From NCBI GenBank assembly GCA_020851955.1, contig JADZBU010000029.1, forward strand, positions 1 through 34,952: a stretch of DNA of 34,952 bases, written 5' to 3'. Both the position numbers and the translations under genes were made by a program. This stretch comes from Chromatiaceae bacterium. Lineage in GTDB: Bacteria; Pseudomonadota; Gammaproteobacteria; Chromatiales; Chromatiaceae. The notes under the pieces are model-generated. The model was not told the origin of the DNA and did not search any database. It saw only the letters and a list, made by a program, of their open reading frames with translations. Positions 1 through 34,952 of the stretch are shown here, in pieces (within the stretch, counting starts at the first letter, position 1; every line of letters begins with the position of its first letter).

Positions 1-210
1 CCCGAGGAGTGGACCAAGGCCATTTCCTGGCCCGCCTTCCGGGTCGGTCACGACGCCGTGCGCGGCAGTCAGCATCGCGTCTCCGAGTGTGTCTGGCAGA
101 TGCGCCAGGCGGAAATCGTCTATGGCTCCGATGCCGCCATCGCGATCATTTCCTACTGGACCGATAAGGCACGGGGCCAACCGGCCATCCTGCCGGACAT
201 CAAGCGCTAG
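1..210 (+). CDS. soxA: SoxA, C-terminal part of the thiosulfate-oxidising cytochrome c subunit (5' end outside window)
   Basis: Reading frame 1 is open from the window edge to a TAG at 208-210 and gives the last 69 residues of a protein. The segment with HRVSEC and CVWQMR, then a Tyr-Gly-Ser stretch and an ILPDIKR end, resembles the C-terminal heme domain of SoxA. In that family SoxA pairs with SoxX in the periplasm and joins thiosulfate to the SoxYZ carrier. In characterised SoxA an Arg four residues before a Cys belongs to the active site, and the Cys is an axial heme ligand. The Arg/Cys pair here (codons 26 and 30, Cys at 88-90) fits that, but this is inference by alignment from memory. 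The CXXCH heme motifs lie outside the window. soxX starts 23 bases after the stop, which supports one operon. Confidence 0.8.
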   Translation, partial: PEEWTKAISWPAFRVGHDAVRGSQHRVSECVWQMRQAEIVYGSDAAIAIISYWTDKARGQPAILPDIKR

Positions 211-233
211 CCGTCGCCCAAGGAGATCGAGAC

Positions 234-1238
234 ATGATAGACAAGACCCTCATCGCGGCGCTGCTGGCCGCGACGACCCTGATGCCCGCTATCGGCCTGA
301 GTGCCGATCCCACACCTCAGGCCGCCACGGGGACCGCGGCCACCGGTAGCGCCGCCGCCGGGACCAGTGCGACCGCAACAGCCCCCGCGACCAAGCCCGT
401 CGCGAAGAAGAAGCCCGTCCAAAAGAAGCAGACGGCGCGTAAGGCCGCCGCGGACAAGGCTGCGGCCCAGAAAGCCGCCGCCGACAAAGCCGCGACCGAG
501 AAAGCCGCAGCCGTTGGCGCCAGCCCAGCCAGCCCCACCCCCGCCAGCGCCACCGGCACCTCGGGTGCGGGCAAGGCCCTGGCGGCCGGAGCCCTGGGCG
601 CCGCGGCCGTCGGCCTGGCGGCAACCGCCGCCGCGTCGGATGCCCCGGTCGATTACACCAAAATGACCCCGTCGGAACTGACCGAGTACCTGATCTTTGA
701 CGCCAAGGGCTTCAAACTGGATCAGGCCACCCAGGAAGGCAAGACCGGACGGGAGCGCATGACCCAGGACGAACTGCAAAAAACCTGCTCGGCGCTGCAT
801 GGCAAGACCATCGATGCCGAAACGGCGAAAAAAGTCCAGGGGTTGGCCACTGCGTCCCGCGTCTATCCCGAGGGGGGTGTCACCCTGGGCGACTGGAAAC
901 GCGGCCAGGCCCTGGCCCAGGAAGGTGCTGGCTATCGTCTGGGGCCGAAGGCCGACGACAATGCCAAGAAGTTCGGCGGTAACTGCTACGCCTGTCACCA
1001 GATGGACCTGAAGGTGACCGCCCACGGCACCCTCGGCCCCAGCCTGACCGGCTTTGGCAAGATCCGGGGCAACACCCCGGAGACCCAGAAGTATGTGTAC
1101 GACATTCTGTATAACGCGCACGCCTACTTCCCCTGTACCAACATGCCCCGCTTTGGCGCCAATGGCTTCCTGAATCAGGAACAGATGGCCGACCTCATCG
1201 CCTATGTGCTCGACCCGGAATCTCCGGTCAATAAGTAG
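234..1238 (+). CDS. soxX: SoxX, monoheme cytochrome c subunit of SoxAX, with long Ala/Lys-rich spacer
   Basis: A 334-residue secreted cytochrome. A hydrophobic signal-like N-terminus (residues 1-24) is followed by an Ala/Thr/Pro tract, then Lys- and Ala-rich pseudo-repeats at about 55-95 with units such as AADKAAAQKAA, then a second hydrophobic Ala/Gly stretch near 115-135. The catalytic part is ordinary SoxX: the YPEGGVTLGDW region, one heme site CYACH (Cys251, Cys254, His255), GPSLTGFGKIRGN, a likely axial Met304 in CTNMPRFG, and the family ending DPESPVNK. SoxAX transfers electrons from thiosulfate conjugation in the periplasm. The start is supported by an AAGGAG box about 10 bases upstream. 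The spacer makes the protein much longer than most SoxX proteins I know of; it may be a periplasmic tether, but its role is unknown. Confidence 0.92.
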   Translation: MIDKTLIAALLAATTLMPAIGLSADPTPQAATGTAATGSAAAGTSATATAPATKPVAKKKPVQKKQTARKAAADKAAAQKAAADKAATEKAAAVGASPASPTPASATGTSGAGKALAAGALGAAAVGLAATAAASDAPVDYTKMTPSELTEYLIFDAKGFKLDQATQEGKTGRERMTQDELQKTCSALHGKTIDAETAKKVQGLATASRVYPEGGVTLGDWKRGQALAQEGAGYRLGPKADDNAKKFGGNCYACHQMDLKVTAHGTLGPSLTGFGKIRGNTPETQKYVYDILYNAHAYFPCTNMPRFGANGFLNQEQMADLIAYVLDPESPVNK

Positions 1239-1244
1239 TACCCC

Positions 1245-1281
1245 GGCCCAGCCCGAGCCTATCGCGGACTCGGGCTGGGCC
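1245..1281 (+). terminator. Strong inverted repeat between soxX and soxB
   Basis: Two perfect 13-base arms (GGCCCAGCCCGAG at 1245-1257 and its complement at 1269-1281) flank an 11-base loop, starting seven bases after the soxX stop. There is no T-run after the second arm, so it is not a classical intrinsic terminator. It could partly terminate transcription, protect the 3' end of soxAX mRNA, or set the soxAX to soxB ratio. Which of these applies cannot be told from sequence alone. Confidence 0.55.
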
Positions 1282-1340
1282 AACCCATTACCCCTAGTCA
1301 CACCATCCCCGTCAGTCAACCCAAGTAGAGGATCCGGACC

Positions 1341-3110
1341 ATGTCACTATCACGGCGTGAATTTACCCGCCTGCTGGCCTTGGGCGGCATGGCTGGATTG
1401 TTACCGGGCGCGGCCCGGGCCACGACTCAAGCGGTCGAGGGCGGGGCCCTCTATGAGGGCGGTCGCTTCGGTAATGTGCGCCTGCTGCACATCACCGACA
1501 CCCATGCCCAACTCAACCCCATCTATTTTCGCGAGCCGAGCGTCAATCTCGGCGTGGGCGCGGCCTTTGGTCAGCCCCCGCACCTGGTGGGCGTGAACCT
1601 GCTGAAACACTTTGGGATCGCTCCCGGTGGCAGGGAGGCCCACGCCTTCACCTTCCTCGATTTCGACGCCGCCGCCCAGCGCTACGGCAAGGTCGGTGGC
1701 TTCGCCCACCTGGCCACTCTGGTCAAACAGCTCCGCGCCGAGGCGGGGCTGGGCAACAGCCTGCTGCTGGACGGTGGCGACACCTGGCAGGGCTCCGGCA
1801 CCGCCCTCTGGACCCGGGGCAAGGACATGGTGGGCGCCTGCAATCTGCTTGGCGTGGACGTCATGACCGGCCACTGGGAGTTCACCTACCCGGACACCGA
1901 GGTGATCGAGAACATCCAGGCTTTCAAGGGCGACTTCGTGGCCCAGAATATCTCCATCTCGGACACGGCCCTGTTCGACTACAAGTTCGCCGACTTCCCG
2001 GGCTTCGACGAGGCCAGCGGCCTGGCCTTCAAGCCCTACACCATCAAAGAGGTCAACGGTACCAAGGTGGCCGTCATCGGCCAAGCCTTCCCCTACACCC
2101 CCATCGCCAATCCCCAGCGCTTCATCCCTGACTGGCGCTTCGGCATCCAGGACCAGCACATGCAGGAGATGGTCGATAAGGTGCGGGCCCAGGAGAAGCC
2201 GGATGTGGTGGTGGTGATCTCCCACAACGGCATGGACGTGGACCTCAAGATGGCCGCCACGGTGCGTGGCATCGACGTCATCTTCGGCGGTCATACCCAC
2301 GACGGCATCCCCGCGCCCAGCCTGGTGGAGAACAGCGGCGGCAAGACCCTGGTCACCAACGCCGGTTCCAATGGCAAGTTCCTCGGGGTGATGGACCTGG
2401 ACGTGGGCGACGGTCAGGTGCGAGGCTATCGCTACCGGCTGCTGCCGGTCTTCGCCAACCTGCTCCCCGCCGACCCGGCGATGCAGGCCTACATCGACGA
2501 AGTACGGCGGCCCTACCTGGCCCAGCTCAACGAGCCCCTGGCCGTCACCGAGACCACCCTCTACCGCCGGGGCAATTTCAACGGCACCTTCGACCAGGTG
2601 ATCTGCAACGCCCTGCGCCAGGGCGGGGACGCCGAGATCGCCCTCTCCCCGGGCTTCCGCTGGGGCACCACCGTCACCCCGGGCGCCACCATCACCCTCG
2701 AGAACGTCCTCGACCAGACCGCTATCACCTACCCGGCCACCTATGTGCGGGAGATGAAGGGCAGCGAGCTCAGAACCATCCTGGAAGACGTGGCCGATAA
2801 CCTCTTCAACCCCGACCCCTATCTCCAGCAGGGGGGCGACATGGTGCGGGTGGGCGGCCTGGATTACGTCTGCACCCCCAACAACGGCCTGGGCCAGCGC
2901 ATCGGCGAGATGCGCCTGGACGATGGCCGCCTGGTGGAAGCGGACAAGAGCTACAAGGTCACGGGTTGGGCCACCGTCGGCACCGCCAGCCCCGGCCGGC
3001 CGGTGTGGGAACTGGTCGCCGATTACCTGCGCGACCAGAAGACGATCGCCCTGACCAAGGTCAATACCACCAAGCTGATCGGTGTGGCGGACAACCCAGG
3101 GCTGGCTTGA
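1341..3110 (+). CDS. soxB: SoxB, thiosulfohydrolase (dimanganese sulfate thiol esterase)
   Basis: A 589-residue periplasmic enzyme that hydrolyses sulfate from the SoxY-bound S-thiosulfonate. The N-terminus SRREFTRLLALGG followed by an Ala-rich cleavage region is a twin-arginine signal, expected because the two-metal enzyme is folded before export. Metal-site motifs of the 5'-nucleotidase/SoxB family are visible in order: HITDTHAQ (Asp53, His55), DGGDTWQGS, GHWEFTY, ISHNGMD and GGHTHDG. The second half is the 5'-nucleotidase C-terminal domain. Length and motifs are normal, so it should be active. AGAGGA lies about 10 bases before the ATG. It sits 102 bases after soxX, with the hairpin at 1245-1281 in between. 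Confidence 0.95.
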   Translation: MSLSRREFTRLLALGGMAGLLPGAARATTQAVEGGALYEGGRFGNVRLLHITDTHAQLNPIYFREPSVNLGVGAAFGQPPHLVGVNLLKHFGIAPGGREAHAFTFLDFDAAAQRYGKVGGFAHLATLVKQLRAEAGLGNSLLLDGGDTWQGSGTALWTRGKDMVGACNLLGVDVMTGHWEFTYPDTEVIENIQAFKGDFVAQNISISDTALFDYKFADFPGFDEASGLAFKPYTIKEVNGTKVAVIGQAFPYTPIANPQRFIPDWRFGIQDQHMQEMVDKVRAQEKPDVVVVISHNGMDVDLKMAATVRGIDVIFGGHTHDGIPAPSLVENSGGKTLVTNAGSNGKFLGVMDLDVGDGQVRGYRYRLLPVFANLLPADPAMQAYIDEVRRPYLAQLNEPLAVTETTLYRRGNFNGTFDQVICNALRQGGDAEIALSPGFRWGTTVTPGATITLENVLDQTAITYPATYVREMKGSELRTILEDVADNLFNPDPYLQQGGDMVRVGGLDYVCTPNNGLGQRIGEMRLDDGRLVEADKSYKVTGWATVGTASPGRPVWELVADYLRDQKTIALTKVNTTKLIGVADNPGLA

Positions 3111-3163
3111 GGCCGATCGCCGCCACAGCCGCACCCCCAAGGACCTCCGCCGAGGACAAATCC

Positions 3164-4165
3164 ATGAAGATCCGCCGCGCCCTTGCCGTCCCGCACCTCC
3201 TGCTCCTGTGCCTGATGAGCGCACCCCTGATGGCGGCCATGCCCACCTGGTTCAAGGACTCCTTCCTCTACCTGGGCGAGGAGGTGGCGAATGCCGCCGC
3301 GGAGGGCAAGCGGGTGGCGCTCTACTTCCACCAGGAGGAGTGCCCCTACTGCCAGCGGATGTTGGAGGTGAACTTCAGCCAGCGCGACATCGTGGCCAAG
3401 ACCCAGGCCCAGTTCAACGTCATCGCCATCAACATCTGGGGCGACCTGGAGGTGACCGACCTGGCGGGAAAGGTCAGCAGCGAAAAGGACTTCGCCCGCG
3501 ACCAGAAGGTCCAATTCACCCCCACCATCCTCTTTCTGGACGAACAAGGGGCGGTGACCTTCCGCCTCAACGGCTACTACCCGCCGGAGCGCTTCAGCGC
3601 CCTGCTCGACTACAGCGCCCAACGGCCCGCGCCCACCGGTTCCTTCAAGGATTTTCTGGCCGCCCGGACCGGCCCCCCGGCCAGCGCTGAGTTGCACCAG
3701 GACCCCAGCTATCTGCCCCACCCCCTCAAGCTCAACCAGCGCCCCGGCGCCAAGCCCCTGCTGCTGCTCTTCGAGCAAGCCAGTTGCCAAACCTGCGACG
3801 AGTTGCATCGCGAGGGCCTGACTCGGGACGAGGCCCAGGAGTTGCTGAAGCAATTCGACGTCGCCCTGGTCGATATCGGGTCCGCGGAGCCTCTCGTCAC
3901 CCCCGACGGCCGCGAGCTGGCGGCGCGGGACTGGAGCCGGGAGCTGGGCATCAACTACACCCCGACCTTGCTGTTCCTGGATGCCGGGGGCCAGGAGGTG
4001 TTCCGCACCGATGCCTACGTCCGTCCCTATCACATCGCCACCAGCCTGGCCTACGTCGCCACCGGCGCCTACCAGCGTCAGCCGGAATTCCAGCGCTTCA
4101 TCCTGGAACGGATCGCGGCGCGGCGGGAGTCGGGCGAGACGGGCCCGCCCAAGCTCTGGGATTAG
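3164..4165 (+). CDS. soxW: Secreted tandem thioredoxin-fold protein, SoxW-like
   Basis: The chosen start gives 333 residues beginning with a signal peptide (MKIRR, a Leu-rich core, then PLMAA). Two thioredoxin-like domains follow. The first, about 30-160, has the redox pair CPYC (Cys60, Cys63) and a cis-Pro region FTPTILFLD. The second, about 190-320, has CQTC (Cys208, Cys211) and a matching YTPTLLFLD. SoxW-type thioredoxins in sox clusters are thought to keep SoxY or SoxAX thiols reduced in the periplasm, with electrons from a CcdA/SoxV membrane protein that is not seen here. The gene lies 53 bases after soxB on the same strand. The frame stays open upstream, but that extension overlaps soxB out of frame and would hide the signal peptide. 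The gene name is assigned from context and fold, not from a specific motif. Confidence 0.8.
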   Translation: MKIRRALAVPHLLLLCLMSAPLMAAMPTWFKDSFLYLGEEVANAAAEGKRVALYFHQEECPYCQRMLEVNFSQRDIVAKTQAQFNVIAINIWGDLEVTDLAGKVSSEKDFARDQKVQFTPTILFLDEQGAVTFRLNGYYPPERFSALLDYSAQRPAPTGSFKDFLAARTGPPASAELHQDPSYLPHPLKLNQRPGAKPLLLLFEQASCQTCDELHREGLTRDEAQELLKQFDVALVDIGSAEPLVTPDGRELAARDWSRELGINYTPTLLFLDAGGQEVFRTDAYVRPYHIATSLAYVATGAYQRQPEFQRFILERIAARRESGETGPPKLWD

Positions 4166-4194
4166 GCCAGCCGGCCGCCACCCGCGCGCGGGCC

Positions 4195-6354
4195 ATGTCT
4201 GCCTTAGACTGGTGCCGCCCGCTCGCCGCCGGGGCCCTCGCCCTGGTCCTCTGGCTGGCCGCGAGCCCGGCCGCCGCCATCCAGGAGATCCGCATCGGCG
4301 TCCTCAGTCATCGGGGCACCGATCTGACCCTGGCGCATTGGCAAGCCACCGCCGACTACCTGACGGGGGCCCTGGAGGGCTATCGGTTCGAGATCGTCCC
4401 GCTGCCCTTCAGCCGCATCACCGAGTTCGTGGAGATGGAGTTCGTGGACTTCATCCTGGTCAATCCCGGCATCTACGTGGATCTGGAGGTACGCCACGGC
4501 ATCTCGCGCCTGGCCACGCTCAACAACCGGGTGGGGCCCCTGAGCCTGAACCAGTTCAGCAGCGTCATCTTCACCCGCCAGGAACGCCACGACCTCCAGC
4601 GCCTTGCCGACCTGGCCGGCCAGCACTTCCTGGCGGTGGACGAGACCTCCCTGGGCGGCTTCGAGATGGCCTGGGACGAGCTTGTGCGCCAGGGGGTGGA
4701 TCCCTACCAGGATTTCGCCCGGCTGGAGTTCGCCGGCGACCACGATAGCGTGGTGATGGCGGTGCTGTTCGGCCAGGCCGACGCCGGCACGGTGCGCACC
4801 GACATTCTGGAACGCATGGCGGCCCAGGACCTGATCGACCTGGACCAGTTCAAGGTGCTCAATCCCCAGCCCACCGAGCGCTTCCCCCTCGTCCACAGTA
4901 CCCTCCTGTACCCCGAATGGCCCTTCGGCAAGGTCAGCCACACCCCCACCGCCTTGGCCCAGCAGGTGGCGGTGGCCCTCCTCCAGATGCCCCCCGACCA
5001 CCCGGCGGCCCTGGCGGGCAGTTACGCCGGCTGGACCGTGCCCCTCGACTACCAGCCGGTCCACGACCTGTTCCGGCGCCTGCAACTCCCCCCCTATGAC
5101 CAGGACTTTACCCTGAGGGACGTGGTCCAGCGCTATCGGGTCTGGCTGGTGGCGGGGCTGGGCCTGCTATTGCTCTTCGCCTTTCTCCTCTACCGGATCG
5201 CGGGCCTGAATCGCCAACTCCGCCGGGCTAAGACCAGCCTGGAGGCGCAACACCGCCTCATCCTCAACTCCGTCGCCGACGGCATCTATGGGGTGGACCG
5301 GGAGGGCAATTCCACCTTCGTCAACCGCGCCATGGCCGAGATGACCGGCTGGCGCGCCGAGGAGGTGGTGGGGCGCAACCAGCACGAGCTACTCCACCAT
5401 ACCCGCAGCGACGGCAGCCCTTTTCCCGCCCAGGAGTGCCCCGTCTATCGCAGTTGCCAGGACGGCAAGGCCCGTCATATCCCCGAGGACCGCTTCTGGC
5501 GCAAGGATGGCAGTCACTTCCCGGTGGAGTATGCCTGCTCCCCCCTGCGGGATGACCAGGGCGGCATCGTCGGCGGCGTGGTGGTGTTTCGGGATATCAG
5601 TGAGCGCCAACGCAGCGAGGAGGCCAGCCGCCGGCACCGGCTCGAACTGGCCCGCCGGGAGCGTCTCAATACCCTGGGCGAGATGGCCGCCGGTATCGCC
5701 CACGAAATCAACCAGCCCCTGACGGCCATCGCCGCCAATGCCCAGGCCTGCATCCGCCTGCTCGATGCCGGTCTGGACGCCGACCGGGCCGGGCGTCTGA
5801 GCGATGCCCTGGCCCACATCGCCCTGCAGGCCCAGCGCGGCGGCGATGTCATCCGCCAGGTGCGCCAGTTCGTGAACAAGGATGCGCCGGTCAAGACCGC
5901 GGTGGACATCAATGCCCTGATCGAGCAGGTGCTGGTGCTGATCCGGCCCCAGGCCCAGGGGGCTGGGGTCCGGATCCACACCCAGTTGGCCCCCGACCTG
6001 CCCCGGGTCTGGGCCCAGGACATCCAGATCCAGCAGGTCATCATCAACCTCGCCACCAATGCCCTCGATGCCATGGCCGACCCTGGCCTTCCGGAGCGCT
6101 GCCTCAGCATCGCCACCGAGGCAACCACCCCCGGCCAGGTCGATGTGGTGGTGCAAGACACCGGCTCGGGGGTGGACCCGGCCCTGCGCACCGAGATCTT
6201 CAAACAGTTCGTCACCAGCAAGCACCGGGGCATGGGCCTTGGCCTGTCCATCAGCAAGGGCATCCTCGATGCCCACGGGGGCAGCATCGTCCTGGAAGCG
6301 ACCGGCCCCACCGGGACCCGCTTTCGCTTCAGTCTTGCCGCGCCAGGCGCCTGA
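4195..6354 (+). CDS. TtrS-like sensor histidine kinase with periplasmic PhnD-type domain and PAS
   Basis: A 719-residue membrane sensor. A signal or anchor (about 1-28) leads into a periplasmic PhnD/phosphonate-binding-like domain (about 30-300, starting IRIGVLSHRGTDLTLAHWQ). One transmembrane helix follows near 314-336, then a PAS domain (about 355-475) and a HisKA domain with GIAHEINQPL, where His503 is the predicted phosphorylation site. A HATPase_c domain completes it, with INLATNALDAM and GLGLSISKGILDAHGG. This layout matches the TtrS family, whose founding member senses tetrathionate. The position next to sox genes suggests thiosulfate, tetrathionate or a related anion as ligand, but the ligand is inference. 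The regulator gene follows 94 bases later. The ATG 29 bases after the soxW-like stop gives the cleanest signal sequence. Confidence 0.85.
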   Translation: MSALDWCRPLAAGALALVLWLAASPAAAIQEIRIGVLSHRGTDLTLAHWQATADYLTGALEGYRFEIVPLPFSRITEFVEMEFVDFILVNPGIYVDLEVRHGISRLATLNNRVGPLSLNQFSSVIFTRQERHDLQRLADLAGQHFLAVDETSLGGFEMAWDELVRQGVDPYQDFARLEFAGDHDSVVMAVLFGQADAGTVRTDILERMAAQDLIDLDQFKVLNPQPTERFPLVHSTLLYPEWPFGKVSHTPTALAQQVAVALLQMPPDHPAALAGSYAGWTVPLDYQPVHDLFRRLQLPPYDQDFTLRDVVQRYRVWLVAGLGLLLLFAFLLYRIAGLNRQLRRAKTSLEAQHRLILNSVADGIYGVDREGNSTFVNRAMAEMTGWRAEEVVGRNQHELLHHTRSDGSPFPAQECPVYRSCQDGKARHIPEDRFWRKDGSHFPVEYACSPLRDDQGGIVGGVVVFRDISERQRSEEASRRHRLELARRERLNTLGEMAAGIAHEINQPLTAIAANAQACIRLLDAGLDADRAGRLSDALAHIALQAQRGGDVIRQVRQFVNKDAPVKTAVDINALIEQVLVLIRPQAQGAGVRIHTQLAPDLPRVWAQDIQIQQVIINLATNALDAMADPGLPERCLSIATEATTPGQVDVVVQDTGSGVDPALRTEIFKQFVTSKHRGMGLGLSISKGILDAHGGSIVLEATGPTGTRFRFSLAAPGA

Positions 6355-6448
6355 CCGGCTACAATTCCCCCCCTGGCTTTGACCGGGGCGCCCGACCCTG
6401 ATCCCCGGCGCCAAGGGCCAGCACCATCAGCATCCCGGGGGGGGACCC

Positions 6449-7078
6449 ATGTCAGCGCGGCAACCAACCATCTATATCGTGGATGACGATGAGCAGGTGC
6501 GGGAATCCATCCAGCTCCTGATGGAATCGGTGGGTCTGGCGGTGGAAAGCTATGGCTCGGCCCAGGACTATCTGGACCATTTCCGCCCCGACCAGCACGG
6601 CTGCCTCATCCTCGATGTGCGGATGCGGGGGATGAGCGGTCTGGAATTGCAAGCCCGCCTGCAAGAGGTCCCCAGCCACCCCCCCATCGTCATGATTTCG
6701 GCCCATGGCGATGTCCCCATGGCGGTGCGCGCCCTCCAGGCCGGGGCCCTCGACTTTCTGGAAAAACCCTTCAACGCCCAGGCCCTCCTCGACAGCGTTC
6801 ACCGGGCCATGCAGCAGGATGCCCTCCGCCGCGGCGAGGCCAGCCGTCTCGCCGAGATCAAGGAGCGCATCGCCCGTCTGACCCCTCGCGAGGCCGAGGT
6901 GATGCGGCGGGTGGTGGACGGGCAGCGCAACAAAGTGATCGCCAGCGAGATGAACATCACCCAATCCACCGTCGAAGTCCATCGCGCCCGAGTGATGGAA
7001 AAGATGGCCGCCAAGACCCTTTCGGAACTCATGCGGATGCTGGTCACACTGGAGATCTGCGAGGGTAAGGGGCCTTAA
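6449..7078 (+). CDS. TtrR/FixJ-type response regulator
   Basis: A 209-residue two-domain regulator. The receiver domain (about 7-120) has the acidic pocket VDDDEQ, the phosphoacceptor Asp56 in LILDVRMRGMSG, Ser in MISAHGD and Lys in EKPF. The C-terminal LuxR/FixJ helix-turn-helix (about 143-200) reads LTPREAEVMRRVVDG and ITQSTVEVHRARVMEKM. It is the natural partner of the kinase at 4195-6354. The pair probably controls sox or tetrathionate genes, though no binding site was identified. A G-rich stretch (CGGGGGGGGACCC) just before the ATG may serve as the ribosome site. Confidence 0.9.
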   Translation: MSARQPTIYIVDDDEQVRESIQLLMESVGLAVESYGSAQDYLDHFRPDQHGCLILDVRMRGMSGLELQARLQEVPSHPPIVMISAHGDVPMAVRALQAGALDFLEKPFNAQALLDSVHRAMQQDALRRGEASRLAEIKERIARLTPREAEVMRRVVDGQRNKVIASEMNITQSTVEVHRARVMEKMAAKTLSELMRMLVTLEICEGKGP

Positions 7079-7109
7079 GACACAGGTTACGATCCCCAGG
7101 AGAAACAAG

Positions 7110-7328
7110 ATGACCATGCCCTTGTCCGTGAAGGAGCGGGTCCAGAGGCATCGCGAGGTGCTGCGTGCCTCTGGCTTGCGACCCGTGCAACTTTGGGTGG
7201 CTGATACCCGGCGCCCTGGGTTCGACCAGGAGTGTCTGCGGCAATCGCTGGCCGTCGCGCAAGCGGACCTGGCGGATCAAGACCTGATGGACTTTCTTGA
7301 CCAGGCCTCGGGTCCCGGCTTTGCCTAG
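7110..7328 (+). CDS. Solitary DUF3018 / MazE-like antitoxin
   Basis: A 72-residue protein with the pattern typical of DUF3018 antitoxins: VKERVQRHREVLRASGLRP, then a VQLWVADTRRPGF strand region, then an acidic C-terminus. Such proteins normally precede a MazF-type endoribonuclease and neutralise it. Here the next gene is convergent and starts 45 bases later, so no toxin gene fits downstream, and none lies upstream. AGGAG is placed correctly seven bases before the ATG. It may be an orphan antitoxin, a relic of a lost pair, or a regulator with another role. It follows the response regulator by 31 bases and could be cotranscribed with it. Confidence 0.7.
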   Translation: MTMPLSVKERVQRHREVLRASGLRPVQLWVADTRRPGFDQECLRQSLAVAQADLADQDLMDFLDQASGPGFA

Positions 7329-7373
7329 TCGGCGAAGGGGCGGGCTGGGTACCGGCGGGCCGCCGTCAAGGCC

Positions 7374-8333
7374 CTATGCCTCGCTCGTACAGACCCGATC
7401 CCGACCCCGGGTCTTGGCGACATAGAGGGCCCGATCCGCCTGGGCCACCAGGGCGGCGACGGACGTCAGGCCCGAGGTGTCCCCGGCAAGGTACCGAGGA
7501 TGGGTCCTGGCGTCCGGACCTGCCGGGGCGGGGCTCGGCACCCCGCTGGCGACGCCAATGCTGACTGTCAGCGGGGCCGCCCCGGCGGTATCGGCCTGGG
7601 GTATGGCCAGGGCCCGGATAGCGGCGCGGATCTTTTCGCCCAGGGCGGCGCAAGCCTCCAGATGGCTACCGGGTGACAACACCATGAACTCCTCGCCCCC
7701 ATAGCGGGCCACCAAGTCACTGGTGCGCTGGACCGTCGCGACCAGCGCCCGCGCCACCCGACAGAGGCAGTCGTCCCCCTGGAGGTGGCCAAAGTGGTCG
7801 TTGTAGTCCTTGAAGTGGTCGATGTCGATCATCAGCAGGCCAAGCGGTTGTTGCTCCCGCGCGGCCCGCCCCCACTCCCTAGCCAACCGATCATCCAGGA
7901 CGCGGCGGTTGGGGATGCCGGTGAGGGGGTCGCGGTCACTGCTTGCGCGCAACTCGGCCGTCAGGGCACCCAGTTTGAGATTGACGGCGACCCGGGCGCG
8001 GACCAGGGTCGGCCTGATAGGCTTGTGGATGAAATCGACGGCCCCGGCCTCGAGGGCACGGATTTCCCGGCCCTCTTCGCTGTAGGCCGTCACGAAGATG
8101 ACCGGGAGGTCCGGATACTCCTGCTTCAGGATATGGCAGGTGGCAAAACCGTCCAGGTCCGGCATGTTGGCATCAAGCAAGACTAGATCGACCGGGTCAC
8201 GCGCCAGCAGGGCCAGGGCGTCGGCGCCTCCGGTAGCGAAACACACCTCCCCCAGACCCGCCAAGGCCTGCTCCAATATCTCGATGGCGGCGGGATCATC
8301 GTCAACGATCAGAATTCTGGCATCAGCGGTCAT
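7374..8333 (-). CDS. REC-GGDEF response regulator, diguanylate cyclase
   Basis: A 319-residue two-domain protein. The receiver domain (about 5-125) has acidic residues at 11-13, phosphoacceptor Asp54 in LLDANMPDLDG, and a KP motif. The GGDEF domain (about 150-315) carries intact GGEEF at 212-216 and an RTSD product-inhibition site at 203-206, five residues before it, so c-di-GMP synthesis with feedback control is expected. About 30 residues rich in Pro, Ala and Gly are inserted near the end of the cyclase domain (SGVPSPAPAGPD). The start at 8333 overlaps the stop of the upstream hybrid kinase as ATGA, indicating translational coupling. An in-frame ATG nine codons earlier is less likely. The phosphate probably comes from the neighbouring kinase's HPt domain. 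Confidence 0.9.
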   Translation of the reverse strand: MTADARILIVDDDPAAIEILEQALAGLGEVCFATGGADALALLARDPVDLVLLDANMPDLDGFATCHILKQEYPDLPVIFVTAYSEEGREIRALEAGAVDFIHKPIRPTLVRARVAVNLKLGALTAELRASSDRDPLTGIPNRRVLDDRLAREWGRAAREQQPLGLLMIDIDHFKDYNDHFGHLQGDDCLCRVARALVATVQRTSDLVARYGGEEFMVLSPGSHLEACAALGEKIRAAIRALAIPQADTAGAAPLTVSIGVASGVPSPAPAGPDARTHPRYLAGDTSGLTSVAALVAQADRALYVAKTRGRDRVCTSEA

Positions 8334-11300
8334 GGTGGGGTCTCCCGGGCGGTCTGGCATGGCACGGCGCCGGCTGGCGCCTCATCCAGAACGGCAAGCG
8401 CCTCCTGATAATGCAAGCCGCGGATGGCATGCGCGAGGTCTTCGGTTCTGGCCTCGCCCAACAGGCCCAGGAGCGCCGGTCGCAGGTCCTCAAAACGGTG
8501 CCGGGCACGGAGGTTGTGGCGGCGCAGGTCCGTGCGCAGGGCCTCTAGCTCGTCAACCGTCAGGGTGGGGGCGGGGACCGGCGGGCTGGTCATGCTGGAG
8601 GGAATGGTCGGCAGGGCCGTGGGGTTGGCCTCGTGGGACAAGGTGGCCTCGGCGGCGGGCGGCGCCCGCCAGGCTTGAATCGCCGCCAGCAGGCTGGACA
8701 GTTGCCGGCCCAGATCGGCGAGGGGACCCGCCAGGTCGGTCTCGCCACGGTCGATGGCCTCCTCCAGTGACCGGGCCAAGGCCATGAGGTCCAGGGCCCC
8801 GATTTGGCCCGCCCCGCCGCGCAGCGTATGGATGCGCCGGGCGGCCTGCTCCCGCTCGCCCTGGGCCAACTCCCGGGCCGTCTGGTCCACGGCATCGGCG
8901 TATTCCTCCGCGAAACGCTCCAGCAGCCGCAGGAAGAGGTCCCGGTTATGGCTCAGGGTCTCGGCGGCCCGCTCCCGGTCGATGCCGGCGATGGCGGGGA
9001 AGTCTCCGGCCGCGGTGGGGCCGGGCACCGGTGGCGCGGTCAGGGTTGGCTGACCGGGTGCTGGCGGACGGGGCGTGACCCAGGTCAGCAGGAGGGTCGT
9101 CATCCGCTCCAGATTCAGTGGCTTGCCCAGGATGGCACTGAAGCCGGCGGCGCGCGTGGCCTCCCGTTCCTCGGGCAGGACCCCGGCGGTGAGGGCAATG
9201 ACGGGCAAGTCGGTCAGGCCCAGCTCGCCGCGGATCAAGCGGGTGGCCGTCAGGCCGTCCATGACCGGCATCCGCACATCCATCAGTACGGCGGCGAAGG
9301 CCCCGGGCCGGGACTTGAGCTGCTCGAGCGCCTGCTGGCCGTCGGCGACCAGGGTGCTGGTGGCTCCTTCGAGCGCCAGGGCCCGCTCCACCAGATCCCG
9401 GTTCAGGGCGCTGTCGTCCACCACCAGCAGGTGGGCGCCGCTCAGGCGCGGCCCGCCGCCGGGGGGCGACTCGCGGGTCGGCGCCGCCGCGGCCGTGGCT
9501 GCCTCGGCCGCCGCCCGCGCGAAGGGCAGCTCGAACCAGAAGGTGCTGCCGGCGCCAACCTGGCTCTCGACCCCGATCTCCCCGCCCATCAGCTCCACCA
9601 GTTGCTTGCAGATCGGCAGGCCCAGACCGGTGCCACCGAAACGGCGGCTGATGCCGGCATCGGCCTGGGTGAAGGGCAGAAAGATGGCGTCCAGCAAGCC
9701 GGGTTCGATGCCGATACCGGTATCACGAATCTCGCAGCGCAGGCGCACGGCCCCCGTGGCGGATGGCCGGGTATCGACGCTCAGCGTGACCTCGCCCCGG
9801 GCGGTGAACTTGATGGCGTTGCCGATCAGATTGACGAGGATCTGCTCCAGCCGCAGGGCATCGCCCAGCAGGGTGAGAGCCGGTAACGCCGGTAGTGACG
9901 CCAGGCCCGATTCCGGCAGCGGCTCCGGTAATGACTCCGGACGTGACTCGGGCGGGTGCTCGGGCCGCGGCTCGGGGTGTGCTCCCGGCACTGTGGGCCC
10001 GGTCTCGATCCGGAAGGCCAGCCCCTTGCTCCGCGCGGTCTGGGCCATCAGGCTATCGACCCGGGCCAGCACCGTCCCCAGGTCGAAGGGGCGGGACTCG
10101 ATGCTCAAGCCGCCCGCCTCGATCTTGGCGAGGTCGAGGATATGGTTGAGCAGGCCGAGCAGCGACTGGCCGGCGGTCTGAATGTGATGGACCATGTCGC
10201 GTTGATCGGTCCGGAGCGGGCCGCGGTCGAGCACCTGGGCCAGGCCCAGCACCACGTTCAGCGGGGTGCGGATCTCGTGGCTCATGTGAGCCACGAATTC
10301 GCTTTTGGCCTGGCTGGCCGCCTCGGCGGTCGCGCGGGCCTCTCGCAGTTCGTGCTCGTAAGCCTTGCGCTCGGTGACGTCCTGCACCTGGGAGATGAAA
10401 TAGCGCGGCTGGCCCTGGGGATCGCGCACCAGGGAGGAGGCGACCTGGCCATGGATGAGATGGCCGTCGCGATGGCGATAACGCTTCTCGAAGGTGGCGC
10501 TTTCGCCGTTGCCGTGGACCGCGCGTCCGATGAATTCCGGGCTCAGGTTCAGGTCTTCGGGGATTGTCAGGTCATTGACGGTCAACCCCATCAGTTCTTC
10601 GCGGCTGTAGCCGAAGATGCTGGTCATCTTGTCGTTGACCTGGATGAACCGGCCCTGGGTATCCACCAGGCACATACCCGTATTGGCGTTGTCGAAGGCC
10701 AGGCGGAAGCGCTCTTCACTTTCCCGCAGGACTTCCTCCTGCCAGTGCTGGGCCGTGATGTCGCGGTTGACGCCGACCATCCGCCAGGGCCGGCCCTCGG
10801 CATCCGGCTGAATGACCGCCGCCGCCTGGATGTAGCGCACCCGCTCTTCCGGCAGTTGGATTCGGAACACGTCCTCGAAGGGTGTCTGATCACGGAGAGC
10901 CTCCCGCAACTTGGTCTCCGACCGCCCAAGGTCGTCCGGGTGTACCTGTGATTGCCAGAAGTCGTAGTAGAGTCCGCTGCGGCGCGCCTCTGCCGACAGC
11001 TCGTACCAGTCGCAAATCCGGTCGTCCCACTCCAATTTGCCCGTGCCGATATCCCAACTCCAGATGCCGATCTCGGCCGCCCGGGTGGCAAGCTGGAGCA
11101 GGCGCAGGGACTCCTGGATGCGCTGTTCCGCCGCGATCCGATCGGAGACATCCACATCGGTGCCGACCATACGCAGGGGCTGACCGGCGACGTTCTGGGC
11201 CAAGATCCTCCCGGTGCTGTGGATCCAGCGGACCACGCCAGTCCTGGTGATAATCCGATAGTCGCTCCTGTAGACCGGGGCGCGGCCCTGTCGATAGTCG

Positions 11301-13414
11301 TCGAGGACGCGTTGGCATTTTGCCTCATCGTCGGGGTGGAGGTGTTGTCTCCAGAGCGCGTAGCTCGCCGGCACCTCGCCGGGCTCGTACCCGTATAGGG
11401 CATACCAGCGGGTGTTGCAGGTGACGGCGCCGGCGTCGAGGTCCAATTCCCAGACGGCGTCGTTGTTTACCTCCATGGCCTGGCGGTAGCGTTCCTCGCT
11501 TCGCTGGAGTTCGAACTCGGCCCGTTTACGGGCGGTGATGTCTTCCACCATGCACAGGTGCAGCCGTGGCCCGGCGGCCCCCAGGATCAGGGTCCCCACC
11601 CTGAGTTCGCACCAGACCAGGCCGCCGTCGGCCCGCAGGTAGCGCTTTTCCCGCTGAAAGCCGTCAATGGCCCCCGCGTGCAGCCGGGCCACCAGCTCCA
11701 GTTCACCCGGCAGGTCGTCCGGGTGGGTGATGCCCTCCCAGCCCCGAGCAAGGAAGTCCTCCCGGGTGCGGCCCAGGATCCCAAGGAGTCGGTCGTTGGC
11801 CTCCAGCAGCCGGGCGGTTTCCGGGTCGAACAGGGCGATCCCCAATGGCGACTGTTCGAACATGGCCCGAAACTTGGCCTCCGATGCGGTCACCCGGTTC
11901 AGCGCCGCCGCCACTTCATCCCGCGCCGTCAGCAGTGCCGCGGTCCGTTCCGCCACGCGCGCCTCAAGCTGCTGATTTTCGGTCGTCAGGGCCTGTTCGG
12001 CGCGCCGCAGGTCCTGATTGGTCTGGCCGAGTTCGTCGAAGGCGGCGCGCAAGCGGCTGGTCATCCGACCGAAGGAGGCGCCCAGTTCCCCCAGTTCCCG
12101 GATCGGCGCGGGCGGGAGCGGCTGAGCGAAGTCGCCCGCGGCGAGGCGGCGGCACGCCGCGTTCAAGGCTTCCACGGGGCGGCTGATCGCGCGGGCGGCC
12201 AGCAGACCCAGCAGGATGGCGATGGCCAAGGCCAGGCCGGCGAACAGGAGGGGTTCGTACAGTTGGTCGAGAATCAGGGCCGTGAAGTCACTTTGCGGGG
12301 CCACGATCAGGGTGAGCCAGTCCGGGCGCTCGGGCGTCGGGGTCGTGGTGGCCACCAGTGCCAGATAGTCCGTACCCTCGACGCTGAAGGCAAAAGCGGC
12401 GGGCTCCCGCAATCCCGGCAGGGACGGCTGCCGCGCCAGCAGTTGCCGGGCGAGCGCGCGGGTAAGCGGGTCGGCGCTGTCGGTGGCCGCGCGCCGCCGG
12501 GTCTCCACCGCGACGTTCTGGGCGTGGTCGGTCCGTGCCTGGCTGTCAAAGGGGATTTCGTCGGTGGAGGTGGCCACCAGCAGCCCCTCTCGGTCAAGCA
12601 ACAGGGTCTGCCCATGGGCACTGACCCTCAGCTCTCGCAGGAAGTCACCCATTTCGACCAGGGTCATGCCGGCGACCAGCACCCCCTTGACCTCGCCACC
12701 GGGTTCGCGGGCAGCTAGATCGAAGGGCTGGGCATAGAAGCTGACCAGCAGCGGCTGATCCGGTCCCTTGGCCAGGCTGACCGACAGTCGCCAGTCCCCC
12801 TGTCCGGCGGCCCGCACCGCCGGGTACCAGGCCCTGCCGGGCGGGTCGTTGTGGGGATCGTAATTTCGACGGGACGCGAGCAGGGCCCCCGGCTGGCCTG
12901 ACGCGTCGGTCTGGTAGTGGAGCAGGCGGCCATCGGTCGAGTCATCGAAACGCCGGATGAGGAAATCATCGGGCCCGGTCCGGGCCAGCATCCGCAATTC
13001 GTGCCGGTCCGTCACCAGGCCGATACTGTCGAGTTCGGGGAACAGCGCCAACTGGGCGGCGAAATGCCGTTCCAGCCCGGCCCGGTCGGTCGGATCGAGC
13101 AGGCCCTGGCTGATCAGGCGGGCGTTGACCGCGACGACCTGGCGCAGGGCCGACTGGGTCAGGGCCAGGCGTTGGTCGATGCGCTCGGCGGTCTCCGCCA
13201 GCAACTGCCTGGCCAGGGTGGTCACGGCCCGCTGGCTGGCCTGGTAGGACAGCCATCCGACGGTGCCCACGATCCCCAGCGTCAGCGCGGTGAAGGCGGC
13301 CAGGAGGAGGGTCCGCAACGAGCTTCCGCCCAGGATCGCCATGAGACGCGCCCAGCGGCCCGGGGATGGGCCTGGCAGTGGGGGCTGCGGTGATGATGTG
13401 ACGTTGGCGGGCAT
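8330..13414 (-). CDS. Giant hybrid sensor histidine kinase (cache-like, HAMP, 4x PAS, HisKA, HATPase, REC, HPt)
   Basis: A 1694-residue membrane phosphorelay protein. Helices at about 33-55 and 385-407 bracket a periplasmic cache-like sensor. HAMP (about 408-460) and a coiled coil follow. Four PAS/PAC units lie near 512-635, 637-765, 765-895 and 895-1020, with PAC-type phrases such as VEDITARKRAE and VQDVTERKAYE. HisKA has HMSHEIRTPLN (His1046). The ATPase domain has LIGNAIKF and GGTGLGLPICKQL but carries a Pro/Glu/Ser-rich insertion near 1135-1175. A receiver has Asp1379 in LMDVRMPVMDG, and an HPt domain has RRIHTLRGG (His1529). A tail of about 100 residues follows. Phosphate should flow His1046 to Asp1379 to His1529 and then to the coupled REC-GGDEF protein. 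The signal sensed is unknown. Confidence 0.92.
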   Translation of the reverse strand: MPANVTSSPQPPLPGPSPGRWARLMAILGGSSLRTLLLAAFTALTLGIVGTVGWLSYQASQRAVTTLARQLLAETAERIDQRLALTQSALRQVVAVNARLISQGLLDPTDRAGLERHFAAQLALFPELDSIGLVTDRHELRMLARTGPDDFLIRRFDDSTDGRLLHYQTDASGQPGALLASRRNYDPHNDPPGRAWYPAVRAAGQGDWRLSVSLAKGPDQPLLVSFYAQPFDLAAREPGGEVKGVLVAGMTLVEMGDFLRELRVSAHGQTLLLDREGLLVATSTDEIPFDSQARTDHAQNVAVETRRRAATDSADPLTRALARQLLARQPSLPGLREPAAFAFSVEGTDYLALVATTTPTPERPDWLTLIVAPQSDFTALILDQLYEPLLFAGLALAIAILLGLLAARAISRPVEALNAACRRLAAGDFAQPLPPAPIRELGELGASFGRMTSRLRAAFDELGQTNQDLRRAEQALTTENQQLEARVAERTAALLTARDEVAAALNRVTASEAKFRAMFEQSPLGIALFDPETARLLEANDRLLGILGRTREDFLARGWEGITHPDDLPGELELVARLHAGAIDGFQREKRYLRADGGLVWCELRVGTLILGAAGPRLHLCMVEDITARKRAEFELQRSEERYRQAMEVNNDAVWELDLDAGAVTCNTRWYALYGYEPGEVPASYALWRQHLHPDDEAKCQRVLDDYRQGRAPVYRSDYRIITRTGVVRWIHSTGRILAQNVAGQPLRMVGTDVDVSDRIAAEQRIQESLRLLQLATRAAEIGIWSWDIGTGKLEWDDRICDWYELSAEARRSGLYYDFWQSQVHPDDLGRSETKLREALRDQTPFEDVFRIQLPEERVRYIQAAAVIQPDAEGRPWRMVGVNRDITAQHWQEEVLRESEERFRLAFDNANTGMCLVDTQGRFIQVNDKMTSIFGYSREELMGLTVNDLTIPEDLNLSPEFIGRAVHGNGESATFEKRYRHRDGHLIHGQVASSLVRDPQGQPRYFISQVQDVTERKAYEHELREARATAEAASQAKSEFVAHMSHEIRTPLNVVLGLAQVLDRGPLRTDQRDMVHHIQTAGQSLLGLLNHILDLAKIEAGGLSIESRPFDLGTVLARVDSLMAQTARSKGLAFRIETGPTVPGAHPEPRPEHPPESRPESLPEPLPESGLASLPALPALTLLGDALRLEQILVNLIGNAIKFTARGEVTLSVDTRPSATGAVRLRCEIRDTGIGIEPGLLDAIFLPFTQADAGISRRFGGTGLGLPICKQLVELMGGEIGVESQVGAGSTFWFELPFARAAAEAATAAAAPTRESPPGGGPRLSGAHLLVVDDSALNRDLVERALALEGATSTLVADGQQALEQLKSRPGAFAAVLMDVRMPVMDGLTATRLIRGELGLTDLPVIALTAGVLPEEREATRAAGFSAILGKPLNLERMTTLLLTWVTPRPPAPGQPTLTAPPVPGPTAAGDFPAIAGIDRERAAETLSHNRDLFLRLLERFAEEYADAVDQTARELAQGEREQAARRIHTLRGGAGQIGALDLMALARSLEEAIDRGETDLAGPLADLGRQLSSLLAAIQAWRAPPAAEATLSHEANPTALPTIPSSMTSPPVPAPTLTVDELEALRTDLRRHNLRARHRFEDLRPALLGLLGEARTEDLAHAIRGLHYQEALAVLDEAPAGAVPCQTARETPP

Positions 13415-13619
13415 GGCAGGGTGATGAAGGCCGGGACGGATCGGAAACCTCGCAAGAATACTCCACCCCAGAAAAACAGGGCCAGATTAAGCCGGCTCCC
13501 TCCGCCGCGATGGGGCGAGGATGACCAGGCCCCGCCGTTTTCAAGTGCCGGCCAGGGAACGAAAGTGGTGGATAATGACCGGTGCCGAATGATGCCACCC
13601 CCGCTGGAGGGCTTGACCC

Positions 13620-14243
13620 ATGCCCACGACCGAACTCCTGCTGGCCTTTGCCGCCGCCGCCTTCCTGGTCATTCTGATTCCGGGCCCCACCGTGCTGCTG
13701 GTGACGGGCTACGCCCTGTCGCGGGGCCTGCGCCTCGCCCTGCTGTGCATGGTGGGCGTCATCCTCGGCGATGCCGTTGCCATGATGCTCACCTTCGTGG
13801 GGCTGGGGGCTATCTTGGCGGCCTCGGCGGAAGGCTTCCTGATCCTGAAATGGCTGGGGGCCGCCTACCTGATTTATCTCGGCGTGGAGCTGTGGCGGAC
13901 CCCCTGGGTTGGCGACGCCACGGGGGATCGGCAAGCGGGCAGCCCCCTGGGAGTCCTGGTCCGGGGCTTTACCGCCAACGTACTTCATCCCAAGGGGCTG
14001 GCCTTTTACAGCGCCTTTCTACCCCAGTTCATCAGCCCCGCCTCGCCCGCACTGCCGCAAATGCTCGTCCTGGGCCTGACCTTCGTGACCCTTGCCTTTA
14101 GCGTCCTGCTGGGCTACGCGGTAGCCGCCGCGCGGTTTCGCGCCTTCCTCGTCCAGCCCAGGATACGCCGCCTGTCCCATCGCACCGGCGCCGCTTGTCT
14201 GGTAGGCGCCGGCCTCTACACCCTCTCCCTGAATCGGAGCTAA
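13620..14243 (+). CDS. LysE/RhtB family amino-acid exporter
   Basis: A 207-residue integral membrane protein with about six hydrophobic helices. The LysE-family signatures are clear: ILIPGPTVLLVTGYALSRG in the first helices, then GVILGDAV, KWLGAAYLIYLGVELWR and a FTANVLHPKGLAFY segment. The family exports basic or neutral amino acids, and sometimes cations, by proton exchange across the inner membrane. The substrate cannot be read from sequence. GGAGGG lies 13 bases before the ATG. It is divergent from the giant kinase, with a 205-base gap that must hold both promoters, and convergent with fetB (17-base gap). Confidence 0.9.
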   Translation: MPTTELLLAFAAAAFLVILIPGPTVLLVTGYALSRGLRLALLCMVGVILGDAVAMMLTFVGLGAILAASAEGFLILKWLGAAYLIYLGVELWRTPWVGDATGDRQAGSPLGVLVRGFTANVLHPKGLAFYSAFLPQFISPASPALPQMLVLGLTFVTLAFSVLLGYAVAAARFRAFLVQPRIRRLSHRTGAACLVGAGLYTLSLNRS

Positions 14244-14260
14244 GCGACCACGGGCGACGC

Positions 14261-15064
14261 CTATCGCTCCGGCCCGGTCAGCCGGTCGAGCCGTAACCGC
14301 TGCCGCTGGTCGAAGAGGCGCCGGGAGCCGATCCAGACGGCGGCGGCGCTGCCGAGGCCGGTGCCGGCGGAGATGAGGAAGAGGATCATCATCTGATACT
14401 TGGCCGCCTCCATGGGTGGGCTGCCGGCGAGGATCTGGCCGGTCATCATGCCGGGCAGGCTGACCAGGCCGGCGGCGGCCATGGAGTTGATGATGGGGAT
14501 GAGGCCGGCGCGGATGGAGTCGCGGCGGATGTCGCGGATGGCGCATTCCCAGCTCTGGCCCAGGAGCAGGCGGGCCTCGATGCCGCCCCGTCCCTCCCAG
14601 GCCTGGCGGCTCAGGTTGTCGAGGGTGATGGCGATGCCGCTCATGGTGTTGCCCAGCAACATGCCGAGCAGGGGGATGAGGTACTGAGGCTGGTACCAGG
14701 GCTCGACCCCGATGATGAGGATGAGGGCCAGGATGATGACGCTGAAGGAGGAGATGAACATGGACAGGGTGCCTATGCCAAAGCCCCAGGCGCCCCGGTA
14801 GCGGTGCTTCTGCCGCGCCACCACCTCCCAACCAGCGACGCCGAGCATCACCAGGGCCCAGAGACCGGTGAGAGCGAGGCTGGTCTGGGCGAAGAGAAAG
14901 TTCAGCACCAGGCCGATGAGGCTCAACTGGATGGCGCTGCGCAGGGCGGCCACCAGCACCCGCTTTTCCACCCCCAGGTGCAGGCGCCAGGAGAGCAGGG
15001 CCAGCAGCAATACCAGGCTGGCGGCCAGGGCGAGGTCGAAGGGACTGAGGACGATAAGCTCCAT
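14261..15064 (-). CDS. fetB: FetB-like iron-export ABC transporter permease
   Basis: A 267-residue permease with about seven hydrophobic helices, of the UPF0014/FetB (YbbM) family. Recognisable segments are LRSAIQLSLIGLVLNFLF, PLLGMLLGNTMSGIAITL, the cytoplasmic ECAIRDIRRDSIRAGLIP coupling stretch, and GLVSLPGMMTGQILAG. With FetA it forms a transporter that in Escherichia coli lowers cellular iron and helps oxidative-stress resistance. Its ATG overlaps the fetA stop as TGATG, so the two are translationally coupled. Length is normal for the family. Confidence 0.9.
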   Translation of the reverse strand: MELIVLSPFDLALAASLVLLLALLSWRLHLGVEKRVLVAALRSAIQLSLIGLVLNFLFAQTSLALTGLWALVMLGVAGWEVVARQKHRYRGAWGFGIGTLSMFISSFSVIILALILIIGVEPWYQPQYLIPLLGMLLGNTMSGIAITLDNLSRQAWEGRGGIEARLLLGQSWECAIRDIRRDSIRAGLIPIINSMAAAGLVSLPGMMTGQILAGSPPMEAAKYQMMILFLISAGTGLGSAAAVWIGSRRLFDQRQRLRLDRLTGPER

Positions 15065-15762
15065 CAGGCGGCGGGCTCCTCTGGTTCAGCCACCAGACGG
15101 TCGCCCTGGATCTCCAGCCGGCGGGCGCCGGGCAGGCCCGGGGCTGGCAGGGCCAGGCGGCGGCGCTGGTCCGGGTCATGGCTCACCCACAGCACGGCGG
15201 CCCCCTGGTCGCGGCGATAGTCCTGGATCAGGTCCTCGACCCGGTCGCGATTGGGCGGGTCCAGATTGGCGGTAGCCTCGTCGAGGAGCAGCACCTGGGG
15301 CTGGAGGGCCAGCAGCCGCGCCAGGGCCAGGCGCTGGCGTTCGCCGGTGGAGAGACGGGAGACGGTCCAGTCCAGCACCTCGGACGTGAAGCCGAGGCGG
15401 AGGAGCAGGGCTTGGGTGGCCGGGCCGACCGCGTCGGCGGGGGTCCCGCCGCCAAGGCCGGCCCCGGTCCCATTCGGGGGCACCCGGTCGAAGTGATCTC
15501 CCACCCGGTCATACCACCAGAAGGACTCCGCCGGCAGCAGGGCCACGCGGCGGCGCCAGGCGGGAGCGGGCAGGGCGGAACAGGCCGTGCCGTCCAGCCA
15601 GGCCTCGCCCTCGTGGGGGTCCAGGTCCGCCAGGGCGCGCAGCAGCAGGCTCTTGCCGGAACCGGAGGGGCCAGAGAGCAGCACCAGATCCCCCGCGGCC
15701 AGGGTGAGATCCAGCGGCGCCAGGTTGCGGGTCTTGAGCCCTTGGAGTCGTAGGGCGGCCAT
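15064..15762 (-). CDS. fetA: FetA-like ABC transporter ATP-binding protein
   Basis: A 232-residue ABC ATPase. Walker A is GPSGSGKS (residues 31-38), the Q-loop area reads LLPAESFWWYDRVGDHF, the signature is LSTGERQRLALARLLAL and Walker B is VLLLDEATANLD, followed by an H-loop in VSHDPDQ. It is paired by overlap with the FetB permease and starts one base after the trmB stop codon, so trmB-fetA-fetB is probably one transcript. The likely role is energising export of iron. A Gly/Pro-rich insertion of about 20 residues lies between the Q-loop and the signature (GTGAGLGGGTPAD). Confidence 0.9.
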   Translation of the reverse strand: MAALRLQGLKTRNLAPLDLTLAAGDLVLLSGPSGSGKSLLLRALADLDPHEGEAWLDGTACSALPAPAWRRRVALLPAESFWWYDRVGDHFDRVPPNGTGAGLGGGTPADAVGPATQALLLRLGFTSEVLDWTVSRLSTGERQRLALARLLALQPQVLLLDEATANLDPPNRDRVEDLIQDYRRDQGAAVLWVSHDPDQRRRLALPAPGLPGARRLEIQGDRLVAEPEEPAA

Positions 15763-15763
15763 G

Positions 15764-16468
15764 TCAGCGACGCAGGAACATCAGGTCCCAGACCCCATGC
15801 CCCAACCGCTGGCCACGTTGCTCGAACTTGGTCAGGGGGCGATCCTCGGGGCGGGGGGTGAAGTGGCCCGGCCCGGCGGCGTTCCGGAAGAGGGCCTCAC
15901 TGGCCGTCAACACCTCCAGCATTTGCAGGGCATAGGGCTCCCAGTCGGTGGCGGCGTGGAAGAGGCCCGCCGGGCGGATGACCCGGGCCAGCCGCGTCAC
16001 GAATTCCGGGTTGAGGAGGCGCCGCTTGTGGTGGCGCTTCTTGGGCCAGGGATCGGGGAAGAGCAGATAGACCCCCGCCAGGCTGGCGGGTGCCAGGCCG
16101 CTGTCCAGCAGGTCCACGGCGTCCTGGCGCACCAGGCGCAGGTTGCCGAGGCCCCGCCGTTCGATCTCGAGCAGGAGGTGGCCGACGCCGGGCCCATGGA
16201 CCTCGACGCCGAGGTAATTGCGCTCGGGATGGCGCGCGGCGATCTTCGCCAGGGTCTCGCCATTGCCGAAGCCGATCTCCAGATAGACGGGCTGGTCGTT
16301 GCCAAACAGGGCCGGCAGATCGAGGGCCTCGCCCGGGGGCCGCTCGACGCCGTAACGCGGCCAAAGCTCGGCGAAGGCGCGCTCCTGGGCCTCGGTCAGC
16401 CGGCCCTGACGCAGCACAAAGCTGCGGATGGGGCGCCGCTGGGGCGGTTGATCCGGCGTTGAGTCCAT
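15764..16468 (-). CDS. trmB: TrmB, tRNA (guanine-46-N7)-methyltransferase
   Basis: At the chosen start the protein has 234 residues, the usual size. It uses S-adenosylmethionine to make m7G46 in tRNA variable loops. Visible motifs are RSFVLRQGRLTEAQ near the N-terminus, the SAM-binding EIGFGNGETL, the acidic GVEVHGPG, the family hallmark LLFPDPWPKKRHHKRRL, a TDWEPYALQML segment and the C-terminal TKFEQRGQRLGHGVWDL. An upstream in-frame ATG would add 29 Pro/His-rich residues with no family match, so the start at 16468 is preferred. The fetA gene follows one base after the stop. Confidence 0.95.
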   Translation of the reverse strand: MDSTPDQPPQRRPIRSFVLRQGRLTEAQERAFAELWPRYGVERPPGEALDLPALFGNDQPVYLEIGFGNGETLAKIAARHPERNYLGVEVHGPGVGHLLLEIERRGLGNLRLVRQDAVDLLDSGLAPASLAGVYLLFPDPWPKKRHHKRRLLNPEFVTRLARVIRPAGLFHAATDWEPYALQMLEVLTASEALFRNAAGPGHFTPRPEDRPLTKFEQRGQRLGHGVWDLMFLRR

Positions 16469-16595
16469 CAGGATACGAGCCCTTCGCGGGCAGGCATGGA
16501 CATGGGTGGGGAGGATTCCTGGGTGGCGGTGGTGACAGGGCGGCGCGGGCGGCAAGGATAAACGATTTCCTGGGGTGGCGAGGCGAGTCGGGGCC

Positions 16596-18317
16596 CTAAT
16601 GCTTGGCGTCGCCCTCCTCGCGCACCAGGGCGTAATCCGTGCGCCGTACGCCGCGCATCAGCATGTCGGTATCCTCGCTGGCGACCCCCAGGCTCTCCAG
16701 GGCCTCGGCGGACAGGCGGAGGCTGGCCTCCAGGGCCTCGGGGAAGGCCTTGTTGGCCCCCGCCCGCAAGAGGGCGTCACTGGTATCGAGATCCCGGGCC
16801 CGCGCCACGATGGTGGTATTGGGGGCCAGGTCCCGGATCAGGGTGGTGGCCCGCAAGGCCGCCTTGCGGTCGTCCAGGGTCAGCACCACCAGATCCATCT
16901 TTTCAATGTGGACGGCGACCAGCAGGTCCAGGTCGGTGACATCACCGTAAAAGACGGGGTGGCCCTGGTGGCTGAACTCGGCCACTCGCGCCTGCTCCGT
17001 GTCGAAGGCAATGTAGGGGATGCCGCTGCTCCCCAGGATGGTGCCCACGGTATGGCCCACGCGGCCATAGCCGGCCACCAGGGCCCGGCAGTGGTGCTCG
17101 GCACCCGCTTGGGCGAAGGGGAAAGCCGCGTCCCCGGGCACGGGTGCCGCCGCCATGCGGCTAGCCAGGGCATCGCCCAGGCGCACCAGCAGGGGCGTGA
17201 TCAGCATGCTGAAGGAGATGATGCCGATGGCCAGCACGAAGGTGGCATCGTCGATGAGGGCCATGGCCTTGGCGGCGCCGAAGAGCACGAAGCCGAATTC
17301 GCCCCCTTGGGCCAGGATGAAGGCGACCCGCGTCGCCGTCTGACGGCCCTCGCCGAAGGCCAGGCAGAGGGCATAGAGGACCGCGATCTTGATGGCGACG
17401 ATGATGATGACATGGCGCAGAAAGGTCAGAGGGTCCCCCGCTAGGGCGCCGATGTCCACCGACATGCCCACGGCGACGAAAAAGAGGCTCATCAGCAGGC
17501 CCTTGTGAGGATCGATGGCCGCCTGGATCTGGAGGCTGTAGCGGGACCCCGAGAGGGCGACCCCCATGAGAAAGGCCCCCAGGGCCATGGACATGCCGGC
17601 CCGATCCATGGCCCAGGCGGCGGCGAAGACGGCGGCCAGGGCGACCAGAAGGAAGGCCTCGCGGTTGTTCTGGCGCGCCATCAGGTCGAGCACGCGCGGG
17701 ATCAGGTAATAACCCGTCAGGATCACCAGGGTCACGGCGCTGACGACGTACAGCACCTGCTTGAAGATGGGGACATCGCTGGACAGGGTGCCCGTGTCCG
17801 CCAGGATGGGCACCAGGGCGAGCAGGGGTACCACCGCCAGATCCTGCATCAGCAGAATGGCGAAGGTGGTCTGGCCATGGGGGCTGGCGATCTCGCCCTT
17901 TTCCTGCAGCATCTGGATCACAAAGGCGGTGGAGGAGAGGGCGAGGGTGAGGCCGGCCAGCAGGTCCACGCCCCAGCGGGGCTCGAAGAGATGCAGATAG
18001 ACGGCGATGGCGCCGCCGGACAGCAGGATTTGCAGGGAACCCAGCCCGAACATGGATCGGCGCAGGGACCAGAGGCGGCGCGGGTGCATCTCCAGGCCAA
18101 TGACGAAGAGAAGCAGCACCACCCCCAACTCGGTGAAGTGGCGCACATCCTCGACATGTTCCGTCACCGTGGGACCCGGCGTATGGGGGCCAATGAAGAT
18201 GCCCGCCACCAGCAGACCCAACACCGAGCCAAGCCCAAACCGGCGGAAGATGGCGACGGCCAGGGCGGTAGCCAGCAGCAGGATGACGGCGGAATCGACG
18301 AAGGATTTAGGTTCCAA
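16596..18317 (-). CDS. KefB/KefC-like CPA2 cation:proton antiporter with TrkA-N domain
   Basis: A 573-residue protein. Residues about 8-385 form a Na+/H+-exchanger-type membrane domain with some 12 helices; typical stretches are GLGSVLGLLVAGIFIGPHTPG, LTLALSSTAFVIQMLQEKGE and LMGVALSGSRY. A Rossmann domain from about 408 has GYGRVG, an acidic DTE at the end of the second strand, and GDVTDLDLL, matching TrkA-N/RCK domains that bind NAD(H) or nucleotides. KefB/C proteins export potassium and acidify the cytosol during electrophile stress under glutathione control. No KefF/KefG partner gene is adjacent, so YbaL-like or other CPA2 roles are possible. It is transcribed away from the tRNA-Gly. Confidence 0.88.
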   Translation of the reverse strand: MEPKSFVDSAVILLLATALAVAIFRRFGLGSVLGLLVAGIFIGPHTPGPTVTEHVEDVRHFTELGVVLLLFVIGLEMHPRRLWSLRRSMFGLGSLQILLSGGAIAVYLHLFEPRWGVDLLAGLTLALSSTAFVIQMLQEKGEIASPHGQTTFAILLMQDLAVVPLLALVPILADTGTLSSDVPIFKQVLYVVSAVTLVILTGYYLIPRVLDLMARQNNREAFLLVALAAVFAAAWAMDRAGMSMALGAFLMGVALSGSRYSLQIQAAIDPHKGLLMSLFFVAVGMSVDIGALAGDPLTFLRHVIIIVAIKIAVLYALCLAFGEGRQTATRVAFILAQGGEFGFVLFGAAKAMALIDDATFVLAIGIISFSMLITPLLVRLGDALASRMAAAPVPGDAAFPFAQAGAEHHCRALVAGYGRVGHTVGTILGSSGIPYIAFDTEQARVAEFSHQGHPVFYGDVTDLDLLVAVHIEKMDLVVLTLDDRKAALRATTLIRDLAPNTTIVARARDLDTSDALLRAGANKAFPEALEASLRLSAEALESLGVASEDTDMLMRGVRRTDYALVREEGDAKH

Positions 18318-18491
18318 GGGGCGATGCTCCGGGCGCTGGATCGGTCAGGGTAGGGATCGGCGGCTTGCCATCGGGGGAGGCCGCTGCCTGGGGGGCGACC
18401 CGGGTGCGCATCTGGGTCACGTCATCGTGGCTGGCGAGGTGATTCTACAACAGTCCCCGGCGTGAGGGCGGTGGCAGGGCCCACGCCGGGC

Positions 18492-18521
18492 TTGCAATCG
18501 GCGGGTGGGGCTTCTTATACT
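18492..18521 (+). promoter_or_regulatory. Predicted sigma-70 promoter of tRNA-Gly
   Basis: A TTGCAA box (18492-18497) and TATACT (18516-18521) are separated by 18 bases and end 12 bases before the mature tRNA. The spacing and the location directly upstream of a stable RNA gene make this a good candidate. It was found by eye only. Confidence 0.6.
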
Positions 18522-18533
18522 GCCGCCTCCGCA

Positions 18534-18607
18534 GCGGGTGTAGTTCAATGGTAGAACAGAAGCTTCCCAAGCTTCTAGCGTGGGTTCGATTCCCATCACC
18601 CGCTCCA
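18534..18607 (+). tRNA. tRNA-Gly (anticodon CCC)
   Basis: A full cloverleaf can be folded. The acceptor arm GCGGGTG pairs with CACCCGC, the D arm is GTTC/GAAC, and the anticodon stem GAAGC/GCTTC holds loop TTCCCAA with CCC at 18566-18568. The T arm has TTCGATT and an encoded CCA ends the gene. It reads GGG glycine codons. The antisense strand is open for some 60 codons, but that is a well-known artefact of this tRNA. Confidence 0.96.
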
Positions 18608-18890
18608 ATTTTGATGAAATTATACTGATATTTCAATCAGTTAGTTTCTCGAAAATCCTCGAAAAACAGCCAGTGTGATACAACGATGTGTTACACATGG
18701 CCCTAAATCCAACATATATTTACCGGAATCGTTGTGGCATTTAATGCTACCAACGCCGGACTCCTGAACTCCTTCGCCAGACAGATCCCTCCTTGCCAGT
18801 GCTCATCCGGTGGTCACTTGGCACGCCTGTAAAAAAAAGCGGAAGCTCTGGCGAAGGTTTTGATAGACCCGTTCTGGGATGTGGATCAGT
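18608..18890. other. Intergenic, AT-richer stretch after tRNA-Gly; contains one perfect inverted repeat
   Basis: No credible gene is seen. The base composition drops compared with the flanking chromosome. A perfect 6-1-6 palindrome, ATGTGTTACACAT, lies at 18686-18698 and could bind a dimeric regulator. The DUF2442 gene ends at the right edge of this stretch. Confidence 0.5.
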
Positions 18891-19220
18891 TCACGGAGCC
18901 GCGTCACGCAAGGAGTCCCCGGCCCCGTGATGACCTGTCCCGGCATTCGGCCATGGGAATGCGGGGAGATGGCTGGCCTCAGTCTCCTGCCGATTTACCG
19001 ACCAACGTGCCTCGATGGTATCCGCCGACAAGTCCGCGCCGCAAGGCCACTCGATGTAATAACCCCCGTTGCGGACCCGCTGGAATTCGGCGGGATCACG
19101 CAAGGGTGCAAATGCCTCGTGCTCCAGGTAAAGAGCAACATCAAAGAGTCCCGTTTGACCATCCTCGGACTCGACATAAAGGAAAAAATTTTCCCGGGGT
19201 GTGACACAAAGGATTTTCAT
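18891..19220 (-). CDS. DUF2442 family protein
   Basis: A 109-residue protein starting MKILCVTPRENFFLYVESED. The N-terminal 75 residues match the DUF2442 pattern: a short beta strand pair, GQTGLFDVALYLEHEAFAPLRDPAEF, and a C-terminal IEWPCGADLSADTI block. It is longer than the usual 80-90 residues because of an unmatched tail. DUF2442 genes are very often paired with DUF4160 genes and have been proposed as toxin-antitoxin-like pairs, but I know of no established function. Its ATG overlaps the stop of the DUF4160 gene as ATGA. Lower GC than neighbours suggests acquisition. Confidence 0.75.
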   Translation of the reverse strand: MKILCVTPRENFFLYVESEDGQTGLFDVALYLEHEAFAPLRDPAEFQRVRNGGYYIEWPCGADLSADTIEARWSVNRQETEASHLPAFPWPNAGTGHHGAGDSLRDAAP

Positions 19221-19488
19221 TGATCGAGTCCTCGAATCCGAAAAGGGGGGTTACCCTTTACCGCCAGCTCCCAATCCGCCAGCAGTTCCTCCCGGTGGAT
19301 CTCCAACCATGCGACTACCAGCTTATGTTTGCGCCCGGGCAAGGAGCCCGCAAGCACGGAACCGTCCGCAATGGCGTAGACCGCGACCTGATCCTGAAAG
19401 TCTGCGTGGACATGGGGAACATGGTGCTTGTCGGTATCAAAAAAAACATTTTTATCAGGATGCCATAGAACATCGAGATTGTCGGCAT
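19217..19488 (-). pseudogene. DUF4160 family gene, frameshifted at a run of eight T (mRNA sense)
   Basis: Minus-strand translation from the ATG at 19486-19488 begins MPTISMFYGILIKMFF, a typical DUF4160 start, preceded by GGAGGCGGAG. After a run of eight A on the plus strand (19439-19446), the family continuation FDTDKHHVPHVHADF and on to WLEIHREELLADWELAV is found in another frame, ending TGA at 19217-19219. The interval is 272 bases, one short of 91 codons, so one missing T explains everything. The rest is undamaged, which suggests either a recent slip, phase variation, slippage that restores the product in the cell, or a sequencing error. Unrepaired translation stops after about 57 residues. 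The gene overlaps DUF2442 by ATGA. Confidence 0.8.
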
Positions 19489-19822
19489 AGTCTCCGCCTC
19501 CGTCTATGATTGCTTATCGCAGTTGGCCAGTGCCCAAGCCGCACAGTGCGAAGGTATGTAATCGTTCGGGGGTGATTGCCTTGCGCATGATACATTAAGT
19601 ATCTTCAAACCTAGACCCATAAACCATAAGTGACTGATTTAATGAGGGCGATCATTTTATTGGGGTTTTCCCCATTACCCCTCCACTCCCCCTCTGTCCT
19701 TGATCGGTCTATATTTATACAGCATCGGCGCCTTCCTGATCTGAACTTTGGGTCCCATCTCCGCGTGGTTGCTAAACCCAAAAATTCCCTAACAGGCGCC
19801 AGCCACCCACTCGGCCCTTACC
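19489..19822. other. Divergent intergenic region between the DUF4160 gene and asmA
   Basis: A 334-base AT-richer stretch that should contain promoters for both neighbours. A GATAC-ATTAA-GTATC inverted repeat is at 19589-19603. On the minus strand a 24-codon open frame (19514-19588, starting MRKAITPERL) precedes the DUF4160 start; it could be a leader peptide or chance. A GGGGTTTTCCCC palindrome lies near 19660. No larger gene is seen. Confidence 0.5.
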
Positions 19823-22138
19823 ATGAAACGACTCCTGAAAATCCTACTGACCCTGCTGGCGATCCCGGTAGCCCTGATCGCCGCGGTGCACTTTTTCGTC
19901 GATCCCAATGATTACAAAAACGAAATCAGCGCCTGGGTCGGGAAGGCCACCGGCCGGCAACTGACCTTGGGGGGTGATCTGGGGCTGTCGATCTTTCCCT
20001 GGATCGGGGTGGCGGTGCGGGAGGCGAGCCTGTCCCAGCCCCCGGGTTTTGGGGACGAGCCCTTCGCTCGCATCCACGAGGTCCAGGCCCGGCTAAAATT
20101 CCTGCCCCTCTTGCAGGGACGCTTGGAAGTGGGGGAGGTGCTGGGCACCGGCGTGACCCTTAACTTGATCCGCGCCCCGGATGGCCGCGCCAACTGGGAG
20201 GACCTGGCCGGTGGCGAGCCGGTGTCTTCCGCCCACCAGGCCGTGACGCCGCGGGGCCCGAGCCTGGCGGCGGTGACCGTTGCGCCGCCGCTCCCGGATG
20301 GCACCGGTGAGGGCATCGCCCTCGCCGGCGTGCAACTGAACTGGGACGATCAGGAAACGGGGTCCCTCATCGTCTTGCAGGATCTCAGTCTGGCGATTCC
20401 CCAACTGGACCTGGCGGTGCCGCTGGCACTGACCCTGGCTGGCAAGCTGGCGGGGCAGGGGCGGGATGGCGATGCCCATCTGGTCCTGGAAGCCAGCGTC
20501 AAACTGCCCGCCGATGGCCGGACCCTGGGGGCGACCCCCTTCACCCTGCGGCTGGAGGGCCTGGCCCTGACGGATGGCACCCTGCTGAACGGCAACTTGG
20601 CGGGGACGGTAGGCGGCGATCTGCATGCTCGGACCTATTCCTTCCCCGGCCTCACGTTGCGGCTGGACCTGAGTGGCAGGGTCTTCCAGGCCAAGCCACT
20701 GCAAATCAATGGCATGGCGGATCTGGATCTGGATAACGAGGCCCAGACCCTGGCCCTGCGCGGCCTGGTCCTGGAGAGCGGCAAGCTCCGGCTGACCGGC
20801 GACGCCACCGCTACCCAACTCCATGCGGGTCCCCGCTACCAGGGCCACCTGGTCCTGGATGCTTTCGACCCCCGCGCCTGGCTGGCGGAGCAGGGCCTGA
20901 AGCCGCCGGCCACGACGGATCCCGCCGCCTTGGCCCTGCTCGCCCTGCGCTCTGACTGGCAATGGGCGGCGGACCGCTTTGATCTCAAGGGGCTGGATAT
21001 GACCCTGGACAAGAGCCGGGTCGGCGGTACCTGGTCTTGGTTGCCGGGACCGGCCGCGCGCCAGGAGTTTGATTTGCGGATGGACCGGCTTGATCTCGAT
21101 GCCTATCTACCGCCGGCGCCAGCTATGCCCGTCCCGGTCGCCAGTTCCGGCGCCCCGCCGGCCCCCGGTCACGCCCACGCGCCCTGGTTGCTGAGGCTGC
21201 TGGTCGCCGAGGCCCTGGCCGCCCCCGCTCCCGTGACGGGGCCGGCCCTCAATCTGGACTTGGTCGCCGCCCTCCGTGCCCTGAATCTGCAAGGCCGACT
21301 CCGTATCGATCAGTTGCGCCTCCGGGGCCTGACCTTTGGCGATTTCGATGGCCGTTTCACCAGCCAGGGCGGCCAGTTCCGCCTGGACGAGCAGGTCGGG
21401 CGTTTCTATGCCGGTAAGCTGCGGGGTCAGGTCAACATCGACGCCACCCAGGCCCAGCCGCTGGTGACCCTCAACCAGCAGGCGGAAGCGGTCAATATCG
21501 GTGACCTGCTGCGCGACCTGAAAGGCGAGGGCCGGCTGACCGGCACGGGGAATATCGCCGTCGATCTGAGCAGCCGGGGCTGGTCCCAGGAGGCGTTCAT
21601 CCAGAGCCTGTCCGGCCAGGCCAGCCTGAAGGTCGCCAAGGGCCAGTTGCGAGGCTTTGATCTGGAGCGGGCTATCCAGCGCGCCGAGGCGAGTATTCGG
21701 GGCGCGGCTGGCCCACCCAAGGCGGATGGGCCGGAACAGACCGAGTTCAACGACCTGCGGGCAACGGCCCGGATCGAGCGGGGGATCATCGCCACCCAGG
21801 ATCTCCAGGCCAACGCCGGCTACTTCCAGGCCAAGGGCCAGGGTCGCATCGACCTGCCCCAGGAGGAACTGGATTTTGATATCGAGGCCCGGGTGGTCAA
21901 CGCCCCCGCGGATCGTGCCATCAAGGAACTCGAAGGCATTCCCATCCCCATTCACGTCAGTGGCAGTCTTCAGTTTCCGGAGTGGCGTCTCGACCCAACG
22001 CCCGTGGTCAAGGAGGTGGCTCGGCGGCGCCTGGAACAGGAGCTGGATCGCGGCGAAGGTAACCGCCTTCAGCAATTGGAGGAACGCACCGGTATCCGGG
22101 GCCTGGAAAAGGGCTTGAAGTCCTTGCTGGGACGTTGA
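19823..22138 (+). CDS. asmA: AsmA family protein
   Basis: A 771-residue envelope protein. It starts with one membrane helix (about 5-25, LLKILLTLLAIPVALIAAV), followed by the AsmA N-terminal signature FFVDPNDYKNEISAWVGKAT and GRQLTLGGDL. Long beta-rich repeats form the middle, and the AsmA-like C-terminal domain is at about 480-740 (GDFDGRFTSQGGQF, YFQAKGQGRIDLPQEELDF). AsmA-like proteins are inner-membrane anchored, lie in the periplasm and are linked to phospholipid movement to, and assembly of, the outer membrane. Two Pro/Ala-rich linkers (near 130-155 and 430-465) are longer than usual. mutY starts 42 bases after the stop. No strong ribosome site precedes the ATG. Confidence 0.9.
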   Translation: MKRLLKILLTLLAIPVALIAAVHFFVDPNDYKNEISAWVGKATGRQLTLGGDLGLSIFPWIGVAVREASLSQPPGFGDEPFARIHEVQARLKFLPLLQGRLEVGEVLGTGVTLNLIRAPDGRANWEDLAGGEPVSSAHQAVTPRGPSLAAVTVAPPLPDGTGEGIALAGVQLNWDDQETGSLIVLQDLSLAIPQLDLAVPLALTLAGKLAGQGRDGDAHLVLEASVKLPADGRTLGATPFTLRLEGLALTDGTLLNGNLAGTVGGDLHARTYSFPGLTLRLDLSGRVFQAKPLQINGMADLDLDNEAQTLALRGLVLESGKLRLTGDATATQLHAGPRYQGHLVLDAFDPRAWLAEQGLKPPATTDPAALALLALRSDWQWAADRFDLKGLDMTLDKSRVGGTWSWLPGPAARQEFDLRMDRLDLDAYLPPAPAMPVPVASSGAPPAPGHAHAPWLLRLLVAEALAAPAPVTGPALNLDLVAALRALNLQGRLRIDQLRLRGLTFGDFDGRFTSQGGQFRLDEQVGRFYAGKLRGQVNIDATQAQPLVTLNQQAEAVNIGDLLRDLKGEGRLTGTGNIAVDLSSRGWSQEAFIQSLSGQASLKVAKGQLRGFDLERAIQRAEASIRGAAGPPKADGPEQTEFNDLRATARIERGIIATQDLQANAGYFQAKGQGRIDLPQEELDFDIEARVVNAPADRAIKELEGIPIPIHVSGSLQFPEWRLDPTPVVKEVARRRLEQELDRGEGNRLQQLEERTGIRGLEKGLKSLLGR

Positions 22139-22180
22139 GCAGGCCTGTGCCTGGGGCCTGTCCCTTGGTGAAGGTCGGCT

Positions 22181-23335
22181 ATGGCATCACAATCCCCGTG
22201 GCCGGTTGCGGCGACCGGCATGGCTGAGGGCCCCGGCCAGGGATCAGGCACCGCCCTGAAGGCTCCCGGCGACTTCGCCCAGCGCGTCCTCGCCTGGTTC
22301 GACGGCCATGGCCGCCAGGATCTGCCCTGGCAGCGCGACCCCAGCCCCTACCGGGTTTGGGTCTCCGAGATCATGCTCCAGCAGACCCAGGTCGCGACGG
22401 TCATCCCCTATTTCGAGCGCTTCATGAGCCGCTTCCCCCGTCTGGCGGATCTGGCGGCGGCCGAGGTGGACGAGGTGCTCGGCTATTGGTCGGGCCTTGG
22501 CTACTATGCCCGGGCCCACAATCTTCATGGCGCCGCGCGCCTGCTCCGGGATCGCCATGATGGCGACTTTCCCCCGACCCTGGAGGCGGTCCAGGCCCTC
22601 CCCGGGATTGGCCGTTCCACCGCCGGGGCCATCCTGTCCCTGGCTCGCGGTCAGCGTCATGCCATCCTCGACGGCAACGTCAAACGGGTCCTGGCCCGGT
22701 ACCGGGCCATTCCCGGCTGGCCGGGTCAGGGCCCGGTGCTCGCCCAACTCTGGGGGCTGGCGGAGGAACTCACCCCCGGCGAGCGCCCCGGCGATTACAA
22801 CCAGGCCATGATGGATCTGGGGGCCACCGTCTGCACCCGCGCCAATCCCGCCTGCGCGCGCTGCCCGCTGGTGGCGGATTGCAGGGCCCATGCCGCGGGC
22901 CAGGCCACCGCCTATCCCCAGCCCAAACCCCGCCAGGTCCTGCCCAGCCGCGCGGCCTGGTTCCTGATCCTGCACAACCCCCAGGGCGAGGTGCTGCTGG
23001 AGCGGCGTCCCCCGACGGGTATCTGGGGCGGGCTCTGGAGCCTGCCTGAGTGCCAGGTCACCGAGAATCCCCTGGATTGGTGTCGTGCCCATCTGGGTGT
23101 CGAGGCGCAACTGGTTGAAAAACTCCCGTCCCGCCGTCATACCTTCTCGCACTTCAAACTCGAGATACAGCCGCTGCGGCTGCAACTGGCCACATGGCCC
23201 GCGCGGGTGGCCGAGACGGATGGCCTGATCTGGCATCCCCCGGGTGCGGCCCTTGCCGTCGGCCTGCCAACCCCGGTGGCCCGCTTGCTGCGGGAAATCA
23301 GCGGTGACTGGCCGGCGTCGGATGGGATCCCGTAG
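22181..23335 (+). CDS. mutY: MutY, A/G-specific adenine DNA glycosylase
   Basis: A 384-residue repair enzyme that removes adenine mispaired with 8-oxoguanine. The helix-hairpin-helix glycosylase domain has catalytic Glu63 in SEIMLQQTQ, the [12 protein letters not shown] hairpin, and Asp164 in [12 protein letters not shown]. The iron-sulfur cluster has the spacing C-x6-C-x2-C-x5-C at Cys218, Cys225, Cys228 and Cys234. The C-terminal NUDIX-like domain (about 260-370), with [12 protein letters not shown] and the FSHFKLEI box, recognises 8-oxoG. An N-terminal extension of about 26 residues precedes the conserved part, so the true start may be an internal one (Met at codon 14). The order asmA-mutY-yggX is common in gammaproteobacteria. 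Confidence 0.96.
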
Positions 23336-23405
23336 GGCTGGCTATCGGCGATCTCGGTATGAAGATCAAAATATTCAAATCCTTATTCACGGAGGCTCAT
23401 TCTTC

Positions 23406-23678
23406 ATGACTCGAATGGTAAATTGCGTCAAGCTCGGCCGCGAGGCCGAAGGCCTGGACCGTCCCCCCTATCCCGGCGAACTCGGCAAGCGGGTCTTCGA
23501 GAATGTCTCCCGCCAAGCCTGGCAAGACTGGCTCCGCCACCAGACGATGCTCATCAACGAAAACCGCCTGAGCCCCATGGACCCCAAGTCCCGAAAATTC
23601 CTGGAAGAACAGATGGAAAGCTTCTTCTTCGGCGCCGGCGTCGCCCCGCCGCCGGATTACCGCCCACCCCAGGCTTGA
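23406..23678 (+). CDS. yggX: YggX family Fe(II) trafficking protein
   Basis: A 90-residue cytosolic protein of the YggX family with [20 protein letters not shown] at the start (Cys7), the central [20 protein letters not shown], and the end [10 protein letters not shown]. YggX protects iron-sulfur enzymes from oxidants and may deliver iron, which fits its place after the Fe-S protein gene mutY. An in-frame ATG 54 codons earlier would overlap mutY. The start at 23406 has a good GGAGG about 11 bases upstream and the family's usual N-terminus. Confidence 0.93.
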
Positions 23679-23705
23679 CGTAAACCCGGGGGTCCGGTCT
23701 AATAT
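23675..23705 (+). promoter_or_regulatory. Predicted promoter of tRNA-Phe, overlapping the yggX stop
   Basis: TTGACG (23675-23680) and TAATAT (23700-23705; or TCTAAT two bases earlier, with 17-base spacing) lie directly before the tRNA. The TGA of yggX is inside the -35 box, so the promoter is packed into the end of the coding region. Confidence 0.6.
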
Positions 23706-23719
23706 GCCCCTTCGCGCAA

Positions 23720-23795
<76 letters not shown>

Positions 23796-24527
23796 AATTA
23801 CAAAGACTTAGATGCGCATGGAGGCGCATCAGTCGCCTCACAGCACCTTATCCGCCTGCCTTAGTGGTACCTGTATTGGTACCTCGTAGTACCTGCCTCT
23901 CCTCAACAACCCCTAAGGCTCTTGGCAAGCTCATCCTCGCATCGCCCCGGCTTCTTATAGCACGGTGTCGCCCCCCCCTCCCCGGGCGTTATCAAGCTCA
24001 ATCTAGCCCACTCGCTGGGCTAATCGCCCGCAACATCAGCTTGGGCGCATGGCCAGAGCATCATATAAGCCCAGTGGGCCTGCCAGGATGCCTTCAGGGT
24101 AGGGGATCCATACCACCGCCTATAGAGGCGTCCGTGGCGTTACAGCGGGTCTTACGCTGGCCTACCTCTCACACCGCCCCGCTCGATATCCCACAAAAAT
24201 GAAACCCCGCTGGTGCGGTGCCATCAGGAGATCAGATGGCGAGGGTTAGGTGGTCATGACGTCGAGTAAATACTCCGCGATCTCCGGCCAACCCAATCGG
24301 AGGAGTAAGGCGAATGGATCAGGTTCACTACCGCGATCAGCAGGCTCTATCGCGGCGTCCGTAACATCGAACAAGCACTGTTCCCTAGGAGTATTGCCAG
24401 GTCTCGGCAGTCATCAGCGGTCATCTACCAGGCTTGGATGGCTTGACACCCATCGCACATGCCAAACTCAAGCTTGCGCACAAGAGTAATTTGAGAGGGG
24501 TAAGATTCGCGTTAGCCAACACCAACA
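23796..24527. other. Non-coding or decayed DNA at the start of the accessory region
   Basis: This stretch of about 730 bases has stops in every frame at intervals that rule out a normal gene. Short stretches look protein-like (for example ISRLYRGVRNIEQALF near 24330-24380) but they soon hit stops, and I could not assign them. It probably holds the worn-out left end of an island, including part of the integrase gene. I see no promoter or RNA gene here. Confidence 0.45.
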
Positions 24528-24689
24528 ATTAAAGACCGCTTCGAGCGGGCCAAAGCCAGGGAGATTGACCTTCAGCGCAAGGCCAAGGTTACAGAGTCAC
24601 GGGATCTGGGCAGTGATCTGGTTTTTCCGTCCAGGGTTAGTGCGAACAAGCCTATCGACCTGCGTAAACCCTTCGAGACAACCCTAGCC
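24528..24689 (+). pseudogene. Tyrosine integrase remnant, part before the IS4 insertion
   Basis: An open stretch reads IKDRFERAKAREIDL, then SDLVFPSRVSANKPIDLRKP, then FETTLA up to the insertion point. This resembles the region of phage/island integrases just before the HxxR box: a VFP strand, then a PF...LAKAK helix. Joining it to base 28877 continues in frame as AKAKILEF. No start or first catalytic Arg segment could be found upstream. Such integrases insert islands at tRNA 3' ends, which fits the tRNA-Phe 730 bases to the left. Confidence 0.6.
24682..24689. repeat. Left target duplication of the IS4-family element
   Basis: CCCTAGCC directly precedes the left end of the element and is repeated exactly at 28869-28876 after its right end. 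Confidence 0.85.
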
Positions 24690-24788
24690 CAACGGTGTCC
24701 GCTTTATCCGCCCAGGGTATCATCGAAATAACCGCCTCAGCCCTCTGGGCAGCCTGACAGCCCACCGTCGGGCGCATTTTACGATTTG

Positions 24789-24809
24789 CCGCCCCTGCTG
24801 AAGGGGCGG
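24789..24809 (+). repeat. Hairpin upstream of the IS4 transposase
   Basis: CCGCCCCT and AGGGGCGG form an 8-base stem with loop GCTGA, about 85 bases before the transposase start. Many insertion sequences carry such a structure to block translation from readthrough transcripts; that role is inferred here. Confidence 0.4.
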
Positions 24810-25339
24810 ATGAGAAGCCTACTGGAGGTACAATTATTTTCACCTTTAGGCAAAAAAAGACTTGACAAGAAGCTGGTGATTGGATCGTGTTTTATGTTGC
24901 AAAACAGCAACATACGGGAGCCTACCCTGTTCGATCGTCTCAAGACCCTGATGCACCGCCTGACTGATCATACCGTCCTGTCCGATCTGCTCGACCCCGT
25001 GTCCCGGGTCTTGGCGCGGGTGCGTCAGGCGGCGGTGGGTCGCACCCTGACCATGCCCGATTTTATCGCCCTGGGGGTGCTGCGCCACCTGCAAGGGATG
25101 TCGACCCTGCGCGAGCAGGTGCAGACCTTGTGGCATCTCGCTCCGGAGGCGGCGGCGCGGGGGCCGCTGGCGCGCTCCACCTGGTCCGATGCGCTGGCGG
25201 CGCCGAGGCGCCAGGCGGTCTTGGCCGCGGTGGTGCCGGCTTTGGTCCAGGAGGCGCAGGCGGTCCTGCCGGATCGCCTGGCGGGCCTTCCCGGGCTGGG
25301 GGATCGGCCGGTGCGGGCCATCGATGGCACCTATCAGGT

Positions 25340-25345
25340 CGAGAG
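25340..25345. repeat. Left target duplication of the first IS21-family element
   Basis: CGAGAG precedes the left end and is repeated exactly at 27967-27972 after the right end. The length fits the IS21 family. Confidence 0.85.
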
Positions 25346-25445
25346 TGCGTATTCCACCCCCATTCGGCCACTGATTCCACGCTGATTCGGCCACCCATTC
25401 CACGGCGATTCGGCCACTGATTCCCCGGCCATTCGGCCACCCCCG
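25346..25445 (+). repeat. Terminal multi-repeat of IS21 element 1, left end
   Basis: The first hundred bases contain ATTCGGCCAC four times and ATTCCAC three times in alternation. Related GGTGG(C/A)(C/A) units recur before the right end (27880-27966). IS21-type transposases bind such repeated end boxes. Confidence 0.7.
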
Positions 25446-25510
25446 GGCAGGGGGCGACGCAGGACCACGATCCACTAAGATCGACCCTTTTTTCGCAGCG
25501 AGGGGTCGAG

Positions 25511-27046
25511 ATGGAGCGGTTGTCCATGCGTAAGATTCGTGAGTATGTGCGCCTGCGGTTCGAGGTCGGCCTGTCGGCTCGGCAGATCGCGGCGAGCCTG
25601 CAGGTGTCGCGCAGCAGCGTTGGGGAGTACGCGCGGCGCTTTGCCGCCGCGGGGCTGAGTTGGCCCTTGCCCGAGGCCGTGAGCGATACGCAGTTGGAAC
25701 GGCGGCTGTTTCCGCCACCACCGGCGGTGCCGGCCGACACCCGCGTGGTGCCTGACTGGACGGTGGTGCATCACGAGCTGCGCCGTCCCGGTGTGACGCT
25801 GATGCTGCTGTGGGAGGAGTACCGGGCGGAGCACCCCGAGGGCTTCGGCTACAGCTGGTTCTGCCAGCGCTACGAGGACTGGAGCGGCGCGCTCGACGTG
25901 GTGATGCGTCAGACCCACCGGGCCGGGGAGAAGCTGTTCGTGGACTATGCCGGGCAGACGGTGGCGGTCGTGGATCCGGCCAGCGGGGAGCTTCGCACCG
26001 CGCAGATCTTCGTGGCGGTGCTCGGGGCCTCGAATTACACCTACGCCGAGGCGACCTGGTCACAGGGTCTGGCCGACTGGATCGGCTCGCAGGTGCGGGC
26101 CTTCGCCTACTTCGATGGGGTCCCCGCCATTCTGGTCCCCGACAATCTGCGCAGCGGCGTCAGCAAGGCGCATCGCTACGAGCCGGATCTCAATCCCACC
26201 TACTTGGAACTGGCCAACCACTACGGCGTGGCCGTGGTGCCGGCGCGGGTGCGCAAGCCGCGCGATAAGGCCAAGGCGGAGACCGGGGTGCAGATCGTCG
26301 AGCGCTGGATCCTGGCGGCCCTGCGCCACCAAACCTTCTTCAGCCTGAGCGCCCTGAATACGGCCATCGCCGCCCTGCTGGAACGGCTCAATCAGCGGCC
26401 CTTCAAGAAACTGCCCGGTTCGCGCCGCACGGCCTTCGAGACGATCGATCGTCCGGCGCTGCGCCCGCTGCCGCAGACCCCCTACGTCTACGCGACCTGG
26501 AAACAGGTACGGGTGAACATCGACGATCACGTCGAGGTCGATGGGCACTATTACTCGGTGCCCTACACCCTGGTGAAGCAGGCGCTGGACGTGCGCCTCA
26601 CCGAGCACACGGTCGAGTGCTTCCACCACCGCCAGCGCATCGCCAGCCATGTGCGCTCCCCGCTGAAGGGCCGCCACACCACCATCGCCGAGCACATGCC
26701 CAAGGCCCATCGGGAGTTCGCGGAGTGGACCCCGGAACGCCTGGTGCGTTGGGCCGAACAGACCGGACCGGCCACCGCCGGGGTCATCGGCCACATCATG
26801 GCCAACCGTCCGCATCCCCAGCAGGGCTTCCGCTCCGGTTTGGGGATCCTGCGCCTGGGCGAACGTTACGGTCACGACCGCCTGGAGGCCGCCTGTGCGC
26901 GGGCCCTGCGTCTGAACGCCTGCCGCTACCAAAGCATCGCGTCGATCCTGCAACGCGGCCTCGACCGCCAAGCCCTCCCCGAACAGCACAGTCTGGAGCT
27001 ACCCGCCACCCACGACCACCTGCGTGGTCCGGGCTATTTCCACTGA
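25511..27046 (+). CDS. istA: IstA transposase of IS21 element 1
   Basis: A 511-residue IS21 transposase. The N-terminal helix-turn-helix (about 5-55) reads SMRKIREYVRLRFEVGLSARQIA. The integrase core has Asp145 in LFVDYAGQTV, a second Asp in ILVPDNLRSGV, and Glu in RDKAKAETGVQ, the family's DDE triad. A beta-rich DNA-binding region follows with VDGHYYSVPYTLV. The protein cuts and joins the element ends and needs the IstB ATPase encoded 33 bases downstream. Length and motifs are complete. The ATG has a GAGGGG box about 10 bases upstream. Confidence 0.95.
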   Translation: MERLSMRKIREYVRLRFEVGLSARQIAASLQVSRSSVGEYARRFAAAGLSWPLPEAVSDTQLERRLFPPPPAVPADTRVVPDWTVVHHELRRPGVTLMLLWEEYRAEHPEGFGYSWFCQRYEDWSGALDVVMRQTHRAGEKLFVDYAGQTVAVVDPASGELRTAQIFVAVLGASNYTYAEATWSQGLADWIGSQVRAFAYFDGVPAILVPDNLRSGVSKAHRYEPDLNPTYLELANHYGVAVVPARVRKPRDKAKAETGVQIVERWILAALRHQTFFSLSALNTAIAALLERLNQRPFKKLPGSRRTAFETIDRPALRPLPQTPYVYATWKQVRVNIDDHVEVDGHYYSVPYTLVKQALDVRLTEHTVECFHHRQRIASHVRSPLKGRHTTIAEHMPKAHREFAEWTPERLVRWAEQTGPATAGVIGHIMANRPHPQQGFRSGLGILRLGERYGHDRLEAACARALRLNACRYQSIASILQRGLDRQALPEQHSLELPATHDHLRGPGYFH

Positions 27047-27078
27047 CCGTTACACCTCAACAAAGGAGTCAGATACCG

Positions 27079-27837
27079 ATGCTGCATCACCCCACCCTGG
27101 ACAAACTCCAACAGCTGCGTCTCACCGGCATGTCCACCGCCCTGCGCGAACAGCTCGACCTGCCCGAGATCCACACCCTGAGCTTCGAGGAGCGCCTCGG
27201 CCTGCTGGTGGACCGGGAGCTGACCCTGCGCGAAGATCGCCGCCTGCAGACCCGTCTGCGCCAGGCCAAGCTCAAGCACAGTGCCTGCCTGGAGGATCTC
27301 GATTACACCACCCCGCGCGGTCTGGATCGCGCCCTCGTCACCCAACTGGCCACCGGCCAATGGCTCCGCGAGGGTCTCAATTGCCTGATCCTCGGGCCCA
27401 CCGGCATCGGCAAAACGTGGCTGGCGTGCGCCCTGGCACAGCAGGCGTGCCGCCAGGGCTTCACCACCCGCTATCTGCGTGCCCCGCGCCTGTTCGAGGA
27501 ACTGCGCCTCGCCCATGCCGACGGCGGCTTCCCCAAGCTCATGCGCAGCTTCGCCAAGACCGATCTGCTGCTGCTCGATGATTGGGGACTCATGGGGCTG
27601 GACGCCGAGGCTCGGCGCGATCTGCTGGAGCTACTCGATGATCGCCACGGCCGGCGCGCCACCCTCATCACCAGCCAGCTGCCGGTTGAGCATTGGCACG
27701 ACCTGATCGGGGATCCCACCTTGGCCGATGCGATCCTCGATCGCCTGATCCACAACGCCTACCGGATTACCCTCAAAGGCGAGTCGCTGCGCAAACGTCA
27801 CACCCGGACCTTGACGTCGACCACACCCACCGAGTAA
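27079..27837 (+). CDS. istB: IstB AAA+ helper ATPase of IS21 element 1
   Basis: A 252-residue IstB. After a helical N-terminal part (LDKLQQLRLTGMSTALREQL, SFEERLGLLVDREL), Walker A is GPTGIGKT at 106-113 and Walker B is LLLLDDWGL, followed by the sensor region LITSQLPVEHWHDLIGDPTLADAILDR. IstB selects and remodels target DNA for IstA. AAGGAG stands 10 bases before the ATG. The open frame continues upstream inside istA, but the ATG at 27079 gives the family N-terminus. Confidence 0.95.
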   Translation: MLHHPTLDKLQQLRLTGMSTALREQLDLPEIHTLSFEERLGLLVDRELTLREDRRLQTRLRQAKLKHSACLEDLDYTTPRGLDRALVTQLATGQWLREGLNCLILGPTGIGKTWLACALAQQACRQGFTTRYLRAPRLFEELRLAHADGGFPKLMRSFAKTDLLLLDDWGLMGLDAEARRDLLELLDDRHGRRATLITSQLPVEHWHDLIGDPTLADAILDRLIHNAYRITLKGESLRKRHTRTLTSTTPTE

Positions 27838-28868
27838 CAATGACCCGCCTGCGTCGCTTCGCTCCGACTGCCCCGGCCGAATGGCCGTGGAACGGGTGGC
27901 CGAATGCCGGTGGAATCGCCGGCCGGATGTTGGTGGAACAGGTGGCCAAATGGCGTGGAATGCGCACGAGAGCGCCCATTTCCGGCGCTGCACGCCCCGG
28001 CAGGGGGGTAAGGACAATCCCAAGGGCCATGCCTTGCTGAGCTTTTATAACCTGCGCCTGGGCGTTCCCGAAGACGTCCGGGTCGACACGCGCAGCCGCC
28101 ACGAAACCCGGATCTTGCGCGATTATCACCAGGAGCCCCAGGCCCTGACCCGCGAGCGGCGCGGGCTCTGGCTGGTGGATCGCGCCTTCATCGATGCGCC
28201 TTTCTGGGACGCCCAGCAACGGGCCCGGCAGATTACGATGATCACGCGCATGAAAAGCAATCTGGGCGTGGATTCGACCGAGGGCCGGCCCATCGCCGCC
28301 GACCCGGCCAACGCGGGCGTGATTCACGACCTGCGCATCACCTTGTCAAGTTCGCGGGAGGCATGGCACCTCATCACCTACCGCCCGCGCCGCGGCGGGG
28401 CGTTGCAATTCCTGACCAATGACTTCAGCCTGCTGCCCGGCGTGGTGGCCTTCCTCTATTTCCGCCGCTGGGAGGAAGAAAAATGCTTCGATACCTGGAA
28501 AAACGATTTCGCGCAGGCGAAGGCGTGGGGTAAGGGCACGGTGGCCATTGCCAATCAGGCGCGCCTGGCCATCATCACCAGTCTGCTGGTGGCGATCCTC
28601 CTCCACACCCGCCTGGGTGCCGCGGGGGCTCAGGATGAGAAGGCCTGGGCCAAACAGGAAAAGCGGCAGCAGGCCAAGGTGGATGACCCCGATGGCACTG
28701 ATCGCCCAGACTGGACGGTCCCCTGGTTCCGTTATAGCGCTAAGGTGAGCCGGCAGGTCCTGCGCTTCTTCAAACACTGCTTTCTCAAACCAGCCTCGCC
28801 AGGGCTCTATGAACGCGAGCTAGGGCCAATGTTGAAGGCTTACCTATGACGTTAACCGGACACCGTTG

Positions 28869-28876
28869 CCCTAGCC
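28869..28876. repeat. Right target duplication of the IS4-family element
   Basis: An exact copy of CCCTAGCC found at 24682-24689. Confidence 0.85.
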
Positions 28877-29100
28877 AAAGCCAAGATCCTGGAGTTCCCC
28901 TAGCATGGTCTACTCCACTCTGCTACCTTATTCTTGGCCAAGCTGGGGGTCGTTTGTTGGAAATCGGAGCAGTTCTAGGACATAAAACTACCCAAACAAC
29001 CAAACGCTACAGTCATTTGGCCCCGAGTCAAACCCACAACCTTGTGCACGAGCTAGCTGATGATTTACTAGGTAAGCCAGAGCAGGGGGGTAAGAGGTAA
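28877..29100 (+). pseudogene. Tyrosine integrase remnant, C-terminal part with stop and frameshift
   Basis: In frame with the left remnant, the first codons read AKAKILEFP and then a TAG at 28901-28903, where the family has a residue of the box that includes HDLRH. The next residues are HGLLHSATLFLAKLGV, so the catalytic Arg is lost as Leu. Around 28950 the frame changes, and LLEIGAVLGHKTTQTTKRYSH follows, a clear integrase C-terminal box with LGH and the likely nucleophile Tyr in KRYSH. The frame ends at a TAA at 29098-29100. At least three lesions (stop, lost Arg, frameshift) add to the IS insertion, so the recombinase is dead. Confidence 0.8.
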
Positions 29101-29143
29101 TTGTTTGAGATTGTCAGACACGCCATTATTTAGAAGATCAGAT

Positions 29144-29707
29144 ATGTCAACATACAAATTACGATTTCCTGAACTGACTGTGGCCGACAAGTTGGTCAAG
29201 CTTCTCAGGGTGTATTGGGAGGAAGTCATAAACAAAGACGGCTCCATACCGTTCAAAGCTGTTATTAAAGCCTATTATCCTAAGTCTGATTTTAATCCTG
29301 ATACCTGGTTATCTGAGGAACTAGAGCCGCTTCTCGGGGGGCTGGATCCGGAGGGGTTGATGGGTGCCGTAGCAGTAGTCCTTCATACCCGTAAGATAAT
29401 CAAGAAGCACTTGGACAAAAATAACAGATTGGCTGCAACGAAGGCTTTAGCAGAAGGATACTATAATTTAGGTATTATTTATAGTTTTGGAATGCAAACT
29501 CCTAAAAACTTCGCGGCCGAATTAGCGAAAATAAGATATCAAAAATATATATACACGAAAAATAAAGAACTTGTACATGAAGAATACCACAAAATGCGAG
29601 CGGTTAATCCCTCTCTTTCAAAGGATATGATAGCTGAGATAATATATAATAGAGGAATCACGAATTTGGCTGAAAAGACAATTCGCCACTACCTGAGGGG
29701 ATTGTAA
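29144..29707 (+). CDS. Hypothetical protein, AT-rich orphan gene in the accessory region
   Basis: A 187-residue soluble protein starting MSTYKLRFPELTVADKLVKLL. I do not recognise it. The middle is helical and charged (KKHLDKNNRLAATKALAEGYYNLG). The last 40 residues (NPSLSKDMIAEIIYNRG and AEKTIRHYLRGL) look like a helix-turn-helix of the kind at the C-terminus of many small plasmid and phage proteins, so DNA binding is possible. The codons are much more AT-rich than in the sox or mutY genes, a sign of foreign origin. An upstream ATG adds 13 residues; the start at 29144 is preferred for its sequence, though its ribosome site is weak. The gene appears intact between two insertion-sequence clusters. 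Confidence 0.55.
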   Translation: MSTYKLRFPELTVADKLVKLLRVYWEEVINKDGSIPFKAVIKAYYPKSDFNPDTWLSEELEPLLGGLDPEGLMGAVAVVLHTRKIIKKHLDKNNRLAATKALAEGYYNLGIIYSFGMQTPKNFAAELAKIRYQKYIYTKNKELVHEEYHKMRAVNPSLSKDMIAEIIYNRGITNLAEKTIRHYLRGL

Positions 29708-30133
29708 TATTTTCTATTGAAAACATATGCGGCCTAGAGTCGTTGAGCTGTACCAAGATCACCATAAAGATGAAGCACTCATAAAGATAAATAGCAAGAA
29801 GGAGCTTGGTGATCCAATCACCCTTCGCATCAGATGGTTCCTGGCGATGGATGTTAGATCAGTTCCCATCTGCGGGATTACCGTATTAGCTAGTAGCGCT
29901 CCCACCAGGCCAACACCCAGGCTTTGCCTTGATTGATCCACTTATCCTGCCAAGGGATGTGAATTCCTACAAATATCGAAAACTGGTCTGAGCGAACAGT
30001 TCGACAACAGTGGCTATCTCCTTTCCCCGCTACCGGTCCGGATCTGGCACATCAGTTCAGCCATGTGGCACATACTCAGCCCATTTGAAAAGAACCTAAA
30101 TTAAGGTCAACTGGCTAACTCAACATTCCTGGA
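29708..30133. other. No recognised gene between the orphan gene and IS21 element 2
   Basis: About 425 bases. A 69-codon open frame (29727-29936, starting MRPRVVELYQDHHKDEAL) has no recognised family and no clear ribosome site. The last stretch before 30133, together with bases right of 32807, forms the original target of the second IS21 insertion. Confidence 0.4.
30126..30133. repeat. Left target duplication of IS21 element 2
   Basis: TTCCTGGA precedes the left end and recurs exactly at 32800-32807 after the right end. Confidence 0.85.
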
Positions 30134-30260
30134 TGAGTATTCCGCTGAAAGCGACCACCCATTCCGGCGCGAAAAAGACCACCGATTCCGGACCAAAGTG
30201 GCCACCGATTCCGGCCATGCGGCCAGGGTCTCCGGCGAGTGCGACGCGGGGATGGCATTG

Positions 30261-31015
30261 TTAGGCCGGGACCGGCTCGCCTGTCAACTCGACGGGCCGT
30301 TTGCGCAGCGACTCGCCGCGGAGCTCCAGCTTGTAGGCGCGATGCACGAGGCGGTCGAGGATGGCATCGGCGAGCGTCGGATCCCCCAGGGCCTCGTACC
30401 AATGCGCCACGGGGAGTTGGCTGGTGACCAGGGTGGAGCGGCGCTCGCAGCGGTCATCGAGGATCTCCAGCAGGTCGCGCCGCTGCTCGTCGGTGGTCGG
30501 TGCCAAACCCCAGTCGTCGAGGACCAACAGGTCGGTCTTGGCCAACTCTGCCAGCACCTTGGGGTAGCGCCCGTCGGCCCGGGCGATGCCCAGGTCTTGG
30601 AGCAGGCGAGGCAGACGCAGGTAACGCGCGCTGAAGCCCTCACGACACGCCTTGTTGGCGAGGGCACAGGCGATCCAGGTTTTGCCCACCCCGGTCGGCC
30701 CGGTAATCAGGACGTTGAGGTGTTCGCCCAGCCCTGGCAGCCGGCCAGACGCAGCATCAGGGCGCGGTCGAGGCCCCGGTGGCTGCGGTAATCCAGGTCC
30801 TCGATGGCGGCGTTGGCGCGCAGCCGCGCCTGGGTCAGGCGGGTACGCAGGCGGCGGGTGGCGCGCTCGCTGGCCTCGCGGTCGAGCAACAGGCCAAGGC
30901 GCTCCTCGAAGCTCAACGGCGCGCTCTCCGGCATCTGGAGTTGCTCGTGGAGGGCGTTGTACATGCCTATCAGGCGCAGGCGCTGGAGGGTGTCCAGGGT
31001 GGGATGCAGTAACAT
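30261..31015 (-). pseudogene. istB: IstB of IS21 element 2, broken by a one-base deletion
   Basis: The first part (MLLHPTLDTLQRLRLIGMYN to ALMLRLAGCQ) and the second part (GEHLNVLITGPTGVGKTW to the stop at 30261) are in different frames. At about 30733 the codons CAG-GGC-TGG would become CAG-TGG-CTG-GGC with one added T, giving QWLGEHLNVL like the QWLREGLNCL of the intact copy. The 755-base span is one short of 252 codons, the length of the other IstB. Walker A and B (LLVLDDWGL) remain but lie after the lesion. The gap to istA (31040-31060) holds an 8-base GC hairpin. Confidence 0.88.
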
Positions 31016-31068
31016 CGGTCGGTCTCCGGTGGGGTGTGGCCCCCGGCGCTTGGCCGGGGGCGCGGGGC

Positions 31069-32613
31069 TCAGTGGTAATACTTGGAGCCGCGCACATTGG
31101 CGTGGGCGATGGGGGGCGCGGCGGGGGCGGCGCCCGCTAAGGGACGCCGATCCAGGCCCTTGTCCAGGATCGAGGCGAGGCTGCGGTAGCTGCTGGCACC
31201 GCTGGCCAGCGCCCGGGCACAGGCCGCTTCCAGGCGGGCCTCGCCGTGGGCCTGACCCAGCCGCAGGACCCCGAAGCAGGCGTTGAAGCCCTGCTGGGGA
31301 TGGGGACGGGTCAGGAGCAGGTGTTCGATGAAGGCCAGGGTGTGGGGACCGATCGTCCCGGCCCAGGCCACGATGCGTTCAGGCGTCCAGTCGAGGTACT
31401 GGCGATGGGCGGCGGGCAGATGATCCGCGACGGTGGTGTAGCCGCCGCGCTGGTGGCTGCGGGGGTGGCTGGCGACCCGATGTCCCTGGTGTAAGACCTC
31501 CACCGTGCCGGCGCTCAGGCGCACGTCGAGCTGGCGCTTGATCAGGGGGTGGGGCACCGAGTAGTAGTGCCCATCGACGGCGATGTGCAGGTTCGCTGGG
31601 ACCCGGACCTGGCGCCACTCGGCGTACTCGTAGGGGTGCGGGGGGAGCGGGCGCAGGGCCGGACGCTCCAGACGCTCGAAGTGACTCAGCCGCGAGCCGT
31701 CGAGCTTCTTGAAAGGACGCGCGTTGAGCCCCGTCAACAGCTCGGCGATGGCAGCGTTGAGTTCGACCAGCGAGAAACACGTGCGGTGGCGCAGCCGCGC
31801 CAGGATCCAGCGCTCGACCAGCAACACGGCGCCCTCGGCCTTGGCCTTGTCGCGGGGTTTACGCGCCCGCGCGGGGATCACCGCGCAGCCGTAGTGAGTG
31901 GCGAAGTCCTGGTAGGTGGGATTCAGATCGGGCTCGTAGCGGTGCGCCCGGTTGACGGCGCTACGCAGGTTGTCCGGGACAATGACCTCGGGCACCCCGC
32001 CGAAGAACGCCAGCGCCCGGACGTGAGCGCCGATCCAGTCGGGTAGTTGCTGGCTCCAGGTCGCCTCGGCGTAGGTGTAGTTCGACGCCCCCAACACCGC
32101 GACGAAGACCTGCGCCTGGCGCACCTGCCCCGTGGTGGGGTCGACGACTGCCGCGGTGTGGCCGGCGTAGTCGACGAACAGCTTCTCGCCGGAGCGGTGG
32201 ACCTGGCGCATGACGATATCCAAGCGTCCCCGCCAATCGCGGTAGTGCGCGCAGAACTGGCTGTACTGCCAGCCGTCGGGATGACGCTCCTGGTATTCCT
32301 GCCAGAGCAAGGCCAGGGTCACGCCCTTGCCCCGCAACTCCCGATGGACCGCCTGCCAGTCCGGCGCCACCCGCTGACCCGGCAGTTTCTGCTCCGGGTC
32401 CCCGAACAGTCGCCGCTCCAGCGCCGCCGCATCCAGACCCTCCGGCAACGGCCACGACAGCCCCTCGGCCGCGGCGCGCGCCAGGTACTGCGCCACCACC
32501 GTCGTACGCCCGATGCCGAAGCTGCGCGCAATCTCCCGCGCCGAACCCTGCTCCTGCCATTTCAGGCGCAGCACCTCTGCAATCTTGCGCATGGACAACC
32601 TCTCTCTTGGCAT
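31069..32613 (-). CDS. istA: IstA transposase of IS21 element 2
   Basis: A 514-residue transposase with N-terminal helix-turn-helix SMRKIAEVLRLKWQEQGSAREIA, DDE residues in LFVDYAGHTA, VIVPDNLRSAV and RDKAKAEGAV, the DGHYYSVPHPLIKRQLDVRL domain, and a KYYH end like that of related IstA proteins. The frame is intact. The start at 32613 follows a GAGGGGAAG ribosome box; an ATG six codons earlier is also in frame. Movement would need a working IstB, perhaps from another copy, since its own is frameshifted. Confidence 0.93.
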   Translation of the reverse strand: MPRERLSMRKIAEVLRLKWQEQGSAREIARSFGIGRTTVVAQYLARAAAEGLSWPLPEGLDAAALERRLFGDPEQKLPGQRVAPDWQAVHRELRGKGVTLALLWQEYQERHPDGWQYSQFCAHYRDWRGRLDIVMRQVHRSGEKLFVDYAGHTAAVVDPTTGQVRQAQVFVAVLGASNYTYAEATWSQQLPDWIGAHVRALAFFGGVPEVIVPDNLRSAVNRAHRYEPDLNPTYQDFATHYGCAVIPARARKPRDKAKAEGAVLLVERWILARLRHRTCFSLVELNAAIAELLTGLNARPFKKLDGSRLSHFERLERPALRPLPPHPYEYAEWRQVRVPANLHIAVDGHYYSVPHPLIKRQLDVRLSAGTVEVLHQGHRVASHPRSHQRGGYTTVADHLPAAHRQYLDWTPERIVAWAGTIGPHTLAFIEHLLLTRPHPQQGFNACFGVLRLGQAHGEARLEAACARALASGASSYRSLASILDKGLDRRPLAGAAPAAPPIAHANVRGSKYYH

Positions 32614-32699
32614 CTGCTTCCCCTCGATCAAAGGGGGCGCAGACTACCCAGGGTTATCCCGCGTCGCGAGCCTCCCGGCCCCCGTGGCCGGGGCGCCGG

Positions 32700-32799
32700 A
32701 AGCGCTGGCCACTTTGGTTCGGAACCGGTGGCCACTTTGCGTCGGAATCACTGGCCACTTTCGCCCGGAATCGCTGGCCACGTTCAGTCGGAATACTCA
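32700..32799 (-). repeat. Terminal multi-repeat of IS21 element 2, istA side
   Basis: TGGCCAC followed by a T-rich step occurs four times, spaced by roughly 22-24 bases and alternating with CGGAA. Matching CGACCACC/GGCCACCGATTCCGG units occur at the other end (30134-30225). These are likely transposase binding boxes. Confidence 0.7.
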
Positions 32800-32857
32800 T
32801 TCCTGGAACCGCGAGTTATGCTTGAACCTGATGTATGTGTTCGTAGCGTATGCGCTG

Positions 32858-33890
32858 TCAGGTGGCCTCCCGTTGCTCCTCCGCTGGATCATCAATCACT
32901 GGAATCCTATCTTGATGATGTGTACCGCGGAATAGCTCCCCCATCTTCTCCGGAGCGCGAATCTGCTGCCAAGTCTTGGCGGCTTCTTCCGTGAGCTTGA
33001 ATGCCAGGCCGAGGGGAGGTGCGCGTCACGCAGCTCTTGGTCCAGCTGGTACGTTGACGCAGAGTGGCAAGGGTTGAGTTGATGGGGTTGGTGGTCCGCA
33101 CGTGACCCACAATGCTCGGCCGGGAAGGTATAGGAGACCAACCAGACGTTCACCGTCTTTGAACGACTTCTCGGTGGCCTTAGGGTATTTAACCTGATAG
33201 CAAGCGATAGAGCCGTCACCGCCGCGTTGGCCCCCAGCTAGGTAGACGCCATCCAGATGGGCCGGAGATCGGCCTCAAGCTGCCAGGATTCGGTCGACTC
33301 ACACAGGCAATCGCTGATCGCCACCTTGAAGTGGGTGCCGTCGCTACGCCCCCCAATGATCACCACCTGGCTGGCAGACGCGAAAACCCTCGCTATCGAG
33401 CAGGGGTGGGTAGATACCATCCACCCACCCCGAGGTAGAGACCTAATCCCCTAGAGAATCCCCGATCCAAATCGGGTATTACTCGCTCCACTACACCTTC
33501 CCGCCAACCCAAGGCCGCCGGTGAGAGCCACGGAAGCGCTTCACCCACCAAGGTCACGGCCTCACCGCACTTGTCGCTGGAGATGCCCTTGAGATAGCAC
33601 CAGGATAGCGCCGCCGCTACCGGCGCACTGCGTCGTACCTACCGCTGCACCCGGAAGCATTGAACTTGACGCCGGGCCGGATCGACCTCGCATCTTCGGT
33701 ACCTGGACCGGGCCGGGAACGACGCCGGTGTGGATCTCACGCTCCTGCAGGTATCCATTGCGCACTATGGCGCGGCGACCATCCAGGAGACGCACCTCCG
33801 CCAAGCCTGCCAGCATCTCGGCCTCTTCTGCCTCAACCGCCCGCTGCAGGAGGTCCCGTGCCCCGCGTCGGATCAGGTTCTCCTAGGAAA
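32858..33890 (-). pseudogene. IS256 (mutator) family transposase, multiply frameshifted
   Basis: Read on the minus strand across several frames, the order of IS256 landmarks is clear: LIRRGARDLLQRAVEAE, then LLDGRRAIVRNGYLQEREI and VQVPKMRGRSG, then CYLKGISSDKCGEA, VIIGGRSDGTHFKVAISD and CESTESWQLEADLR. After a missing core segment come KYPKATEKSFKDGERL, HVRTTNPINSTLATLRQRT, and finally FKLTEEAAKTWQQIRAPEKM with HHQDRIPVID. The stop is at 32858-32860. In-frame stops and several shifts separate these pieces, and about 100 residues of the middle (including one catalytic Asp area) appear deleted. It is an old, dead element; IS21 element 2 later landed about 50 bases beyond its 3' end. Confidence 0.8.
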
Positions 33891-34183
33891 ATCAAACCGC
33901 GATCAGGGTCCCGCCACCACCAGCTGTGCTTGCCTCCGTCCTGGGCTGAATCGTGTTTTCGCTTCTAAGGCATCACAAGGTGCGGGTGGGGTCGTGCTGA
34001 CTACATTGTCAGAAACGGTGCTCCTCCTTCCAGCCCAACCCATCCTCCGGGGGTATAAACATAATAATTACATGGTTTATGCATAGCTGCGCAGAGGGGA
34101 TTCTCAACCCCTGCCACCGACCACATCATGATCATGCGCCGGGATGATATCCACGGCAGTCACATAAACAGAGGAGTCCCAAG
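33891..34183. other. Intergenic region upstream of the small phage-like genes
   Basis: No gene is recognised. It becomes AT-rich near 34040-34090 (TATAAACATAATAATTACATGG), a plausible promoter area for the genes at 34184 and 34469. GAGGAG stands just before the ATG at 34184. Confidence 0.4.
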
Positions 34184-34453
34184 ATGAGAAATTACGTTGA
34201 ACCTCCTGCCATGCAGCGAGCGCAATCCACGACGCCTCCTGCTTGGCGGAGCATTTCTGCGCTGGCAGAGCGGATCAATGCAGGCGCGCGCCATGAAACT
34301 TTCAGCACACATTCGATCAGGCACTTGGTCCGCAACGCCGCACGCAATGGCCTTCAACCCTACATCCGCCGCCTGGGACGGAAAATCCTGGTCGACGAGG
34401 TGGGTTTCCTTGAGTGGCTCGCATCACCAGAAAAAAGTCATATCAATCAGTAA
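34184..34453 (+). CDS. Small AlpA/excisionase-like DNA-binding protein
   Basis: An 89-residue protein. A flexible start is followed by a helix (ISALAERINAG), then FSTHSIRHLVRNAARNGLQP, then RRLGRKILVDEVGFLEWLAS. A winged helix ending in a strand of the type RRLGRKxxVDxxxFxxWL is typical of MerR/AlpA-like excisionase proteins of islands, which bind DNA near integrase genes or attachment sites. The assignment is by pattern only. GAGGAG is spaced well before the ATG, and the next gene starts 15 bases later, so both are probably one operon. Confidence 0.6.
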   Translation: MRNYVEPPAMQRAQSTTPPAWRSISALAERINAGARHETFSTHSIRHLVRNAARNGLQPYIRRLGRKILVDEVGFLEWLASPEKSHINQ

Positions 34454-34468
34454 ATAAGGGGATAAAAC

Positions 34469-34852
34469 ATGAACATTAACGATATTGCTACACCTACCTA
34501 CCTAAAAGCATCGGACCTCCAGGGCAAGGAGATCCAGGATGTTATTAGGAAAACCTATGGCGTCGAGTTCGAGGGAGCCAAGAAGAAAATTGTGGTCGAA
34601 TTGGCGCGTGATGGGCGGGCGGTGGTCCTCAATCGCACCAACAGGGATACGATCGCCAGTGCCTACGGCGCCGAGACGGACGACTGGACTGGTAAACCGG
34701 TGGTTGTGCGCGCAGAGACCACCAGTTTCCAGGGCAGACCCACGCTCGGCGTTCGGGTACACATCCCCGTTGCCCCTCAGAAAGGCGCAGAGTCCCCGTT
34801 CGACCAGTTCAACTCCCCTGCTGAATTTGGCAACCCCTTTAATTTTAACTAA
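34469..34852 (+). CDS. Hypothetical phage/island protein
   Basis: A 127-residue acidic soluble protein beginning MNINDIATPTYLKASDLQGK. It resembles a family of small phage and island proteins that start with a YLKASDLQGK phrase, have a VVLNRTNRDTIASAYG centre and a WTGKPVVVRAETTSFQGRP segment, and a variable tail (here Pro/Phe/Asn-rich). The fold suggests a small beta-barrel, perhaps single-strand DNA binding, but no function is established. A GGGG box stands before the ATG. The stop is followed at once by a strong hairpin. Confidence 0.6.
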   Translation: MNINDIATPTYLKASDLQGKEIQDVIRKTYGVEFEGAKKKIVVELARDGRAVVLNRTNRDTIASAYGAETDDWTGKPVVVRAETTSFQGRPTLGVRVHIPVAPQKGAESPFDQFNSPAEFGNPFNFN

Positions 34853-34861
34853 AAATACCAT

Positions 34862-34889
34862 GCCTGCCCCTCGCTTCAGAGGGGCAGGC
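34862..34889 (+). terminator. GC hairpin after the phage-like gene
   Basis: GCCTGCCCCTC and its exact complement form an 11-base stem with loop GCTTCA, nine bases after the stop codon. No T-run follows, so termination would be weak or Rho-assisted. It may instead separate the expression of this gene from the next one. Confidence 0.55.
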
Positions 34890-34903
34890 CACCGGATAAG
34901 AAG

Positions 34904-34952
34904 ATGTACAAGAAACCAAAAGCTAATACCAGATTCGATCGCCAGGCCGGCA
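34904..34952 (+). CDS. Possible start of a further gene, cut by the window edge
   Basis: An open frame begins MYKKPKANTRFDRQAG and runs off the window. A weak purine-rich stretch (GATAAGAAG) precedes it. Too little is visible to name it; the basic N-terminus would fit a phage or island protein. Confidence 0.3.
   Translation, partial: MYKKPKANTRFDRQAG

Follow-up and report, generated by a model that had tools for sequence, protein, structure and literature searches.

A single-base lesion in the toxin gene of a chromosomal DhiT-DhiA-like pair, best explained as recent loss

Introduction

Why would a gene that is otherwise in perfect condition change reading frame at a run of eight identical bases? 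We asked this of a DUF4160 gene, paired with a DUF2442 gene, in a stretch of 34,952 nucleotides from a Chromatiaceae bacterium (contig JADZBU010000029.1; hereafter, the window). The run is A8 on the plus strand at 19439-19446, or U8 in the mRNA, as the gene is on the minus strand. A first-pass annotation of the sequence had left three explanations side by side: a phase switch, slippage that yields a low level of product, or a recent loss. We favor the last of these, with moderate confidence. As judged from the sequences, a very recent loss of one base from codons 15-17 probably broke the toxin of a DhiT-DhiA type pair; the antitoxin was kept, and the broken gene is probably leaky. An ordinary loss of this sort fits better than a switch built into the gene.

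Results

One missing base separates two intact parts of a toxin gene

The DUF4160 gene (dhiT) begins with an ATG at 19488, downstream of a Shine-Dalgarno-like GGAGG (19497-19501, minus strand). Translation from this ATG gives MPTISMFYGILIKMFF, after which the frame departs from the family's sequence. Overall, the frame that begins at the dhiT start (19315-19488, minus strand) has 57 codons, with 16 native residues, then foreign residues and a stop. A frame that is entered within the run, at 19444, gives FFDTDKHHVPHVHA...RGLDQ and continues uninterrupted to the stop at 19217-19219. This 3' part (19217-19444, minus strand; 75 codons) is the conserved frame and is undamaged, and it belongs to DUF4160 (PF13711; 66.5 bits as compared to a gathering cut-off of 23, E = 2.5e-18). 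The conserved frame is one base longer than the window's at the run, which corresponds to codons 15-17, and relatives carry the 5' and 3' parts fused as a single gene of 90 codons. The toxin frame is interrupted after 16 of these 90 codons, and the rest of the pair is free of damage. The first-pass annotation had described one base too few in the U8, and this was exact, as the frames rejoin in the relatives. It is the missing base that is anomalous; a T-rich run is expected at these codons, where the conserved residues MFF(F/Y)D dictate one.

We also considered whether translation might restart downstream and give a working short toxin. The first in-frame start past the run is a GTG at 19357. 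A protein that began there would lose the conserved PHxH motif, so we rejected this candidate as unlikely.

The antitoxin gene is intact

The downstream gene (18891-19220, minus strand) is intact and encodes a DUF2442 protein (PF10387; 46 bits, cut-off 23.9, E = 6e-12). Its start overlaps the stop of dhiT in an ATGA (19217-19220), and this spacing is identical in 73 relatives. A Shine-Dalgarno-like GAGGA lies eight bases 5' of the antitoxin's start, within the last codons of dhiT (19229-19233, minus strand), and a purine-rich core is present at this site in 79 of 80 relatives. Because this site is kept, the antitoxin should still be produced despite the early stop in the toxin frame. Ribosomes on the broken frame would now halt about 95 bases upstream of the antitoxin, so a partial loss of antitoxin by uncoupling is possible.

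The order of the genes, with the toxin first and an overlapping antitoxin directly 3' of it, is the layout of DhiTA. The pair is of DhiT-DhiA type and chromosomal, with the roles of toxin and antitoxin taken by analogy from the literature on relatives. In Dickeya dadantii, excess DhiT inhibited growth, while DhiT and DhiA together did not; there too, the toxin gene precedes an overlapping antitoxin gene (PMC8198452). With the related module of Thermus plasmids, transformants were obtained when the first open reading frame was left out of the construct but not when the second was (PMC12724237). Both studies back the suggestion in the first-pass annotation that the gene is toxin-like, and from these relatives we infer that the window's own DUF4160 protein would be toxic. 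The DhiT equivalog model (NF048015 from NCBIfam) has a cut-off of 100 bits. Because the scores of 66.2 bits for the window's 3' part (P0001) and 90.9 bits for the intact relative L008 both fall below it, we describe the window's gene as DhiT-like rather than strict DhiT. A sequence search for relatives with solved structures found none, and a model of L008 (pLDDT 83; five strands and a long helix) had no convincing fold match (best Z of 5.5 at an rmsd of 5.2). Models of defence systems did not match the pair.

The pair lies in an accessory segment

The pair lies in an extra segment of 1215 bases (18608-19822) between a tRNA-Gly(CCC) gene (18534-18607, plus strand) and asmA. In two genomes from the same genus (G002 and G003), only about 65 bp separate the tRNA from asmA, and the segment is absent. 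The segment is thus dispensable, and the comparison of sequences identifies the pair as an accessory insertion. A search for attachment repeats flanking the segment found no convincing ones. The region on the opposite side of the tRNA varies too, spanning 0.2 kb in the window (18317-18534) and about 2.5 kb in both G002 and G003 (L168/L169, from a kef-like gene to the tRNA). Elsewhere in the window are two IS21-type transposase genes (Mu-transpos_C_2/rve; 25511-27046 on the plus strand and 31069-32631 on the minus strand), with a DDE transposase gene between them (27881-28849).

The genome also contains a second DUF4160/DUF2442 pair, which is intact and whose toxin is 57% identical. Beside it is a gene that resembles class D beta-lactamases, with STFK and KTG motifs by eye (L171, 4411-5271, minus strand, in G000:C345).

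The broken gene shows no sign of decay

We collected 114 related copies of the pair. In the closest 92, we identified near-invariant columns, which we defined as at least 95% conserved. The window's copy has no deviations at 31 such columns in DUF4160 or at 12 in DUF2442; the mean relative deviates at 0.71 and 0.33 of them, respectively. The first-pass annotation had called the gene otherwise undamaged and coupled to DUF2442, and these counts and the ATGA overlap bear it out. A bias towards the third position is retained as well, with 16, 7, and 43 differences from L008 at codon positions 1, 2, and 3. With no hits at near-invariant columns, the loss is either recent or not real. Assuming that near-invariant columns take about one in four neutral substitutions, fewer than about 10 such substitutions would have occurred in these 270 bases since the loss. 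A caveat is that perfect conservation would look identical after a simple miscall of one base, or in a gene that stayed useful through slippage.

Three other relatives have a broken toxin gene and retain the antitoxin gene. In L042 (2427-2696), the DUF4160 gene has an in-frame stop at codon 17, and in L079 (73-342), it has two in-frame stops. In L175 (around 1250-1566 of G604:C135), a deletion cuts the toxin to 24 codons; this gene has a T8 that is in frame (ATG TTT TTT TTC). For the opposite case, with a broken antitoxin and the toxin kept, we found no clear example among 91 distinct loci. The direction of loss matches what is predicted for toxin-antitoxin systems, with the counts being small. 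Overall, a recent loss, as the first-pass annotation had offered among its options, is well supported: there is a single lesion, the pair is missing from two genomes of the same genus, and loss recurs among relatives.

Intact relatives lack the run of eight

At these codons, the 114 relatives carry between 1 and 7 T in a row. T6 or T7 is found in 20 of them, and T8 or T9 in none. Two pattern scans of further-flung genomes (369 and 398 genomes) added a single family member with T8, L175, whose run is in frame and whose toxin is already truncated. The first-pass annotation would have taken the absence of a homopolymer at this codon from all relatives as a refutation, and the comparison comes out halfway: many relatives have 6-7 T, but among the homologous genes compared, a run of 8 or more is unique to the window apart from L175. 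Two close relatives (L140 and L142) have T7-A-T at this site. A single deletion outside of a homopolymer, in a sequence like theirs, could also give T8, and the loss may then have created the run rather than resulted from it.

From base composition, 0.06 runs of A8 or T8 are expected by chance in 35 kb, and the window has two. The other, an A8 at 18831-18838, lies 600 bases away in a non-coding part of the extra segment.

Could the missing base be an assembly error?

The one serious rival to recent loss is an error in sequencing or assembly: the cell's gene would be intact, and one base would have been dropped from the run. Homopolymers are a common place for such errors. The gene is otherwise perfect, and the assembly is a fragmented draft (475 contigs, 89% complete, 4.26 Mb). 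Against this, frames in the same assembly continue across other such runs. Of 58 distinct A/T runs with a length of at least 8 in the 4.26 Mb, we inspected 57. Ten of these runs lie inside Pfam domains whose frames continue straight across them (in L095, L114 (three), L117, L119 (two), L126 (two), and L130), and further runs of at least 8 sit within long open frames. The only other frames that we found split at such runs belong to two insertion-sequence transposases, which is a class of genes known for recoding. We can therefore rule out general miscalling of homopolymers in this assembly, and an error at this one run seems unlikely to us.

As for the two transposases, one is IS3-like (L122, 1340-2144 of G000:C370), and has orfA and orfB with an A9 at the change of frame, which is likely a recoding site. 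The other is ISAzo13-like (L121, 23-1269 of G000:C355, minus strand), and its domain match begins at an A8 run, as if frames were joined there.

Is the run a site of selected slippage?

Alternatively, slippage at the run might be selected, so that a deliberately low dose of toxin is made beside normal antitoxin. This could occur during transcription of the U8 or by a -1 slip of the ribosome on U UUU UUG (19438-19444, minus strand), which would rejoin the frames. Transcription slippage is physically plausible. The RNA polymerase of E. coli restores the frame by insertion, which is the direction required here, at about 5% for T7 and about 10% for T8, and not at all for fewer than seven T (PMC6260861). 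The U8 is within this range, so some leak of full-length toxin is likely in principle. Also, the frame past the run is undamaged, and there is a precedent for the rescue of a broken frame at a homopolymer, namely A11 in tssM1 from Citrobacter rodentium (PMC4256274). But a run of this length is present in no intact relative. The ribosomal route has further problems: the RNA downstream folds no better than shuffled sequences (z of 0.2 to 0.4), no Shine-Dalgarno-like element lies just upstream of the run, and U_UU.U_UU.G is not among the efficient -1 heptamers of E. coli (PMC4066793). With no structure beyond that of shuffles, a site that is not conserved, and a weak heptamer, we ruled out a programmed -1 frameshift. 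What stands of the slippage option in the first-pass annotation is its plausibility at U8; the lack of a conserved run, of a stimulatory structure, and of a strong -1 motif speaks against the rest. We consider selected or programmed slippage to be quite improbable.

In a more specific form of this idea, the U8 would be a selected dose limiter. Only transcripts with slippage would give full-length toxin, whose level would always stay below that of the antitoxin. Judging from the sequence, this is more doubtful still. A toxin dose kept useful by U8 slippage would represent a new means of setting toxin level, but the present evidence does not favor this.

Is the run a phase switch?

Contingency tracts recur in homologues. 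In the 114 relatives and in our scans, we did not find a simple-sequence tract that was kept at differing lengths, and the absence of T8 and T9 from all 114 counts against the first-pass annotation's option of a switch. In phase variation, replication slippage would change the length of the run and turn the toxin on or off. A lone homopolymer close to the gene's 5' end would suit this, and A/T runs at least 8 long are mutable when Salmonella serovars are compared (PMC8538453). But eight A/T bases make a short tract for a switch, the protein sequence already accounts for the tract, a single deletion in T7-A-T would also yield it, and mutS and mutL are present and intact, so this is the least credible of the explanations. 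The intact mutS and mutL also speak against hypermutability.

Discussion

We return to recent loss as the preferred explanation. The main product of dhiT would now be a short, non-functional peptide, and the antitoxin would still be produced from its own Shine-Dalgarno site in the 3' end of the toxin gene. The cell would keep antitoxin with little or no toxin, a state that may be tolerated because the opposite state would be harmful. Transcription slippage at the U8, which occurs at percent levels in E. coli, is likely to let through a little full-length toxin without being selected for, and the antitoxin should restrain any toxin that leaks. The loss will probably become permanent.

If the loss is real, then this locus is a clean snapshot of how a chromosomal toxin-antitoxin pair decays, with the toxin going first and the antitoxin staying. 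The DUF4160/DUF2442 family has enough broken copies that the order of loss could be counted.

Comparison with known systems

The homopolymer where the frame breaks is reminiscent of tssM1 from C. rodentium. However, tssM1 has A11, with about 20% slippage measured and both products needed (PMC4256274), whereas the window has U8 and the run is not conserved.

The pair itself resembles two known systems. The first is the type II DhiT-DhiA system of Dickeya dadantii 3937, whose DUF4160 and DUF2442 genes are co-transcribed, with the toxin first and a short overlap (-3 as tabulated; PMC8198452). Unlike in Dickeya, the toxin frame in the window is broken. The second is the module that enhances the persistence of Thermus plasmids, which has DUF4160 and DUF2442 in the identical order; its second open reading frame is indispensable and its first is dispensable, as expected of a toxin followed by its antitoxin (PMC12724237). 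The Thermus module is plasmid-borne and intact, whereas the window's pair is chromosomal, sits beside tRNA-Gly, and has a broken toxin.
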